64,000 nt of DNA, taken from NCBI GenBank assembly GCA_019638775.1, contig JAHBTD010000004.1, forward strand, positions 124,001 through 188,000, written 5' to 3'. The stretch is from Fimbriimonadaceae bacterium. GTDB taxonomy: Bacteria; Armatimonadota; Fimbriimonadia; Fimbriimonadales; Fimbriimonadaceae. Shown here piece after piece: positions 1-64,000 of the stretch (the first letter of the stretch is position 1; the number at the start of each line of letters is the position of its first letter). The notes under the pieces were generated by a model. That model searched no databases. It saw nothing but the letters and a program-made list of their open reading frames with translations, and was not told the origin of the DNA. A program made the position numbers and the translations under genes.

Positions 1-47
1 TGCCGACCTGTAAAGCCAGAATTTGAGAGTTCTCTACAGGAATATCT

Positions 48-71
48 CTTTGGCGCGACAAAGCGCCAAAG
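48..71 (-). terminator. Hairpin downstream of the acetyltransferase gene
   Basis: A perfect 9-bp inverted repeat (CTTTGGCGC / GCGCCAAAG, 6-nt loop) lies just past the stop of the minus-strand acetyltransferase gene. No T-run follows on the minus strand, so it is a terminator-like or mRNA-end hairpin rather than a clear intrinsic terminator. Confidence 0.35.
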
Positions 72-82
72 ATAGCCCGAAA

Positions 83-1036
83 TTATTCGTCGATCCGGCG
101 CGAATAGGGCGTGTATCGACGGGTCACTTCAAAGCCATGCTTGCCGTAGAATTCGGTCAGGGTGGTCCAGTCGATGATCGTCTTTCGGGCTCCTCGATCC
201 TTCAATCCTTGAAGCGCCGATCCCAGCAAGGCACCCCCAAGTCCACTCCCGCGCTGCTCTGGAGCAATCCCAATCGGTCCAAGTGCGCCCCAATTCTCCC
301 CAAGATCTATCCTCCAAACTCCACCCCCGATCGGCGAGTGGTGAGTCCAGTCCTGCGTCACAGCAAAGCCCTTGATCTTGCCCTCGACGAACAGACCGTA
401 GACAAAATCGGCGCGGTTCTCCGCGTTGATCTTCCAGAGGGTGTCGGCCTTCCAGCGGCCCGGGAAAGTTGCTTCGAGAAAGGTAGACAGCTCGCCAAGA
501 TCTTCCATCGATAAGGGTCGAACCGATGTTCCCTTTTCGAGGGCCTTCAGGCAGGACGTAGGCGGACTGTAGTCGCTCAAGTCTCGCTCTAAATCGACGG
601 CCTCACTCTCCGCTTGGAAGCCAGAGACCGTTAAAAATGAGTTCAGCGCCGCGCAGTCAGCCGGGCAACCGGGCCAAAAGTGGCGCACATCCTGACCGAA
701 ACTGACTTGATACAGCCCACGATTGAGGAGCATCTTTTTGGCGTGGGCAAACAGGTCAATCCCCACTGTCGGATCATCAAAGACGGCTGCGCTTAGATGG
801 GCGACGTCGGGGTCTGGCCCCTTGTACAAGCAGGATGCGCTGCGCTTGACCACGATATAGCCGATCAATCTTCCGTCGTCATCGAGCTCGGCGACGGACG
901 CCCCCGGATCGTAAAGTCCGGAATCGACAGTGTTCAACCGGATCAATTCCGGGCAGATCGCATACTTTGCCGGGTGGTTTCGATTCCAGAGTTCGGCGGC
1001 GGCTGTTGGATAAACGGTGTGGAAGGCTACGCGCAT
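83..1036 (-). CDS. Tandem GNAT-fold acetyltransferase
   Basis: Predicted N-acetyltransferase of 317 residues. The C-terminal half carries a good GNAT acetyl-CoA motif A (GPIGIAPEQRGSGLG, about residues 253-267) and ends in the usual YGKHGFE strand. The N-terminal half (about 1-150) also reads like a GNAT fold, with a GYIVV strand, but has a weaker cofactor motif. Double-GNAT proteins of this size include mycothiol synthase, but nothing here identifies the substrate. It is the last gene of a three-gene minus-strand operon, and its ATG overlaps the end of the preceding gene by 10 bases, suggesting translational coupling. Confidence 0.8.
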   Translation of the reverse strand: MRVAFHTVYPTAAAELWNRNHPAKYAICPELIRLNTVDSGLYDPGASVAELDDDGRLIGYIVVKRSASCLYKGPDPDVAHLSAAVFDDPTVGIDLFAHAKKMLLNRGLYQVSFGQDVRHFWPGCPADCAALNSFLTVSGFQAESEAVDLERDLSDYSPPTSCLKALEKGTSVRPLSMEDLGELSTFLEATFPGRWKADTLWKINAENRADFVYGLFVEGKIKGFAVTQDWTHHSPIGGGVWRIDLGENWGALGPIGIAPEQRGSGLGGALLGSALQGLKDRGARKTIIDWTTLTEFYGKHGFEVTRRYTPYSRRIDE

Positions 1037-1569
1037 TCGGCTTCTCTTGCCGTTAATTGTCGCAGATGTTCGCTATAAAGTGTCAGGGCTTGCCGGGTCC
1101 TCATGATGCGGTCGATCGTATGGCCGTCGTCTGTGCGTAGGAATTCAGCGAGTGTCGGAGCAGCAAAGAGGGCCTCAAAGGCATCGCTGTAGGTGCCGTA
1201 TGGGTCGGTGGACAGCACCACGTCCGCTGGGTCGTACTGTAGGTAAGCGACGATGAACTTTCTGAGGCCGGGATAGTTTGTCTGCATCCAAACTCGCAAG
1301 TCCTGATAGCGGGATTCTTGTTTTGTATCAGGTCCGTATTGGGCGGAATCACAGAGGAGCTCCACAAGCTGCTCGTATCGGCGGTAAAAAACGATCAACT
1401 CTTCGTGGCGCTCTTTCGCGGTCGGCAGCCGACGCGTCATGGCGAGGCTTTCGGCGGCTTGCTGCCGGTCGAGGAGTCGTGACCTGACGATATTCGGGAT
1501 TCGCGCGACCCAATTCCAGGCGCCCTGGGCGCCTCTTGTAACGGAGCGTACGGCATCGATTCTCGTCAT
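1027..1569 (-). CDS. Hypothetical protein, helical, operon with DUF1844 and GNAT genes
   Basis: A 180-residue protein that I do not recognise. It has no signal peptide or membrane segment, is predicted largely helical, and contains a charged central part (ERHEELIVFYRRYEQLVELL). It overlaps the DUF1844 gene upstream by 4 bases and the acetyltransferase gene downstream by 10 bases, so the three are almost certainly co-translated. Reality of the gene is well supported by this tight packing; its function is unknown. Confidence 0.65.
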   Translation of the reverse strand: MTRIDAVRSVTRGAQGAWNWVARIPNIVRSRLLDRQQAAESLAMTRRLPTAKERHEELIVFYRRYEQLVELLCDSAQYGPDTKQESRYQDLRVWMQTNYPGLRKFIVAYLQYDPADVVLSTDPYGTYSDAFEALFAAPTLAEFLRTDDGHTIDRIMRTRQALTLYSEHLRQLTAREAECA

Positions 1570-1862
1570 GTCTGCTTCTCCTTAACTTTCTGGACGTAGT
1601 TCATCCGCAGGTCGCGAATGAGGTTGTGTATCTCACGCTTGTCGTTCTCATCAAGTTTTGGCTCGATGAAGCTCGCGAGCTGCGTTGTAATGTCGATGGC
1701 GACCTTTGCTTCTTCAAAATCCGCTTGAACCTTGCCCGTCATCATGTCGGGCTGCAGGCCCAGTTTTTGCCAAGCCAGGGTGGCCATTTGTTCGGTCATG
1801 GCCATGATCACTGTGTAAACACTCAGCGGTTCGTGCGGGGATTGATTGCCTTCAGTCGACAT
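1566..1862 (-). CDS. DUF1844 family protein
   Basis: A 98-residue protein matching the DUF1844 pattern: a short N-terminal tail, a helix (LSVYTVIMAMTEQMATLAWQKLGL), a segment naming a small set of conserved residues (AKVAIDITTQLASFIEPKLDENDKREIHNLI split over about residues 50-82) and a short basic end. DUF1844 proteins are small, widespread in several deep-branching phyla, and have no established function. First gene of the operon with the unknown 180-residue protein and the acetyltransferase; divergent from trxB across about 170 bases. Confidence 0.75.
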   Translation of the reverse strand: MSTEGNQSPHEPLSVYTVIMAMTEQMATLAWQKLGLQPDMMTGKVQADFEEAKVAIDITTQLASFIEPKLDENDKREIHNLIRDLRMNYVQKVKEKQT

Positions 1863-2033
1863 TCACGGATACTGACGTAAGAGCCGCCGGAATCGATTTG
1901 TGGTTTTTCGGCAGTTTCTCCGCAATAACCGATCTTTGCCTCCGGGGTATCCTCTCGCAGTTCCTCCGTCGGCGATCCCGCGAGCCTAGGCGGTGTGGAA
2001 CTCACCCCCGCAAAAGCGATTTACAGGATCAAT

Positions 2034-2978
2034 ATGTCCACGAACATTGAGAAGGTTATCATCATCGGCTCCGGGCCGGCAGGCTATACTGCCGCCCTTT
2101 ACACCGCACGCGCAAATCTTGAACCGATTGTCTTTGCCGGTATTCAGCCGGGTGGGCAGCTGATGATCACCACCGACGTGGAGAATTATCCTGGGTTTCC
2201 CAACGGCATCATGGGTCCTGAGATGATGGAGCTTTTCCGCACCCAGGTGGAACGATTCGGCACTCGGGTGGAATATAAGCACGTTAGCCGTGTCGATTTT
2301 AGCGAACGCCCGTTTAAGGTGTATATCGAGGACGAAATGCACCTTGCTCAGACTGTCATTATCTCTACTGGAGCCGAAGCCAAATGGCTTGGGCTGGAGT
2401 CGGAGGTGACGTTCGGAGGCTACGGCGTGAGCGCCTGCGCTACCTGCGATGGCGCGTTTTTCCGAAACAAAGAGGTCATCGTGGTAGGTGGTGGAGATAC
2501 AGCGATGGAGGAGGCCAACTACCTCACTCGGCATTGCTCAAAGGTCTATCTGGTGCACCGACGCAACGAGTTTCGGGCCAGCAAGATCATGCAGGACCGG
2601 GTCCTCAACAACCCAAAGATCGAGGTCATTTGGAATGCTGCGGTCGAGGAGATTTTGGGGCAGCACGAGCCGGTCAAGAAGGTCACTGGAGCACGCCTTA
2701 AGAGCACTGTAGATGACAAGACCTGGGAGATGCCCATCAGCGGTGTGTTCATCGCCATCGGGCATAAACCGAACTCAGACCTCGTGAAAGGCGTCCTCGA
2801 TATGGACGAGCTTGGATATTTGATTACGGAACCACGCAGCACAAAAACGAACATCCCGGGAGTATTTGCCTGTGGGGACGTCGCCGACAGCATCTATAGG
2901 CAAGCCGTAACCGCTGCGGGGACCGGCTGCATGGCAGCCATTGACGCCGAGCGGTTCTTAGAAGCAGAAGGACACTAA
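2034..2978 (+). CDS. trxB: Thioredoxin-disulfide reductase
   Basis: FAD/NADPH flavoprotein that reduces thioredoxin in the cytoplasm. Of 314 residues, the usual length for low-molecular-weight TrxB. The FAD-binding GSGPAGYTAA motif is at about residues 12-21, the redox-active CATC is at 135-138, the NADPH-binding GGGDTAMEE follows, and the C-terminal GVFACGDVAD is the second FAD motif. I place the start at the ATG at 2034, because homologues begin a few residues before the FAD motif; an upstream in-frame codon at 1995 would add 13 unsupported residues. The secreted zincin gene follows after two bases, so the two are probably co-transcribed. Confidence 0.95.
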   Translation: MSTNIEKVIIIGSGPAGYTAALYTARANLEPIVFAGIQPGGQLMITTDVENYPGFPNGIMGPEMMELFRTQVERFGTRVEYKHVSRVDFSERPFKVYIEDEMHLAQTVIISTGAEAKWLGLESEVTFGGYGVSACATCDGAFFRNKEVIVVGGGDTAMEEANYLTRHCSKVYLVHRRNEFRASKIMQDRVLNNPKIEVIWNAAVEEILGQHEPVKKVTGARLKSTVDDKTWEMPISGVFIAIGHKPNSDLVKGVLDMDELGYLITEPRSTKTNIPGVFACGDVADSIYRQAVTAAGTGCMAAIDAERFLEAEGH

Positions 2979-2980
2979 AT

Positions 2981-4087
2981 ATGTTGCAATTAGCCGCAAT
3001 CGCTCTCACCCTCGCAAGCACTTCTTTTAATGCTTCGCAAGATGCAGGGCGTATGATGCATCTAAAAGGGCCCGAGAATTCGTTCGAAAGGCTGCTCCTG
3101 AGCATCAATGACGAGCGGCTAGACCCTCCCAAGGTTTCCCCAAAGCATCAATGGATCTTTGAATGGGTGACGGCGGGTCTTGGTAGGCAGGCCGAGACCG
3201 ACAACTACTATCTTCGTTTTCGCGTCTTTTGCCAGTTGCGCAAAGAGAACGACGACCCGGCGATGATGACGACGCGGCTGTTGCTGAGGCTGTGGGACTT
3301 CAACGTTCGGAAACTGGGCTTCGACCACGCCCCGATCTTCGATCAAGGCGCGATTCACGTCTATCTTTGCTATGGTGGCAAGCCGGGTGGAGAGCAGATG
3401 TTCACGGAGGACATCGAGGACAACATCCCCAAAAGGGTCAATACGATCTACATCTATTCCCTACCGACTTTTACCGTGCCGGTTGAGATGCTGCGCGAGG
3501 TTGCCCATGAGTATGGGCACGCGACGCTTCCTCCGGTCGGCGGCTTCAAAACACCGGAAGACTGGGCGAACGGCTATCTTGGCGAAAAGCTCTATATGCG
3601 CTGGATGCTAAAAGAGCTGCAGGCTAACCGCTTAAAGCCTGTCGATGCGATGAATGCAACCGCCAAAGACATAGAGGCATTTGTGAAGAGAGAGGTCGAT
3701 CCGCTGATGGACGCCATCGCGCTCAAAGGGATTGATACCAACCTGATGCGAAGTGAAGGGCAGATCGGCATGGATGGCTATATGGGCCTGGCCTTGTACG
3801 CTGAGTCGTTGTTGCCGAGCAAGATTTTTGGGCGGTCGTTGGGGCTGAACGCATCGCTCAAGGCTGAGGATTATCCAGCCGCGATAGCCCTTGCCGTGGA
3901 GACACAGGTCGAAGCCGACAAGCGGCTGCTCCTGACCATTCCTGACCGCTACAAAGAGAAGGACGTGTGGGTTCCCACCGGAGAGAATGGACGGGTTGCC
4001 AACGCGACGATCCTTAAACGGGATAAGGGCTGGGCGTTGATCAAGCCGGGGATCGGTTCGATCAGCGTGTTGCCGCCGAAGGAGTAG
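2981..4087 (+). CDS. Secreted zincin-like protein with HEYGH motif
   Basis: 368 residues with an N-terminal signal sequence (LAAIALTLASTSFNA). The segment LREVAHEYGHATLPP contains HEYGH at residues 176-180, and a glutamate at about 202 (GYLGEKLYMRW) lies at the distance expected for the third zinc ligand of a gluzincin. This supports a metal-dependent peptidase or relative; I do not recognise the family. It follows trxB by two bases, which points to one transcript, and is convergent with the MATE gene. The C-terminal 60 residues look like a beta-rich add-on (VWVPTGENGRVANATIL). Confidence 0.7.
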   Translation: MLQLAAIALTLASTSFNASQDAGRMMHLKGPENSFERLLLSINDERLDPPKVSPKHQWIFEWVTAGLGRQAETDNYYLRFRVFCQLRKENDDPAMMTTRLLLRLWDFNVRKLGFDHAPIFDQGAIHVYLCYGGKPGGEQMFTEDIEDNIPKRVNTIYIYSLPTFTVPVEMLREVAHEYGHATLPPVGGFKTPEDWANGYLGEKLYMRWMLKELQANRLKPVDAMNATAKDIEAFVKREVDPLMDAIALKGIDTNLMRSEGQIGMDGYMGLALYAESLLPSKIFGRSLGLNASLKAEDYPAAIALAVETQVEADKRLLLTIPDRYKEKDVWVPTGENGRVANATILKRDKGWALIKPGIGSISVLPPKE

Positions 4088-4270
4088 CTCATAGCTGGGA
4101 GCTAATAGCTATGAGTGAGTAGCTTGGAGCGGGAGAAAACCGAGTACTGTTCGGTTCGCCGTTGTCGGCCTGCGGGTCCTCAGCCACTCACCCCAGTTGC
4201 TCCCTCGCAGCACCCAGCTCCAAGTCTCAGCTACTCACTCCTAGCTACTGACCCCCAGCTACTAGATCCC
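4088..4270. repeat. Iterated AGCTA/ACTCA repeat between convergent genes
   Basis: Non-coding spacer between convergent genes made of repeated short words (TAGCTGGGAGC, TAGCTATGAG, GTGAGTAGC) on the left, and their reverse complements (GCTCCAAG, GCTACTCACT, CTAGCTACTG) on the right. AGTGAGTAGCTTGGAGC at 4114-4130 pairs with GCTCCAAG at 4217-4224 plus GCTACTCACT at 4230-4239, with a 5-nt bulge. The decamer AGTGAGTAGC recurs at 7501-7510. It could act as a bidirectional terminator. Confidence 0.7.
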
Positions 4271-5692
4271 CTACACCTTCACGGACTTCCATCGTCCAAT
4301 CTTCCACATCCAGATCGCCATTCCGCCTTGGACGGCTTGGGATGCGCTCATCGCCACCCACGCCCCAATGGCTCCGAGACCCAAGGGGAATGCCAGGATG
4401 TAAACCAATGGCAAACGCAAGAGCCATTGCCCAACTAAGGTGATCCACATCGGACGGACGGTATCGCCAGCTCCTTGCATCGCACCCGAGAAGACGATGG
4501 CATAGACAAACCAAATCTCAGTAACTGCCAGGGCTCGCAGCAAATAGGCGGCCTGGTTAGCCATCTCCTTACTGTGGACAATCATCGCCGATGTGATATT
4601 CGGGGCAAAGATAAAGATCGGGACACAGATGGCAAACGTCACCATCGCGGCATGATGTCCGGCAACCCAGCCGAGTCGTTCGGCACGGTCGGGGCGGCGC
4701 ATCCCGAGGCTCTGCCCTACTAACGCCGCCGCAGCCATCGATAGGCCAAAACCAGGCATAAACATCGCCGATTCGATGGCAAACGCAGGGCGCATGGCGC
4801 CGACGGCGATTGCTCCAGCGGGGAGATTGCCGAGGATCGCCGTGAAAAGCGTGAATGAACCCGTTCTCAGGAGCGACATCGCGACCGAAGGATTCGCAAT
4901 TCGGAGAATGCGTACCACCCAGTCTCGCTCGGGCATCTGAATCCGCCATGAAGCTCCCAAAGGTGTGCGGACCGTGTAGATGAGATAGGCGATTGCAGCT
5001 AGCCAAGCGCTGATCACCAAGGCCGTACTTGCTCCCATTAACCCCATGTTTGCGCCGGGGATGTGTATGCCAAGGAAGACCCCCGGAGGAAAGATCAACA
5101 TGTAGTTGAGCAGGATGTGAAGAAAGATTTGAATGCCCGAAATCACCATCGGGCTCTTGGTATCGCCAATCCCTCGAAGCGCCCCTGCCAGGCACTGAAT
5201 GACCATGAAGGCCGGGAGGCCGAAAGCGTAGGTGTGCAGGTAGCGTGACATCAGCTCCTGGGCTACTGCCGAATCGGGGGGCAAGAGGGCTGCCGCGATA
5301 TGCCCGGAGAACGCGAGCGAAATCACCCCGATGATGAGACTTAGGATCAGGCCGACGCTCAGCACCTGCCGACAAGCCTTCTTATACTCTTCGGGGTTCT
5401 TTGCGCCAAAGGCTCGGCTTACGAGCGCAGTGCCGGGCATGGCAAGCGCCATGCACAGCGAGAAAAGGGTGAAGACGATGGGGGTCGCGCCACCGTAAGC
5501 CGTCAAAGCGGTTGGGGCCAGGTGTCCGATAAACGCGCTGTCGAGCAGTGCATTGACCGTCTGCATGAGATTAAGCGCAACGGCGGGCCAAGCAAGGGCC
5601 CAGACAATGCGTGCGGAATTCTCATGTTGGGGAGACGACTCTTTATGTTCGGGGGATGAGTCCGGCTCCAAGGTTGTTGCAGATTGCGACAA
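4271..5692 (-). CDS. MATE family multidrug/cation antiporter
   Basis: A 473-residue inner-membrane protein with about 12 transmembrane segments in two similar halves, each carrying the family signature: ALLDSAFIGHLAP near residue 50, and GAMQGAGDTVRPMW near residue 405 mirrored by LAGALRGIGDTKSPM in the first half. MATE proteins export drugs and metabolites by Na+ or H+ antiport. The first about 28 residues are a hydrophilic tail rich in Ser and Glu. Substrate cannot be told. Divergent from the TIGR00266 gene; no dedicated regulator is adjacent. Confidence 0.9.
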   Translation of the reverse strand: MSQSATTLEPDSSPEHKESSPQHENSARIVWALAWPAVALNLMQTVNALLDSAFIGHLAPTALTAYGGATPIVFTLFSLCMALAMPGTALVSRAFGAKNPEEYKKACRQVLSVGLILSLIIGVISLAFSGHIAAALLPPDSAVAQELMSRYLHTYAFGLPAFMVIQCLAGALRGIGDTKSPMVISGIQIFLHILLNYMLIFPPGVFLGIHIPGANMGLMGASTALVISAWLAAIAYLIYTVRTPLGASWRIQMPERDWVVRILRIANPSVAMSLLRTGSFTLFTAILGNLPAGAIAVGAMRPAFAIESAMFMPGFGLSMAAAALVGQSLGMRRPDRAERLGWVAGHHAAMVTFAICVPIFIFAPNITSAMIVHSKEMANQAAYLLRALAVTEIWFVYAIVFSGAMQGAGDTVRPMWITLVGQWLLRLPLVYILAFPLGLGAIGAWVAMSASQAVQGGMAIWMWKIGRWKSVKV

Positions 5693-5764
5693 GGTTCAAC
5701 AAAGACTACCCACGTTGTACAACGAGGGATAGGACGGGTAAACCTACGGGACAAGGAGTTGCAA

Positions 5765-6436
5765 TTGCAGTACGAGATATCATTTCAGCCCGCGTTTTCT
5801 GTTGTAAGACTTTTGCTTGATATGGGTGAATCCATTCGAGCGGAAGCTGGCGCCATGGTTAGCATGTCGCCAACGATCACTCTTGATTCCAAAGCTCAAG
5901 GAGGGCTGGGGAAGGCCTTTGGCCGATTGCTTGGAGGAGAAAGTTTCTTTCAAACTTTCTTCCACGCCACCCATGGCCCCGGCGAGCTAGTGCTTGCTCC
6001 AGCTGCTATCGGGGATATCATGCCAATCCAATTGCAGGGAGAGGGCTGGATGGTCACAAGCGGTTCCTATCTTGCTGGAAGCCCCCATCTTGAGATTGAG
6101 ACCCGAGCAAATGTGAAGGCGTTCTTCGCGGGAGAGGGACTTTTTATCATGCGCATCGCCGGGACAGGTCAGCTCTTTTTGAGTTCGTTTGGGGCGATTC
6201 GCCGCATCGATCTAGCCCACGGTGAAAGCTACATCGTAGACACGGGGCATATCGTTGCTTTTTCTGAAACGATGGGTTACCAAGTTCATGCGGCAACGAA
6301 GAGCTTGATCGGGTCGTTTACATCGGGCGAGGGTTATGTCGCAACGTTCAGTGGTCCCGGCACGCTCTTCACGCAGTCGCGATCTCCGCAATCGACAGGA
6401 GCTTGGCTCAGCCGCTTTATCCCAACAAGGTCGTAA
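5765..6436 (+). CDS. TIGR00266/AIM24-like protein
   Basis: About 224 residues. The N-terminal MQYEISFQPAFSVVRLLL followed by GESIRAEAGAMVSMS is typical of the TIGR00266 family, related to mitochondrial AIM24, a beta-sandwich protein without known biochemical activity. The open frame runs upstream to 5684, but that part overlaps the MATE gene and has no family similarity. I choose the TTG at 5765 because AAGGAG ends six bases before it and the resulting N-terminus matches the family. Other conserved parts are GPGELVLAP and the C-terminal GEGYVATFSGPGTLFTQSR. Confidence 0.85.
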   Translation: MQYEISFQPAFSVVRLLLDMGESIRAEAGAMVSMSPTITLDSKAQGGLGKAFGRLLGGESFFQTFFHATHGPGELVLAPAAIGDIMPIQLQGEGWMVTSGSYLAGSPHLEIETRANVKAFFAGEGLFIMRIAGTGQLFLSSFGAIRRIDLAHGESYIVDTGHIVAFSETMGYQVHAATKSLIGSFTSGEGYVATFSGPGTLFTQSRSPQSTGAWLSRFIPTRS

Positions 6437-6488
6437 GCCAGCTCGATTTCTGCGGTGACGTCTCAGGTCGACCGTGCACAATACTGAT

Positions 6489-7484
6489 ATGCGGTTATTG
6501 GTACTTGGAGGCACCGTTTTCCTGGGGCGTCACATTGTGGAGGCGGCTCTTGCTGACGGGCATGAAGTGACGCTTTTCCATCGAGGAGAGCGTGGTGGCG
6601 ATCTATTTTCTGGGCAAGTGGAAAGGATTCTTGGGGACCGCACGAAGGACCTTGACCGACTTGCTGGGCAGAAGTGGGATATCGCGATCGATACCTGTGG
6701 GTACCTTCCTGGGGTTGTAAGGCAGTCGGCTGAAGCGCTTAAAGATAGCGTTGGGGCATACCTCTTCATCTCCACGATCAGCGTTTACGATGACCCCGAG
6801 CCCGGTTCGGATGAGGGCGCCGCGCTTGCCCCGATCAAAGATCCAAACGCGACCGAGGTGAATGGGGAGACTTACGGATATCTGAAGGTCTTGTGTGAGC
6901 AAGCTGTTCAAGAGGTTTATCCAGACCGATTCTTGCTTGTGAGGCCGGGCCTCATCGTGGGGCCGTGGGACCCGACCGACCGCTTCACCTATTGGCCCAC
7001 TCGAATTGAGCGCGGCGAAAACGTCTTGGCGGCGGGGAAAGATCAGCCCACACAGTTTGTCGATGTTCGAGATTTAGCCGCTTACTGTGTTCAGCGTCTC
7101 TCGGCTCTTGCGGCGGGCAACCTGCAAGACCGAATCGTTCACGTTGTCGGCCCGCACGATTCAATCTCTATCGGTGAGGTCGTGGATACTTGCTGCGCCG
7201 AGCTAAGACCCGAGGCGAAGGTCTACTGGGTTACGGACGAATTCCTTGCTCAGCACGAGGTGAAGCCCTGGAGCGATCTACCGCTCTATGTTGGGAGCGA
7301 GGGGCTGGGGATGATGCAGCTAAACCACAGTCGGGCTATCAAAACAGGATTAACGTTCCGACCACTTGCCGAGACGGTCCGCGACACCGCAAATTGGGCA
7401 AGAGAGCACCGGGCTGAGGTTCCCCTGAAAGCGGGTCTTGCGGCTGACCGCGAGTTAGAGCTGTTGGAGCAGTGGTGGTCGTGA
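6489..7484 (+). CDS. NAD-dependent epimerase/dehydratase (extended SDR)
   Basis: 331-residue extended short-chain dehydrogenase. MRLLVLGGTVFLGRHIVEAAL is the Rossmann nucleotide-binding start, and TYGYLKVLCEQ supplies the active-site Tyr and Lys of the YxxxK motif. Such proteins act on nucleotide sugars or related substrates, but the C-terminal substrate domain gives no firm hint. The ATG at 6489 begins the Rossmann strand directly; an in-frame start at 6474 would add five residues. It is followed by a repeat element and the convergent VanW gene. Confidence 0.85.
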   Translation: MRLLVLGGTVFLGRHIVEAALADGHEVTLFHRGERGGDLFSGQVERILGDRTKDLDRLAGQKWDIAIDTCGYLPGVVRQSAEALKDSVGAYLFISTISVYDDPEPGSDEGAALAPIKDPNATEVNGETYGYLKVLCEQAVQEVYPDRFLLVRPGLIVGPWDPTDRFTYWPTRIERGENVLAAGKDQPTQFVDVRDLAAYCVQRLSALAAGNLQDRIVHVVGPHDSISIGEVVDTCCAELRPEAKVYWVTDEFLAQHEVKPWSDLPLYVGSEGLGMMQLNHSRAIKTGLTFRPLAETVRDTANWAREHRAEVPLKAGLAADRELELLEQWWS

Positions 7485-7555
7485 GTCGCTTTGAGCTGGA
7501 AGTGAGTAGCTGGGAGCGAGGTGATCGGGTCTGTGTGCTACTCACTTACCGCTAC
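7485..7555. repeat. AGTGAGTAGC inverted repeat between convergent genes
   Basis: AGTGAGTAGC at 7501-7510 and its exact reverse complement GCTACTCACT at 7537-7546 enclose 26 bases. The decamer is identical to one in the spacer at 4114-4123, and here too the element separates convergent genes. A hairpin could end transcripts from both sides, although no clear T-run follows. Confidence 0.65.
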
Positions 7556-8290
7556 TTATGATCCAAACTCTTCGACCCGATTCATGGGCGGATAGGTATC
7601 GCTGCTGATGAACTCGGTTCGGTCCTTAAACTTGCGCAGCGTCGTCACCTCAAATCCTGGTTTGCCTGAATTCCGAACCCTTGTCTGTTTTCCCGGGAGT
7701 CGGTAAGTAGAGGGCTCGATCTTCTCATGTACTTCCGATACGACAGTACAAGGCACTGCCTCGCCTCTCCCATAAAGTCCGATCTCAAGACGATCTCCGA
7801 GAATCTGGCCCCGGATCGTGATTGGGAAATCATACGGATTTTTGAACTTTAGGTCGATGTTTTGGTAGGCCACTGCGGCGTCGCGCCCTGGGGGTGCATA
7901 GCTGGGCCAAAACCTGTGCTTCGACCGCTGGGTTACGTCCATGCCACCCACCAACGCAGCGTTGTAAAGTGTCGTCGAGGCTTGGCAAACTCCGCCTCCC
8001 CAACTATCGACGAGTTGGCCGTTATAGCTCACTGGGGCCTTACGATAGCCCGTGTCTCTTGACCACGTGCCAACCCGTTTGCAGAACGAGAAGGTTTCAC
8101 CCGGTTTCACGACCGCGCCATTCAGAGACCGCAAAGCCAGTTGTGCATTGTGGCGTTGGTTGGGGGTTCGTCCATCCAGCGAAGTCGTAAACTTTGCGAT
8201 GCAGTTCACTTCTGCTGGCATTGTCGCCAGGAAGGACGCGCCGCCTACTGCTGTCAAGCCAATCGCGCCTAGAAGAAGACCTGCCTTCAT
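7556..8290 (-). CDS. VanW family protein
   Basis: 244 residues with an N-terminal hydrophobic segment (LLLGAIGLTAVGGASFLA) that anchors it or serves as a signal. The VanW domain occupies most of the protein: GAVVKPGETFSFCKRVGTWSRDTGYRKAPV, split here at its centre, and SWGGGVCQASTTLYNAAL are the typical blocks, followed by the beta-rich end (YDFPITIRGQI). VanW proteins are surface or cell-wall associated and often linked to peptidoglycan, but the molecular role is not established. The ATG overlaps the alpha-2-macroglobulin gene end by four bases, so the two are one operon. Confidence 0.85.
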   Translation of the reverse strand: MKAGLLLGAIGLTAVGGASFLATMPAEVNCIAKFTTSLDGRTPNQRHNAQLALRSLNGAVVKPGETFSFCKRVGTWSRDTGYRKAPVSYNGQLVDSWGGGVCQASTTLYNAALVGGMDVTQRSKHRFWPSYAPPGRDAAVAYQNIDLKFKNPYDFPITIRGQILGDRLEIGLYGRGEAVPCTVVSEVHEKIEPSTYRLPGKQTRVRNSGKPGFEVTTLRKFKDRTEFISSDTYPPMNRVEEFGS

Positions 8291-11200
8291 CTTCGCACCT
8301 CGATCCTGTTTTCGGCTGACGATGCGCGTTTATCGGTGTCGTACATGTTGTAGGCAACGGTCGGAAGCGCACTTGCCACACCCGGATTTTCGGCCCTCAA
8401 AGAGTACGTAAAGGTGTGCTCGCCCGCTTCCATCCATCGCGTAAAGAAGGCGACTCTGTCGCTGCGAATGACCAGTTTGTCGTACCAAGCCCACGTACGC
8501 CATTCCTCGGGGTCTTCGACAACGTCACGTTCGGTGACGATACAATTGCTTGGCAGTGGGTCTTCTACGATGACGTACTGCCGATAGTCGTTTGTTTTCA
8601 CCTTGACCACGCAGTAAATCGTGTCACCACGCTTTAAGGATTCGACCGGATCCTTATCCGGCTTGAGTTGGTAGGACCCATCTTCCATCTTTCGGGGAAC
8701 GATTCGATAGTAGTTGCGCGTGACGGTGAAGCCGGAGTCCGTGTTTAACGAGCCAAGCGCCTTTTGATAGACGAACTGCTTCATGGTGACGGTGTAGTAG
8801 CAGGAGCCCTGTCCGGAAGGCACAAGCTCGACCGTGTTTTCTCCCTGCCTCATCTTCGAAGTTGGAATCGTAACCGACTGGAGAGGCGTGGACCAATAGG
8901 TCTGATTGAGCGTAAGCTTGCCTGCCTCTTTGCCGTTCACACGAATAGAGACCGAAAGGTTTGGTGCCACTTCGGTCTGGCGCTGCCACACGTTCATCAT
9001 GCCCATCAAAATGAAGTTGGTATCTCGTGTGGAGTACCAAGTCGCCCCTCGCCGAGCAAGCATCAGCCCAACGACGATTTTGTCCAGTCGGGGGTCTGCG
9101 GGGCGTATCGTGCTCAAAGTCATCAACGCTTTGCCCGTTGTTTCATAGCCCCAACAATCCTCTTTCCAAGTCATCAAGTTGGGAGTTTCACTGCCCAGGG
9201 CAAGCATCCGGTTGAGGGCGGTATCGCGCAGTTTCACAAAGTTTGCACCCATGTTGTTGAATGCAAGCGCCGCGTTAGCCGAGTCAATCGAGCCAAGCTT
9301 AGACAGATCCAGGTTCGTGAGGAATCCCTCGGCAACCGCCCTTGCTCCATGAAGGGTCAGCCCATAGCAAAGATAGATTCGACCACGGAGTTCTTCGTCA
9401 AACTCGTACTGGTTTAAGATCGTTCCGAACTTATTCTTCTCGATCTCGGGCATCGGAGTTTTGATATGAGCGGCTGCCCACTCCAAGCCACGACTGAGGG
9501 AGTTTTCGCTTACGTTGTATCCAGCTCGTTTAGCGGTACTGAGAGCTTCGATGACCATCGCCGTCATGAATGGATCGCCGGTGTCGTATTCCCACCATCC
9601 CCATGAACCGTCGCTGTGCTGAAGCGCGCTAAGCCGTGAAAGGCCCTCGTTAACCCATTGTTCAGCCTCGCTGAACCTGGCCGGGCGATTGAGGCCCTTC
9701 GCCGCAGTCATTTTTGATGCTACGAGGCACGGTACAAAACGGCTAAGCGTTTGCTCAACGCAGCCGTAAGGGAATCTCACCAACTCGTCTATGGCCTGAT
9801 AAATAGTCGTGCCTAACGAAGGTGTAAGGGAAACCTCAGCTCCGCCAATGCTCGGGTCGAACCCCTGTCGAAGCGTAAACTTCATACTGGCGTTCGCGTT
9901 TAGGATGCCGGCGCTATAGTCGACAAACTGTCGAGCGTGTGGCAGGATGGGCACACGAAGCTCCACACCGTCCGTTGTGTTGGCGTCGATCCAAGTTTTG
10001 GCGACAAACACAGCAGAGCCGCTGGTGGTCGCCTCTGCTGTCCACTCGAACGCTTTGGTTTCGCCGTTGCGTATGCGCTGCTTTTGACGAAGATCTCCTT
10101 CGACTTTGGCTCCTTCGACGGTCAGTTCAAGGTTGACATCGGCGTCCCTTCCGCTGTCGTTGGTGACCGCTGCGATTAGCCTTTGCTTATCCGATTGCAC
10201 CCAGAATGATGGGGCTTCCAAGCGCACCATCAGGGGTCTTCTTGCTCGAACATTTTGAGTCGCTTGACCAACCTCTGTATTTGCTGTGATGCCAACAGCC
10301 GTCGCTCGCCAACTCGTGAGGTTGTCGGGAAGCTTAAAGCTCACACTCGCGGTTCCGTCTGCCCCGGTGCGAACGAACGGCGCCCAAAAAGCGGTGTCTC
10401 GGAAAACCCTTCGAACCGTGATGCTCGATGGGGCCTTATCGCCACCGTCCAGGTAAACCTCGGGGAAGGAGTAGCTCGTATCGACGTTGTTGTAGCGTGT
10501 GGGGAAGAACCCGGCGGCGATATCTGTGCGGTCGGATGCGAGGGCGTAAATCGACTCGTCGACGACTCCGAGAGAAACGTCAGCAGGCACGGGTGAACCG
10601 TCTGTCTTCTTCGTCGTCACCGTGTAGCTTGCGATCTCTCCCGGCAAGTAAACAGACTTATCGCTCGCGATGGAAACGTTCAGCTTCTTTGCGCCGAGAT
10701 CCACGGCAATACGACGCGACCGGGATCTAAAGCTTTTGTCTTTGATAAGGCAAACGGAAACATAGGCATTCGGGGTTAAAGCCTGAGTCACCGGCACTTC
10801 AAGAGTCATCACCGGATCGTCGAGCCGCACAACCTTGGACATGTAGATGCTATCTGCTTCTATCGTCAGCCAGGCCCATGAGCCCGTCATTGACGTGCGA
10901 ACCACAACTTTGGCGGTCTCTCCCGGTTTGTATTGCTTCTTATCGAGCTTGAGAGAAAGGTTCTCTTCGGGCTTGACACCCTCAAAATCGAAGCCGCGCG
11001 CAGCTACCCAGACGTAGTCACTCCCTTGCACCAAGTTGCGCTTGTCGTCGGTGGCCTCGGCTCGAAACTGATAATCTCCGGCGGTCTTTGGCGTGAATTG
11101 AGCACGGACGACACCCGATGCATCCGTTACCAACGATCGAGATTCCTGGACCTGGAATTCGTAATCCTTTCCGTTCCAGAACTCCCTGCCAAACCTCGCC

Positions 11201-13050
11201 TTAATCGGTAGGCCAGACATCGGTTTGCCGGTAAGACTATCGGTTGCAGTGATCTTGTAGCTGACGGGCGTACCTTTTTCGACGACGTATTGGTCATTCT
11301 CGACGTGTATGTCGAACTGCCCACGAGCAACCTTCACCGATCCTGTGCCATCGAAGTACTTTCCGCCTGGATCGGATACGCTTGCGGTGAGATTGTAGGT
11401 GTAGTCGGTGGTGGTGACAGGGCGGTCAAAATCACTCTCCCGCTTTGTGTCGAATTCGATAACCGCCCTTCCATTGGAGTCGGTGACGGCCTTGTACTCA
11501 TTGAAGTATTCGCCGCCGTAACTGTATCCGTATTCGTCGTCCTGTTCTCCGTCGCCGTAGGTCCACAAGGCTTGTCGATCCACATACGCGATCACCTCGG
11601 CCCCAACAACCGGTCCCCCAAAGTAGTACTGAGCTTCCACGATAAAGCGAGCCTTCTCGCCCATGATGTAGGTCGGTTTCTCCGGCGTTACCTTAATCTG
11701 ATAAGTTGGTTTGCGATAGGCGGCAAGTGTCACCACCATCGACTCTGTGCGTCCCGCAACAACCGCCTCGACGTAGTAATCACCAGGCGCCATCTCCTTG
11801 TTGGTAACAAATTGTCCCGTGAATGAGCCCATGTCGCTGGTGGTTGTCTCGGACTCAGCGAGCAGATTGGAGTCTTCGTCTCGCACCTCGATCGACACCG
11901 GTTTGTTGGCGGCCACCTCATAAGTACTGCCTCGCAAAATGCGCGTGATTCCTTTAAATTCGACGGTGTCCCCTGGACGATAAATGGGACGGTCACTGTA
12001 CATGTAGGTTGTGACCTGGCTACCTTCCGACTGACTGTCCAAGTAGCTATCCGCTACCGCCCAAGAGTTGCCGTGCTGGGCCAGCACGACCTCGCGCTTT
12101 CGAGAGCCGCTGCGTTGAATCTTATAGGAGAACGTTCCATCAGCGTCTGTCTGCCCCTTCTTGACGGCTTTCCCGCTTTGGCCCGAGGAGATGGTTGCCC
12201 CGGCTATCGGTTTGCCTGAAACGAGGTCAACGACGTAGCATGCTGCATCGTTGCGCGCGATCTTGGTTACCAGACCAATTTTGGATACGACAAACCAGGT
12301 GCCGCGCATCATGCCATCGGTGCTGCACTCCAACCAATAGAGGCCTTCGTTAAGCTTATCGACATGAACGGGCATTCGGAATACGCCCTCTACGTCTCTC
12401 CCCGAGTTGGGCTTTTCGATCTTGGAAACCAACTTCCCTGCTTGAGAAGGGTCTAAACCTTTGGGTTTCCAGGATTGTCGAAAACTCTGCAGAAGGGTTT
12501 GCAGGCCTTCCTTTGCGACGACGCTGGCAAAAGGAAGTTCATAGATCCGGATTTCAGAGGTTTCTTTCTTACTGAATCCGTGCAAGTTAAACTCAATCGC
12601 CTGTCCGGGCGTGAAAACGTGCTGGCTCGCATAGACTTCGAGGTAGGGATCGGTGGGTTCAAGTTCGACATCGACGGCTTCAGGCTTTCCTTCCTTTACC
12701 TCGACCCGAACATCTTGAATCTTATGGACATCACCCCGGACATCCAAAAGATAACGCCCAGCCTTGACGCTCCCGAGATAGTATCGACCCTCTTCATTTG
12801 TCGCCGCCGAGTAGGTCACCGGCTCTTCTTCGAGGTGCAAGTCGCCGCGCCAATATCGATCCCAGTCGATGTCCGCACGCAAGTACACCACTGCGTTCGG
12901 CAATAGTTTTCCGTTCTCCGCCATCCGAACTGTGCCGGTCAGTCCGCCGTAAGGGACTTCTCGAGTGATGCCGTGGGCAAGGAGTACAAAGCAGGCCGCA
13001 ATGGCGACGGCAATTGCAAGCAATCGACTAACAGCGATTTTTGAAGACAT
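8287..13050 (-). CDS. Bacterial alpha-2-macroglobulin, thioester-containing
   Basis: A 1587-residue periplasmic or surface protein with an N-terminal membrane segment (LLAIAVAIAACFVLLAHG), many beta-sandwich MG domains (YSDRPIYRPGDTVEFKGI is the typical MG block), the ANG-like middle region, and a thioester domain with YGCVEQ, Cys at about 1097 and Gln at about 1100. Such proteins trap proteases after cleavage of a bait region. The start is the ATG at 13050: AAAGGAGGGG lies just upstream, whereas the longer open frame to 13143 overlaps the membrane protein gene. Other bacterial copies commonly pair with penicillin-binding protein 1C; here the partners are a polytopic membrane protein upstream and VanW downstream. 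Confidence 0.93.
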   Translation of the reverse strand: MSSKIAVSRLLAIAVAIAACFVLLAHGITREVPYGGLTGTVRMAENGKLLPNAVVYLRADIDWDRYWRGDLHLEEEPVTYSAATNEEGRYYLGSVKAGRYLLDVRGDVHKIQDVRVEVKEGKPEAVDVELEPTDPYLEVYASQHVFTPGQAIEFNLHGFSKKETSEIRIYELPFASVVAKEGLQTLLQSFRQSWKPKGLDPSQAGKLVSKIEKPNSGRDVEGVFRMPVHVDKLNEGLYWLECSTDGMMRGTWFVVSKIGLVTKIARNDAACYVVDLVSGKPIAGATISSGQSGKAVKKGQTDADGTFSYKIQRSGSRKREVVLAQHGNSWAVADSYLDSQSEGSQVTTYMYSDRPIYRPGDTVEFKGITRILRGSTYEVAANKPVSIEVRDEDSNLLAESETTTSDMGSFTGQFVTNKEMAPGDYYVEAVVAGRTESMVVTLAAYRKPTYQIKVTPEKPTYIMGEKARFIVEAQYYFGGPVVGAEVIAYVDRQALWTYGDGEQDDEYGYSYGGEYFNEYKAVTDSNGRAVIEFDTKRESDFDRPVTTTDYTYNLTASVSDPGGKYFDGTGSVKVARGQFDIHVENDQYVVEKGTPVSYKITATDSLTGKPMSGLPIKARFGREFWNGKDYEFQVQESRSLVTDASGVVRAQFTPKTAGDYQFRAEATDDKRNLVQGSDYVWVAARGFDFEGVKPEENLSLKLDKKQYKPGETAKVVVRTSMTGSWAWLTIEADSIYMSKVVRLDDPVMTLEVPVTQALTPNAYVSVCLIKDKSFRSRSRRIAVDLGAKKLNVSIASDKSVYLPGEIASYTVTTKKTDGSPVPADVSLGVVDESIYALASDRTDIAAGFFPTRYNNVDTSYSFPEVYLDGGDKAPSSITVRRVFRDTAFWAPFVRTGADGTASVSFKLPDNLTSWRATAVGITANTEVGQATQNVRARRPLMVRLEAPSFWVQSDKQRLIAAVTNDSGRDADVNLELTVEGAKVEGDLRQKQRIRNGETKAFEWTAEATTSGSAVFVAKTWIDANTTDGVELRVPILPHARQFVDYSAGILNANASMKFTLRQGFDPSIGGAEVSLTPSLGTTIYQAIDELVRFPYGCVEQTLSRFVPCLVASKMTAAKGLNRPARFSEAEQWVNEGLSRLSALQHSDGSWGWWEYDTGDPFMTAMVIEALSTAKRAGYNVSENSLSRGLEWAAAHIKTPMPEIEKNKFGTILNQYEFDEELRGRIYLCYGLTLHGARAVAEGFLTNLDLSKLGSIDSANAALAFNNMGANFVKLRDTALNRMLALGSETPNLMTWKEDCWGYETTGKALMTLSTIRPADPRLDKIVVGLMLARRGATWYSTRDTNFILMGMMNVWQRQTEVAPNLSVSIRVNGKEAGKLTLNQTYWSTPLQSVTIPTSKMRQGENTVELVPSGQGSCYYTVTMKQFVYQKALGSLNTDSGFTVTRNYYRIVPRKMEDGSYQLKPDKDPVESLKRGDTIYCVVKVKTNDYRQYVIVEDPLPSNCIVTERDVVEDPEEWRTWAWYDKLVIRSDRVAFFTRWMEAGEHTFTYSLRAENPGVASALPTVAYNMYDTDKRASSAENRIEVRR

Positions 13051-13052
13051 CG

Positions 13053-14468
13053 TTACTGCCCCTCCTTTGTGGGGGCTCCTTCTGATCGAACGGATAAGAA
13101 CCAAATGAGTATCGCTACAACGATGAAAATGCCGAATGCCCAACCTAAAACGATGACCTTGGTCTCACGGACTAGGTTGATATAGTCTTTGAAGGCCATG
13201 AAGCAGATTGAGGATAGCGCGGCAAAACCCATCGCCAAAGCCATCGGAGTAGAGGACTTTTCACCCTTTAATCCAAGGATCACGGACGAGATGCCCAGAC
13301 CGGCGAGCCAGCCGACATAGCCCTTCGAGGAGAGCAGCACCGTTACCAGCATCGGCACCGAAACCATTAAGATGCACCAGAGGCCAGCGGCGATGTCTCG
13401 CTTGATACCTACGCGATGATGCGCCGTTAGCCACCACTCCCACGCGAGGATTGGGACTGCCGCGCCAATCAAGATGCCGACGAGGCCATAGTGTTGGGCG
13501 ATGTCGAGAGCCCGCCCACTATCGCTAAAGAGCTCGCGGAACATGCGATAGAGCACAAGCGCCAACAACGGACTCATGCTGAGGAGCGCGCGCCCGTTCC
13601 TCATGGAAACACAGATCGCGAGACCGCCGAGAGCGGCAACAGACATACCGAAGCCCTTCGCCACGCCAAAAGCGAGAGTTGCAACACCCAGCCATATCAG
13701 GGTGGCAAGCATAAAGCCAAAGGAGCCCTTGTCGTCTTCGGGGAGAAGATAGTGCACAACGCAAGCAGCAACCGCGCTGCCCCCTAGCACTGTCCAAATC
13801 GACTGAAGCTCCAGTACGCGTTGGGTGATCAGCCATCCCGCACCCGTCATCAGGATCGCGATCAGAATCGGTGCGAAACTGCGCCGCTTGGGATGTCCTT
13901 CAACTACGCCCAGCACCAACACGGCGCAAATCGCGGCGACGAGGCCAAACGCTTGTCCCGAGAACTTTGCATAGTTTCCGGGGCCAATGCGTCCGAGCTG
14001 ATCTGCTGCCGATACGGCAACACAAGCAAGCGTGGCATGACTGACGGATACAGATGCCGCACAACCTGAAGATGCCCAGGCGATGCCACCCAATCCAAGC
14101 GCGACACCAAACAAGAGTAGGGGCATGTGGTCCGGCTGGACGGTGGTGACCGTTGCGAAGGAGACTGCCGCGACGACGAGCGCGCCTATGGCAAATCCAA
14201 CAGAAGAGACAGCTCTTTGCAACAGTCGATCCAAGACCGTCGCCATCAGGATGCCAACTGCACAACCAACAGCGGCTCCGTATAGGGTCAGAATAAGCTC
14301 TGAATTCAGGCGGGTCAAACCGAAGACGGCGGCGAGAAGCGCGAGCGAAACGATGACTAATCCGAGCGGATTAGCTCGCGAAGAGTCCTCCGAATCGGTT
14401 CGGCTGCGAACAAAAAGGGATGCGACGCCGATGGCGATCACAGCCCAAGGTAACCAAGAGATGGCCAC
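13053..14468 (-). CDS. Polytopic membrane protein upstream of alpha-2-macroglobulin
   Basis: 471 residues, with roughly 12 or more transmembrane helices rich in Ala, Gly and Val. I do not recognise the family. The start is GTG at 14468 with AAGGAG eight bases before it (14477-14482). The stop lies two bases before the alpha-2-macroglobulin ATG, whose ribosome binding site sits inside this gene, so the two are translationally coupled. No catalytic motif is visible; a role in anchoring, transport or sensing for the surface protein is only a guess from context. Confidence 0.75.
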   Translation of the reverse strand: MAISWLPWAVIAIGVASLFVRSRTDSEDSSRANPLGLVIVSLALLAAVFGLTRLNSELILTLYGAAVGCAVGILMATVLDRLLQRAVSSVGFAIGALVVAAVSFATVTTVQPDHMPLLLFGVALGLGGIAWASSGCAASVSVSHATLACVAVSAADQLGRIGPGNYAKFSGQAFGLVAAICAVLVLGVVEGHPKRRSFAPILIAILMTGAGWLITQRVLELQSIWTVLGGSAVAACVVHYLLPEDDKGSFGFMLATLIWLGVATLAFGVAKGFGMSVAALGGLAICVSMRNGRALLSMSPLLALVLYRMFRELFSDSGRALDIAQHYGLVGILIGAAVPILAWEWWLTAHHRVGIKRDIAAGLWCILMVSVPMLVTVLLSSKGYVGWLAGLGISSVILGLKGEKSSTPMALAMGFAALSSICFMAFKDYINLVRETKVIVLGWAFGIFIVVAILIWFLSVRSEGAPTKEGQ

Positions 14469-14641
14469 TGATCAAACTCCTTGTGTATAGCGGTATGTGG
14501 ACTTCCTGTCCGTTGGGACAGCCCAATGATGTTCATGAGCTATCAAGGCTTCCTTCGGGGTCTGCACCAAGATTCCTGCAAGGAATTGAACTCGAACAAA
14601 AAATGTGGAAAACTTTTTGGCTCAGGTTCAAAAACTGTGAT

Positions 14642-15451
14642 CTACAAAGGAATTCCCGCGAGTTTTTTGAGGGCATCGACTTCTGTCTTTGCAAGAACTC
14701 GGCAAGCTCCCTTTGGAAGTTTGCCTAGGCTTACCGGGCCCAATCTCACTCGTCGAAGCCGTACGACCGGGGTTCCGATCGCATCGCACATCTTGCGCAC
14801 CTGTCGGTTGCGGCCTTCGTGAATGACCAATGTAAAGGTTGTTTGTCCCCGTTTTGTGTCGGGGTAGACCTGACTGACCCTTGCCGGAGCGGTCTTCACA
14901 CCATCGATGCGCATCCCCTTCTCTATGCGTTCGAGGGCCTTGTCATCGGGCATGCCGCTGACGGTGACGATGTACTCTTTCTCAATGCCGAAGCTTGGAT
15001 GTGTCAAACGCTGGGCAAGCGGACCATCGTTCGTAAAGACCAACAGACCTTCCGTCTCCATATCCAGCCTTCCGACCGGCTTGACGAGCACATCCATTTC
15101 GGGCATCAGGTCGGCAACCGTCTTGCGATGTTGCGGATCGCTCATGGTTGTCACGTATCCAGCGGGCTTGTGCATCGCGATATAAGCCAGTCGCTGGGCC
15201 GCGATCGACTTCCCGTCGACCTTGATCTCATCACCCGGGGCAACCGACACGCCGAGTTCGGTGACGACCGCCCCGTTGACCATCACGCGCCCATCGACGA
15301 TCCACTTCTCGGCGGTGCGTCGGCTGCAAAGCCCAGCATGAGCGATTCGCTTGTGCAGACGCTCCATGCCGTCGGTCCGACCGATCTGTCCGTGACTCGA
15401 CTTCTGGACCTCTTTCAATAGATTCTTTGCTGAATTTGAAACTTTACGCAC
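14642..15451 (-). CDS. 23S rRNA pseudouridine synthase, RsuA/RluB family
   Basis: Isomerises uridine to pseudouridine in ribosomal RNA. An S4 RNA-binding domain (MERLHKRIAHAGLCSRRTAE...RVMVNG) is followed by the catalytic domain with GRLDMETEGLLVFTNDG, containing the active-site Asp, and HEGRNRQVRKM near the C-terminus. RluB is likeliest because of length and S4 domain, but RsuA or RluE are not excluded. The GTG at 15451 has GGGAG five bases upstream and adds 28 residues before the S4 domain; the ATG at 15367 is an alternative that starts at the domain edge. The gene overlaps the carboxypeptidase gene by eight bases. Confidence 0.9.
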   Translation of the reverse strand: MRKVSNSAKNLLKEVQKSSHGQIGRTDGMERLHKRIAHAGLCSRRTAEKWIVDGRVMVNGAVVTELGVSVAPGDEIKVDGKSIAAQRLAYIAMHKPAGYVTTMSDPQHRKTVADLMPEMDVLVKPVGRLDMETEGLLVFTNDGPLAQRLTHPSFGIEKEYIVTVSGMPDDKALERIEKGMRIDGVKTAPARVSQVYPDTKRGQTTFTLVIHEGRNRQVRKMCDAIGTPVVRLRRVRLGPVSLGKLPKGACRVLAKTEVDALKKLAGIPL

Positions 15452-16664
15452 GCCGTCTCCCTGCCGCTGATTTGTAAAACTTTGATTGTCTTTTCTTTAA
15501 CACAAGCGTTCCACCAACGAGCACTCCGCCAATGATGAGAAACGGCCAGCTTGCCACACGCGCCGCAAGAGGCGGCTGTTTCTCGACAGCATCAACGGCA
15601 AAGACCGGCAGCTCCTGGACCCAGCCGTTGCCATCCTTGAAGACGACAGTGCCCACCTTGGCTCCGGCCTCGACCGGTGCCACTAGATCTGATTTCAGCT
15701 TGAGCTCCTGCTTAATATCCGGTTTTGAGCCTTTCTTCAGCGCGTAGTACACGGGCTCTGCGATCTTTAGCGGCACAGTGGCCAGCACCCCCTCTTTAAT
15801 GGGAGCTTCGCCGACACGTGTGTCCTTGGCAAAGGCGATCTGTCTCTCAAAGTTTTTGAACGCCCAGTCCATCATCGCTTTCTCGTCTGCTTTCCAATCC
15901 TCACTCGCCAGTATTACGGTGATGACTCGAAACCCGTTTCGCGTTGCACTGCCGACAAAACAGCTACCCGCCGGCCTTGTGTATCCTGTTTTGATGCCGT
16001 CGTGGGTGGGGTCCCACGTCAGGAATTTGTTCTTGCTGATGAGCCACAGATCTTCTTGATTGATGCTGCGGACAGTTTGGCGTTTGGGGGTATCCACGAT
16101 CTTTCGGAACGCTGGGTTCTTCATCGCTTCACGCGCGATCTTCGCAAGATCGCTTGCCGTAGTGTAGTGATTGGGATCGTGCAGGCCGTTCGGGGTGACG
16201 AAGTTTGTGCTTGTGCAACCGATCTCTTTCGCCCGCTTGTTCAGTTCGGCAGCAAATGCCGGAACACTGCCGCTGATGTGAACCGCCACGGCACAGCACG
16301 CATCGTTTGCACTGCGCAGCATCATGGCATAGGCCAACTCCTCCGCCGTCATGACTTCGCCCGGCTTGAGGTGCAGGCTGGATTCAGGGATCGTTTCAAT
16401 ATCCCAGGGAGCAACGATCTTATCGGTCGGCAAAGTCTTTTCAAGAAGTATCAGCGTCGTCAGGATCTTTGTACAACTTGCTGGGAAGCGCTTGGCGTTG
16501 GCTTCCTTCGAGAAAAGGACACAGCCTGATTTCTCGTCGATGATGAGGGCGCTTTTCGCTTGGACCTGAAGCCCGGCCCCGCCCGATTCGGACGCGGGAG
16601 CCTGTAAAGCCAAGCAAGTCAGGGCGATGAGGGGAGCGAATCTGCAATTTCGCATAACCGGCAA
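15444..16664 (-). CDS. D-alanyl-D-alanine carboxypeptidase (S11, DacF-like)
   Basis: Penicillin-binding carboxypeptidase that trims the terminal D-Ala from peptidoglycan pentapeptides outside the membrane. Of 406 residues: signal sequence (FAPLIALTCLALQAPASE), the serine nucleophile motif SCTK at 63-66, SAN at 118-120 and KTG at 225-227, then a beta-rich C-terminal domain and a final membrane helix (WPFLIIGGVLVGGTLVL) followed by a basic tail. All three catalytic motifs are intact. It is directly followed by and overlaps the pseudouridine synthase gene, an arrangement also seen in Gram-positive genomes. Confidence 0.93.
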   Translation of the reverse strand: MPVMRNCRFAPLIALTCLALQAPASESGGAGLQVQAKSALIIDEKSGCVLFSKEANAKRFPASCTKILTTLILLEKTLPTDKIVAPWDIETIPESSLHLKPGEVMTAEELAYAMMLRSANDACCAVAVHISGSVPAFAAELNKRAKEIGCTSTNFVTPNGLHDPNHYTTASDLAKIAREAMKNPAFRKIVDTPKRQTVRSINQEDLWLISKNKFLTWDPTHDGIKTGYTRPAGSCFVGSATRNGFRVITVILASEDWKADEKAMMDWAFKNFERQIAFAKDTRVGEAPIKEGVLATVPLKIAEPVYYALKKGSKPDIKQELKLKSDLVAPVEAGAKVGTVVFKDGNGWVQELPVFAVDAVEKQPPLAARVASWPFLIIGGVLVGGTLVLKKRQSKFYKSAAGRRRA

Positions 16665-16758
16665 GTGGTCAGTCTACCGGATTGAGCCGGATGGATCGCC
16701 TTAAGCGGGAGTCCTACGCGAGTCTGCACGTCCATGGCGTATGATGCGTCTATAGATC

Positions 16759-17211
16759 ATGCGAAGTTTTTTCATTTTGTTTGCGGCGCTGCTTTCACTC
16801 TTGGTCGTTGCTCAGGCGAAGCAGGTTCAGGCTTCCGATCTGATCGGCAAATGGGACGGCAAATTCGAGATTGACTTCAATAAAGTGTCGTCAACACGCA
16901 TGCCCCAAGAGATTGCGCAGATGAAAGAGATCGTGAAAACCCGACGCTATAGCTTTGAGTTTAGGAAGGATAAGACTTATGAATCGGTGGTGACGGCAGG
17001 CGCAAAGGTCGGGAACAAGACAAAGGGGACCTGGGCGCTTGACGGTAAGAAACTGACCTTGGTGGATACCGAGGTCTTGGGCAAACCGATCCCTAAAGAG
17101 AAGCGAAAGGATCAAGAGATGATCGTGGTCCAGACGGGCAAGACCGTGAAGCTCCAGGTCGCCAGCAACTTCGCGCCGACGTTTATTGTTCTGACGAAGC
17201 CAAAGAAATAG
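16759..17211 (+). CDS. Small secreted protein
   Basis: 150 residues with a clear signal peptide (FFILFAALLSLLVVAQA) and a beta-rich mature part: DLIGKWDGKFEIDF, TKGTWALDGKKLTLVDTEVLG. The pattern of a short strand-rich domain starting with GKW resembles small lipocalin-like proteins that report a change relative to a control, but I see no diagnostic motif. Flanked by the divergent carboxypeptidase gene and a convergent small membrane-anchored protein. Confidence 0.65.
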   Translation: MRSFFILFAALLSLLVVAQAKQVQASDLIGKWDGKFEIDFNKVSSTRMPQEIAQMKEIVKTRRYSFEFRKDKTYESVVTAGAKVGNKTKGTWALDGKKLTLVDTEVLGKPIPKEKRKDQEMIVVQTGKTVKLQVASNFAPTFIVLTKPKK

Positions 17212-17233
17212 TAAGCACTCATGTGCTTTGCAA

Positions 17234-17641
17234 CTATTCGAGCAAACTCCGCACAAACGCCACGCCCTTCTCGTGGAACTTCTTCGTCGGCAGTCCCCCC
17301 GGACCATATCGTGGAGTAGTCCCCACCTCTACCAAGCTCCCGCTCCCCTTTGCAGAGACATAAACCGGATGGAACCAGCCGTAGGATTTCCAATCGGGCA
17401 TGCTTGTCAGGCAGACAGCGTTCTCAACATTGAAAGTCGTATCAACTTTGTAGACGCTGCTATCCATAAACTGTCGTAAGCGGTTCAAGACCTCTTCGGG
17501 TGGCAGAGGACACTCAAACTTCTCGGACAGCGATGGCTTCCGAGTGACTGTTTTACCTGCCGTTGCTGCGTTGGCCTTGACAAAACAGACCGCCCAAACC
17601 GCGGTCCCGCCGACTAACCCCATGAGTGCCCCAGAAAGCAT
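17234..17641 (-). CDS. Hypothetical protein with N-terminal membrane segment
   Basis: 135 residues; an N-terminal hydrophobic stretch (ALMGLVGGTAVWAVCFV) is followed by a soluble domain of about 100 residues with PLPPEEVLNRLRQFMDSS and a pattern of alternating strands. I do not recognise the family. The gene lies ten bases after the DUF885 gene stop on the same strand, so it is probably its operon partner. The overlapping plus-strand frames look like shadows. Confidence 0.6.
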   Translation of the reverse strand: MLSGALMGLVGGTAVWAVCFVKANAATAGKTVTRKPSLSEKFECPLPPEEVLNRLRQFMDSSVYKVDTTFNVENAVCLTSMPDWKSYGWFHPVYVSAKGSGSLVEVGTTPRYGPGGLPTKKFHEKGVAFVRSLLE

Positions 17642-17650
17642 AATCTGAAC

Positions 17651-19402
17651 CTAACCCTTGATCTCTCCGTAGAACTTCCAAGACGTCCTAAAGTCAGGCG
17701 TCAGCTTCTGATCCGTCATTGCCGCTCTGACCATCTCGATCGGGATGCTGTTCTGTTGAATCACAAAATCGTGAAACGCCTTCGGTGTCATTTTCTTGGT
17801 TTTTACAAGGTCGTCATACATTGAGTTGATCTGCAGCGCCCCGAGCATATACGCCGCTTGATAAAGCGGGCCGTAATCTCCTCGGAAGCTTCGCCGCACT
17901 TCGGCGGTGGCGTTCTCCCGCTCATGCCCGACACGGTCAACCAAGAAGTCGATGCACTCTTGCGGTGTCATTTTGCCCAGATGGAAGCTCAGGGAGAAGA
18001 TGATTCGCGCGCATCGATGCATGCGCCAAAAGAGCATTCCCACGCGGTTTTCCGGAGTCTTGGGGAAGCCCAGTTCCCACAGCAAGAACTCCCAGTGCAG
18101 CGCCCAGCCCTCTACCCAGAACGGCGTGTTGAACTCCTGCCGATACGACCGGTAGCGGTCCTGGATAAACCCTTGCAGGTGATGTCCGGGGATGAGCTCG
18201 TGGTGGACGACGGCTCGGCAGAAGTGCCGATTGTTGCCCCGCAAACTCATCATCTTCTCTTCTTGGGACATCGTATCGGTTGGGAAAGAGACCAGGATCG
18301 TCTCTCCGCCCAAGAAAAACGGGCTCGCCTTTTGCCGCTCCGCCGACATCATCTCCATGCGCCAAGTCTCTTCGCAGAGTTTGGGCACGGTGACGAGGTC
18401 GCGGGTCTTGACAAAGTCAATCGCTTCCAGCGCCATCTCACGGATCATCGCCGGCTGCTTGCCAGGTTCAACGTGGTCTTGCTTGACCTTCTCAAGCGCC
18501 TTCATCCAATCGTCGCCAAAGCCCATCTCCCGCGAAGCCTTCTTCATCTCGGCTTCGCACCAGGCAAACTCCTTATTGGCAATGACGACAAGCTGGTCCG
18601 GCGTGTACGGGATCATCTCGTAATCGAGCTCGGCCTGCAAGCCGTCGGCCCCGATCGGGTCGCCGATGATCGTCTTGGTGTCGCCCTCTTTTAGTCCAGC
18701 AAGGTTCTCCCGAACCGTGGATTCGTAGCTTTTGAGTGCATCATCGACGGCCTTATGCGGCTCTTTGCACCACCATGAGAAGATCGGATCGTAGCCGTTG
18801 TAGAACTTGAACCAGTCCGACAGTGTGCTGCGCAAGCTACCTATCGCATTCGCCCCTCGGTATCCAGCCGCCTTGCTCATCTTCAGCTTGTCGGGAAGTT
18901 TTTTAGGGTCCTCGATGGCCTTCTTTGCCTCATCGACTGCTTTCTTGAGATCGTTTAGGACAACGGCTGCTTTCTCTGAATCGATGTCTTCAAACCGCAA
19001 TCTTGCCTCAGCCATATCCAGAATCGTCTTGGCGAACGGCATCAACGGGGCGATCTCTTTGCGCTTTTTGGCGTCAAGGTCGATCTGCTTGAGGGCGTGT
19101 TCAAGCTCATTTCGCAAGAGGATGTAGTCCACCTGCCCATCCTTGCTTAGGCCCACAAAGGCAACCTTTTTCAAATCCTTCAATGCTTCGTCATAGAAAG
19201 CCTTGAATCTCTTCTCACGCTCTTCGGATAGCGCGATCGGATACTTACGGCTGAGTGAAGAACGATCGGCGGAAAAATTGCGGATTCGGGGGGCGAGTTC
19301 GCTGTCCATGGCAGTTTGAGAGGCGGCTGAGCCGCACAAGCCCAGGCATAGCGCCAAGCATACCGCCGCGATTAGCGCCCCTTTAGCATTGAACGATTGC
19401 AT
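17651..19402 (-). CDS. Secreted DUF885 family protein, predicted metallopeptidase
   Basis: 583 residues with a signal peptide (ALIAAVCLALCLGLCGSAAS). The motif HHELIPGHHLQGF at about residue 399 is the hallmark of DUF885 proteins (HExxPGHH), which are predicted zinc peptidases related to M2-type or M32-type clans; direct biochemical evidence is scarce. Other conserved blocks are WVEGWALHWEFLLWELG and the C-terminal QAAYMLGALQINSMY. Length and motif order match the family. It is likely co-transcribed with the small membrane-anchored protein downstream. Confidence 0.88.
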   Translation of the reverse strand: MQSFNAKGALIAAVCLALCLGLCGSAASQTAMDSELAPRIRNFSADRSSLSRKYPIALSEEREKRFKAFYDEALKDLKKVAFVGLSKDGQVDYILLRNELEHALKQIDLDAKKRKEIAPLMPFAKTILDMAEARLRFEDIDSEKAAVVLNDLKKAVDEAKKAIEDPKKLPDKLKMSKAAGYRGANAIGSLRSTLSDWFKFYNGYDPIFSWWCKEPHKAVDDALKSYESTVRENLAGLKEGDTKTIIGDPIGADGLQAELDYEMIPYTPDQLVVIANKEFAWCEAEMKKASREMGFGDDWMKALEKVKQDHVEPGKQPAMIREMALEAIDFVKTRDLVTVPKLCEETWRMEMMSAERQKASPFFLGGETILVSFPTDTMSQEEKMMSLRGNNRHFCRAVVHHELIPGHHLQGFIQDRYRSYRQEFNTPFWVEGWALHWEFLLWELGFPKTPENRVGMLFWRMHRCARIIFSLSFHLGKMTPQECIDFLVDRVGHERENATAEVRRSFRGDYGPLYQAAYMLGALQINSMYDDLVKTKKMTPKAFHDFVIQQNSIPIEMVRAAMTDQKLTPDFRTSWKFYGEIKG

Positions 19403-19473
19403 CGCTCAAGCATATCCGAGCAGGGCGTGGGAGTGCGGCGCATTCGCGCCGCTTTGCACGGTGAGATTTGAAT

Positions 19474-20292
19474 CTAACCGCCCAACTCTTTCTTCAAAAA
19501 TCGATAGATGAATTCGTCCAGCGTTATGTCCCCTACCTTCGTCGACAGGGCCATCCCGTGCCCACCACCTTCCAATACGAACTTCTCGTAGCGCACGCCC
19601 ACCTTGTCGGCTTGCTTCATGAGTTGCTCGCCGTAACTGAATGGGACGATCTTGTCATCTGCACCGTGGACGAGGAGGAACGGGACGTCGCCTTTCTTTA
19701 AGCTGCCGACCTGCTGATACATACTCCCCCAGAGGTTGACCACGCACTTCACGGGCACGGTCGAACGGGTTTCCCCGTACGTCACCAGCAATGCGGTGAT
19801 GCTCCCCGCCGACGATCCCCCGATAGCGATGCGCTTGGGGTCGACTTTATAGGTCTTGGCGTTGCTCACGACCCAGTGCAGCGCGGTATCCGCATCTTCT
19901 ACGGCTGCGGCGATGGCACGCTGGATGGGGACAGCGCCCTTGGTGGGAGGGTTATCGCCCTGTAGGCGGTATTGGATGTCGAAACAGGTGATACCGCGCC
20001 CGGCAAAGTAGCGCCCCAGCTGACCCATCATTCCACCCTTATTGCCACCGACGAAGCCACCGCCATGAATAATCACCATTGCCGGGAAAGGTCCTTCTCC
20101 CGCTGGCTGATAAACGTCCAGCTTGAGCGACTTCTCGCCGCCTTCAACCTTGGCCTTGGTGAATTCAACATCCCGAGTGATGATCGGTGTGGATTGGGTT
20201 GCCCGATCTTGGGGCTGATGCGGGGAACTCGATGCGAGCCCGCCCATGATCCCCAGATAGCAAACGAAAATGGTGGTCATACGCCCAAACAT
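19474..20292 (-). CDS. Secreted alpha/beta hydrolase (esterase/lipase)
   Basis: 272 residues; the N-terminus is a signal sequence (FVCYLGIMGGLASS). The oxyanion block HGGGFVGGNKGG, the nucleophile elbow GGSSAGS (Ser at about 159), the acid region HGADDKIVPF and the final GGGHG histidine form a complete esterase catalytic set, similar to BD-FAE or carboxylesterase-type enzymes. Substrate not predictable. Same strand as, but about 70 bases beyond, the DUF885 gene. Confidence 0.88.
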   Translation of the reverse strand: MFGRMTTIFVCYLGIMGGLASSSPHQPQDRATQSTPIITRDVEFTKAKVEGGEKSLKLDVYQPAGEGPFPAMVIIHGGGFVGGNKGGMMGQLGRYFAGRGITCFDIQYRLQGDNPPTKGAVPIQRAIAAAVEDADTALHWVVSNAKTYKVDPKRIAIGGSSAGSITALLVTYGETRSTVPVKCVVNLWGSMYQQVGSLKKGDVPFLLVHGADDKIVPFSYGEQLMKQADKVGVRYEKFVLEGGGHGMALSTKVGDITLDEFIYRFLKKELGG

Positions 20293-20404
20293 GTGCGCTA
20301 AGACGAGGGGAACACAGAAAAGATCAGTGAGGAAATCTGAGCTCTCGCTGCTTTCTTAAGCGGCGAACGGAGACCAAACTAACGAACAAGGCACAGAAGA
20401 AGAG

Positions 20405-20872
20405 TTATCGCCAGCAGAGCAAGTCAAAAACAGATTCAGCGTTCGCTTCACGTTCGAACTCTATCTGCAAAGATTCACCTTTCTCGTAGTACACGGTATA
20501 GCTGAGTCGACCGCCCGGCAATCGCTTCAGCTTCCCCGTTGGAACTGTGTCACGCTCGTGGGTTATGAAACTCTCGTTCCAAAGCGTGATCTCATCGTTT
20601 CGGACCTCCATCACGCCTTCTGCAAAGTGATCCCGCTTTGCACCGCAAGTCCAATAAGAAGCAATAGAGGCGTAGCCGTCGTCAATATCGAGGAAAATGC
20701 GGCTCCCATCCATATCGACTGCGTGACCGTCCTGATCGACTCCCGATGCAACGATCCAAAAGCCGCTTAAGGGATTCAATTCTCGAAGGAATTCGTGCAA
20801 CAGGAAGAGGCCTGCGATTGCGGCAAGCAAATAGGCGAGATAACGCCTTGCATCCTTTGCATCGTCGTACAT
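20405..20872 (-). CDS. Hypothetical protein with N-terminal membrane anchor
   Basis: 155 residues. A single membrane helix near the N-terminus (YLAYLLAAIAGLFLLHEFL) precedes a soluble beta-rich domain (DGSRIFLDIDDGYASIASYW). I do not recognise it. It stands alone between the esterase gene and the following small gene on the same strand. An Asp-rich segment (VDQDGHAVDMDG) could bind calcium, but this is weak. Confidence 0.55.
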   Translation of the reverse strand: MYDDAKDARRYLAYLLAAIAGLFLLHEFLRELNPLSGFWIVASGVDQDGHAVDMDGSRIFLDIDDGYASIASYWTCGAKRDHFAEGVMEVRNDEITLWNESFITHERDTVPTGKLKRLPGGRLSYTVYYEKGESLQIEFEREANAESVFDLLCWR

Positions 20873-20938
20873 CGCAATGGTTGGACGAAGGCAAGATGTT
20901 TCAACGTTCGAAGTTCAGAACCGAGTTAAGACCTGGCT

Positions 20939-21277
20939 CTACTTACTGCTAACGCCATACAGCTGAGGTTGGGCGGGTGTCCACAGATCGCAAATCAGCA
21001 GACCCTCCTCCATCAGTTTGTAGCTCAGACGGATGCCTGCGGGCACATCGTCGTCAGCCACCAGTTCAGCGACGCGGATCTTGTCCTCACCCGATCCTTG
21101 GGTTCGGAGCTCTTCCATGGTTGTCGTTAACGTGCGGGTGAGGGAGCGGATAAACCCTGCATAGAGGATCTCCATCTCCTTGCATTTGGCTTCAGCCCGC
21201 TCACTCATGAGTACGGCTGGCCAATAGGCGGAGTAGTCCTGGCCTTTGAATTGAAGCGGCTTCCTTGCGCTTTCCAT
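20939..21277 (-). CDS. Hypothetical protein
   Basis: About 112 residues, soluble, mixed helix and strand, with no recognised domain. I choose the ATG at 21277 (MESARKPLQFKG) because the longer open frame begins inside the neighbouring small membrane protein gene and its extra residues are arginine- and cysteine-rich like a shadow. The helix YAGFIRSLTRTLTTTMEELRTQG is the most structured part. Confidence 0.5.
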   Translation of the reverse strand: MESARKPLQFKGQDYSAYWPAVLMSERAEAKCKEMEILYAGFIRSLTRTLTTTMEELRTQGSGEDKIRVAELVADDDVPAGIRLSYKLMEEGLLICDLWTPAQPQLYGVSSK

Positions 21278-21321
21278 GCTGATATTGTAGCCCAGACCTC
21301 GACAAGTCCTTAGCCGACACT

Positions 21322-21582
21322 TCACCAAGCCCACGAAATGAAGTCGGCGGCGGCAAGCACAAGGGCGCTAATGCCGATCAATGTGAGCATCCGATTTCGT
21401 CGAAAGTGTTTGAAACTGATGTAGACAGCGGCTACGCTGACCAGCGCAAGGCAGTACAGGGTGGGGTGCCAAATCCTTGATATCTTTGGCATGCAAAGCC
21501 ACAGGAATGAGACCATCAGAGTGAAGAGGAGGGCAACCCACTCTTGAGGCAATGCCGCAGGCTTCTTCAATGGTCGGGCCAT
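21322..21582 (-). CDS. Small membrane protein
   Basis: 86 residues with three predicted transmembrane segments: WVALLFTLMVSFLWLCM, LYCLALVSVAAVYISF and LIGISALVLAAADFISW, with a basic loop between the second and third. The ATG at 21582 overlaps the stop of the zinc-finger gene by one base (TGATG-type junction), which decides this start and supports co-translation. Function unknown. Confidence 0.6.
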   Translation of the reverse strand: MARPLKKPAALPQEWVALLFTLMVSFLWLCMPKISRIWHPTLYCLALVSVAAVYISFKHFRRNRMLTLIGISALVLAAADFISWAW

Positions 21583-22058
21583 CACGGATCGAAGTACTCC
21601 CTTGCTGTGGGATGCCGGACCTCTCCGCAACCTTTGCATGAAATGGCATCTGGCGCGTTGACAAATCCACAACCACAAGTCCACTCTGCCATGGGATCGG
21701 GTTGATCTGCTGGGTCGATGGATACGATTTTCGGAGGCTTTCTTGACTGGTTGCAGGAGGCGCAGATGTCCAGCGTTGGGTCGTTGGAATAGCCACAATC
21801 GCACTCCCAGCGTGGCCCGAGCCCTCCCGCTTCGATGTATCCCGCCGGATAGTGGTCACCCTCAATTCCTTGGACCTGCTTGAAGTGCTCAAGGCGCATG
21901 AAGTACACCTCGGTGAATCGGCACGCGTTGCAACTGAGCAGGGTGACAATCTGCGAGTCGATGTTGAGGTAGGCAGACATGCCGCCGCTGGGTCCGCGCA
22001 TCTCCGAAAGCGTGAATCCTTGGTGCCCGCACTTCATGCACTGAAAGTCAAAGGCCAT
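21582..22058 (-). CDS. Zinc-ribbon / RanBP2-type zinc-finger protein
   Basis: 158 residues. Three Cys4 units are visible: an N-terminal ribbon (CMKCGHQG ... CNAC), a WECDCGYSNDPTLDICASC finger at about 95-113, and a WTCGCGFVNAPDAISCKGC finger at about 125-143. The last two have the W-x-C-x-CG-x-x-N-x(6)-C-x2-C spacing of RanBP2/double zinc-ribbon fingers that bind RNA or protein. The C-terminal arrangement recurs in the protein encoded at 22954-23304, so the two are paralogues. Target unknown. Confidence 0.65.
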   Translation of the reverse strand: MAFDFQCMKCGHQGFTLSEMRGPSGGMSAYLNIDSQIVTLLSCNACRFTEVYFMRLEHFKQVQGIEGDHYPAGYIEAGGLGPRWECDCGYSNDPTLDICASCNQSRKPPKIVSIDPADQPDPMAEWTCGCGFVNAPDAISCKGCGEVRHPTAREYFDP

Positions 22059-22261
22059 GGCTTGACTGAGAATACTGGTTTTACGACCGGCAGGGTTTCA
22101 TGTACGCTTAACTGCCCCTAAGCCGGATGGAATACGACCTTTGCAGATCAGCGGTCGGCCCGATCTCAGGCCAGGCAACCCCGGACCGGTGTACGCAGTA
22201 TTTCCTTGGTGTGCGACTATCATAGTTGGTGTTCGCCGCCAAGTTGGAGATCGCCGACCTT

Positions 22262-22948
22262 ATGCTCATCCTGATAATCGTATTGGTGCTCCTTCTTGTT
22301 GGTCACATCGCCGGAACAAAGAAGTTTCGGGCAAACCAGGAACGGAAAAGACTTCGCCAAGAGTGGGCGGAACAGAACGGATACGAGATGGCCGATCCGG
22401 TGAACCGTCGAGCCTCCCCCCTGATCGCCTCAAGGTACGGGGTGAGCAAGACCTTCATCAAGGACTACGCAAGGTTAGCGCCCATGAAAGTGGCTCCCGG
22501 CAGAGCCTTCGACGTTGTGCAGGGCCAGCGCAACGAGTTTCGCTTCACCCTCTTCGACTATGTGGTCAAACCAAACGCGAGTACGCCCCTGCCCTACAGC
22601 GTGATCGTCCTTGAGGTGCCGATGCTCATCCCGAGTTTCACGCTACGCCCCAAGATGGCGTGGCATCAGCAGCTTGGAGTAAAAAAGGGGGAAGAGCGGT
22701 TGATCGACTTTCCCGGCCTTGGGCAATCGCTGGTTTTGGAGGCTCCCGACAACACACTTGCCCTGAACAGCCTAACGCACGAGTTCTTTATGGAGGTTGT
22801 GAAAACGGGAGCGGTGCGGTGGATGTCGACCGGGAGAAGGCTGACAATGGTGCGTGTTGGGCAACTATCGGAAGATAAGCTTGAGGAGTTGCTGGATGGG
22901 GCAATTACGGTGGCAAGGATGCTGCTGGAAAGGCCAGTGGTTGGGTAG
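22262..22948 (+). CDS. Membrane-anchored hypothetical protein
   Basis: 228 residues beginning with a membrane helix (LILIIVLVLLLVGHI) and a basic helical stretch (KKFRANQERKRLRQEW), then a soluble domain. I do not recognise it. The ATG at 22262 is preceded by GGAGA (22246-22250); upstream TTG and GTG codons in the frame are possible but would add a non-conserved stretch. It is flanked on both sides by minus-strand genes for paralogous zinc-finger proteins, so a functional link to them is possible but unproven. Confidence 0.6.
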   Translation: MLILIIVLVLLLVGHIAGTKKFRANQERKRLRQEWAEQNGYEMADPVNRRASPLIASRYGVSKTFIKDYARLAPMKVAPGRAFDVVQGQRNEFRFTLFDYVVKPNASTPLPYSVIVLEVPMLIPSFTLRPKMAWHQQLGVKKGEERLIDFPGLGQSLVLEAPDNTLALNSLTHEFFMEVVKTGAVRWMSTGRRLTMVRVGQLSEDKLEELLDGAITVARMLLERPVVG

Positions 22949-22953
22949 GGCGA

Positions 22954-23304
22954 TCAGGGGTCGAAACTGCCCGCTCTATCCGGGTCCCATGGTTCTGAGC
23001 AGTTCGTGCATGTGGTTGCGGCGGCTTCGTTCACGAATCCGCATGAGCACACCCATCCTCCCATTTCCTCTATTGTCTTTTCTGGCTCAAAGACCTTGTA
23101 TCCGTACCTTTCTTCCTGACCGATGCGAGGGTGAAACAGCTCGATGTGTCCGCATTCTGGGCAGATAAAACGGTGAGCATAGTCGGTCATGAACGCCTTG
23201 TAGTGGGACGGTGGCTTCTCAGATACGCCAAGCGGAGTGATGTCGACCGTACCAAAACGTTGGAGCTCGACATTACAGCGCATACAGAGAAGATTTGATG
23301 GCAT
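22954..23304 (-). CDS. Zinc-finger protein, paralogue of the one at 21582-22058
   Basis: 116 residues. An N-terminal CMRC pair and an ICPECGHIE pair form one zinc ribbon, and WVCSCGFVNEAAATTCTNC near the end is a RanBP2-type finger with the same spacing as in the protein encoded at 21582-22058; both proteins end in ..FDP. Convergent with the membrane-anchored hypothetical gene, five bases apart. Function unknown. Confidence 0.6.
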   Translation of the reverse strand: MPSNLLCMRCNVELQRFGTVDITPLGVSEKPPSHYKAFMTDYAHRFICPECGHIELFHPRIGQEERYGYKVFEPEKTIEEMGGWVCSCGFVNEAAATTCTNCSEPWDPDRAGSFDP

Positions 23305-23316
23305 CTGTTGATGTTT

Positions 23317-23500
23317 TTACCGCGAACGAGAGGGTTGATTGCGGATGGTGACGATCACGTCGGAAAACTCGAAGTTCACGGCATGGTGTCCGGCGAAAAA
23401 TGGATGGGGGCCTTTACCACAGATTGGTTCTCGTACGTCATCGTGAGCTTATAGGTTTCATGGGCGACGATTGCCCATTCCTCTTTGGGAGCTTCGTCGG
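23317..23500 (-). pseudogene. Frameshifted gene remnant next to a REP hairpin
   Basis: On the minus strand one frame reads EEWAIVAHETYKLTMTYENQ and, after a one-base shift near a C5 run (about 23407-23415), another reads FFAGHHAVNFEFSDVIVTIRN to a TAA at 23317-23319. Neither part has its own start, and the 5' side is cut at the REP hairpin at 23502-23527. The protein-like composition suggests the tail of a decayed or interrupted gene. Source family not recognised; this is a judgement from reading the frames only. Confidence 0.35.
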
Positions 23501-23501
23501 T

Positions 23502-23527
23502 CCCTCCATAACTGCAGTTATGGCGGG
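23502..23527. repeat. REP hairpin upstream of the RAYT gene
   Basis: CCCTCCATAAC, loop TGCA, then GTTATGGCGGG: 11-bp arms with one mismatch. The same stem recurs exactly at 24248-24273, and it lies 14 bases upstream of the RAYT coding start, the position expected for a cognate REP. Confidence 0.75.
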
Positions 23528-23541
23528 TATATCTCCCTTCA

Positions 23542-24108
23542 GTGGGTGATCGTGGTTATCGAAGTGAATACCGACATTGGAAGAACTGGGGACAAGGTGG
23601 CTCTTGCGTGTTCATAACCAGTACCACTCTTGACTTCGGAGAGGTCTTTGTCAGACCAGAAACGAAGCAGATCGTCCTGGAATCGATTATTCGCCAGCAC
23701 CAGATCCGGAACGCGATTCTTGATGCCTACGTTGTGATGTCCAATCACATTCACCTTCTGACTCGTTTACCGGAAGAGATCTCTGTAAGCCGATTCGTTC
23801 AGCGACTGAAGATAGATTGTTCACGGCGGGTGCTGCCCACTTTGACGCCTCGGGAAGTCCAACTACTCTCCAGGCAGTCCGGGCTGGACAATCGTAAGCT
23901 ATGGCAAAGAAGTTTCCGAAGTGTAGTTATTCTTAGTGAGACGACGCACCGTCAGAAAATGAGCTACATTCACACGAATCCTGTTCGGGCTGAACTGGTC
24001 GCCTTGCCTGAGGAATATCACTGGTCAAGCTCGCGATTGCTTTGTGAAGGGAAATGGTCGGAGGAACGAGGGTTGATGGACTCGTTGCCTATTGTCTCTC
24101 TCGACTGA
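23542..24108 (+). CDS. REP-associated tyrosine transposase (RAYT)
   Basis: 188 residues of the Y1 transposase superfamily, IS200-like but of the RAYT branch. The metal-binding HUH pair is in SNHIHLL (His 69 and 71), and the catalytic Tyr is in SYIHTNPVRA (Tyr 142), preceded by LWQRSF. The start codon is GTG, and the N-terminus RHWKNWGQGG is typical of this branch. RAYTs are single-copy, vertically inherited and cut single-stranded REP hairpins. REP hairpins with a CCCTCC...GGAGGG stem flank this gene on both sides, so the gene and its substrates appear together. It looks intact. Confidence 0.88.
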   Translation: MGDRGYRSEYRHWKNWGQGGSCVFITSTTLDFGEVFVRPETKQIVLESIIRQHQIRNAILDAYVVMSNHIHLLTRLPEEISVSRFVQRLKIDCSRRVLPTLTPREVQLLSRQSGLDNRKLWQRSFRSVVILSETTHRQKMSYIHTNPVRAELVALPEEYHWSSSRLLCEGKWSEERGLMDSLPIVSLD

Positions 24109-24120
24109 TCTCATTTAGTA

Positions 24121-24131
24121 CCCTCCATAAC
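24121..24131. repeat. Half REP (CCCTCCATAAC)
   Basis: The 11-base left arm of the REP hairpin without a matching inner right arm. With TGGAGGGTAC at 24187-24196 it forms an outer inverted repeat (GTACCCTCCA at 24118-24127), a REPIN-like arrangement. Confidence 0.55.
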
Positions 24132-24167
24132 AGTGATCAGTCTAACCCAGATTACTGAATAAACGAT

Positions 24168-24193
24168 CCCTCCACATCTGCCGATGTGGAGGG
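24168..24193. repeat. REP hairpin with covarying stem
   Basis: CCCTCCACATC, loop TGCC, then GATGTGGAGGG: perfect 11-bp arms. Compared with the sister hairpin at 24248-24273, the inner half of the stem differs on both arms in a compensatory way, so pairing is kept. This supports selection on structure. Confidence 0.75.
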
Positions 24194-24247
24194 TACTAAC
24201 TCTTTGATTGAGCCCCAAGTGTGGGCAACATACACTTGCAATAATTA

Positions 24248-24273
24248 CCCTCCATAACAGCAGTTATGGAGGG
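24248..24273. repeat. REP hairpin downstream of the RAYT gene
   Basis: CCCTCCATAAC, loop AGCA, then GTTATGGAGGG: perfect 11-bp arms, ending 20 bases before the nrdJ stop. It could also act as a transcript-end structure for nrdJ on the minus strand. Confidence 0.75.
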
Positions 24274-24292
24274 ATCATCCTGCAGGTAGTAC

Positions 24293-27200
24293 CTAGCTAC
24301 ACCCACTCGTGCTTCCACAACTCATACACTTTAGACACACGCCGTTCCGGACCAAAGTAAAGGCCCCGCATTCGTTGCACGGGTCGCCTTCGTACCCTTT
24401 CAGGCGAGCCTCCCGGATCTTGTCGGCGACGCCCGATTGGGGTTGAGCCGTCGGTTGGACTGCCGTCAGTTGAGAGATTGAGACCGTTTCTGGCTGGGCA
24501 GCGGTGCTGGTGACGATGGCAGAGCGGGCGACCGTGGCGCTATTATCTCCACCCCCACCCCTTCCCTCCCCCGTCGACGGGGAGGGTGACGAATGACCTT
24601 GAGTTGAGGAGGCAGCACCCTCACGGGCCTCTCCCACTGAGGAAGAGGAACCTCGATCTTCAATGCTTTGAGCGGAGGGTTCAGAACCGTTCGATTCGCC
24701 ACGGTCAAAGCCTGCCGAATCGTGCGACTCTCGCGTGATGCCGGGCACGTGCCCTTCCACATCACCACCATCCTCTTCGTCATCAAAGTCAGGATCGTTG
24801 TCCGGTCGCCCGACTGTGTCGCCGCGCAGGTCTTCCGGCTTCACTTGGACCAGATCGTTCCGTCCCAGATAGCTAAAGGCGAGTTCGCGGAAGATGTAGT
24901 CGATCACCGACGTGCTCATCTTGATATTCTCGTGGCCCTGCACTGAACCGTTCGGCTCGAAGCGGGTGAAGACGAACGCCTCGGCATACTCTTCCAGCGG
25001 CACACCGTACTGCAAGCCCAGCGAGATTGCGATAGCGAAGCAGTTCATGAGCGACCGGAAAGCGGCGCCCTCGCGGTGCATATCGATGAAGATTTCACCC
25101 AGTGCGCCGTCTTCATATTCGCCCGTTCTCAGGTAGACCTTGTGCCCGCCGACCCTCGCCTTTTGCGTGTAGCCCCGCCTTCGAGAAGGCAACGGACGAC
25201 GCTTGGCGATGTATCGGTAGACCAGCTTTTGCGCGGTCTGACGGATGATCTCGTGTTGAGAAATCTCTTCGCTCTCGTTCTCAAGCTCGCCTGAACCGTC
25301 GATTGAGGCTTCTAAAATGGCCGCGGCGGCATCGTCGGTACTTGCGTTCAGCGGTTGGCTGAGCTTGCTGCCGTCGCGATACAGCGCGTTGGCCTTGAGG
25401 CAGAGCTGCCAAGACAGCCAATAGGCATTGCTGACGTCTTCGATGGTGGCGTCGCCAGGGAGGTTGATGGTCTTGGAGATAGCCCCGCTGAGGAATGGCT
25501 GAGATGCGCCCATCATGCGAATATGGCCTTCGGCGCTGATGTAGCGCTTGCCCTTCTTGCCGCACTTGTTTGCGCAGTCGAAGACCGGATAGTGCTCCAC
25601 CTTCAGGTGCGGAGCGCCCTCAATGGTCATCGCGCCGCAAACGTACTCGTTTGCCGCCTCGACCTCTTCTTTGCTAAAGCCCAATTCGGTGAGCATGTCG
25701 AAGCTCCAGTCATTGAGCTGAGCATCGGTAAAGCCCAGCGCATCACGGCAGAAGTCTTCGCCGAGGGTGAACTTGTTGAAGACGAATTTGAGTTCAAACG
25801 CGTTCTCCAAGGCTTCTTCCAGCTTCTCGATGACCTCGGGAGTGAAGCCCTTGGCGGTGAGCGTTTCGTGATTGATGACGGGTGCGCCCTTAAGCGTTTT
25901 GCGGCCGAGGCAGTAGGCGATAATCTCCTCACCTTGCTCCTTTGTGTAGCCCAGATTCTTGAGCGCGACGGGGAGCGACTGGTTAATGATCTTGAAATAA
26001 CCGCCACCGGCAAGCTTCTTGAATTTGACGAGGGCGAAGTCCGGTTCGACTCCGGTCGTGTCGCAGTCCATGATGAGGCCGATCGTGCCTGTGGGGGCGA
26101 GAACGGTGACCTGGGCGTTTCGGTATCCGTGGGCTTCGCCAAGCTCAACCGCACGGTCCCACGCATTCCTAGCCGCCCTAAGCATATCGACGGGGCACTC
26201 GTCCGGGTCGATCCCAACTGGGGTGATCGTGAGGCCTTCGTATTCGTCTTTGGGCGCGTTGTAGGCGGCTCTTCTGTGGTTGCGCATGACGCGGAGCATG
26301 TGCTCCTTGTTTCGCGAGTAGCCCCGGAATGTGCCGACTTCGGCCGCCATTTCGGCGCTCGTGGCGTAGGACTCGCCGCCCATCACCGCCGTCAGCGCTC
26401 CGCAGATCGCGCGGCCTTGTGGGCTGTCGTAAGCGATGCCCATCTGCATGAGCAATGCGCCGATGTTTGCATAACCCAGGCCAAGCGTTCGGAACTCGTA
26501 GCTGAGTTCAGCGATCGACTTCGACGGGAACTGCGCCATGAGGACGGAAATCTCCAGCACCATCGTCCAAAGTCGGGTTGCGTGGATGTAACCGTTCATG
26601 TCGAACTCGCCCTTTTCTGGGTCGTAGAATCGGGTGAGGTTCATGGAGGCGAGGTTGCAGGCCGTGTCGTCGAGGAACATATACTCGCTGCACGGGTTGC
26701 TAGCGTTGATGCGACCGTCAGCCGGGCATGTGTGCCACTCGTTGATGGTGCTGTCGTACTGCAGGCCAGGGTCGGCGCAGGACCATGCCGAGAAGCAGAT
26801 GTCGTCCCAAAGCTCGCGCGCGCTGACAGTTTTGTGAACCTTGCCGTCTACTCGGCGCTTCAGTTCCCAATCGGTGTTGTTTTCAACGGCGAAAAAGAAT
26901 TCGTTAGGCACCCGAACGGAGTTGTTCGAATTCTGTCCGCTCACGGTGATGTACGCTTCGCTTTCGTAGCCAGTGTCGAAGGTTGGGAAGTCGATGCCGG
27001 TGAATCCCATCTCGGCGAGTTGGATAACGCGCTGAATGTAGTTGACGCTGACGCCGTAAAGTTTGGCTTCGGCGATAGCTTTGCGAAGGTCGGCGTTCTT
27101 GCGAGGGTTGAATTTATCTGCTTCGTTCCCTTCTCCTGAACGTCCAGGTGCCTCAACGCCTGACGCCGAATGGCACGCCTTCATGATTGCATTCAGGTGC

Positions 27201-28096
27201 AGGTTATTGAGCTGCGAACCGGTGACCAAAGCGGCGACTTTTTGCTCTTCTTTCACCTTCCAGTTGATGAACGTGTCGATATCTGGATGGTCCATGTCCA
27301 GACAAACCATCTTCGCCGCGCGACGGGTGGTTCCGCCGGATTTGATGGCTCCGGCGCTGCGGTCGCCGACCTTGAGGAAGCTCATCAGACCGCTGGATTT
27401 TCCACCACCGCTGAGCTTTTCGTTCTCGCCGCGAATCTTGGAAAAATTCGTGCCGACTCCCGAGCCGTACTTGAAGATTCGGGCTTCACGGGTCCAGAGG
27501 TCCATGATTCCGCCCTCGTTCACGAGGTCGTCTTTCACGCTGAGGATAAAGCAGGCGTGGGGCTGAGGCCGCTCATAAGCGTTTGCGCTTTTCATGAGCT
27601 TTTTGGAATCGGGATCGACGTATTGGTGTCCCTGTGCGTTGCCGGTGATGCCGTAAGCAAAGTGCAGGCCGGTGTTGAACCATTGCGGGCTATTCGGGGC
27701 GGCATATTGCATGGCGAGCATGTAGCTCAGCTCATCGTAAAACGCTTGCGCGTCCTCGTCGGTATCGAAATAGTTGTACTTTTGCCCCCAATACCGCCAG
27801 CACCCTGCCAGCCGGTGGAAAACTTCACGCGAATCTGTCTCGCAGTCGGCGTCCTCTTTTGTCCATTCGCTTAGGTTGGCTAGTGTTTTATCGCCCTCTT
27901 TCAACCCTGCTTTGCGGAAGTATTTTTGAGCAAGGATGTCGGTGGCAACCTGCGACCAATGGGACGGCACCATAACCTTTTCCATAAGGAATACGGTGCT
28001 TCCGTCGGTGTTCTTTATCTCGCTTTTTCGCGGTTCAAACTTAATCCCAGAATAGGGGCTTTGCCCAGCTTTTGTATAGTAACGCGCAATCTTCAT
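24293..28096 (-). CDS. nrdJ: Vitamin B12-dependent (class II) ribonucleotide reductase
   Basis: 1267 residues. Reduces ribonucleotides to deoxyribonucleotides in the cytoplasm using adenosylcobalamin. The catalytic core is shown by [23 protein letters not shown], the cysteine-containing [21 protein letters not shown] and [20 protein letters not shown]. The C-terminus has a Cys-rich finger ([10 protein letters not shown]...CLKCMSCG). Residues about 1145-1185 are a low-complexity Gly/Ser/Glu insert encoded by a palindromic repeat (see separate entry). The gene follows nrdR by 30 bases on the same strand, so the two share the promoter at about 28700. No cobalamin riboswitch was seen. Confidence 0.95.
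24549..24651. repeat. Palindromic repeat inserted in frame in nrdJ
   Basis: Within the nrdJ coding sequence lie CCCTCCCCCGTCGACGGGGAGGG at 24564-24586 (given here as two near-perfect arms around GTCGAC), the block GCACCCTCAC, and CTCTCCCactGAGGAAGAG at about 24634-24650. The same order of blocks occurs in the intergenic element at 29337-29449. It encodes a Ser/Gly/Glu-rich stretch ([29 protein letters not shown]) between the core and the C-terminal Cys finger. Confidence 0.6.
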
Positions 28097-28126
28097 AGTC
28101 TTCCTGACCCTCTTTTATTAGGTTTC

Positions 28127-28636
28127 CTAGTTTTTGTGCACCTGTTCCACCAGCTCGGTGCGCGGCTGTTTTCCGCCTGTCGGCTCCGCGCGGTCCATGT
28201 GCGACACAATCCGCTTGAAGTCATCGACGGTATCAAACTTTCGATAAACGCTGGCGAAACGGATGTACGCCACGGTGTCGAGCCTTTCTAGCTCGGCCAT
28301 GACGCGCTCGCCTACCTCTTCGGAAGACACTTCGTCTTCAAACTCTTGGAAGAGGTCGCGTTCGACCCGCTCGGCAGCGGCACGGATGGCTTCGGCGCTG
28401 ACAGGGCGCTTGCCTGCGGCGATGGCCATTCCGTTGAGCACCTTTTCGCGTTGGAACTCTTCGCGCGTTTTATCGCGCTTCACCACAAAAAGGCGCGGCA
28501 TTTCGGGGGCTTCGAACGTCGTGAATCTACGTTCGCACAAAGTGCACTCACGTCGGCGACGGATCGCTTCTCCGTCCCTTGCCGGTCTGGAATCAAGCAC
28601 TTTCTGGTCGGCATTGCCGCAAAACGGACACTTCAC
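28127..28636 (-). CDS. nrdR: Transcriptional repressor NrdR
   Basis: 169 residues. Nucleotide-sensing repressor of ribonucleotide reductase genes. An N-terminal zinc ribbon (MKCPFCG ... CTLCERRFTTFE, with two CxxC pairs) precedes the ATP-cone domain (LFVVKRDKTREEFQREKVLNGM). Length and architecture match the family. The start is GTG at 28636, directly before KCPFC. Its position upstream of nrdJ on the same strand fits autoregulation of the pair. Confidence 0.95.
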   Translation of the reverse strand: MKCPFCGNADQKVLDSRPARDGEAIRRRRECTLCERRFTTFEAPEMPRLFVVKRDKTREEFQREKVLNGMAIAAGKRPVSAEAIRAAAERVERDLFQEFEDEVSSEEVGERVMAELERLDTVAYIRFASVYRKFDTVDDFKRIVSHMDRAEPTGGKQPRTELVEQVHKN

Positions 28637-28961
28637 TCTTGTCTACATCCCAACCCCACATCTTGGGGCAAAGAGAATTGTAACACACAAGATACAGGAT
28701 GTCAACGTTTTGTTAACAAGAATTCCGTCTATTAGATTTCCACAGGTTTTGCACAACGGATTTGAGTTGAATGTGGGGGTTTTGCACACTGATGGGTAAG
28801 GGCTGTGATGAGGAATGAAGGTAAGGAGACGAAGGGCAAAAGGACCTCGGCAGTAATCGGGCAATGTCAGCCACCCCAGGTCGCAAGGTTCTTTCAACGC
28901 ATACCCGACGCCATGGAAGAAATGAATCACGTCTTCACAATCTCAGTTAGAATAGTCAGTG
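28637..28961. other. Intergenic region between divergent nrdR and a small gene
   Basis: About 325 bases. It holds the nrdR-nrdJ promoter with its leader hairpin, then a stretch rich in A and T (28700-28760), and no convincing gene. The minus-strand frame at 28643-28930 is short, basic and without family features, so I leave it out. Confidence 0.6.
28677..28705 (-). promoter_or_regulatory. Sigma-70 promoter for nrdR-nrdJ
   Basis: On the minus strand TTGACA (28700-28705) is followed by a 17-base spacer and TACAAT (28677-28682), five or six of six matches to both hexamers at ideal spacing. Transcription would begin near 28670, about 34 bases before the nrdR GTG, and opens with a small hairpin (CCCCA/TGGGG at 28654-28668). 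The spacer starts and ends with ACA and TGT like an NrdR box (ACA..TGT with central TA), but the match is poor; an operator here is only suspected. Confidence 0.8.
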
Positions 28962-29246
28962 ATGTCTGTTAGTGAGGCTTTGCAGAAGGGGAGGGCACCA
29001 CGATGGGTGAAAATCATCGTGAAGTTCACCTTTTATGTAGTCACAGTCTCAATCTTCTTCTTTTGGACCGAGCGGATACCGGATGCTCCCTTCTGGGCGC
29101 ACTTCGGGTTAACATTGGCAACCTGCGCTGGGCTGATCCTCAGCGTCGCTTTGATCCTGACGCCGATACTGGGAAGCATTCTGATCTATCAGGCCGTGCA
29201 GGTTCGCCGAGGCAAGCGAAGGCGCATCGATTTGATCGACTTGTAA
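28962..29246 (+). CDS. Small two-helix membrane protein
   Basis: 94 residues; two transmembrane segments (FTFYVVTVSIFFFW, and LATCAGLILSVALILTPILGSILI) separated by a short loop, ending in a very basic tail (QVRRGKRRRIDLIDL). I do not recognise it. Either ATG at 28962 or the GTG one codon earlier could be the start. It stands alone between nrdR and the arginine kinase gene. Confidence 0.5.
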   Translation: MSVSEALQKGRAPRWVKIIVKFTFYVVTVSIFFFWTERIPDAPFWAHFGLTLATCAGLILSVALILTPILGSILIYQAVQVRRGKRRRIDLIDL

Positions 29247-29336
29247 GGGCGAATTACAGGCCCTATCGCTTTAACCACACCCGCCTGCCCTCTCGGTCAG
29301 ATAGGCGCAATGCCGAAGTAACTAGCAGGGATCATG

Positions 29337-29449
29337 GAAATACCCCACCCCTAATCCCCTCCCCACCACGACTTCGTCGAGGCAAGGAGGGGACTCGCAC
29401 CCTCACCTCTGTTCGCTTCGCTCACAGTTCCTCTCCCTTGAGGGAGAGA
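29337..29449. repeat. C-rich palindromic repeat element
   Basis: Blocks in order: CCCCACCCC, CCCCTCCCC...GGAGGGG around CTTCGTCGAGG, GCACCCTCAC, and an 8-bp palindrome CTCTCCCTTGAGGGAGAG (29431-29448). It ends a few bases before the stop of the arginine-kinase gene on the minus strand and may serve as its terminator. A related copy lies within nrdJ. Confidence 0.65.
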
Positions 29450-29452
29450 CGA

Positions 29453-30520
29453 TTACAGAACAGCCAATCTGTCTCGAAAGAACTCTGCCCGATCGCGCTG
29501 AGCGTCTTCTTCTGAGGTCTTCCCTCGTAATTCAAGAGTCGTCAGCCAGCTATCGACCTCGCGGTGCGACCCTGGGAATCCGGGCAAACCCTCCGCCGCC
29601 GCCCAGCGAACCCAGGTTAAGACGCGAAGCGCGTGGGCAAGCGTGAGCCGCTGCGAAGTCACGGCAAACTTTGCTGCCGCGCTTGCTTTGTTGTAGAGCT
29701 CTTCGTGGCTGATCGCAACTCGGGCCTGCCGCTCCTTCTCTGCAAGATAAGCGATAGCCCCTTCATATTCGGGGAGGCGGTCGCTCGTCGTTGAAATCTG
29801 CACAAATGCCCCGACGGCTCGGCTCGACTCTCCAAAGAGGCCACGAACGACAACCCCATTCTCGGCCATCGCCCGAAGTATTTGTGGCAACTCCTTGTTT
29901 TGGGCGAGCCCGATCAGGTGAAACATCGACGATACACGCACTCCCATTCCACAGTTGAACGGGCTCGTGCTCAAGAACCCAAACTTGGGAGACCAAGCAA
30001 ATGTCAGCTTCGTTTCCATTGCCGCCAGCAATTGATGCGCCGCCGCGTAGGCATATTCAAACGTCCAGCCGGGAGTCAGCGCCTGTAACCGAAGGTGGTC
30101 CTCTTCATTGACCATGATGCTGACCATGCGACGGGGATCGAGGAGAACCGCGCGTCCGGGCTCGCGCCAGTGGAATTCTGGAGACACAAGCCGACAGCCG
30201 ACGAGATATTCCCTCTCCGCCGGGCTGAGATCCTTCATGACTTCGAATGCAGAGGCGGCATAGTTGGGCTCATCTTCCCACTTGGGCGTGGGAGCAGTGA
30301 CCTTTCTTAATGCGTCCGTGAGCTCTTTCTGAATCGCCTTAAGTTCGTCGGGGTCGGCATGATTCGGAAAAAAATGTCCTTGCAGATTGCGCATAAGGCG
30401 AACGCGCGAGCTTAGAATGACATCGGTTTGTGGCGCTTCGGCGTCGAGCCAGGCAGGTGGGGGCATCGACTTGAGCACCATCACGCGCCAAGATTCAGAC
30501 TCTGAGCGCATGCGTGGCAT
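29453..30520 (-). CDS. mcsB: Divergent McsB-like protein arginine kinase
   Basis: 355 residues, the usual McsB length. McsB phosphorylates arginines on proteins, marking them for Clp proteolysis. The phosphagen-kinase fold is recognisable: SSRVRLMRNLQGHFFPN near the N-terminus, NEEDHLRLQAL with the conserved Glu, and a GLFGESSRA block. However, where the family has the signature C-P-[ST]-N-[ILV]-G-T, this protein reads SPFNCGMG, so the catalytic Cys is a Ser. Activity is therefore uncertain. No mcsA, ctsR or clpC is adjacent; upstream lies the flagellar operon on the same strand. Start uncertain; ATG at 30520 used. Confidence 0.85.
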   Translation of the reverse strand: MPRMRSESESWRVMVLKSMPPPAWLDAEAPQTDVILSSRVRLMRNLQGHFFPNHADPDELKAIQKELTDALRKVTAPTPKWEDEPNYAASAFEVMKDLSPAEREYLVGCRLVSPEFHWREPGRAVLLDPRRMVSIMVNEEDHLRLQALTPGWTFEYAYAAAHQLLAAMETKLTFAWSPKFGFLSTSPFNCGMGVRVSSMFHLIGLAQNKELPQILRAMAENGVVVRGLFGESSRAVGAFVQISTTSDRLPEYEGAIAYLAEKERQARVAISHEELYNKASAAAKFAVTSQRLTLAHALRVLTWVRWAAAEGLPGFPGSHREVDSWLTTLELRGKTSEEDAQRDRAEFFRDRLAVL

Positions 30521-30665
30521 GGAGAGAAGTTTACTGTGTGGAGCAGTGTCGGAGCTTTAGGCGCTGAGTCGTTGGTAGATTGGTGGATATTGCGGGGAGA
30601 ATGCGAAGCTCGCGACCTAACCCCTTGCTCGGTGGCCCAAAGCTATAGCGGCCAATTCGCCGTCC

Positions 30666-31739
30666 TTACTGCTTCTTCCTCACGTCTCCGATCGTTCGAT
30701 ACACATAAGCCAGCACTTCTGCGACAGCGTTGAAGAGGTCGCGCGGAACGAAGTCGCCTACTTCACACTTTTTGTAGAGTTGACGCGCAAGCGGAGGGTT
30801 GGGGATGATCGGCACCTTGTTCTCGGCGGCGATCTCTCGAATCTTCAAGGCAAGATAGTCTTGGCCTTTTGCGACTACTTGTGGGGCGTGCATCTTCCCC
30901 GGCTCGTACTTGATTGCGATAGAAAAGTGAGTTGGGTTCGTAATGATCGCATCTGCGGTTGCCACCGACTGCTTCATTCGGCTTTTGGCGAGCTTTCGCA
31001 TTCGCTGCATTCTTGCTCCCCGCATTTCGGGGGAAGACTCCATCTCTCGATACTCCTGCTTTAGCTCTTCCTTAGTCATCATGAGCTGCTTGTTGACCTG
31101 CTTGCGCTGGAAGAAGTAGTCGATCGCACCCAAGACAAGCCAGACCATCGTGATGCGAATGAGCATCATCTTCAGAACTTCTCCGACAACCCCGAGTGCA
31201 CCAGCGGGTGGCAACGATGAAATCGATACGAGTCGGGGCCATTGTGATGCGATAGCAGTGTAGGCGATATAGCCAAAGACCGAGCACTTTGCCGTCGCCT
31301 TCAGCCCTTCCATAACGATGGTGCGTGAAAAGAGCCGCTTGGCCCCTTTCATGGGGCTGATCTTCGAAAAGTTAGGCTTCATCGCCTCTGGGCTGATGAC
31401 GAACCCGACTTGAGCAAAATTTGCAACGAGACCGGCAACAATCGCGGTGAGCAAGAAAGGAGCCATCGCCACGACGGCTGGCTGTGCCGAATCCCAAAGA
31501 TAACCCCAGAGCGTTGACGCATGGACATCCGAGGGGATGTTCCCAATCGACCGGTTCATGCTGAACATCAGGGCCTGGCCAATTCGGGCGACTGTAAAGG
31601 GGAGCACAATCACAAAGGCGATCAGAACGATGGCATTCGTTGTGTCGCTGGACTTGGCAACGGTTCCCTTTTTACGTGCGTCGGTACGACGCTTTGGAGT
31701 CGCCTCCTCTGTTCTTTCCTGACCCATCGTTTCCGACAT
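30666..31739 (-). CDS. flhB: Flagellar export gate protein FlhB
   Basis: 357 residues. Membrane component of the flagellar type III export apparatus that switches substrate specificity. Four transmembrane helices follow a hydrophilic start (ERTEEATPKRRTDARKKG, typical of FlhB), then the cytoplasmic domain with the autocleavage motif NPTH (TNPTHFSIAIKY, about residue 265) and PLARQLYKKCEVGD. Last gene of the operon, four bases after fliR. FlhA, its usual partner, is not in the window. Confidence 0.95.
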   Translation of the reverse strand: MSETMGQERTEEATPKRRTDARKKGTVAKSSDTTNAIVLIAFVIVLPFTVARIGQALMFSMNRSIGNIPSDVHASTLWGYLWDSAQPAVVAMAPFLLTAIVAGLVANFAQVGFVISPEAMKPNFSKISPMKGAKRLFSRTIVMEGLKATAKCSVFGYIAYTAIASQWPRLVSISSLPPAGALGVVGEVLKMMLIRITMVWLVLGAIDYFFQRKQVNKQLMMTKEELKQEYREMESSPEMRGARMQRMRKLAKSRMKQSVATADAIITNPTHFSIAIKYEPGKMHAPQVVAKGQDYLALKIREIAAENKVPIIPNPPLARQLYKKCEVGDFVPRDLFNAVAEVLAYVYRTIGDVRKKQ

Positions 31740-31742
31740 CGG

Positions 31743-32513
31743 CTATTTCACCCCCCGTAAGGCGTTCCAGAGCGCATCGGTGGCAAGGTCCACGCTGACC
31801 TGTACACCGCCTACAATTGCCGGCAGAGCGATACTCAGGGTGAGCAGACCCATAATGATCTTTGCGGGCATTCCCACGATCATCGCGGGGAACTGAGGGA
31901 CCGCCTTGTTGATGAAGCCCAAAGCGGCGTCGATGATGAAACCAACTGCGGCGACAGGAGCGGCTATCTGAATGCCAAGCAGCAACACCTGCCCGAGCAG
32001 CTGCAAGACGTTCGATTCGATGGCGTTCATATGCAATGCACCCATCGAGGGCATCACGTCGTAGCTCTTGATGAACGCTCGGATAAGGAGTTGGTGCCCG
32101 CCAATGGACAGGAAGATCGCCATCGCCAGCATATATTTGAACTGGGACAACAGCGTTGATGGGATACCGCTCACCGGGTTCATAACCTGGCTAGAGCTAA
32201 GACCGACCTGCATATCCAGAAACGACCCCGCAATCTGAAAAGCGGCGAAGGCCATGGAGATGAACATCCCAATCATCAAGCCCACAACGGCCTCTTGGGC
32301 AATCGCGATGACCATCGTGTAGATGTCCTGCGGAACATTTCCGACGGTCGGCTGGATCACAAAAACAAGCGCTGCCGATAGCGCCATGCTAATCATCACA
32401 CGAATGTTTGCCGGTGTTTGCTGCCCTCCCAAAACGGGCGAGACCAGGAGCATCGCAGAGCATCGAATAAATACGACGATGAATGCCCAAAACAGCGCGG
32501 CGTCGATACTCAT
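31743..32513 (-). CDS. fliR: Flagellar export protein FliR
   Basis: 256 residues with about six transmembrane helices. Part of the export gate with FliP and FliQ. Recognised by the block LDMQVGLSSSQVMNPVSG and by VIRCSAMLLVSPVLGG-like start (FIRCSAMLLVSPVLGGQQTP). Overlaps fliQ by four bases and lies between fliQ and flhB, the usual place. Confidence 0.95.
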   Translation of the reverse strand: MSIDAALFWAFIVVFIRCSAMLLVSPVLGGQQTPANIRVMISMALSAALVFVIQPTVGNVPQDIYTMVIAIAQEAVVGLMIGMFISMAFAAFQIAGSFLDMQVGLSSSQVMNPVSGIPSTLLSQFKYMLAMAIFLSIGGHQLLIRAFIKSYDVMPSMGALHMNAIESNVLQLLGQVLLLGIQIAAPVAAVGFIIDAALGFINKAVPQFPAMIVGMPAKIIMGLLTLSIALPAIVGGVQVSVDLATDALWNALRGVK

Positions 32514-32779
32514 TGGGACACTCGGGAGATGTTCTCAAAGCAGAGAATCATGAATCCAACTAGCTTCTGGAGAATCCAGTTGCCGGTGAAGCCCAACACA
32601 ACCGCAACGCCAAGAAGCTTTGGCACGTAGGTCAACGTCATCTCGTGGACCTGCGTCATGGCTTGGAAGATACTGACGGCGAGGCCGATAAACAGGGTGA
32701 CAATCAGCGTGGGGAGCGATACCATGATCGCGATCTGTATTCCCATCTGGGCGATATCGAGCGCTCCTCTGGCATTCAT
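32510..32779 (-). CDS. fliQ: Flagellar export protein FliQ
   Basis: 89 residues with two transmembrane helices separated by the typical FQAMTQVHEMTLTYVPK loop. FliQ forms the export gate with FliP and FliR. Adjacent to fliP without a gap and overlaps fliR by four bases. Confidence 0.95.
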   Translation of the reverse strand: MNARGALDIAQMGIQIAIMVSLPTLIVTLFIGLAVSIFQAMTQVHEMTLTYVPKLLGVAVVLGFTGNWILQKLVGFMILCFENISRVSQ

Positions 32780-33547
32780 CTACCTGTACCCCTGCAATAT
32801 GGCGTTCACGAGCATGCTCCACCCGTCGGCGAGAACAAAGATAAGCAGCTTGGCGGGCAAGGATACGACCGTTGGTGGAAGCATCATCATGCCCATGCTC
32901 ATCAGGCCGCTTGCGACGACAAGATCGATGATGAGGAACGGTACAAAGATATAGAAGCCGATGATAAACGCGGTCTTCAGTTCGCTGATCACAAACGCTG
33001 GGATCAGGCTGACGAGCGATACGTCCTCGGCGGTAGCGTTCTCTTGCCGGATATCGAGGAACATGCGCAGGTCTTTGCTGTAAGTGTTCTTCAGCATGAA
33101 CTCTCGGACCGGTTTCTGAGCATTGGTGACAGCTTGGTCAAACGATATCTGCTTCTTCATGTATGGCTGGAGCGCGGTTTCGTTGATCGTCTCGTAAGTC
33201 GGAGCCATCACAAAGAAGGTGAGAAAAAGGCTTAGACCAATGACCACCTGGTTCGGCGGAATCGTCGGGGTGCCCATCGCATTGCGGAGAAAGCTAAAGA
33301 TGATGACGATGCGGGTGAACGCCGTCGTCAGAATCATCAGCGCGGGTGCAAGGCTGAGAACCGTGAGGAGCGCCAGGATCTGAAGCGAACTGCTGACCTC
33401 ACCCTCAGAGCCGGACTTGCCAATTTCGAGGCTGACCTTCGGCACCGTCAGGGCATCTTGACCGAATGCAGCCATTGCCGCTACACCCAGCAGAAATACT
33501 GGGATAACACGCGTCGCTATGAGTAGCAGGAATCTCTTGGAATTCAT
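32780..33547 (-). CDS. fliP: Flagellar export protein FliP
   Basis: 255 residues. An N-terminal cleavable signal (LLLIATRVIPVFLLGVAAMAA), as usual for FliP, precedes the export-gate core with four helices: LAPALMILTTAFTRIVIIFSFLRNAMGTP, then QVVIGLSLFLTFFVM, and the C-terminal MMMLPPTVVSLPAKLLIFVLADGW (quoted in parts). All family blocks are present. Directly follows fliO and precedes fliQ with no spacing. Confidence 0.96.
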   Translation of the reverse strand: MNSKRFLLLIATRVIPVFLLGVAAMAAFGQDALTVPKVSLEIGKSGSEGEVSSSLQILALLTVLSLAPALMILTTAFTRIVIIFSFLRNAMGTPTIPPNQVVIGLSLFLTFFVMAPTYETINETALQPYMKKQISFDQAVTNAQKPVREFMLKNTYSKDLRMFLDIRQENATAEDVSLVSLIPAFVISELKTAFIIGFYIFVPFLIIDLVVASGLMSMGMMMLPPTVVSLPAKLLIFVLADGWSMLVNAILQGYR

Positions 33548-34120
33548 TTACTTGGCAATCCGATTTAAGCGCTCAAGCGCGATGGCAAAGTCTTCTGAGG
33601 GCTCTGATTGAGTTTCCTCGGCAGGTACAAACTCGTCGCTGAGGTAAGCGACTGCTTTAGGTTCAGCCTTTTGCGGCTCGGTGGTTCTCTCTTCGAGAAT
33701 CTCCATAAATGTAGGGGCTACCGGCTTGGGATTCTCGTCCGTGATATCGGCGAGACAGTTCACTCCCGTACCGTTGACACTGATCAACAGCGTTTTAGCT
33801 TTTGCATTGACGATATAGAGAGTGCCACCCGCAAACGTGGCAGACTCTTCGATTTTGATTGCGCCGCCCGTCTTCGTCGAAAGCGATTTGTTCAACTTTA
33901 CGGCGATTTTTGGCAGCAAACCCTTTAAAAGAAAGACAACTACAGTCACAGCCAACGCCATTTGGATGAGCGGCATAAGGCTTGCTCCTCCATCGCTGGA
34001 CTTGGTGACTCCTGAAACAACGTCGTTCTTTGTTGCGGAGTAAATACTGTTGGCGTCACCCTGCGCGAGCGCAGCCGAGGCTAGCAGACCGATATAGGTG
34101 AGCGTAGCCCAGATTCTCAT
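33548..34120 (-). CDS. fliO: Flagellar biosynthesis protein FliO
   Basis: 190 residues. FliO helps assemble the FliP ring. A signal-like start, one membrane helix (LMPLIQMALAVTVVVFLLKGLLPKI) and then a small cytoplasmic SHD-like domain with GGTLYIVNAKAKTLLISVNGTGVNCL. The C-terminal half is variable and acidic. Identification rests on the helix-plus-LYIV pattern and on its place between fliY and fliP. Confidence 0.88.
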   Translation of the reverse strand: MRIWATLTYIGLLASAALAQGDANSIYSATKNDVVSGVTKSSDGGASLMPLIQMALAVTVVVFLLKGLLPKIAVKLNKSLSTKTGGAIKIEESATFAGGTLYIVNAKAKTLLISVNGTGVNCLADITDENPKPVAPTFMEILEERTTEPQKAEPKAVAYLSDEFVPAEETQSEPSEDFAIALERLNRIAK

Positions 34121-35031
34121 GCCACTTCACCAAGCCGTGCCAGCCGCTCTTGCGGCGTAAGGATCTCAGTGATGCGAACTCCGAAATTGTCTTCGATGAC
34201 TACGACTTCACCTTTGGCGACGAGTCGACCATTGACCATCACATCAACGGGTTCACCGGCGGCCTTGTCGATCTCAACGATAGAGCCGGTTCCTAGCTCG
34301 ACAACCTCTTTGACCATCATCCGCACGCGTCCCAGTTCAACACTGATTTCGAGCGGAATGTCGAGAAGAAGTTCAAGCCCTGTGTCTTCGTAAGCCGGTT
34401 GAGGGCGGGCAAGACCCGGTCCTGCCTGCTCTGCCGAAACCTGAGCAAAGGGGCTGCTGGAATCGTCGTCGCTTGTTGTATCGATGCCCAGAATCATCAT
34501 CGCCGCTTCGTCGTCGAGCAGCCAGATAGCCGGGAAGCTCTGATCTCCACCGGAGAGAGCCAGTTCAACACGGACAAGTTCGTCAGACTTCTGAAGGTTT
34601 ACCGGCATCGTGAACATCTGATAACGAATGCTCAAACCGCTGGCAACGATGGCTTCATTCTTGAGGTTGCCTACCGACATGCAGATGCCCTGGACGATGG
34701 CTTCGATAGAGGGGCGACAGTCGGAAACGAGCCCGTCGTCCACTTCTTCGATGTTCTCGTTCTTGATCGTCCCGGCAAACTCGACGAACGTGTCCTGCGG
34801 GATGAGCACAACCTGAACGCTCTCTGGCAAGTTTGCGAACGAGTACTGCACGACAAGCATTGGCGAGCCGGCCTCAGGCTGAATCTCAGTAGGCCGGGCG
34901 GCGACAGTTTTGTCGGGCGTAAATGTGATCGCTGTATTGCTTGCCTCACTTACGGTAAGCGTGACGGTCTGCCAGATTTGATTCTGTACGTCGCCAAATT
35001 GGCTGATAATCTCGGGTCGGATGGTCGCCAT
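34117..35031 (-). CDS. fliY: Flagellar motor switch protein FliY/FliN
   Basis: 304 residues. C-ring component that drives torque and rotational switching. The C-terminal 75 residues are a SpoA/FliN domain: LLLDIPLEISVELGRVRMMVKEVVELGTGSIVEID... (read in parts) with AKGEVVVIEDNFGVRITEI. The N-terminal 200 residues resemble the CheC/FliY-type extension, but the ExxN phosphatase signature is not clear (EAIVQG instead). So FliY by architecture, with phosphatase activity doubtful. Lies between fliM and fliO; overlaps fliO by four bases. Confidence 0.85.
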   Translation of the reverse strand: MATIRPEIISQFGDVQNQIWQTVTLTVSEASNTAITFTPDKTVAARPTEIQPEAGSPMLVVQYSFANLPESVQVVLIPQDTFVEFAGTIKNENIEEVDDGLVSDCRPSIEAIVQGICMSVGNLKNEAIVASGLSIRYQMFTMPVNLQKSDELVRVELALSGGDQSFPAIWLLDDEAAMMILGIDTTSDDDSSSPFAQVSAEQAGPGLARPQPAYEDTGLELLLDIPLEISVELGRVRMMVKEVVELGTGSIVEIDKAAGEPVDVMVNGRLVAKGEVVVIEDNFGVRITEILTPQERLARLGEVA

Positions 35032-35040
35032 AAATGTTCC

Positions 35041-36129
35041 TTAGTCCTCTTTCACTCCAGAAACGGTAAAAACGAGTTTCTTGCCCTGCAACGCTGGCTT
35101 CCCTTCATATTTGGGAATGCCGCCAACATACAGGTTCAGGTCATCTCTTGTCTTTTGTCCAAGCCGCAAAACGTCGCCGGGCTGCAGCTTAAGAAAATCT
35201 TTGATATTCAATCGGCAACCGCCCAACGAGATCATGCAATCGACGTTCGCTTGGCTGACTTGTGCCGAAAGCATTCTTCGCGTCGTTTGGCTGACCTTAC
35301 GGCTGCCTGTCGCAAACCACTTTTGTGCGCTGAGCTTTGTTGTGATGGGCTTGAGCAAGAGATAAGGAATACACAGGCTCATTGCACCACGCTGAGTGCC
35401 CAGCTTCACTTCAAACAGGATCGTGACTACGATGTCGTTCGGTGGCGCGATCTGGACAAACTGTGCGCTTGTCTCAAGCCCTTCGATGCTGGGATTGACC
35501 ACGACGATTCCTTCCCAAGCCGACTTCAGCGCTGAGAACATCCTCTCGATGTTCTGCCGCACCAGCGGTCTTTCAATGTCGGTAAGCACAGTCCGATGAA
35601 TCGCCTTTCCGGGGCCACCGAGCAATCGGTCGATCATTGAGAAGATCAGCGAGAATTCAACTTCAAGAACGGCTTGTCCACTCAACGGTGGCAGCGACAT
35701 GACGGTAAAGACCGATTGGTTGATACTCCGCAGATACTCTTCATAGGGCACCTGCTCAAGCGAGATTAAGTCGATGTTGACGGGAGTTCTTAAGAATGCG
35801 GATAGCGCTGAGCCTGCCATTCTGGCGAAGGTCTCGTGCAGCATCTGCAACGTTCGCAGTTGGTCTTTGCTGAACTTGTCGGGTCTGCGGAAGTCATAAA
35901 CTTCGTACGAGATCGCGGTTCGGGCCGATTGTCGAGCAGGCGGGGCGAATCCAGAGAGGCTTGTCGGCTTTGTGCCGGGCTTACCGGTAGCGGCCGCGGG
36001 CTGTCCGCCCGCTGCGGGCGCAGCGCCGGGTGCGCCAGCGTCTTCTGCTGCGGGCAGATCAGCAGGCCCGCCATCGTTCAACGAGGCGAGAAGCGCTTCA
36101 ATTTCGGATTGCGAAAGGATCTCTGACAA
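35041..36129 (-). CDS. fliM: Flagellar motor switch protein FliM
   Basis: 362 residues. C-ring protein that binds CheY-P. The N-terminal EILSQSEIEALLASL is the CheY-binding peptide, then an Ala/Pro-rich linker (about 20-65), the middle domain (VYDFRRPDKFSKDQLRTLQMLHETFAR) and the SpoA-like C-terminal domain. Start is TTG at 36129 with an AAGGGAAG ribosome site upstream; the family-typical N-terminus begins exactly here. Confidence 0.94.
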   Translation of the reverse strand: MSEILSQSEIEALLASLNDGGPADLPAAEDAGAPGAAPAAGGQPAAATGKPGTKPTSLSGFAPPARQSARTAISYEVYDFRRPDKFSKDQLRTLQMLHETFARMAGSALSAFLRTPVNIDLISLEQVPYEEYLRSINQSVFTVMSLPPLSGQAVLEVEFSLIFSMIDRLLGGPGKAIHRTVLTDIERPLVRQNIERMFSALKSAWEGIVVVNPSIEGLETSAQFVQIAPPNDIVVTILFEVKLGTQRGAMSLCIPYLLLKPITTKLSAQKWFATGSRKVSQTTRRMLSAQVSQANVDCMISLGGCRLNIKDFLKLQPGDVLRLGQKTRDDLNLYVGGIPKYEGKPALQGKKLVFTVSGVKED

Positions 36130-36554
36130 CGCTACTTCCCTTTGGTTTGGTTATTGGTGTCGGGCTTGGTTGGGGCGGGGTGCGATCCAAACATGGCTCG
36201 ACGGACGACACCGTGAAGCGGCCGGGCTGTAACGACAGCTCGGACGACGCGCGGGGTGCTCGGTCTTTCAGACGCTTTGTGGGTCATCAGTGTGTTTATC
36301 GGCGCCCCGGTGATGTTCTTTAGCTCTGTCGGGAAAAAAGTTGAGGAATTACTTGAGGTTTTTGATTTGAACGGCGCGATGGGGGGTGCGGGATAGCTGG
36401 ATTGAGATCTACATCGCACTGGCCTTAGGGGACAAAATCGTCCCGTAAGGCTAGTGTCATAGAAACCGAGATTTGCACCTTCTAAAAAGGATAGGAGCCC
36501 CCGCTTCATGCGTGAGGCCCCTGTTTCCTTCCTACCCTTCGCCCGTTTCAAGTC
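36130..36554. other. 425-base spacer between fliL and fliM
   Basis: An unusually long gap inside an otherwise tight operon. It contains a 16-bp inverted repeat (36418-36455, separate entry) and, next to fliM, a minus-strand frame of 51 codons (36132-36287) that is Arg- and Pro-rich, without a ribosome site or family. I do not call it a gene. A leader, internal promoter or regulatory RNA for fliM onward is possible. Confidence 0.55.
36418..36455 (-). terminator. Hairpin in the fliL-fliM spacer
   Basis: ACTGGCCTTAGGGGAC and GTCCCGTAAGGCTAGT (loop AAAATC) pair over 16 bases with two mismatches, one of which can be a G-T pair. It lies about 100 bases beyond the fliL stop on the minus strand and has no T-run, so it may be a partial terminator, attenuator or mRNA-stability hairpin. 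Confidence 0.45.
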
Positions 36555-37193
36555 TTACTGGGTGGCTAAATCGTTGAAGTACACCTTGAGCACCGGTCCC
36601 TCTTTCGAGTCCCAACCGTTGGGAAGCTCGGAAAGGACAGGTGGGCCCTTCTTAGCATGAGCATCATCAGGCTTCTTAGCATGACTATCCTCTGTGGGCT
36701 TGGCTTCGCCTTCCTTGGGTGCCTTTTCGTCCTTGCCGTCCTTCGCGTCGCCTGCAGCCTCTTCGCCCTCCTTGTGAGGAGCGTTAGCTTCCAGAATCTC
36801 ATTGATAGCCTGAGCGATTCTGGCTCGAAGCATGGGTCTGTTCACTTCACTAAAGAGGTCGGCTGACGTTTGGCTGGAGATGATCAGCTGTACTGCATCG
36901 CGAATTGCAGGCATCATCGCCTCAACTTCTTCTTTCTTGGCGCCCTCTTTAAGATGGAGGCCCAGAACGATGCGGGCATAGGAGCCCTGTGATTTGAGGT
37001 TCGTCAGAATCTCGGTTGTTTGGATAATCTCTTTCCCAAGCTTGATCTCTTCCTTCTTCTTGGGGCCTTTGCCCTTCATCATGAAGAAGCCGCCACCTGC
37101 GATCACAAGCACGAGAACGAGGATTATCGGAAGCTTGCTCTTTTTCTTTGGCGCTGCGTCCGTTCCCTCTTTAACCTCTTTTGCATCTGACAT
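36555..37193 (-). CDS. fliL: Flagellar basal body protein FliL with charged insertion
   Basis: 212 residues. FliL associates with the stator and aids torque. A cytoplasmic basic tail, one membrane helix (LPIILVLVLVIAGGGFFMM, about 21-39) and the periplasmic SPFH-like domain are present: ILTNLKSQGSYARIVLGLHL and the end VYFNDLATQ. Between NEIL (about 134) and the final strand (from about 201) sits about 65 residues rich in Lys, Glu and Asp (EGEEAAGDAKDGKDEK) that ordinary FliL proteins lack. First gene of the flagellar operon in this window. Confidence 0.9.
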   Translation of the reverse strand: MSDAKEVKEGTDAAPKKKSKLPIILVLVLVIAGGGFFMMKGKGPKKKEEIKLGKEIIQTTEILTNLKSQGSYARIVLGLHLKEGAKKEEVEAMMPAIRDAVQLIISSQTSADLFSEVNRPMLRARIAQAINEILEANAPHKEGEEAAGDAKDGKDEKAPKEGEAKPTEDSHAKKPDDAHAKKGPPVLSELPNGWDSKEGPVLKVYFNDLATQ

Positions 37194-37304
37194 TCAACAT
37201 CCCTCCGTGGCGCGAAGAACCACATGAAATGTATTCCGCATATGCACGGGGATTTCACATAGATTTGCCAGGGTAGGGAAAAATACCGCAGACCTTCAAG
37301 CAAA

Positions 37305-37340
37305 CAGGCCGTTGAGGACAAAGTTGTCCTCAACGGCCTG
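37305..37340 (-). terminator. Terminator after the TlpA-like gene
   Basis: A perfect 17-bp inverted repeat (CAGGCCGTTGAGGACAA / TTGTCCTCAACGGCCTG) with a 2-base centre lies about 20 bases past the stop of the thioredoxin-like gene. On the minus strand it is followed by TTTG. It separates this gene from the flagellar operon. Confidence 0.7.
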
Positions 37341-37359
37341 CAAGAATTTGGTGTAATTC

Positions 37360-37890
37360 TTACTTCACTAAGCTTGCGATTGCCTTCTCAAACTCTTTGT
37401 CCGACTTACCTTTGCTGTATCCAAAGAAGGTGTGACGGATGACGCCCTTCTTGTCAACCAAGATGAACACAGGAATTCCCTGAATTCCAATCGACTTTCC
37501 AAGGTCGTCGGCAGAATCTACGAACGTGTAGCTATATTTGTGCTTGGCTTTGTACTCTTTGGCCTTGCCGGATTCATCCTGGAAAGTTGCTCCGATCACT
37601 TCCAGTCCCTTCGATTTGTACTTCTTGGCGAGAGCATCGACGGCGGGGGAAGCTTCTTTGCAGGGGCCACACCAGGTTGCCCAGAAGTCGATGAGAACAA
37701 CTTTATTCTTATAGCTTGCGTTCGTGACAGTTTTGCCATCGGTTGTCTTCATAGAAAACTTGGGAAGCGGCTTGCCTACCCACTTTTTCAACTCGGCTGC
37801 CGGGTCTTTCTGAGCTTGCCCCGCCCCAAGTAAGACTGCCATGACGGCTACTGCCAAAATCGCTGCTATAGTTCGTGTTTTCATCATCAT
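37360..37890 (-). CDS. TlpA-like thiol-disulfide oxidoreductase
   Basis: 176 residues. Exported thioredoxin-fold protein: signal sequence (IAAILAVAVMAVLLGAGQA), a linker, then the AhpC/TSA-redoxin domain with the active site WCGPC (Cys 74 and Cys 77) in DFWATWCGPCKEASPAVDAL. The cis-Pro block GIQGIPVFILVD follows. Substrates of such proteins include cytochrome c maturation and disulfide repair; no partner is adjacent. Ribosome site GAGG precedes the ATG. Confidence 0.9.
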   Translation of the reverse strand: MMMKTRTIAAILAVAVMAVLLGAGQAQKDPAAELKKWVGKPLPKFSMKTTDGKTVTNASYKNKVVLIDFWATWCGPCKEASPAVDALAKKYKSKGLEVIGATFQDESGKAKEYKAKHKYSYTFVDSADDLGKSIGIQGIPVFILVDKKGVIRHTFFGYSKGKSDKEFEKAIASLVK

Positions 37891-38000
37891 TCATCCTCTA
37901 AGGGAAGCTGCGCACCGCGCTGCCGTTGCTTAGTATACGGAGTTCTAAACGTGCGAAGCAGGGGACTTGTTCCCTTCTTTTGAATCTGGACCCGGGACTT

Positions 38001-38192
38001 TTATGGCAAACCGTACATGTTGCGCACACCGTTTTCCATGCCTTGCGATAGCTGAGCGTCGAGCTTTCTAAGAAGCCCCGACTCCCGTTTCTGCGGCGAC
38101 ACTTGCCCCGGCATGAACGCCGATCCCACCCAGATCGCACATATGGCGACGGTTAGAGCGATGACGAATTCGCGGACTGCTTTTCGATTCAT
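38001..38192 (-). CDS. Small membrane-anchored protein
   Basis: 63 residues starting MNRKAVREF, with one membrane helix (FVIALTVAICAIWVGSAFM) and a short polar tail (KLDAQLSQGMENGVRNMYGLP). The ATG at 38192 is preceded by an AGGAG-type site at the right distance, which decides the start. No family recognised. Same strand as the TlpA-like gene but about 110 bases upstream of it. Confidence 0.55.
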   Translation of the reverse strand: MNRKAVREFVIALTVAICAIWVGSAFMPGQVSPQKRESGLLRKLDAQLSQGMENGVRNMYGLP

Positions 38193-38294
38193 GATGTTCT
38201 CCTCGAACACCACTATCATCGTTCAGCAAGACCCGATCTGCAATCGTCCAGAGGTACCAAATCGGCGCTTGATAGGGACTGTGTTTTTGGTACC

Positions 38295-38405
38295 AGATCA
38301 GCTATCAGCTGTCAGCTATCAGCCATCGGCTACCGGTTGTTAGCAAAAAGCGATCAGCTATCCATGCCCAGAAGGGCAGAAAGCTGATCGCTGATAGCCG
38401 AGCGC
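38295..38405 (-). repeat. Iterated AGCTATC repeat with intrinsic terminator
   Basis: Directly repeated words (AGATCAGCTATCAGCTGTC, then CAGCTATCAGCCATCGGC) precede a hairpin: GCGATCAGCT at 38350-38359 and its exact complement AGCTGATCGC at 38382-38391, enclosing an inner TGCCC-AGAA-GGGCA stem. On the minus strand TTTTT (38345-38349) follows. This is a Rho-independent terminator for the citrate synthase gene that ends at 38412. Confidence 0.8.
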
Positions 38406-38411
38406 TGCTTG

Positions 38412-39557
38412 TTACCGTTGATCGACCGGAACAAAGTCAGCCGAATGCGGTCCTTCGTAGATAGCGCCCGGACGAATGAGTCGGTTGTTCTCCAGCTGCT
38501 CAAGCGCGTGCGCTGACCAGCCCGACACACGAGCGATCACGAAGATCGGTGTGTAGAGATCAACCGGGATGCCCAAAGCGAAGTATGCGTAGGCGGCTGG
38601 GAAGTCAACGTTCGGGAAGATATTCTTCTCAGTCTCCATGACGTTTTCCAGGATGTCGGCAATCTCCGACCACTGGGTCATGTTCTTTTCAGCTGAGAGC
38701 TCCTTGGCAACCTTGGTGAGATAGATCGCACGCGGGTCTCTCTTCTTGTACTCGCGGTGGCCAAAGCCCATGATCTTCTTCTTGTTGGCAAGAGCGTCTC
38801 GAATCCAAGCGTCTGCATTTGCGGGAGTACCGATCTCCTCAAGCATCCTCATGGCTTCCTCGTTGGCTCCGCCGTGGAGGGGGCCTTTTAGGGTGCCGAT
38901 ACCGGAGACGATTCCGCTGTAGAGGTCGCTGAGTGTGGCGACGGTGACGCGGCAAGCGAATGTGGATGCGTTAAAGCCGTGCTCTGCATAGAGCGTCAGC
39001 GAGCTATCGAGAACGTGGGCCGTCTTCGTGTCCGGCTCTTGTCCGCTCATCAGATAAAGGAAGTTCTGAGCGATGCTGTGCTCGGCCTTCGGCTTGAGCG
39101 GCTCAAGGCCGTTGCGAATGCGGTGTCCGTTTCCAACGATGGTGCTGCCTTTGGCAAGGATGCGAACGGCCTTGCGCCGGTTGGCTTCGTGGTCGGTCGC
39201 GGGTGCAGCATAGTCAGGGTCAAACGGACCGTAGACAGCATAGCCGACCTTGGCAATGTCCATCGGATGGCAGTCTTTCGGAAGCTGCTTGAGCGCCGTG
39301 TAGACCTGTTCAGGAACCTCTCTCTCGTCGGCAAGAGTCTTCTTGAAGCTGTCGAGTTCGGCTCGATTGGGGAGTTTGCCAAAGAGAAGCAGATAGGCCG
39401 TCTCTTCAAACGAGCCTTGCGAGGCCAAATCGTGTACGTTGTAGCCTCGATAAACCAGTGTGCTGGTCTCGCTGATAATCTCGGAAATTGATGTTAAGCC
39501 GCCGATGACGCCTTCGAGGCCGGGGCTATAGTTGGGGTACGTCGTTGTAGCGCTCAT
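38412..39557 (-). CDS. gltA: Citrate synthase / 2-methylcitrate synthase
   Basis: 381 residues, the shorter (type I) class. Condenses oxaloacetate with acetyl-CoA, or propionyl-CoA in methylcitrate synthase. Conserved blocks: SPGLEGVIGGLTSIS at the start, GPLHGGANEEAMRMLEEIG with an active-site His, and GFGHREYKKRDPRA. Length is typical of both CitZ and PrpC, so substrate is open; a methylisocitrate lyase gene (44739-45617) a few kilobases away makes a methylcitrate role possible. It ends in a strong terminator. Confidence 0.9.
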   Translation of the reverse strand: MSATTTYPNYSPGLEGVIGGLTSISEIISETSTLVYRGYNVHDLASQGSFEETAYLLLFGKLPNRAELDSFKKTLADEREVPEQVYTALKQLPKDCHPMDIAKVGYAVYGPFDPDYAAPATDHEANRRKAVRILAKGSTIVGNGHRIRNGLEPLKPKAEHSIAQNFLYLMSGQEPDTKTAHVLDSSLTLYAEHGFNASTFACRVTVATLSDLYSGIVSGIGTLKGPLHGGANEEAMRMLEEIGTPANADAWIRDALANKKKIMGFGHREYKKRDPRAIYLTKVAKELSAEKNMTQWSEIADILENVMETEKNIFPNVDFPAAYAYFALGIPVDLYTPIFVIARVSGWSAHALEQLENNRLIRPGAIYEGPHSADFVPVDQR

Positions 39558-39807
39558 GTTTGATTCAACCTTACACCCACCGGTACGGCGTGTGTTTTCG
39601 GCGGTCGCCGAGCCGCTCAGAACCGTTGGAAACGACCGATCGCGACCTGTGACTTTGACCCTGATTTTACCTTAGAACGATCCAATCGGACAAGGAATGC
39701 CTGGGGCCAGCATTTGGCCTTCAATTCTCCACCCTGCTCAGCAGCCATGGATTAGGGAATGGTTAGCGCACACCGGATTCCACTTAGCTTGATGAATGCC
39801 TAAGCTA
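39558..39807. other. Intergenic region upstream of citrate synthase
   Basis: 250 bases between the citrate synthase start and the end of the next minus-strand gene. It must hold the citrate synthase promoter; AAGGTTG before the ATG is the likely ribosome site. No repeat, RNA or reading frame of note was found. Confidence 0.5.
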
Positions 39808-40371
39808 CTACAGGCCAACGTCCTTTGCATTGACAAGAATGTACGGGAAGCTCGTAGCGGAAGCGGCCTTCAACTCTGCGTTCAAACGATTCCTAAACTC
39901 CTCCCATTGCGGAGGCGGTACCGTTTGGCATCCTTCGGAGCTGGTCTTCGTGTTGCTTCCTTTGTGGATGTTAATGCCAAACCAGCCAGTAAAGTCTTTA
40001 TCCGAGCCATCTCTTTTGACGGTCACTTGTTCGGCCTGAACAAAGGCAGGATAGGGGTATCCAGGCTTATTGAAAGTCACTCCATGCATTCCGGGCTTGT
40101 ACTTGTAAGTGCCAATCTTCAAGGTTGCGATGGACTGACGATGGATTGAGGGATCGGTATTGCCATTAAACGACCAAAACCCACCTGCAGTCACGATAAA
40201 CAGCGCATCGTCGTATATGCCGATGTCATTTTTCCCGACAGCTCCCATCGTGTCTTGATAGTAGCCACGGACACCGACTAGGACAACTTTAGCTTGGACA
40301 CCCTTTTGAGCAATGATGCTTTCGATCTTGTCTCTTGTAGCCTTGGGGCGAGAAGGTGGAAGTATTGCCAT
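39808..40371 (-). CDS. Predicted L,D-transpeptidase-fold protein
   Basis: 187 residues. The block FGINIHKGSNTKTSSEGCQT contains His 136, Ser 145, Gly 147 and Cys 148, the HxxxxxxxxSxGC arrangement of the YkuD/L,D-transpeptidase active site, and VLVGVRGYYQD and MHGVTF support the fold. It has no signal peptide or peptidoglycan-binding domain. Similar proteins occur in phage and bacterial lysis or toxin modules. It lies 82 bases downstream of a GH108 muramidase gene on the same strand. Confidence 0.7.
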   Translation of the reverse strand: MAILPPSRPKATRDKIESIIAQKGVQAKVVLVGVRGYYQDTMGAVGKNDIGIYDDALFIVTAGGFWSFNGNTDPSIHRQSIATLKIGTYKYKPGMHGVTFNKPGYPYPAFVQAEQVTVKRDGSDKDFTGWFGINIHKGSNTKTSSEGCQTVPPPQWEEFRNRLNAELKAASATSFPYILVNAKDVGL

Positions 40372-40453
40372 CTTGTTTTCCTCTTACTGCGCAGCGGAAA
40401 TCTTCCTTCACAGAGAGCCATAACACTTCGGTCTTTGGGAATCTAACATGCTG

Positions 40454-40972
40454 TTACGCTTCAATCTGTTTTTTGAGATCGTTGTCGCGGTTTAGCCATC
40501 CCTTCAGAAACTTCTTCTGGCTGGGAGCTTTAGCAACCCGCGCGTGTCGATACGCGATGCGTAGGTCGACGATCTTGAGAGCTACTGTCTTTGGGTCAGC
40601 CGTGTGGATAAGTTCGGAAGCCTTTGGATTCCAAGCTGTGGTTCCGGTAAGCCCAAGCGCTTGGGCTACAAACTGATTGGAGCGTCCGACGCCAAAGTTG
40701 ACGGCGGTATCGAAGACGGCAAGGCTGAGGGGCCATTTTAGGTAAACAGCTCGCGAGGTTTTCCAGTACCTTTCCTCATAGATATCTGCGACTTCATCCT
40801 TTGTGATGACCTTCACGGGTTGCTTTGCCAGCCCTTTTGAAACGCGGTAAGAGTCGTACACCTTTTGGATGATGCCCATATTTGTGGCTCCACCAGGGTC
40901 AACTGGATCGTTCACATAGCCGCCTTCGTACTTGAGAATCTGCTTGAGAACCTTCTGAAAGTCGTCGCTCAT
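40454..40972 (-). CDS. GH108 family muramidase-like protein (phage-type endolysin)
   Basis: 172 residues. The start of the domain KYEGGYVNDPVDPGGATNMGI matches GH108 (the catalytic Glu is in YEGGY, about residue 16); the C-terminal half matches the peptidoglycan-binding domain commonly fused to it (FDTAVNFGVGRSNQFVAQALGL). GH108 enzymes cut peptidoglycan and occur in phage lysis cassettes and as secretion activators. No signal peptide. Start at the ATG at 40972 (MSDDFQK) rather than the upstream 41005 one, since the family domain starts there. Confidence 0.85.
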   Translation of the reverse strand: MSDDFQKVLKQILKYEGGYVNDPVDPGGATNMGIIQKVYDSYRVSKGLAKQPVKVITKDEVADIYEERYWKTSRAVYLKWPLSLAVFDTAVNFGVGRSNQFVAQALGLTGTTAWNPKASELIHTADPKTVALKIVDLRIAYRHARVAKAPSQKKFLKGWLNRDNDLKKQIEA

Positions 40973-41005
40973 GACATGCCCCAAATCGTTCTTACTGTCT
41001 GACAA

Positions 41006-41377
41006 ATTTTCGTGTAGCGGAGGATGAATGAGGTCTACCGTTCACTGACAATAGATTGTCCTCATTCATCTCATCTCTATCCTAACACGAAGACTCCAAA
41101 AGTAGATTGCCAATCTCAACAATAATCTGTACTAACTGGCACATTGTTGGCGAGCTTACATATCCAAATGCTAGGACTTGAGACAGGAGTTAAAAGCCAA
41201 TCGACCCAGTTTGTTTCAAATCAGGAAACCGTTGGCTACAATGTCAGTCCGTCATTTACGCCCTTTGGGCTGACCACTCGTTAGCGGAACCTCCGTCTGC
41301 TTACCCTTTATCACTTTTGGTACAGGCATTCGTGCCTGAGCCTGCGACCATGCCTCGGCATACCGAAAAAACAACAA
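41006..41377. other. Structured intergenic region before the AAA+ gene
   Basis: 372 bases between divergent genes. From left: an 11-bp inverted repeat (GATGAATGAGG at 41023-41033, CCTCATTCATC at 41060-41070) enclosing a 22-base sequence also found before selB; GCCC-TTT-GGGC at 41260-41270; CAGGCA-TTCG-TGCCTG at 41323-41338; ATGCC-TC-GGCAT at 41350-41361. The AAA+ start codon has no ribosome binding site. This suggests a structured leader. Confidence 0.55.
41037..41058. repeat. 22-base repeat, copy 1
   Basis: Core TCACTGACAATAGAT in a 22-base match (20 of 22 identical) to a second copy at 58311-58332. This one lies 65 bases upstream of the GH108 gene start, inside the loop of an 11-bp inverted repeat. 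Confidence 0.55.
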
Positions 41378-42547
41378 ATGAACACAGAAAACTTAAAGAT
41401 GATTCCGGTCGCCGATACGGTGGACATGTCTATATGGACGGGCTACGAAGATGTCCTCCATAGCACGTGGATGCTGAACCGGCGCGGCGCTTTCCAAGTG
41501 ACACGACACTTGCCTGGAAAGCTCAACGACACAGCGCTTTCTGAAGCCTTGGTGGCTTTGGGAGGGCGACTTTTACTTGAGCGGCATTCGTGGTCGTCAA
41601 AGGGATACGTTTATGAATTTGACGACGCAATTTTGTCGCTAAGCTCGAACATACTGTCTATCGCTGCAATGACGAAAGATTTCGCCTTGCAGCTTGCTGA
41701 AGAAACGGCTAAACACTTTGTCGTGAAAGAACCAAGCGACAAGAAGGTAACGATCGAGTTCTGCTATGCGGGACAGTGCGGCGTTGCCAGAAACAGCCGT
41801 GAGATCGAAGCTCCCTACTGGGAATCGATCAAGACGAACTACCCGCTCTCTGCACAGGAAGAGCTGGACGACCTGACTTCGAAGGCGAAGCCCACAGGCG
41901 GAAGGCTGATCCTATTCACTGGACCTCCTGGAACAGGCAAGACCACGGCGGCTAGAGCCCTGGCGAAAGCTTGGTACGGGTGGTGCAAGGGCGTGTACGT
42001 GCTCGATCCCGAAAGGTTCTTTGGGGCGCCTGCGTACATGATGGAACTGCTTACTGACACTGAAAGCAACGACGATGATGACGACGACGATACCGAGACG
42101 ACCGACGAAGAGAAGACACCCGCGAAGTGGGTGCTCTTCATCATCGAGGACGCGGACGAGTACATCTCGGCGACATCGAAGGAGCGCTACGGTCGAGAAG
42201 TCGCGCGGGTATTGAACCTGCTCGATGGAATGATTGGTCAGGGCTTGAACATCCTGATGCTCTTTTCGGCGAATATGGAGCCGTCAGAGGTCAACGAGGC
42301 CTTTGCCAGACCCGGACGGTGCTTGAGGTCTATCGACTTTGGTCGATTGACGCCCGAGGAAGCGATTGATTGGGCAAGGAAAAATGGTCTTGACCTGAAT
42401 CGCTTAGAATCGGCGGCTGGCAAGACAATCGGATTTAGAAATCGATCCGATTTCTCGCTTGCTGAACTTTACGAGCTTCTGCGATTGCAGGGTGAGGACA
42501 GTGTCCCCTCAATCATCGCGGAATTGCCGGAACCGGTAATGCTCTAA
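41378..42547 (+). CDS. AAA+ ATPase with N-terminal substrate domain
   Basis: 389 residues. The Walker A motif GPPGTGKTT is at 182-190, Walker B VLFIIEDAD at 252-260, and the Arg-finger region FARPGRCLRSIDFGRLT follows. The N-terminal 165 residues lack a known enzyme motif and may be a DUF5925-like adaptor domain. A run of about 12 Asp residues with Glu and Thr (231-246) sits between Walker A and B. It resembles proteasome/FtsH-like classical AAA folds for substrate remodelling; target unknown. No ribosome site is visible. No partner protease is adjacent. Confidence 0.78.
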   Translation: MNTENLKMIPVADTVDMSIWTGYEDVLHSTWMLNRRGAFQVTRHLPGKLNDTALSEALVALGGRLLLERHSWSSKGYVYEFDDAILSLSSNILSIAAMTKDFALQLAEETAKHFVVKEPSDKKVTIEFCYAGQCGVARNSREIEAPYWESIKTNYPLSAQEELDDLTSKAKPTGGRLILFTGPPGTGKTTAARALAKAWYGWCKGVYVLDPERFFGAPAYMMELLTDTESNDDDDDDDTETTDEEKTPAKWVLFIIEDADEYISATSKERYGREVARVLNLLDGMIGQGLNILMLFSANMEPSEVNEAFARPGRCLRSIDFGRLTPEEAIDWARKNGLDLNRLESAAGKTIGFRNRSDFSLAELYELLRLQGEDSVPSIIAELPEPVML

Positions 42548-42553
42548 GCCTTG

Positions 42554-42577
42554 CAGCCTTTGCATCCGCAAAGGCTG
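42554..42577 (+). terminator. Hairpin after the AAA+ gene
   Basis: CAGCCTTTGC and GCAAAGGCTG form a perfect 10-bp stem with ATCC loop, seven bases after the stop. It is followed by GGGGTTTAC, a short T-run, so termination is plausible. Confidence 0.5.
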
Positions 42578-42670
42578 GGGTTTACAACTGCACCAACTCA
42601 GTACCAAAAACGTAGTCCCTTTCAGACACTAACCGTACGTTTCGCGAGTAGAACTTGTAAGCTACTTTCA

Positions 42671-44038
42671 ATGTCCAAAGAACGCTCGATCCTCTTTCTT
42701 GCGATGAGCGGGGTTAGGATCAAGGACAAGGAACTTCTCGAATTTGGCATGACCCTCCCTGGATTCGTGGAGCGGGGCAAAGTCATCGCTTCCCTGCCAA
42801 GCCTTGGACTCCTTACTCTTGCTGCGCTCACCCCGGAACACTGGCGGGTCGAGTATCGAGAAGTTGACGCCGAGATCGAAGAGACGGTTCAAGCGATACT
42901 TCGAGAGCGGTTTGATGTTGTTGCGATCTCTTCGCTCACAGCCCGTATCCTTGATGCCTATTCTATTGCCGATCAATTGAGGTCGGAGGGGATGACCGTC
43001 GTGCTTGGGGGATTGCATGCGTCTGTCATGCCATCTGAAGCGGCAAACCATGCCGACTCCGTGGTGGTTGGGGAGGGCGAGTCCGTGTGGAAGCAAGTTC
43101 TTGCCGACTTTGAAGCAGGAAAGCTCCAACAAAGATACACGACTCTCGGCACGACGGAACAACGCTATTCCTTTGCAGACTCCCCACTTCCCCGCTTCGA
43201 CCTTCTCGACATAAACCGCTACAACAGAATCACAATCCAAACCACACGCGGGTGCCCTCTCGACTGCTCCTTTTGTGCGGCTTCCCGAATGATCAGCAGC
43301 TACAAACGAAAGCCGATTCCTCGCATTCGGCGGGAGATCGAAGCCATTCTTGACCGTTGGCCGAAGCCTTTTATAGAGCTTGCCGACGACAACACATTCA
43401 TCCATCGAAAGTGGTCCCTCGAACTGGTGCAAATGATCGGTGAATATCCAGTTCGCTGGTTTACCGAAACCGACATTCGACTTGCCGACGACCCCGAACT
43501 TCTTGATGCTCTTGCCAAGTCCGGATGTGCGCAGGTTCTTATCGGGTTGGAGTCGTCTGCGCCAGAGTCCCTTTCCGAAACCGACCGAGGCGGCTGGAAA
43601 CGAAAGCAGCTTGAGTTTTACGCGGAGAAGATTGACCGCATTCAATCCGCCGGAATTTCGGTGAACGGGTGCTTTATCCTGGGTTTCGATCATGACGACG
43701 TTGGCGTCTTTGACCGCACGCGAGAGTTCGTCGAGAGACTGAATCTCTCTGAAGTACAAATCACGATACTCACTCCTTTCCCAGGCACTGCCCTTACAAA
43801 CCGGCTTCGTGACGAGGGCCGTCTTTTGAAGCCCATTTACTGGGATGAATGCACCCTTTTCGATGTGACCTACAGGCCACAAAAGATGTCGCCTGATGAC
43901 TTGCGAGACGGCTTCCGCCGTCTTGCCGGAGAAATCTATTCAGATGATGCCACTGCTCAAAGAAAACAGTCCTTTCATAGTAGTCTGCGAAAGTCAAAGC
44001 GCAGAGTCCAGGAGACCATCAATCATGGAAGTCCTTAA
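42671..44038 (+). CDS. B12-binding-type radical SAM protein
   Basis: 455 residues. The N-terminal part is a Rossmann-like B12-binding fold (VVLGGLHASVMPSEAANHAD, and GEGE), and the radical SAM core has CPLDCSFC with Cys 195, 199 and 202. Such proteins methylate or rearrange natural products, lipids or sterol-like compounds; I cannot name the substrate. The conserved DxHxxG cobalamin-ligand is not obvious, so B12 binding is uncertain. Start is the ATG at 42671; the frame upstream lacks family features. It overlaps the next membrane protein gene by 14 bases. Confidence 0.85.
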   Translation: MSKERSILFLAMSGVRIKDKELLEFGMTLPGFVERGKVIASLPSLGLLTLAALTPEHWRVEYREVDAEIEETVQAILRERFDVVAISSLTARILDAYSIADQLRSEGMTVVLGGLHASVMPSEAANHADSVVVGEGESVWKQVLADFEAGKLQQRYTTLGTTEQRYSFADSPLPRFDLLDINRYNRITIQTTRGCPLDCSFCAASRMISSYKRKPIPRIRREIEAILDRWPKPFIELADDNTFIHRKWSLELVQMIGEYPVRWFTETDIRLADDPELLDALAKSGCAQVLIGLESSAPESLSETDRGGWKRKQLEFYAEKIDRIQSAGISVNGCFILGFDHDDVGVFDRTREFVERLNLSEVQITILTPFPGTALTNRLRDEGRLLKPIYWDECTLFDVTYRPQKMSPDDLRDGFRRLAGEIYSDDATAQRKQSFHSSLRKSKRRVQETINHGSP

Positions 44039-44687
44039 GCTTGCTGTCAAGGTCCTGTCGTTTCGTGCGACGAAGGAGGAGTTAAGCAAGATCGGCCCAG
44101 CCCATCTTTTGCTGGGAGTGGTCATGACTTGGCTCGTTGGGATGGGAAGATGGTGGGACGATCCCGAAGCTCTGCCGACCCAAAAGTCAGGAGCTGGCTC
44201 GGTCATTTACATCTTTGTTCTTGGAACGGTCCTGTGGCTTTTCTGCAGACCCATTTTCAGAGAGAACTCCAAGTGGATTCAAATGGTGGGCTTCATAGGG
44301 CTCACTGCGCCCCCTGCGGCTTTGTATGCCATTCCTGTCGAACGCTTTACAGACCTGCATACGGCAGGCTCAATCAACTATACGTTTCTGGGGATCGTTG
44401 CCATATATCGCGTGGCATTGATGCTCTGGTACTTGTGCAAGATTCACAGTATTGGAGTTTGGGCGGCGGCATCGGTGATTGGACTTCCGATCACAGCGAT
44501 GTTGTCCATATTGTTTGCGACGGGCCTAATGAACGCAATTGCCAACGTGATGAGCAACATCCGAGAGATTCACTCTTCTGAATTCGCCGGCTTTGGGGAA
44601 GCGATTTTCACAATCGGATGTGGAGCAATTGTGTTGTTACCTGTGTTCGGATTCAGTTACATAAAGGCCTGGCGAGATGCACAATAG
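44025..44687 (+). CDS. Membrane protein coupled to the radical SAM protein
   Basis: 220 residues with about five or six transmembrane segments (GPAHLLLGVVMTWLVGMGRWW, SVIYIFVLGTVLWLFC, MVGFIGLTAPPAALYAI, FLGIVAIYRVALMLWYLC and more). An AGGAG site at 44010-44014 precedes the ATG at 44025, and the gene overlaps the radical SAM stop, so translation is coupled. No family recognised; possibly YIP1-like by topology. Confidence 0.7.
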   Translation: MEVLKLAVKVLSFRATKEELSKIGPAHLLLGVVMTWLVGMGRWWDDPEALPTQKSGAGSVIYIFVLGTVLWLFCRPIFRENSKWIQMVGFIGLTAPPAALYAIPVERFTDLHTAGSINYTFLGIVAIYRVALMLWYLCKIHSIGVWAAASVIGLPITAMLSILFATGLMNAIANVMSNIREIHSSEFAGFGEAIFTIGCGAIVLLPVFGFSYIKAWRDAQ

Positions 44688-44738
44688 CTTTTGATATAGC
44701 GTGGCTCAAGTCTTCAATAGAGACGATGCTAGCTGGCA

Positions 44739-45617
44739 TTACTCGCTCCATTTCATATCCTGCTCCGTATACGACGGATAGTCGATGGTGTCATAAAGCT
44801 CGGCCCGGGTGCGCATCTTATCCATCCACCCAGCCTGTGTCCCCGTCGCCAGCAACTCTGCGTAAAACTCCTCAATGGCTTTGAGCATCACACGAAGAGC
44901 CGTGACCGGGAAGATCACCATCTCATAGCCAAGCTCTTTGAACCGAGAAGCCGGAATGAGAGGGGTCTTCCCAAACTCCGTCATGTTCGCCAACAGCGGC
45001 GCTTTCACCCCTATCCGAAAGGTCTCAAACTCGGCCTCGTTGGCAAGCCCCTCCGGGAAAATTGCATCAGCACCAGCATCCACATAAGCCTTTGCCCGTT
45101 CGATTGCAGAGTCCAAGCCCTCTACCCCGCGCGCGTCCGTACGCGCGATAATCATAAACGACGGGTCGCGCTTCGCCGAAACGGCAGCCCTTAGCTTGCT
45201 CACCATCTCTCCCACCGGGATAACTTCTTTGCCGTCAAGGTGCCCGCACCGCTTCGGGCTGAACTGGTCCTCAATATGGATTCCGGCAAGTCCGGCCCGC
45301 TCCATCTCGATCACCGTACGAACAGCGTTCCATACATCCCCGAAAGCCGTATCCGCGTCGCAGATCATCGGCACCGGCGCTGCCGCGCAGGCTTGCGCGG
45401 CGACGCCCGACATTTCGTTCAAAGTCGTCAAAGCGATGTCGGGCATCCCCAGCAGATTGTTCGTGATCGCGCCTCCGCTCAGATAAGCCGCCTTCGCTCC
45501 CTGCTTATAGGCCGCCAAAGCTGACAGCGCGCTGAAAGCACCCGGCATCACGACGATATCCTGCTTCATCAGATCGCGCAACGTCTGACCCGGAGACTTA
45601 AGGGGTGGATGCACCAT
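44739..45617 (-). CDS. prpB: Methylisocitrate lyase / isocitrate lyase family
   Basis: 292 residues. Cleaves 2-methylisocitrate to pyruvate and succinate in the methylcitrate cycle. The catalytic block KRCGH (122-126) in EDQFSPKRCGHLDGKEV and PVPMICDADTAFGD identify the PEP mutase/isocitrate lyase superfamily; KRCGH is the PrpB type. I use the ATG at 45617 (MVHPPLKSPG), because the longer frame to 45692 overlaps the divergent cytochrome-like gene. Oxaloacetate-decarboxylase-type relatives remain possible. Confidence 0.85.
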   Translation of the reverse strand: MVHPPLKSPGQTLRDLMKQDIVVMPGAFSALSALAAYKQGAKAAYLSGGAITNNLLGMPDIALTTLNEMSGVAAQACAAAPVPMICDADTAFGDVWNAVRTVIEMERAGLAGIHIEDQFSPKRCGHLDGKEVIPVGEMVSKLRAAVSAKRDPSFMIIARTDARGVEGLDSAIERAKAYVDAGADAIFPEGLANEAEFETFRIGVKAPLLANMTEFGKTPLIPASRFKELGYEMVIFPVTALRVMLKAIEEFYAELLATGTQAGWMDKMRTRAELYDTIDYPSYTEQDMKWSE

Positions 45618-45691
45618 ATAATGTGAGCGTACCCGCGCGGTTTGCGAACGATAGGTGAACCACGGGACGGATCCATCGTCTGGAACCTTCA

Positions 45692-46126
45692 ATGAAGTTT
45701 TGCGTTGCCGTCGTTGCCCTATCTGTCGTAGCTGCTTCAGCCTATGCCCGCCCTGACTTTTGGGACGAGTTCGTCAAGCACTACAGCATTAAGGAAGATT
45801 CGACAATCTTCATAACCAAATGCCAGACCTGTCACACAGCCCGTCCACCGCAACGCAATGACTACGGGCGGTCCATTCGCACGGCCTACCGAAACGCAAA
45901 GCCAGGACAGCGGATGCCGGATGTGTTCAAAGCCGTCGAAGACCTGGATTCCGACAAGGACGGTACCAAGAACGGCGAAGAGATCAAGGCGGGGACGCTT
46001 CCCGGCGACGCTGAAAGCAAACCGGCGAAGAAGGATGGAATTGATCCGATTTATACGCTTCCCTTGGCAGGAATTCTTGGCATTGCCGTCTTTGGTGTGT
46101 CAGCGCGTCGATCTCGTACGTCTTAG
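45692..46126 (+). CDS. Secreted CxxCH / Asp-box protein
   Basis: 144 residues with signal peptide (VAVVALSVVAASAYA), a single CQTCH haem-c type motif (44-48) in a HYSIKEDSTIFITKCQTCHTARPP block, an Asp-rich calcium-binding box DSDKDGTKNGEEI (86-98) and a C-terminal membrane helix followed by Arg residues. The next gene repeats this layout, so the two are tandem paralogues. Either a small membrane-anchored monohaem cytochrome or a redox/zinc motif; with only one CxxCH and no clear Met ligand, haem binding needs proof. Confidence 0.7.
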   Translation: MKFCVAVVALSVVAASAYARPDFWDEFVKHYSIKEDSTIFITKCQTCHTARPPQRNDYGRSIRTAYRNAKPGQRMPDVFKAVEDLDSDKDGTKNGEEIKAGTLPGDAESKPAKKDGIDPIYTLPLAGILGIAVFGVSARRSRTS

Positions 46127-46131
46127 GCAAT

Positions 46132-46992
46132 ATGAGATTCGCCTCTGCAGCCCGACTGTGTCTGGGCTTGACCCTTGTTAGTTGCATTGCGTGTATTGCC
46201 CAAGCAAAACCTGAATTCTTAGAAGTCTATCGTGCACATTACGGATTGAAGGACGGCACGAAACTCGGTGATGCAAGCTGCACCAACTGCCATACTCAAC
46301 CCCCTCGCCGCAACCCGTTCGGCAAGGATATTGAGCACGAGTATGAGGCAAGCCCAGGGGGACAACTCACAGCTGCCATGCTCGACAGCGTCGGTTCCAA
46401 GGATTCCGATGGAGATGGATTTTCCAATGCCGACGAAATCAAGGCCGACACGCTCCCCGGCGATCCTGCAAGCAAACCCGTGGGACCAGCGACAACAGGA
46501 TCGGAGGGTCAAGGAGCCAGTGCGACTCCGGCAACAGAGTCACCTTCGGGAATCGATTGGGAGGAGCAGATCAATCCCAAGCACACCTTTCACCCATTGA
46601 TTGTCCATTTTCCAATTGGGCTTTTTCTGTTTGGGGCGTTTCTTGAAGTGCTTGGAAAGCGTCGGGGTGAATCAAAGCTTCGAGAATTCGCACTCTGGAA
46701 TCTTGGATTCGGCGCGATCTTTGGAGTTCTTGGAGCAGTCACAGGGCTCATCGCGATTTTCAGGTTAGGGCTTAGCTTCTCAGGCATCGCTCTACTTCAC
46801 CTCATCATTGCTGGAGCGGCCGCGGTTCTTATGGTGGTGATCGCGTTGTGGCGGCGAAAAGACATGCCCGATACAGCTGCTTACTGGACCGTTCTTGCGC
46901 TTACTTGTCTGGCGATTGCTGTCGGTGGGCACCTTGGGGCGACGATGGTTTTCAATCCAGAGACCTTGGCCTTTGTCGGGCTTCGTCTTTGA
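46132..46992 (+). CDS. CxxCH / Asp-box protein fused to DUF2231 membrane domain
   Basis: 286 residues. Signal peptide, CTNCH (50-54) with the same HYGLKDGTKLGDASC ... CHTQPPRRN layout as its neighbour, Asp box DSDGDGFSNADEI (91-103), a Ser/Thr/Pro linker, then a DUF2231 domain (HPLIVHFPIGLFLFGAF, about 155 onwards) with four helices and the GHLGATMVF end. DUF2231 is a membrane domain of unknown function, some with haem-like His pairs. The gene begins five bases after the first, so they form an operon and may act together in electron transfer. Confidence 0.75.
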   Translation: MRFASAARLCLGLTLVSCIACIAQAKPEFLEVYRAHYGLKDGTKLGDASCTNCHTQPPRRNPFGKDIEHEYEASPGGQLTAAMLDSVGSKDSDGDGFSNADEIKADTLPGDPASKPVGPATTGSEGQGASATPATESPSGIDWEEQINPKHTFHPLIVHFPIGLFLFGAFLEVLGKRRGESKLREFALWNLGFGAIFGVLGAVTGLIAIFRLGLSFSGIALLHLIIAGAAAVLMVVIALWRRKDMPDTAAYWTVLALTCLAIAVGGHLGATMVFNPETLAFVGLRL

Positions 46993-47127
46993 GAATAGTG
47001 AAATGGTTCGCACGGCAACGAATCTTGTGGGACATCCCGCAACGTTTGCCAGGAACAGATTTGACATCGCCCCAAAAATAGAAGTACCGGTGAACGTTCT
47101 GCAGTGGGGAGGAGAACAAAGGCTGGT

Positions 47128-47150
47128 GCCCAGTTGTGGGGAGACTGGGC
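47128..47150. terminator. Hairpin between convergent genes
   Basis: GCCCAGT and ACTGGGC form a 7-bp stem with a 9-base loop. On the plus strand it is followed by TACCGCCTTTT. It could end transcripts from the DUF2231 side; its right arm reaches the end of the convergent gene. Confidence 0.35.
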
Positions 47151-48439
47151 TACCGCCTTTTAAACACTTTTGCCGGACTCGTTAGGCTAAATTCTGTTCC
47201 ACCCGCAACCAATCGTGCCTCAACCATGACGGCATAGTTTTTCCCCTTTGCAAGGTGGACATCCAAGCTCATCTTCGTGCGACTCGTTTGGGCCTTTTCA
47301 GGGGTGACCGTCTCAACGATCTCCCACTTCTGGGGTCGAAAGTCGAGCGTTTCTGAAGCGACCAACCAGGTTCTCAAAACCCTTAAATTCTCAGACGGGG
47401 CTTCAATGCTTGCGATGGCAGTATCGGGTCGCCTGGGATCCGCCTTGATCTGTAAAGCGACCTTCGGCATTTGAAACTCGCCAGCACAAGACTTTGCAAA
47501 CGCCCTTATCGCTTCCACAGTCATGCGCAAGTCACCGAGTCCATGCCCTGCATTGGGGACGATCAAGGTCCACGTTGGCTGCTTGAGATCGCCCACATAG
47601 TTGCTGAGGGCATCGACCGTCCAGTACGGGTCGTTCCCGCCATTGACGATCAGCGTGGGGGCTTTGATTGCGGCACGGTAGGTATAGGGATCGATCATTT
47701 GCGAGAGGAACTTTCCGTCAGCCGTATCAAGTTTTGCTTGCAGCCCGCGCCTTGTGTAATCCTGAATCTGTGCGCTGTACTCTCCCCAACTCTCGATCTG
47801 GTGCCTCATCTGTTTGCCGACATTAAGGTTGTCGATCACACAAGGGGCGATACCGACAACTCGCTTGTCTTTTGCCGCGCCAACAAACCACGTCGTCCAG
47901 CCACGCTTGCTAAAGCCAGTGACGACGAACTTCGAGATGGGATTGACCGATTGTTTGGTCGTTGATTGGACGGCGTCCATCGCGCGTATCGCGCTCTTTG
48001 TCATGGGAAAAAGGAGCGGCCAGGTTGGATCTTTCGTTTCAAGGTACTTCTCGAAAGTGTGAGCAATCAGATCATCCTCTTTCATGTCCCAGATCGGCTG
48101 ATTGGGGATATTGAAGAGGATCGCGATCGGCAAACCGGACATTTCGGCGACGATCTGCGCTTGTGCCAAGTCCGCCATGTTGGGTTCACCACCCGTGATA
48201 TAAAGAATCGCAGTCCCTTTTGCTGCTACGGTCCGCGGTTCCAAAACCGCCACCGTATGCCTCCACGGTACGCCTTGCCAGGTCAAGCTCGTCATCTTGA
48301 TGTCGGCTCGGCGGTCGGTAACCTTCTCCACCTCAAAGCGAAAACTTTCGTCCTTTAAGGCCAAATAGTCATAAAACGCTTGCTGAGGCGGCACATTTGT
48401 TGTAAGTGCGGTTAGAGACAATGCGAGCATGCCGAGCAT
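47150..48439 (-). CDS. PhoPQ-activated pathogenicity-related (PQAA) alpha/beta hydrolase
   Basis: 429 residues with a signal-like start (MLGMLALSLTALTT). Matches the PQAA family: LTWQGVPWRHTVAVLEP, GGEPNMADLAQAQIVAEMSGLPIAILFNIPNQP (in parts), a nucleophile elbow GFSKRGWT and GGNDPYWTVDAL. It is an alpha/beta-hydrolase fold of unknown substrate; despite the name, the family is widespread in environmental bacteria and often secreted. Stands alone, divergent from the copper amine oxidase-like gene. Confidence 0.85.
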   Translation of the reverse strand: MLGMLALSLTALTTNVPPQQAFYDYLALKDESFRFEVEKVTDRRADIKMTSLTWQGVPWRHTVAVLEPRTVAAKGTAILYITGGEPNMADLAQAQIVAEMSGLPIAILFNIPNQPIWDMKEDDLIAHTFEKYLETKDPTWPLLFPMTKSAIRAMDAVQSTTKQSVNPISKFVVTGFSKRGWTTWFVGAAKDKRVVGIAPCVIDNLNVGKQMRHQIESWGEYSAQIQDYTRRGLQAKLDTADGKFLSQMIDPYTYRAAIKAPTLIVNGGNDPYWTVDALSNYVGDLKQPTWTLIVPNAGHGLGDLRMTVEAIRAFAKSCAGEFQMPKVALQIKADPRRPDTAIASIEAPSENLRVLRTWLVASETLDFRPQKWEIVETVTPEKAQTSRTKMSLDVHLAKGKNYAVMVEARLVAGGTEFSLTSPAKVFKRR

Positions 48440-48523
48440 AGTTTTACGATACCTTTCCCTTCAAGTTATGAACTTGATAGAGATTGAGAACGATCCCTTA
48501 ACACTTCCCGTCGTACTGCTGGG

Positions 48524-48552
48524 TTGACTTCTGGTGACAAAACTGCGAAAAT
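48524..48552 (+). promoter_or_regulatory. Possible sigma-70 promoter
   Basis: TTGACT (48524-48529), a 17-base spacer, and GAAAAT (48547-48552), four of six for the -10. It lies about 47 bases before the ATG at 48599. Weak but correctly placed. Confidence 0.4.
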
Positions 48553-48598
48553 AGGAAAGTTGAGTCAACGGAACAACCGACTGACCTGGCAGGTGGAT

Positions 48599-49957
48599 AT
48601 GAAGTTCTGGAAGAAGTGGAGTGCGGTAGCTGGGGCATTGCTCGTCGTCACGGCATCGCAAGCCTTCTATTACGATACGAAGATTTTGATTGATCGAGCG
48701 ATCAATAGCCCGACGTTTACGGTTCGCTATAGCGGCACACATGCTGCCACCGTCGAACTTAGGGTGAACGGCGTAAGCATCGGTACGCGAAGCGTGAATG
48801 CATCGCAGACCAGCGGCGAAACCAACTTTAACATCGATCTGACGTCGCTCTCAGCAGCCGACAACGAGATCGAAGTTCGCCTTTTTGACAAGAGCGGCAA
48901 GCTCGTGGGCACCGAGAAGACAAGAATTCTCGCCGACACTCAGGACACTTCCGTTGTCCGTTTGTCCAGCCTCAAGAATGGGCAAACCGTGATGGGAACG
49001 GTTGATATCAAGGTTGGCTTTGGTCGCGAATTGCGAAACGTGTACGTGAGCTTCTTTATTAATAAAGAGTTCAAGGGCATGACCAACTACGCACCGTTTG
49101 CGTTCTCGTGGGACACAACTCGCGAAGCCAACGGCTGGCACGACGTTGAGGCATGGGTCGTTGACGATTCCAGCATGACCTTCAAGTCACAAACCTATCG
49201 GCTCTTTGTGAACAACCCCGGTGGTGAAACCAATCGACGCCTCCCCGGCTCGACTCCTGTCACCTCTCCGCCAAAAGTGAACACAACTGGCTCGGTGCCG
49301 ATCAAGGTCGCGAACACGACAAACTCGGTTGCGGCGGCGACGACCATTGCAACACCACCCAAAGCAAGCAGCCTTTCTGCAGCAATCACTATCGTGACGG
49401 CGGCTACGGTTGGTCAGGCCAGCAGCGTTAAGCCCGCTTTCACCCCGAACCCTGCAACTGCAGGCGCTCGTGCGGTGACTCCGGGAATTAACAAGGCCCC
49501 GATCAACACAAAGATCCAAACCGTTCCGACGGGTGTGAACAGTGTTGCTACAGCAGCAAGCGTGATCAGCATCCAGAAGGGACAGAAGTTGCCCAACATC
49601 GGCACTTTTGCCATTATTTTGAATTCGCGAATCGTGAACTTCGACGTTCAGCCGCGCGTTCAAGATGGCGTGCCGCTCACTCCACTCCGACATCTTCTTG
49701 AAGAGGCCGGTGGTGAAGTGAATTGGACAAACGCCACGAAGTCACTCAATGCCAAGACGGACGGCCGTGAAGTCTATATTCGCATCGGCGACAGACTCGC
49801 GAAAGTCAATGATATGACCATTGAGATGGAACTGGCTCCGTTCCTTGAAAAGGGTCGGACAATCGTTCCTTTGAGCTTCATTCGAGACGTGCTTAACGTT
49901 GATGTGGATTACGACCCCAAGACGGGACACGTCGTCATCACCTCAGTTAAAAAGTAA
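48599..49957 (+). CDS. Secreted protein with copper-amine-oxidase-like C-terminal domain
   Basis: 452 residues. N-terminal signal, then two Ig-like (Big) domains (INSPTFTVRYSG...; GQTVMGTVDIKVGFG), an Ala/Thr/Val-rich linker (about 240-330), and a C-terminal copper amine oxidase N-domain (stalk) motif: GVPLTPLRHLLEEAGGEV and TIVPLSFIRDVLNVDVDYDPKTG. This domain is common in secreted proteins of Firmicutes-like and armatimonad-like bacteria, probably for wall binding, not catalysis. Start is the ATG at 48599 with the signal peptide directly following. Ends in an intrinsic terminator. Confidence 0.85.
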   Translation: MKFWKKWSAVAGALLVVTASQAFYYDTKILIDRAINSPTFTVRYSGTHAATVELRVNGVSIGTRSVNASQTSGETNFNIDLTSLSAADNEIEVRLFDKSGKLVGTEKTRILADTQDTSVVRLSSLKNGQTVMGTVDIKVGFGRELRNVYVSFFINKEFKGMTNYAPFAFSWDTTREANGWHDVEAWVVDDSSMTFKSQTYRLFVNNPGGETNRRLPGSTPVTSPPKVNTTGSVPIKVANTTNSVAAATTIATPPKASSLSAAITIVTAATVGQASSVKPAFTPNPATAGARAVTPGINKAPINTKIQTVPTGVNSVATAASVISIQKGQKLPNIGTFAIILNSRIVNFDVQPRVQDGVPLTPLRHLLEEAGGEVNWTNATKSLNAKTDGREVYIRIGDRLAKVNDMTIEMELAPFLEKGRTIVPLSFIRDVLNVDVDYDPKTGHVVITSVKK

Positions 49958-49976
49958 ACTTCGCAACTCCCGTTGA

Positions 49977-50012
49977 GAAGGCGCTCCGATTACCCGGAGC
50001 GCCTTCTTTTTT
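49977..50012 (+). terminator. Rho-independent terminator
   Basis: GAAGGCGCTCCG / CGGAGCGCCTTC, 12-bp perfect stem with a 6-base loop, followed by TTTTTT (50007-50012). It ends the copper amine oxidase-like gene, and rules out the HD-GYP start at 49973. Confidence 0.92.
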
Positions 50013-50065
50013 GCCTGGATTATCCAGCGATACCTGCCAACAATGCAGATAGGGAGTTTTTTCGT

Positions 50066-52006
50066 TTGTTCAAGAAAGGTGACAAGACAAAGGAAGCAGT
50101 AAAGCGAAGCATCAAGCACTGGCTTTTGCTCTTTACCGCGTTCGCCGTTGTCGGCGGAGGCGCATGCTACTTCGCGTTTTTAGGCGCACTCGAACTCCAT
50201 CAGTCGAACCTTCGAAACGAACTCGAAGCGCTGGCAAAGCTTGGCGCTCTGCAAGTCGATCCTGCCGAACATCAACAACTCAATGACCCATCTGCAATGG
50301 AGACTCCTCTCTACACACGGCAGATTGAGCGTCTCGGCCGAGTTCAGGAACAGATCAGCACTATCCGCTACATCTACACAATCCGGCGGATCGATGGAAA
50401 GTTGTTCTTTATCCTAGACCCAACCCCGCCAGGAGATCACGACAATGACCAGATTGACGACAAGTCGTGTCTCATGGACCCTTACGAGTCCGAGCCTTAT
50501 CCCGTTTATGAAGTGTTCAAGACGGGACGATCCGTAGCGACGGGCCAACTCGAAACCGATCAATGGGGGACGTTTCTGAGTGGTTATGCACCCATAAAAG
50601 ACGAGCACGGACAAACCGTTGCGGTGCTTGGGATTGACATTGAAGCTAGCCAGGTCATGACGCAAGAAAAGCAGTTGGCGCTTGTCTTCCTCGCTGCCTT
50701 CATCTTTACGCTTGTCCTGGGAGGCAGCGTTTCCTACTACCTCGCAACGCATATCGCGCGATCCGCCACATCAACGCGAGATCAGATAGGAGGGGCGATA
50801 GCACGCTCTGGAAACCGAACAACCATTCTTCAGATCGGACTCGCCGCTGCTGTCATCGCGTGTATAGCGCTCGGTCTCTATGGCAGAGCAGCATCGCGAC
50901 TCGAAAAGCAAGAGTATCAAGCGTCTGGCAAAAGCATGGAGCGGCTGTTCCGATTACAGTTTGAGATTGACAGCCTGCTGGATACAGCGGTTCCAGTGTC
51001 CGAGACCTTCGCTTCCATCATGGCCGGTCTATCAACGCCTGAACTCGCTACTCTACAACTGCGTGTGAAGACCGCTCAAACAAACTACCGTCAAGGCAAA
51101 GCATTGTGGCGTGATGAGATGGAACGCGTTGGCGATGACATTCGAAGTCGAACGGCTGACCTCAATTCCCGACAGACAGAGTTGGGGTCGCAGCTTGTTG
51201 CCCACCATGAGACTTTTAACGTCCTCTTCATCGTTGCCGCAATGCTCGCCTTAGGTTCTCTTGTGCTTGTGCGGGCGGCGACAGTGCAGCAAGACCAACT
51301 GGCACGTACCGCTCAGGAAGCGAGTCGACTTCACGAGGAAGTCGGAATCAAAAACGCCGAGATAGAAGCCACCAATATTGTGCTCACTCGTGCACTCGAA
51401 GACCTGCAGGACAACTTTGAAGCCATGGTTCAGGCTTGGGTCAAGGCCGTGGAGGCGAAGGACCTTTATACTGCAGGACACTCCGAAAGAGTCATGCAAT
51501 ACAGCACAGCAATAGGCCGTCGAATGGGGCTCTCCGAGCATGACTTGCGCGTTTTGGAAATGGGGACGCTAATCCACGACATTGGCAAGATCGGAATTCC
51601 CGACTCGATTCTAATCAAGCCGAGCAGACTCAGCAACGAAGAGTTCGAGGTGGTCAAGTCGCATCCGGATATTGGCTATCGGATGATTTCGAGCATCCCG
51701 CTTTTTCAGGAGTGTGCGCCGATTGTTCTCTGGCACCACGAAAAGATGGATGGCTCCGGCTATCCCGACGGACTATGTGGAGATGAGATACCGCTCTTGG
51801 TCAAGATCTCGACAGTCGCCGATATGTTCGACGCGATGACCTCAACAAGGGCGTACCGTGCCAGTCTTTCAGCCTCTATCGCACTTGAAAATCTGCGCAA
51901 AGATGCTGAAAAAGGGGCACTTGAGCCTAAGATCGTGGAGATTCTTGCCGAAATTGTAAATGAGCAGGGCGTTTTGTGGCAACCGCCACGTCAAGACGCC
52001 GCATAG
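50066..52006 (+). CDS. Membrane HD-GYP protein with two sensor domains
   Basis: About 646 residues. Predicted cyclic-di-GMP phosphodiesterase. The HD-GYP domain at the C-terminus has LIHDIGKIGIP (about 503) and HHEKMDGSGYPDG (about 560). The N-terminal part has three or four membrane helices: one near residue 20, one near 225, one near 255 and one near 395, so two extracytoplasmic sensor segments are arranged in tandem. A coiled coil links to HD-GYP. The start is TTG at 50066 with AGGGAG nine bases before; an upstream ATG would overlap the terminator. PilZ gene follows. Confidence 0.88.
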   Translation: MFKKGDKTKEAVKRSIKHWLLLFTAFAVVGGGACYFAFLGALELHQSNLRNELEALAKLGALQVDPAEHQQLNDPSAMETPLYTRQIERLGRVQEQISTIRYIYTIRRIDGKLFFILDPTPPGDHDNDQIDDKSCLMDPYESEPYPVYEVFKTGRSVATGQLETDQWGTFLSGYAPIKDEHGQTVAVLGIDIEASQVMTQEKQLALVFLAAFIFTLVLGGSVSYYLATHIARSATSTRDQIGGAIARSGNRTTILQIGLAAAVIACIALGLYGRAASRLEKQEYQASGKSMERLFRLQFEIDSLLDTAVPVSETFASIMAGLSTPELATLQLRVKTAQTNYRQGKALWRDEMERVGDDIRSRTADLNSRQTELGSQLVAHHETFNVLFIVAAMLALGSLVLVRAATVQQDQLARTAQEASRLHEEVGIKNAEIEATNIVLTRALEDLQDNFEAMVQAWVKAVEAKDLYTAGHSERVMQYSTAIGRRMGLSEHDLRVLEMGTLIHDIGKIGIPDSILIKPSRLSNEEFEVVKSHPDIGYRMISSIPLFQECAPIVLWHHEKMDGSGYPDGLCGDEIPLLVKISTVADMFDAMTSTRAYRASLSASIALENLRKDAEKGALEPKIVEILAEIVNEQGVLWQPPRQDAA

Positions 52007-52014
52007 GAAATGAA

Positions 52015-52401
52015 ATGAGTTCTTTAAGTGATGGCCGCAGATACGAACGGATACCGGTTCTAGACTACGCTATGGTTCGGAGCGCGCCTAAGGGCCATCC
52101 ATTTCGAGCTCTCGTCATTGACGTCAGTCTCGGCGGACTGCTCCTCCGCTCAGAACACAACTTCACAGGCGGCGAGACGATTGAGATTCAGATTGCACAA
52201 GAGCGCGGCGACGCTGTTACAGTCGAGGCTGAGGTAAGACACTCGACAGTAGTCGAAGGAAGCCAGTTCTTTCTTTGCGGAGCGCGATTCCTGCCAAAAA
52301 CGCACGATCAAAGAGTGGCTATCGTTCACTACGTGCACGACGCCTTCCGAACAGGCGCCGACAAGATGATGGTTTCAGACATGGCGAACGCTCAGTCCTA
52401 A
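52015..52401 (+). CDS. PilZ domain protein
   Basis: 128 residues. Cyclic-di-GMP receptor domain with RRYERIPVLDYAMV (RxxxR site) and DVSLGGLLLRS (D/NxSxGG site), both needed for ligand binding. The rest forms the beta barrel. It begins nine bases after the HD-GYP gene stop, with AGGAAA before the ATG at 52015. Enzyme and receptor in one operon suggest local cyclic-di-GMP signalling. Single-domain PilZ, so it acts through a partner. Confidence 0.88.
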   Translation: MSSLSDGRRYERIPVLDYAMVRSAPKGHPFRALVIDVSLGGLLLRSEHNFTGGETIEIQIAQERGDAVTVEAEVRHSTVVEGSQFFLCGARFLPKTHDQRVAIVHYVHDAFRTGADKMMVSDMANAQS

Positions 52402-52443
52402 GACCAAAGCAGGAAGAATCTTCATCACGTCGAAAAGGCCCAT

Positions 52444-54126
52444 GTGGCCTCGCCGACGTCGCCTCTTCCACGCAACAAGCTCGACTCTCTGCCCAAGCTG
52501 TTCGAGTGCTTGCATAGCTACCGACTCTCCACCTTCAGCTCTGATCTGATCGCCGGAGTCACCGTCGGTCTTGTCGCCCTTCCGCTTGCCATGGCATTTG
52601 CCATCAGCTCGGGCGTCAAGCCCGAAGCAGGGCTTTATTGCGCCATCATCGCCGGGTTTATTACCGCTCTGCTTGGCGGGTCGAAGACCCAGGTCAGTGG
52701 TCCAACCGGTGCGTTCGTGGTGGTCGTCGCGGGCATCGTCCACACCTACGGCATTAGCGGCTTGTTTATGTGTACGATGATGGCGGGAGTGATTCTGGTC
52801 ATCCTCGGTCTCACCGGTCTTGGGAGCGCGGTCAAGTTCATCCCACGTCCAGTCGTCATCGGCTTTACCAACGGCATCGCGCTGCTGATCGCCTCGACCC
52901 AGATCAAAGACTTCTTCGGGCTGGACATTCCCAAAGTCCCCAGCCTCTTTCTCGACCGCATGAAGTCTATCATGGCGCATTGGGACACGCTCTCGATGCA
53001 GAGCACGCTTCTCGGCTTTGGGTGCATCGCGGTGATTGTGCTGTTCATGCGCTTCATCAAGCGCGTGCCAGGAACCATCGTCGCGCTCCTTGGCGGCACC
53101 GTGCTGGCGTTCTTGCTGCACCTGAACGTCGAAACGATCCAAAGCCGATTCGGCGGGATTCCCAGCGGACTGCCCTCGCTGCACACGCCTAAGTTTGAAG
53201 CGGGGATGCTGGCAACGCTGATCTCTCCGGCTCTCACCATCGCGATGCTCGGGGCTATCGAATCGCTGATGTCGGCGGTTGTGGCGGACCGGATGTCGAA
53301 GGACAAGCACAACCCAAACGTCGAGTTGATGGCTCACGGAGTGGCGAACATCCTGTCTCCGCTTGCCGGAGGGCTTCCCAGTACCGGGGCCATCGCGCGA
53401 ACGGCAACAAACATTCGGAGCGGTGCGAAGACGCCCGTCTCGGCGATAATCCACGCACTGACGCTTCTTGCTATCGTCATGTTCGCGGCCCCGCTTGCCA
53501 AGTACATCCCGCTCTGCGTCCTCTCGGCGATCCTTTTTGTTGTGGCCTACAACATGGGAGAGTGGAAGGAGATTCCGCAGATTCTGCGCCTCTCCAAGGC
53601 TGATACCGCCGTCTGGGCGGCGACCTTCTTGCTGACGGTCTTTGCCGATCTGACGGTGGCAGTGGAGGTGGGGATGATCCTTGCCGCGCTGCTCTATATC
53701 ACTCGAGTGACTTCGACGACGACGGTGACAATCGTCGATGAAAGCTACATTACATCGGGGCAGGAGCATTCCCTTCAGGACAAAGATATTCCGAAGGAGG
53801 TCGCCATCTTCCGTATTCACGGGCCGTTCCTGTTCGGCTCGACCGACAAGCTGCAGGAGATCGCCGACAGGATTAGCACGCTCCCGCCCGTTGTCATTTT
53901 ACGGTTGCGCAACATGACGGCTATCGACGGCACGGGAATGCAGGCGATCGAGGAGTTTCACACCCTGGTGAAAGAGAGCGGGCGGACGATGATCGTCTGC
54001 GGAATGAGGGACCAGCCGAGACAGTTCCTAGAACGGTCAGGCTTTGCCGAGCATATCGGGCCGGAGAACGTCTGCAGGCACGTCTCAGCTGCTATCGACC
54101 GGGCGAATGAAATATTGGGGCGGTAG
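52444..54126 (+). CDS. SulP family anion transporter with STAS domain
   Basis: 560 residues. Secondary transporter for sulfate, bicarbonate or similar anions. About 12 to 14 membrane helices with the SulP blocks SGVKPEAGLYCAIIAGFI, SQVSGPTGAFVVVV-like (KTQVSGPTGAFVVVVAGIV) and LPSTGAIARTATNIRSGAKTP. The C-terminal STAS domain spans about 440-555 (RIHGPFLFGSTDKLQEI, NMTAIDGTGMQAIEEF). The start is GTG at 52444. Substrate cannot be told. Confidence 0.92.
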   Translation: MASPTSPLPRNKLDSLPKLFECLHSYRLSTFSSDLIAGVTVGLVALPLAMAFAISSGVKPEAGLYCAIIAGFITALLGGSKTQVSGPTGAFVVVVAGIVHTYGISGLFMCTMMAGVILVILGLTGLGSAVKFIPRPVVIGFTNGIALLIASTQIKDFFGLDIPKVPSLFLDRMKSIMAHWDTLSMQSTLLGFGCIAVIVLFMRFIKRVPGTIVALLGGTVLAFLLHLNVETIQSRFGGIPSGLPSLHTPKFEAGMLATLISPALTIAMLGAIESLMSAVVADRMSKDKHNPNVELMAHGVANILSPLAGGLPSTGAIARTATNIRSGAKTPVSAIIHALTLLAIVMFAAPLAKYIPLCVLSAILFVVAYNMGEWKEIPQILRLSKADTAVWAATFLLTVFADLTVAVEVGMILAALLYITRVTSTTTVTIVDESYITSGQEHSLQDKDIPKEVAIFRIHGPFLFGSTDKLQEIADRISTLPPVVILRLRNMTAIDGTGMQAIEEFHTLVKESGRTMIVCGMRDQPRQFLERSGFAEHIGPENVCRHVSAAIDRANEILGR

Positions 54127-54128
54127 GG

Positions 54129-54154
54129 CTTAGCTGTTGTGATCCTGCTAAGCA
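54129..54154 (+). terminator. Hairpin after the SulP gene
   Basis: GCTTAGC and GCTAAGC, 7-bp stem with a 12-base loop, two bases after the stop. No T-run; a weak candidate between the SulP and fabD genes. Confidence 0.3.
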
Positions 54155-54188
54155 CTGCCCTCCCGCTGTGCGGGGTACAGTCCTTAGC

Positions 54189-55142
54189 ATGTTTGCCGTG
54201 GTTTTCCCCGGACAGGGATCGCAAAAGCCAGGCATGGGAAAAGAGCTTTTCGACGCTTACGATGCTGCTAAAGCGGTTTTTCAAACGGTCTCGGATGCTG
54301 CCCATGTCGATGCTGCCCGCCTATGCTTTGAAACCGACGAGGAAACCCTTCGTCAAACGCAGAACGCACAGATGGCTCTGTATACGGTCGGGGTGGCAGC
54401 CTATTCCTGTCTTCAGGAGCGCCTTGGCGAGACCCAACCCGGCGCCTTCGCAGGTCACAGTGTCGGCGAATACGCTGCGCTGACGGCCGCTGGATTCTTG
54501 AGCATTGAAGACGGAGCAAGACTTGTCCTGCGTCGGGGTGACCTGATGGCACGATCTGGCAAACTTCGACCTGGAACCATGGCCGCCGTACTTGGTCTGG
54601 AAAAGAAGGCTCTCCATGATATCTGCAAGGCGTCCTCCCAACCAAACAGCGTCGTCGTCATCGCGAACGACAACTGCCCGGGACAGCTTGTGATTAGCGG
54701 TGATGTTGATGCGGTTCAGCGTGCCTCAGCGATGGCTTCTGAACAGGGCGCGAAGCGCGTGTTGCCAATCAACGTCAGCGGCGCATTCCATAGCCCGCTG
54801 ATGGAAGAGGCATCGATGGCAATGCTCGAAGCGCTCAAGCTTGCGTCGTTCAATGGTTTCTTGGGTCAGATACCCGTCTTCAGCAACGTCACTTCAGAGC
54901 CCTCCGACCTTGCATCATCGTGGCCTGTCTTGCTTGAAACGCAACTTAAGAGCCCTGTGCGGTGGACCGAAACGATTCAAAACATGATGAAAGAAGAGGT
55001 TGATACGTTTGTCGAGTGCGGCTCGGGTGAGGTCTTGTGCGGGCTGATAAAGCGGACAAGCAAAGAGGTTCGCACACTTAATGTAGGCGACCCTGCATCA
55101 CTGGACGCCACGGTGGAAGCATTGAACGGAGTGAAATCTTGA
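54189..55142 (+). CDS. fabD: Malonyl-CoA:ACP transacylase FabD
   Basis: 317 residues. Loads malonyl onto acyl carrier protein for fatty acid synthesis. The start MFAVVFPGQGSQKPGMGKEL is typical, and the nucleophile is in GHSVGEYAAL (Ser 91), with a His in AFHSPLM. Start is ATG at 54189. It overlaps fabG by four bases; fabH and acpP are not next to it. Confidence 0.95.
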   Translation: MFAVVFPGQGSQKPGMGKELFDAYDAAKAVFQTVSDAAHVDAARLCFETDEETLRQTQNAQMALYTVGVAAYSCLQERLGETQPGAFAGHSVGEYAALTAAGFLSIEDGARLVLRRGDLMARSGKLRPGTMAAVLGLEKKALHDICKASSQPNSVVVIANDNCPGQLVISGDVDAVQRASAMASEQGAKRVLPINVSGAFHSPLMEEASMAMLEALKLASFNGFLGQIPVFSNVTSEPSDLASSWPVLLETQLKSPVRWTETIQNMMKEEVDTFVECGSGEVLCGLIKRTSKEVRTLNVGDPASLDATVEALNGVKS

Positions 55143-55879
55143 ACTTTGAAGGACAGGTTGTTGTCGTTACGGGGGCTTCCCGAGGAATCGGGCGTGAAAT
55201 CGCGATGCAGTTCGCCGCAAAGGGCGCGAACGTGGCTTGTATCGCGACCAGCGTAGAAGGGGCGGCGAAGACCGCTAGCGCAATCACAGCAGCCGGAGGC
55301 AAAGCCGAAGCCTTTGCCTGCAATATCGCCGACTCGGAACAAGTTGATGCCCTTATGGCGAGCGTTGCCGAAAAAATGGGGACGCCAGCGGTCCTTGTGA
55401 ACAACGCCGGCATCACCCGCGACACGCTAATGCTGCGGATGAAGGATGACGATTGGGACCAGGTGCTTGAAGTCAATCTCAAAGGAGCGTTCCTTACCAT
55501 TCGTGCGGCAAGCAAGTTGATGATGAAGGCACGGTACGGACGGATCGTCAACATCACGAGCATTGTCGGGCTTCATGGAGCAAGCGGCCAGGCGAACTAT
55601 GCCGCAGCGAAAGCAGGCTTAGTCGGTCTGACAATGACCGTGGCGAAGGAGTTTGGAAGTCGGGGCATCACATGCAATGCCGTCGCGCCCGGATTTATCG
55701 AGACGGACATGACATCCGATCTCCCCGAGGAGTTTCGAGAACATGTCGCCAAGAACGCTCCTGCCGGGCGACTCGGCAGTCCGGCAGATATCGCCGCTGC
55801 TGTTGTGTTCTTGGCGAGCCAAGAAGCGGGCTATATCACGGGACAGACCTTGACGGTTGACGGTGGGTTGACGATTTAG
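55139..55879 (+). CDS. fabG: 3-oxoacyl-ACP reductase FabG
   Basis: 246 residues. NADPH-dependent reductase of fatty acid elongation; short-chain dehydrogenase. GASRGIG (12-18), NNAG, and the catalytic Ser 141, Tyr 154 and Lys 158 (YAAAK) are present. The start is TTG at 55139, overlapping fabD by four bases. It ends in an intrinsic terminator built from repeats. Confidence 0.95.
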   Translation: MNFEGQVVVVTGASRGIGREIAMQFAAKGANVACIATSVEGAAKTASAITAAGGKAEAFACNIADSEQVDALMASVAEKMGTPAVLVNNAGITRDTLMLRMKDDDWDQVLEVNLKGAFLTIRAASKLMMKARYGRIVNITSIVGLHGASGQANYAAAKAGLVGLTMTVAKEFGSRGITCNAVAPGFIETDMTSDLPEEFREHVAKNAPAGRLGSPADIAAAVVFLASQEAGYITGQTLTVDGGLTI

Positions 55880-55883
55880 CGTG

Positions 55884-55937
55884 GAGATCAGATATCTGAA
55901 ATCTGATATCAGATATCAGATTTCTGATCTCTTTTTT
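55884..55937 (+). terminator. Repeat-built intrinsic terminator after fabG
   Basis: Repeated words GATATCAGAT / ATCTGATATC end to end; the outer GAGATCAGA pairs with TCTGATCTC, and the inner part can continue pairing. TTTTTT follows at 55932-55937. This is a Rho-independent terminator whose stem is an iterated repeat. Confidence 0.85.
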
Positions 55938-55980
55938 AGGGAGGATTTCCGGATTTTTCCACCGAATCCTAATCACCAAC

Positions 55981-57264
55981 ATGTCAGCGGTACCCGCGAC
56001 TTCCGAGAAAGTAACGCCTGAACAGAGGAAGGCGTTTATCGCTGCCTGGCTTGGCTGGGCATTCGACGGCCTTGATGGGTTCCTCTACGCTCTCGTCGCT
56101 GTCAAGTTCGTCACGGAGCTCATGGGGCCCGGCACGCAGCCCGACGTCGTGGCAAAGTATGCCGGAGTTATTCAGGCCGTATTCCTCTTTGGCTGGGCGT
56201 TCGGCGGTGCCTTTTTTGGGCGGATCGGCGATAAGATAGGGCGCACCAAGACGCTCACCATCACCATCCTCACTTATGCTTTGTTCACAGGTTTTTGTGC
56301 GCTGTCGCAAGCCTGGTGGCATCTGCTCATTTTTCGGTTTATCGCGGCTCTTGGGATAGGTGGAGAGTGGGCGGCCGGGTCAGCGCTGGTGAGTGAGACG
56401 CTGCACGACAAACACCGCTCATGGGCGAGCGCGTTGCTGCAGAGCGGCTACATGACGGGCATGATCCTCGCCGCGCTCACGGTCAGATTCATGGCTGAGT
56501 TGCCCGTTCGATGGGTGTTTGTGATTGGGGTTCTTCCTGCGCTTCTAACGGTTTGGATTCGGAAGTCGATCCATGAGCCAAAAGAGTGGCAGGAAGAGCG
56601 CAAAACCCGTGAGATTCCGAAGGTCTCTGCGCTCTTTCAGGGCGCGATCCTCAAGAACACTTTACTCTCGCTCACGTTCTGCGGGATCTGCCTTACCACC
56701 ATCTGGGCGTTCCTTTTCTACAGTACGCCCGTCCTTCGATCGCTCCCCGAAGTTAAGGCGATGGACCCAAGTTCGGCAACGCTGCTTGTCTCGAATGTTG
56801 TGATCATCTTTACGCTTTGGAACATCGTCGGAAACTTTGCCGCGACATACATGGCCAAGCTCACCAGTATCCGGTTCACCTTTGCATTCTTTATGGCGGC
56901 TTCTTTCATAACGTTCTACGTGGGCTTTGGGCAGCCGCGCGATCTTGGCGGTCTCACGCTCTACTACAACATCGTCATGTTCTTCGGCACGGGAGTTTTT
57001 GCCATCTTCCCACTGTACATTCCAAAGCTCTTCCCTACTCTGCTGCGCACCACGGGTTCGGGCTTCTCCTATAACTTTGGGCGCGTAATCGCCGGTGTGG
57101 GAACGTTGGTGCTGCCCCTTATGCTTTCACGCCCCGACGCACCCACCCCTCTGAACATCCTGTGGTACACGGGCTTTCTCTACATCGCTGGTTTTGGAGT
57201 CGCCCTCTTGATGCCCGAAGTTAAGGCCGCCATGACATCCAGCCCAGAGTTCGCCACAGAGTAG
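55981..57264 (+). CDS. MFS transporter (sugar/aromatic acid type)
   Basis: 427 residues with 12 membrane helices. Blocks WLGWAFDGLDGFLYALV, GWAFGGAFFGRIGDKIGRTKTL (A-motif) and GIGGEWAAGSALVSETL are typical of the metabolite-H+ symporter branch of the MFS. Substrate is probably a small carboxylate or sugar, but not determinable. Upstream is a terminator and downstream an asparaginase-like gene, no regulator. Confidence 0.9.
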   Translation: MSAVPATSEKVTPEQRKAFIAAWLGWAFDGLDGFLYALVAVKFVTELMGPGTQPDVVAKYAGVIQAVFLFGWAFGGAFFGRIGDKIGRTKTLTITILTYALFTGFCALSQAWWHLLIFRFIAALGIGGEWAAGSALVSETLHDKHRSWASALLQSGYMTGMILAALTVRFMAELPVRWVFVIGVLPALLTVWIRKSIHEPKEWQEERKTREIPKVSALFQGAILKNTLLSLTFCGICLTTIWAFLFYSTPVLRSLPEVKAMDPSSATLLVSNVVIIFTLWNIVGNFAATYMAKLTSIRFTFAFFMAASFITFYVGFGQPRDLGGLTLYYNIVMFFGTGVFAIFPLYIPKLFPTLLRTTGSGFSYNFGRVIAGVGTLVLPLMLSRPDAPTPLNILWYTGFLYIAGFGVALLMPEVKAAMTSSPEFATE

Positions 57265-57292
57265 GGATCAGACAGGTACCCTTTCGCCCGGC

Positions 57293-58183
57293 ATGACCAC
57301 CATACTTGCAACCTGGAAAGAGCCGGGCCGAGTCGCCATCGACACTGCATGGGCCGCTCGCTCTTCTGGAGCTGACCTCCGCACGACCCTCGAAAAGGGC
57401 CTCGCTGCCGCCGAGCTTGACCCTAGCCTTGTGGCTATCGGACTCGGTTCACTACCGAATGCCGACGGAGAGCTCGAACTCGACGCAGCTATGATGGACG
57501 GACGTGATCTCTCCGCAGGCGCTGTTTGTGCCGTCCGAGGAATTGTCCCAGTCATCGGTGTGGCCCGCCGGGTCATGGAGGACACACCTCACGTCATGCT
57601 TGCAGGAGAGCAAGCCCGTCGCTTTGCCCTGAACAATGGCTACCGACCCCAAAACCTCATGACAACCGAAAACATTGCTCGGTACGAAGAGTGGAGGACG
57701 GACCCCGCAAGGATCGAGCGTGAGTATGTGCATGCCGTGGAAGAACTTCACGGAGACACGGTTACGATGCTCGCCCTTGAAGACGGTCCCCACTGCGTCG
57801 CCGCAAGTGCGACCAGCGGCCTCGCGTTCAAACTCGCGGGACGGGTCGGCGACTCCCCGATCATCGGAGCGGGGATCTACGCCGATGACGAGGTTGGCTG
57901 TGCAGGAGCAACAGGCTGGGGTGAAGAGCTTTGGAAGGCTTCGGCATCGTTCCGAACGACTCAGTCGATGGAGCAAGGAATGAGCGCTCAGGAGGCCTGT
58001 GAGAAGACGATACGCCACATGATCCGCCGACAACCAAAGTCCACCGAGATGGCCTGTGTCGTGCTCGCGCTGCGCAAAGATGGCGACTTCGGGGCAGCCA
58101 CCACGATGGGAGAATTCCCGCTGTGGATTTGCCGGGACGGCGTGATGGAATGCAAGGTGTTTAAAGGACTGTCGGGGCAGTAA
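57293..58183 (+). CDS. N4-(beta-N-acetylglucosaminyl)-L-asparaginase-like Ntn hydrolase
   Basis: 296 residues. Glycosylasparaginase/isoaspartyl peptidase superfamily, autoprocessed at a Thr. HGDTVTMLALEDG holds the predicted nucleophile Thr after cleavage, and SATSGLAFKLAGRVGDSPIIGAGIYAD (read in parts) is the substrate-pocket block. Such enzymes degrade glycoasparagine or isoaspartyl peptides. Follows the MFS gene by 28 bases, so co-transcription is possible. Confidence 0.85.
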   Translation: MTTILATWKEPGRVAIDTAWAARSSGADLRTTLEKGLAAAELDPSLVAIGLGSLPNADGELELDAAMMDGRDLSAGAVCAVRGIVPVIGVARRVMEDTPHVMLAGEQARRFALNNGYRPQNLMTTENIARYEEWRTDPARIEREYVHAVEELHGDTVTMLALEDGPHCVAASATSGLAFKLAGRVGDSPIIGAGIYADDEVGCAGATGWGEELWKASASFRTTQSMEQGMSAQEACEKTIRHMIRRQPKSTEMACVVLALRKDGDFGAATTMGEFPLWICRDGVMECKVFKGLSGQ

Positions 58184-58348
58184 GGTGATCCGTAATCCAT
58201 GATCAGCGATCGGCGATCGGCTATCGGCTCGGCTAGTGGATATCTGGCAGAATCAGAACGTCCGACTGACGACAACATCTAAACAAGGAACTTACTAGCA
58301 GGATCGTCTGACCGATCACTGACAATAGATCGCACATCGCAAAGAAAA
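58184..58348. repeat. Iterated GATCGGC repeat before selB
   Basis: GATCAGCGATCGGCGATCGG, then CTATCGGCTCGGCTAG at about 58200-58237, the same style of repeats as at 38295-38405. The rest of the spacer holds the 22-base repeat copy 2 (58311-58332). No T-run follows the repeats. Confidence 0.55.
58311..58332. repeat. 22-base repeat, copy 2
   Basis: Same core TCACTGACAATAGAT as at 41037-41058; 20 of 22 identical. It ends 17 bases before the selB start, so it may be part of the selB leader. Confidence 0.55.
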
Positions 58349-60196
58349 ATGGCAAAACTCATTGGCACAGCTGGACACGTGGATCACGGAAAGACAACTC
58401 TCATTCGGGCGTTGACTGGGATTGATGCTGACCGTTTGCCCGAAGAGAAGCGACGGGGCATGACCATCGACATCGGGTTTGCGTTCATCGACCTGCCCGA
58501 GATTGGGCGCGTGTCCATCGTCGATGTCCCGGGCCATGAGAAGTTCATCCACAACATGCTCGTTGGCGCACAGGGGGTGGATGTCGCCCTCCTTTGTGTT
58601 TCTGCCGATGAGGCCGTGATGCCTCAAACGCGCGAGCATTTGCAGATTCTTGAGCTCTTGCCCGTCGATAAGTTGGTGATCGCGCTCACCCGAGCCGACC
58701 TTGCCGATGCCGAAACTCGCGAGATCGCCCTTCTCGATGTCCAGGAGGCCGTTGCCAAAACCCGCTTTGGTGTAGCCCCCACAATCCCAGTTTCTGCCTT
58801 TACCGGCGAAGGGATTGATCAGCTTAAGCTCGCCCTTAGGGATAGCCTAAACACGCCCGATAAGCCGATTACAGGGCCATGGTACTTGCCGGTTGATCGT
58901 GCCTTCACTGTCAAGGGACATGGGGTCGTTGTGACCGGCACGCTCTCTCAGGGAAGAGTCAAAACGGGTGACAAAGCGGTTCTTGTTCCTGGCGATACCG
59001 AGGTTCGCGTACGGGGAATCCGAAGCCATAATGTGCCCTTTGAGCAAGCCGAAAAGGGCCAGCGCACGGCGCTCAACCTGAGCGGCATCAAACTCGAAGA
59101 TGTCGAGCGCGGTATGGCCGTCGGCGAGCCGGGAGCTCTATTTGAGACCTGGGTTTTCGACGCCAAGGTGACCTGGATCGCTCCTGTCAAACACGGCATG
59201 CGCGTGCGGATTTCCATCGGCTCCGAAGAGGCCATCGCCAAGCTATTTTTGAACGACAAGGACCCCGAAATCGCCCAATTCAGACTAGATGCACCGATCG
59301 CCTGCGCGATGGACCAGCCGTTGATCATTCGCCGCTACAGCCCACCCGATCTGCTGGGGGGCGGGCGAGTAGTCATTCCTCAAAGTAAGCCTCGTCGAAA
59401 AAGTGAGAAAGCCGTGATTGTTGAACAAAAGGGGACCGACGAAGAGGCCATTCTTTCCGTCCTCGAAGATCAGATCACCGGCGTGACGACCGACGAGATT
59501 TGTCGGCGACTTGGCAAGACACCACAGACGCTCGGAATATCTTTTGAAAAGCTCTTGCAAGAGGGCAAACTGCTGGGATTTGCCGGGCTATGGTATGAGC
59601 CCTCAGCGTTTGAAACGGCCGCCGAAAAGTACTTCGAGACGCTTCTCTTCTTTCATCAGAAAACGCCGACTCAAGCGATGCTCCCTCGCGAACGTATCTC
59701 CGAGAGCGCGAAGTTAAAGTGGGCAGGCAAACCGCTCGACCGTATTCTTGCTCACCTCTCTTCGCAAGGGAGAGTCATCGTCCAGGGGACTATGATCCGC
59801 CACCCTGAGTTCCGTGTTCAGCTTTCACCAAGACAACGAGCCTTGCTTGACCGTGTCACGGATCTGCTTACAGAGTCAGGATTGAGTACTCCAAATGTAC
59901 ATGATATTGGCTTAAACATAAACATACCTCCTCAGGCAGCAGAGGAGATTATGAAGCTTGGAATCCAAGCTGGTGAGGTTGTTCGTATCGCTGACGGCGT
60001 GTTTTATACACCAGCCCAACTTGAAGAGATCAAGGCGAGGATGGCGACAACGTTTGGCAACAAGCCTTTCCCAGCATCGGAGTTTCGTGACACTTTCCAG
60101 ACCAGTCGAAAATACGTGATCCCTTTATTGGAGTATTTCGACGCCCAGCGATTTACGACGCGAATGGGCGACAATCGGGTCATAAACATGCCCTGA
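58349..60196 (+). CDS. selB: Selenocysteine-specific elongation factor SelB
   Basis: 615 residues. Delivers Sec-tRNA to in-frame UGA codons. The G domain starts GTAGHVDHGKTTLIRALTG with RRGMTIDIGFA (switch) and DVPGHEKF (G3); domains II and III follow; the C-terminal part has winged-helix repeats for binding the SECIS hairpin (LLDRVTDLLTESGLSTP...). Full length. No selA, selD or selC is seen in the window. The base composition at 59900-60000 is more AT-rich than around it. Confidence 0.93.
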   Translation: MAKLIGTAGHVDHGKTTLIRALTGIDADRLPEEKRRGMTIDIGFAFIDLPEIGRVSIVDVPGHEKFIHNMLVGAQGVDVALLCVSADEAVMPQTREHLQILELLPVDKLVIALTRADLADAETREIALLDVQEAVAKTRFGVAPTIPVSAFTGEGIDQLKLALRDSLNTPDKPITGPWYLPVDRAFTVKGHGVVVTGTLSQGRVKTGDKAVLVPGDTEVRVRGIRSHNVPFEQAEKGQRTALNLSGIKLEDVERGMAVGEPGALFETWVFDAKVTWIAPVKHGMRVRISIGSEEAIAKLFLNDKDPEIAQFRLDAPIACAMDQPLIIRRYSPPDLLGGGRVVIPQSKPRRKSEKAVIVEQKGTDEEAILSVLEDQITGVTTDEICRRLGKTPQTLGISFEKLLQEGKLLGFAGLWYEPSAFETAAEKYFETLLFFHQKTPTQAMLPRERISESAKLKWAGKPLDRILAHLSSQGRVIVQGTMIRHPEFRVQLSPRQRALLDRVTDLLTESGLSTPNVHDIGLNINIPPQAAEEIMKLGIQAGEVVRIADGVFYTPAQLEEIKARMATTFGNKPFPASEFRDTFQTSRKYVIPLLEYFDAQRFTTRMGDNRVINMP

Positions 60197-60232
60197 ACAA
60201 AGTAACGGCCCTTCCTGAAAAGGTACTTATCG

Positions 60233-61060
60233 ATGGCGAGACCGAGACAACTGCCCAATTTAAACGAGTACCTGCGGGAAAGGAAAGGGAAATCTCCTTC
60301 GCTGAGCGCTGCCGAGAGTTTTGGGTGCATGGCGACTCTGGGATTGAGCGTCGTCGGAAGCTATCTTTTCTTCATCACAGCTGGTTCTGCAGCAGCTTTT
60401 TTTGGTTTCTTCCTGTCCTTGATCGTCACTGGCTTTACTCTCCACTGGCTCACCAATCTGATCACCAGACCTAAAAATGAGGATCAGAAACGCTTACAGT
60501 CTCTGGACAAAGCAATTGAAGAGCTCACAGAGCGATCTCGAAGCGGAACTCTGCGCAAGATCCTTGATCCACATGCCGCCGCGATTCTTGAGTACACCTC
60601 GAAGCAATGGGCTCGGGTGATGAAGAGCCTTGCCGATCCGATCTGGAAGAACGATCAGCTCTCTACACACTGGAAAGAAGCTCGCGACAATGCTGAGGCA
60701 TCGATGAATCGAGCCATCGAAGACCTCACGATCATGCTTACAGACCTACCGCTCGAGCAGATGTCAAAGGCTGATTGGTTCTACCTCTACGAGATGTCGC
60801 TTGAGAGTCTTTCAGAACCTTCAGGTACGCCGGAAATCACTCTCCCTTCCGAGTTTGCTTCTGCCATAGACATGGCAAAAAAGACGGACATACTCGCCCA
60901 CGAACTCGAATCTGTCCTTCAAAGGGTGCGAGAAAGTTCAACTCTTCGCGAACAGCTCGCGCGTGAGACCAGCATCGACAGTACCCTCGCCGAACTTCGC
61001 GCCCTCCAGCAAGCCGAAGCCGAGCTGGACGAAAATCACCTTAGGCTTGAAGACAAATAA
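60233..61060 (+). CDS. Membrane protein with coiled-coil cytoplasmic part
   Basis: 275 residues. Two membrane helices (SFGCMATLGLSVVGSYLFFI and AAFFGFFLSLIVTGFTLHW) followed by a long soluble helical domain, ending in a coiled coil (REQLARETSIDSTLAELRALQQAEAELDENHLRLED). No family recognised. It opens a cluster with the FHA and PP2C genes, so it may be a phosphosignalling partner, but this is inferred from position. Confidence 0.65.
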   Translation: MARPRQLPNLNEYLRERKGKSPSLSAAESFGCMATLGLSVVGSYLFFITAGSAAAFFGFFLSLIVTGFTLHWLTNLITRPKNEDQKRLQSLDKAIEELTERSRSGTLRKILDPHAAAILEYTSKQWARVMKSLADPIWKNDQLSTHWKEARDNAEASMNRAIEDLTIMLTDLPLEQMSKADWFYLYEMSLESLSEPSGTPEITLPSEFASAIDMAKKTDILAHELESVLQRVRESSTLREQLARETSIDSTLAELRALQQAEAELDENHLRLEDK

Positions 61061-61137
61061 TATTCTTGCCCGGTGAACCGAAGGAACCGGCAAAGCCTTC
61101 CTACAATAATAGCAAGTAGAATTCCCAGTGAGGGCCC

Positions 61138-62040
61138 ATGAACGATCCCGGAAGAACCCAGATGCTCAGCGCAGACCCGAACCGAACCCAGATGGGAACG
61201 GCACCGTCGCTCGACCCCAATAAAACCATGATGGGGACCGCGCCCAGCTTGAACGCAACCCAAACGATCAAGCCGGTGCAGTGTCCTGTCTGCAAGACCT
61301 TCAACCCTGCAGGGATGATCTGCTGCGTCGAGTGTGGGCTTATTTTTGAGATGTCTTTGGATGGCGATGCGTTCGGCGCGCCCGCAGTTCAACTGCCAGT
61401 TCTGGTGGATCAGAGCGGGCGTGAGTATCCGATCCGGCCTGGGCAAAACACGATCGGACGGGAAGGCGATATTCAGATTAACGAGCCGAAGGCGAGCCGC
61501 CGTCATGCTCAGGTCACTCTTGACGGTGAAACCTTGACCATTGAGGATTTGGGGAGCACAAACGGCACGACTTTAAACGGCACAAAGCTCTCTCAGGGCA
61601 GCGCTCAACCTCTCAACGCAGGCGACTCGATCAACATCGCCGGGTTTGAGATGAAGCTTTCTATGCCGGGAGCAACCAACAAAACGGCTGTGGTTTCGGC
61701 GAACAAGACGGCGGCAATCTCAGCCGCGCCAAGAGTGGAGCAACCTCCCGCGTTCTTGGTCGGAGAGAGCATCGAAGCGCCGCTAAAGTCCGGAATCAAT
61801 ACCTTTGGACGCAAATCGGACAACGATGTACAGATCGCCGACGGCTATATCTCGGGCAAACATGGCCTCATCGAACTTGCTGACGACGGGATTTATATCA
61901 CCGACACTGGAAGCACCAACGGAACGATGCTTAGCGGAGCAAAGCTAAGCCCGAACATGCGAACGAAAATGTCGGAGGATGACGAGATCCAAATTGGAGC
62001 GCTCGTCTTTCGTGTCAAGGTTTCCGAAGTCGCCGAATAA
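61138..62040 (+). CDS. Double-FHA protein with zinc ribbon and Thr repeats
   Basis: 300 residues. FHA domains bind phosphothreonine. FHA 1 (about 85-170) has ASRRHAQV and GSTNGTTLNG; FHA 2 (about 205-290) has ISGKHGLIEL and GSTNGTMLSG. A zinc ribbon (CPVC at 49-52, CVEC at 63-66) lies between. The first 45 residues repeat RTQM/KTMM/TQT motifs in DPN-rich units, likely phosphorylation sites, as in GarA-type FHA regulators. Nine bases before the PP2C gene. Confidence 0.88.
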   Translation: MNDPGRTQMLSADPNRTQMGTAPSLDPNKTMMGTAPSLNATQTIKPVQCPVCKTFNPAGMICCVECGLIFEMSLDGDAFGAPAVQLPVLVDQSGREYPIRPGQNTIGREGDIQINEPKASRRHAQVTLDGETLTIEDLGSTNGTTLNGTKLSQGSAQPLNAGDSINIAGFEMKLSMPGATNKTAVVSANKTAAISAAPRVEQPPAFLVGESIEAPLKSGINTFGRKSDNDVQIADGYISGKHGLIELADDGIYITDTGSTNGTMLSGAKLSPNMRTKMSEDDEIQIGALVFRVKVSEVAE

Positions 62041-62048
62041 CGAACCTC

Positions 62049-62879
62049 ATGGAAGAAATTACTGCCGAATACGCCACCGAGTCTCTCATCGCGCCCGTGG
62101 AACTGCGCTACCGTCCCAAGGTCACAGTTGCCTGTAAGACCGATCTGGGGCGCGTTCGCGAGAACAACGAAGACAAGATGGAGTTCTTCATTCCAGAGGA
62201 CGATGCCAGCTTGGCTTCCAAAGGAATGGTTTTTGTTGTTTGCGACGGCATGGGCGGACATGAGGCAGGACAGATCGCCAGCGAACTGGCCTGTAAGACG
62301 TTTATCGACGTTTATCTGAACCACCTTGGCGCTGACCCGGAAAATGCGATTCGAGACGCTGTGCGAGCCGGGAATCGATTTATCTTAGATATAGCCCATG
62401 CAGTTCCCTCTCGACGTGGCATGGGAACAACGCTCAGCGCGATGATTCTCATCCAGGATTCGGCCTACGTTGGACAGGTTGGCGACTCGCGGGTTTATCG
62501 ACTGCGCGGAGAGGAACTCACCCAGCTCACCACTGACCACACCTGGGTCGAGGACGTGGTGTCGGCGGGCATGATGAGCCGTGAGGATGCCGAACGTCAC
62601 CAGTATAGACACGTCCTCACGCGAGCAGTTGGAACGGAGGCGAACGTCGTTTGCGACATCAGTCGACACGAAGTTGAAGTCGGCGACCTTTTCCTGCTGT
62701 GTTCGGACGGATTGCTCAACCACGTACCAGACGAACTCATTCGAGAACATTTGATGAACTTCAGCCCGAGCGAGGCGACCTGGCGACTGGTTGGCAGAGC
62801 GTTAATGGAGGGTGGAAGCGACAACACGACGGTGATGATCGTGCGGATTGACGAGCTTGAAGAGCCGAGCGAATCGTGA
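62049..62879 (+). CDS. PP2C-type Ser/Thr phosphatase (Stp1/PrpC-like)
   Basis: 276 residues. Metal-dependent phosphatase that opposes Hanks-type Ser/Thr kinases. Metal ligands: ENNED near the start, VCDGMGGHEAG, and CSDGLLNHV and GGSDNTTVMI at the C-terminus. Family length is normal. Linked to the FHA gene by a nine-base gap, so the pair probably acts on the same phosphoproteins. No kinase gene is in the window. Confidence 0.93.
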   Translation: MEEITAEYATESLIAPVELRYRPKVTVACKTDLGRVRENNEDKMEFFIPEDDASLASKGMVFVVCDGMGGHEAGQIASELACKTFIDVYLNHLGADPENAIRDAVRAGNRFILDIAHAVPSRRGMGTTLSAMILIQDSAYVGQVGDSRVYRLRGEELTQLTTDHTWVEDVVSAGMMSREDAERHQYRHVLTRAVGTEANVVCDISRHEVEVGDLFLLCSDGLLNHVPDELIREHLMNFSPSEATWRLVGRALMEGGSDNTTVMIVRIDELEEPSES

Positions 62880-62926
62880 AACAATGAACAAGGAAAGATG
62901 ACTTCCTAATTCAGTGTTGAGGATCG

Positions 62927-63706
62927 TCACTCTTCCTTTGCGTCAGGGTCCTGTATCAGGCTCTTTTCAAACAGCTTCTTAAGCCGTTCCTTCTCTTCCC
63001 GCTCACGTTCCCGTTTTTCGACCTCGTCGAAGTACTCTTGGCTATACACTCCAGCGCCGCGCACTTTCGTTGCGCCTTGAGATTTCTGGAAAGGTCGTGC
63101 TGCACCCTTGGTGAAAGCCAAAGGCAGCTTGTTCGCGGCAAAGAAATATGCGAGGATGAGGGGCAAGGCGGCAAACAGAGCCAGCTTCGCATCGGTGCTA
63201 AAGAACGCGAAAACCCCCGCGAGCCACGCGATCCAACGACCGGTCAGCGGTAACACAAACAAAAGCGTGAGAGGGGCGTCAGGATTTCGAGTTCCCCAGA
63301 TCACGGTGACTGCGCCAAGAGCCACCCATGCTCCGGCTAGCGGTGCATCAACCCCAACGATTCTTGCTCCAACAAACAAACACAAAGCTGAAAGAACCGA
63401 AAACGCAGCCCATGAGATTCCGAATCGGACCGAACCCATCTCTCGCTCGACCGAGGCTCCAATGCCCCAAAGCCACAATGCCGCAAAGAGCACGCTGAAT
63501 ATCTCATTCGCAGCGAAGGGATAGGACAACAGCGACCAAGGCCTGGAAATTCCGTCGACAGTGAAGTAAGCCCAATCCCTGATTGGAAAGCTTTTCGGAG
63601 CAACGAACTGGGCCAAGAAAGTTACGATAATGAGGACAACAAGGGCTACGGTCACGGGCGCGCCGAGTCGGCGAGCGTTGGATTGGAAATCGGAAAGGAC
63701 GCTCAT
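62927..63706 (-). CDS. Rhomboid-like membrane protein, probably inactive
   Basis: 259 residues, about six membrane helices plus a charged C-terminal coiled tail (EKREREREEKERLKKLFEK). The order of blocks (RPWSLLSYPFAANEIFSVLF, LWLWGIGASVEREMGSVRF) matches rhomboid domains. The GxSG nucleophile region reads APLAGAWVALG, with Ala for the catalytic Ser, and no paired His is clear. I therefore infer a pseudoprotease. Convergent with the PP2C gene. Confidence 0.65.
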   Translation of the reverse strand: MSVLSDFQSNARRLGAPVTVALVVLIIVTFLAQFVAPKSFPIRDWAYFTVDGISRPWSLLSYPFAANEIFSVLFAALWLWGIGASVEREMGSVRFGISWAAFSVLSALCLFVGARIVGVDAPLAGAWVALGAVTVIWGTRNPDAPLTLLFVLPLTGRWIAWLAGVFAFFSTDAKLALFAALPLILAYFFAANKLPLAFTKGAARPFQKSQGATKVRGAGVYSQEYFDEVEKREREREEKERLKKLFEKSLIQDPDAKEE

Positions 63707-63848
63707 AGGCTTTACTCATTATGTCTTTACGCTCAATCGGCATTAGACGTCGGGCGAAAAACATGACTCTCCGCAGGCTGATACGATTGGCCTACAATGA
63801 TTGCTTTCACAACAGTTGTCAGACGAATCACAATTGAACATTAAACAT

Positions 63849-63860
63849 TTGCTATTGCAA
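63849..63860 (+). promoter_or_regulatory. Possible MarR operator
   Basis: TTGC-TATT-GCAA inverted repeat (63849-63860) overlapping ATTGCAAT, in an AT-rich stretch just upstream of the MarR-like ATG at 63887. Regulators of this family often bind such short palindromes; weak evidence. Confidence 0.3.
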
Positions 63861-63886
63861 TTACTGCTGGGTTATCATTAACGCTA

Positions 63887-64000
63887 ATGACCAAAGTCCA
63901 GCTCGGCCAAGCACAGAAGGAAGCATGGGGCAGTTTTCTCGTCGCCCATTCACGATTGACGAAGGCCATCGATGCGGCCCTGCTTGCGGAGGACCTTCCC
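63887..64000 (+). CDS. MarR family regulator (partial, cut by window end)
   Basis: 38 codons seen. The start MTKVQLGQAQKEAWGSFLVA and HSRLTKAIDAALLAEDLP match the first helices of MarR-type transcriptional regulators. The DNA-binding wing lies beyond the window. The target is unknown; such regulators often control the gene next to them or themselves. Confidence 0.75.
   Translation, partial: MTKVQLGQAQKEAWGSFLVAHSRLTKAIDAALLAEDLP

Follow-up and report, generated by a model that had tools for sequence, protein, structure and literature searches.

The window analysed here, a stretch of 64,000 nucleotides from a Fimbriimonadaceae bacterium, carries on its reverse strand (positions 29453-30520) a gene whose 355-residue product is McsB by descent and by fold, with serine at the position of the catalytic cysteine. 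Whereas the first-pass annotation had taken the gene as one odd case, the serine is a trait of most of the phylum Armatimonadota. From the alignments, tree and gene inventories described below we consider it probable, at roughly 0.6, that the protein is an active, McsA-dependent protein-arginine kinase that works without a thiolate; the gene is the Armatimonadota form of McsB, most likely still phosphorylating protein arginines. To our knowledge, almost all guanidino kinases have cysteine at this position, and in work on McsB the Cys-to-Ser exchange has served as a kinase-dead control. A literature search found no paper on McsB in Armatimonadetes, nor any on a natural McsB lacking the cysteine.

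An McsB homologue with serine at the catalytic position

The open reading frame starts with ATG about 20 residues ahead of the catalytic core. Its product gives a single Pfam match, to PF00217 (E 7.7e-37), and the solved sequences closest to it carry the annotation protein-arginine kinase, McsB, among them 8wtb (E 4.9e-37). An AlphaFold model made from a 26-sequence alignment (mean pLDDT 86.8, pTM 0.86) matches McsB 6tv6 with Z 35.4 and rmsd 2.8 over 325 of 355 residues, and because this match to B. subtilis McsB is so extensive we assign the protein both a catalytic and a C-terminal dimerisation domain, the fold found in McsB of Bacillus subtilis, Geobacillus and Staphylococcus aureus (6tv6, 6fh1-3, 8gqd, 8wtb). 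Pfam, the PDB matches and the model thus all bear out the initial description of the product as McsB-like. A phage origin of the gene was rejected, there being no PHROG match. McsB open frames much longer than 360 residues occur in three other loci of the phylum (L100, with 592 residues, L022 and L085) and may reflect N-terminal extensions or fusions.

The phosphagen kinases, including arginine kinase (C271A structure 1sd0), share with the window protein the catalytic domain and the guanidinium- and ATP-binding residues. Arginine kinases match it in sequence and match its model at Z about 20, and neither mcsA nor clpC is linked to mcsB in the window's family, all of which would suit a small-molecule guanidino kinase of the phosphagen type in place of a protein kinase. 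We regard this as very improbable: the protein matches McsB at full length, with the dimerisation domain at the C-terminus included (325 residues at Z 35), the N-terminal phosphagen kinase domain is absent according to Pfam, and McsB co-occurs with McsA. The cysteine loss also differs in kind, being natural here and engineered in the arginine kinase.

Ser186 (codon AGC, 29963-29965, reverse strand) aligns exactly on the catalytic cysteine, Cys167 of B. subtilis McsB and Cys271 of arginine kinase, which upholds the replacement originally read from the window alone. It lies within F-L-S-T-S186-P-F-N-C-G-M-G-V-R, so that the phosphagen-kinase signature C-P-[ST]-N-[ILV]-G-T reads S-P-F-N-C-G-M, with the four differing positions counted before (C to S, [ST] to F, [ILV] to C and T to M).

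An alignment with McsB homologues had been proposed as a check on whether serine is general in the clade, and it is: among 89 distinct Armatimonadota rows the position holds Ser in 78, Cys in 6, His in 4 and Asp in 1, and every one of the 35 rows sampled from the window's family, which has about 50 further members, has Ser. Among named relatives the closest, L126-L129, belong to the Armatimonadetes, which would place the window's organism in that phylum. Both a sequencing error at the Ser186 codon and the refuting case named at the outset, close relatives that all have Cys, were rejected on the strength of these 35 family rows. In other phyla, Cys is present in 76 of 76 named McsBs among the 80 best matches listed, and rare exceptions may exist elsewhere; these 76 come from Bacillota, Verrucomicrobiota, Planctomycetota, Gemmatimonadota, Omnitrophota, Aerophobetes, Fibrobacteres and Actinomycetota.

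PF00217 is found in 169 of the 291 phylum genomes; within the order the count is 99 of 113, and within the family 81 of 85. Almost every phylum genome that has PF00217 carries one copy, and in the window's genome it is matched by the 29453-30520 gene alone. On this ground we rejected a second, active paralogue with Cys in the window's genome, and because single copies are so general the Ser-McsB is not the pseudokinase partner of an active paralogue. A pseudogene was likewise rejected, the open frames being intact and the catalytic residues invariant.

A tree built without the trait column recovers a Ser clade with support 99 that contains 78 rows (75 Ser, 1 His, 1 Asp and 1 Cys), and the whole tree needs six changes at the catalytic position. 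On this tree the Ser clade is a single, old one, the serine having been carried since an early ancestor. Of the Ser rows, 39 use an AGY codon and 39 a TCN codon, and the tree needs at least seven AGY/TCN switches inside the Ser clade. Since each switch needs either another residue in between or a double change, serine seems to have been kept or restored by selection, and the serine itself looks to be under selection. The Cys row nested in the Ser clade (L045) has the full CPTN motif and may represent a Ser-to-Cys return or a transfer.

The substitution is the same, and at the same position, as in the B. subtilis C167S laboratory mutant, from which the phylum's serine differs in being an old wild type, apparently selected and accompanied by surrounding changes. 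The mutant is reported to be kinase-inactive, yet it still serves as an adaptor in the degradation of MgsR (PMC7235348). Because of this mutant, the main rival to an active kinase is a kinase-dead adaptor, a pseudokinase that would bind ATP and client arginines and deliver the clients to ClpC without phosphate transfer. We hold this to be unlikely, while giving it serious weight; a serine that looks selected and not drifting already speaks against it.

Active-site residues and the phosphoarginine pocket

Apart from the serine, none of the residues R39, R41, R44, E140, D141, H142, R144, N189, G191, R195, R226 and E231 varies among the 97 phylum rows, and R144, R195, R226 and E231 stay fixed in all 165 rows once the other-phylum matches listed are included. 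On the reverse strand of the window, R39, R41 and R44 (within SSRVRLMR, 30389-30406) correspond to R29, R31 and R34 of B. subtilis McsB; the NEEDHLR block (30089-30109) contains the guanidinium glutamate E140 together with H142 and R144 (B. subtilis R125); N189, G191 and R195 (R176) follow Ser186 at 29936-29956; and the segment from R226 (R207) to the second guanidinium glutamate, E231 (E212), occupies 29828-29845. The window protein therefore shares with McsB the phosphate-binding arginines and both guanidinium glutamates; glutamate had previously been noted as kept in the NEEDH and GESS regions, and to this can be added all of the active-site arginines. In B. subtilis McsB, R29, R31, R34, R125, R176 and R207 are essential for kinase activity (PMC7235348), and in arginine kinase two glutamates and the cysteine hold the substrate guanidinium (PMC11075012). 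Because these residues are invariant at 30-50% overall identity, we would not expect a catalysis-free protein to have kept both glutamates and all the phosphate arginines, which argues against the kinase-dead adaptor.

The immediate surroundings of the serine have changed. Of the Cys rows, 96% have Thr at +2 and 96% have it at +6, and both positions are free in Ser rows, which indicates that the site has been remodelled locally. The hydroxyl at +2 is what tunes the thiolate in creatine kinase, and release of the +2 position would fit an active site that no longer holds one. The window protein does have a cysteine four residues past Ser186 (Cys190), and a displaced cysteine such as this one might in principle take over the role. 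Only 11 of the 78 Ser rows, however, have Cys at +4, and in every column its share of the Ser rows stays at or below about 28%, leaving this explanation extremely improbable.

Beyond the serine and the lost threonines, the window protein departs from McsB in the C-terminal domain, where McsB holds a phosphoarginine receptor pocket, R337-D338-x-x-R341-A (PMC8370763, PMC7235348). The window pocket reads A340-Q-R-D-R344-A: R344 (equivalent to R341) is kept, and A340-Q341 (29498-29503, reverse strand) stand where McsB has the R337-D338 pair. Of the 82 Cys rows (which include the other-phylum matches listed), 63 have the pair, as against 3 of 83 non-Cys rows, the remaining 80 lacking it. An ancestry-free test of the +2 Thr and of the R-D pair against Cys was underpowered, with only 2-3 independent contrasts, and was not significant, so both associations are read as patterns and not as proof.

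These observations bear on the other function first proposed for the gene, that of a phosphoarginine reader. The domain that carries the receptor pocket in McsB (PMC8370763) is present in the window protein, as such a reader would need. Mutation of R337-D338 nevertheless destabilises phosphoarginine-dependent McsB multimers (PMC8370763), and with the receptor pair of McsB missing the proposal is weak, finds no support at the known receptor site and seems to us very improbable. Loss of the pair can also be counted in favour of the kinase-dead adaptor, since it would suit a cell that has stopped making phosphoarginine.

Because the protein fails at the catalytic cysteine, at the receptor pocket and at the NCBIfam equivalog NF053707 (178 bits, under the 500-bit cut-off), we file it as an McsB variant and not as a proven protein-arginine kinase.

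McsA, ClpC and the dispersed operon

Outside the window's order, a gene row of ilvE, mcsA (a short zinc-finger gene), mcsB and clpC is common to Ser, His and Cys lineages, and Ser- and His-mcsB are often still found in this operon; in other families of the phylum Ser-McsB thus often sits between mcsA and clpC, the order of known McsB systems. That clpC adjoins mcsB in many Ser lineages is also what a kinase-dead adaptor would predict. The operon-linked short gene encodes four CxxC motifs, and a profile of it has McsA 8wtb_B as its best solved match (E 7.8e-27), followed by the zinc finger 8gqd_E, the chains of the known McsA activator. A UVR tail is present on 4 of 4 McsAs beside Cys-McsB (L096, L072, L064 and L066, all Cys-McsB lineages) and on 0 of 13 beside Ser- or His-McsB.

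Both partners also exist in the window's genome. The profile of operon-linked McsAs identified a mini-McsA of 97 residues, missed by a UVR search alone, a few bases downstream of ilvE (G000:C2:507331-507621, equivalent to L206:5332-5622, reverse strand). It matches the NCBIfam McsA model with E 2.2e-4, far below the cut-off and over the second finger only, and it has lost the first finger and kept the C-terminal one, CPxCG...GCPxCY. The second McsA zinc finger is reported to contact a loop of McsB, to orient the catalytic residue and to activate McsB (PMC12467219); its retention here argues for catalysis and against the kinase-dead adaptor. ClpC is an 833-residue Clp_N/AAA protein encoded away from mcsB (L104), which falls into one BLAST group with the Clp proteins adjoining mcsB in other families and keeps both N-domain STEHLL/GTEHLL sites; a separate ClpB-like protein of 870 residues is encoded in L105.

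Across the 291 phylum genomes McsA is found in 166 and McsB in 169, with both in 157, McsB alone in 12, McsA alone in 9 and neither in 113 (Fisher p 9e-55, uncorrected for ancestry, which accounts for part of the co-occurrence); several of the genomes with one protein alone are incomplete. Of 20 sampled loci, 19 keep the ilvE-mcsA pair even though mcsB is no longer beside it, mcsB adjoins or is near flhB in five family loci (the window, L100, L108, L116 and L117), and clpC stands alone in L104, from which we conclude that the old operon broke up. The statement that the gene stands without mcsA, ctsR or clpC is accordingly correct for its neighbourhood, and fails genome-wide for clpC and mini-mcsA, which lie elsewhere.

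In the window itself the gene does follow a flagellar operon, as had been described: flhB (30666-31739, reverse strand; PF01312, E 3.6e-119) is the last gene of a same-strand flagellar cluster upstream. The downstream neighbour is nrdR (28127-28636, reverse strand; PF22811, PF03477), and both neighbours are outside the kinase system. After nrdR comes a B12-dependent ribonucleotide reductase of 1267 residues (24293-28096, reverse strand; PF08471, PF02867) with a long low-complexity insert ahead of its C-terminal Cys motif, and just past it a Y1 (IS200-like) transposase gene (23542-24108, forward strand). Locus L117 repeats an mcsB-nrdR-reductase-like gene order.

A search for CtsR matched 0 of the 291 phylum genomes and also missed the B. 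subtilis control genome, which was unmatched for PF00217, Clp_N and CtsR, a pattern suggesting that this genome sequence lacks the ctsR-mcsA-mcsB-clpC operon. The YwlE phosphatase motif CxGNTCRS gave 18 matches in the 291 genomes against 15 for the reversed pattern, which is chance level, and the sole LMW phosphatase of the window's genome is ArsC-like, with CVHNAGRS. Because the B. subtilis control gave no match for PF00217 or CtsR, the CtsR and YwlE absences are moderate evidence. The window's genome thus differs from known McsB systems in that neither CtsR nor the YwlE motif was found and in that its McsA has one zinc finger and is unlinked. The missing YwlE motif could be taken, with the lost receptor pair, as a sign that phosphoarginine is no longer made in a kinase-dead system, but the motif is near chance level in the Cys lineages too.

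Probable catalysis without the thiolate

An active kinase is favoured because of the glutamate and arginine conservation, the selection on the serine, the single gene copy and the fact that McsA and ClpC have both persisted. The points that weigh against it are the inactivity of C167S in B. subtilis, the loss of the +2 and +6 threonines, a YwlE motif no more frequent than chance and the lack of a CtsR match. In favour, the title of Gattis 2004 (via PMC11075012) calls cysteine mutants of arginine kinase partially active. With the other catalytic residues invariant and McsA and ClpC retained, the comparisons fit best with the first of the functions suggested initially, a kinase with altered chemistry.

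In such an enzyme the reduced McsA would activate Ser-McsB; R39, R41, R144, R195 and R226 would hold ATP, E140 and E231 would orient and polarise the guanidinium, and Ser186, replaced by His or Asp in some few lineages, would hydrogen-bond the substrate guanidinium in place of the cysteine, after which the arginine-phosphorylated proteins would be handed to ClpC. The catalytic activity, the protein substrates and the hand-over to ClpC are predicted, as is an enzyme that would be oxidation-insensitive and slower or differently tuned. A wider reading, in which the whole phylum would use a cysteine-independent, oxidation-insensitive phosphoarginine system built on Ser, His or Asp and a one-finger McsA, with no YwlE-type phosphatase or CtsR, is more tentative, and on present sequence comparisons we put it a little short of even odds.

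A serine of early-ancestral age in an otherwise intact catalytic site means either that the thiolate is dispensable or that a natural pseudokinase has kept a full catalytic site, and either outcome bears on the debated role of the cysteine. A cysteine-free phosphoarginine system, if true, would call for a revision of the catalytic model now accepted for guanidino kinases, and the predicted activity would extend arginine phosphorylation to a phylum whose 291 genomes gave no CtsR match.

Other residues than serine also replace the catalytic cysteine in the phylum, Asp in L047 and His in L095, L032, L036 and L071, some of them in intact mcsA-mcsB-clpC operons. The Cys, His and Asp sister lineages and the possible Ser-to-Cys return in L045 together amount to a natural mutant series at the catalytic position.
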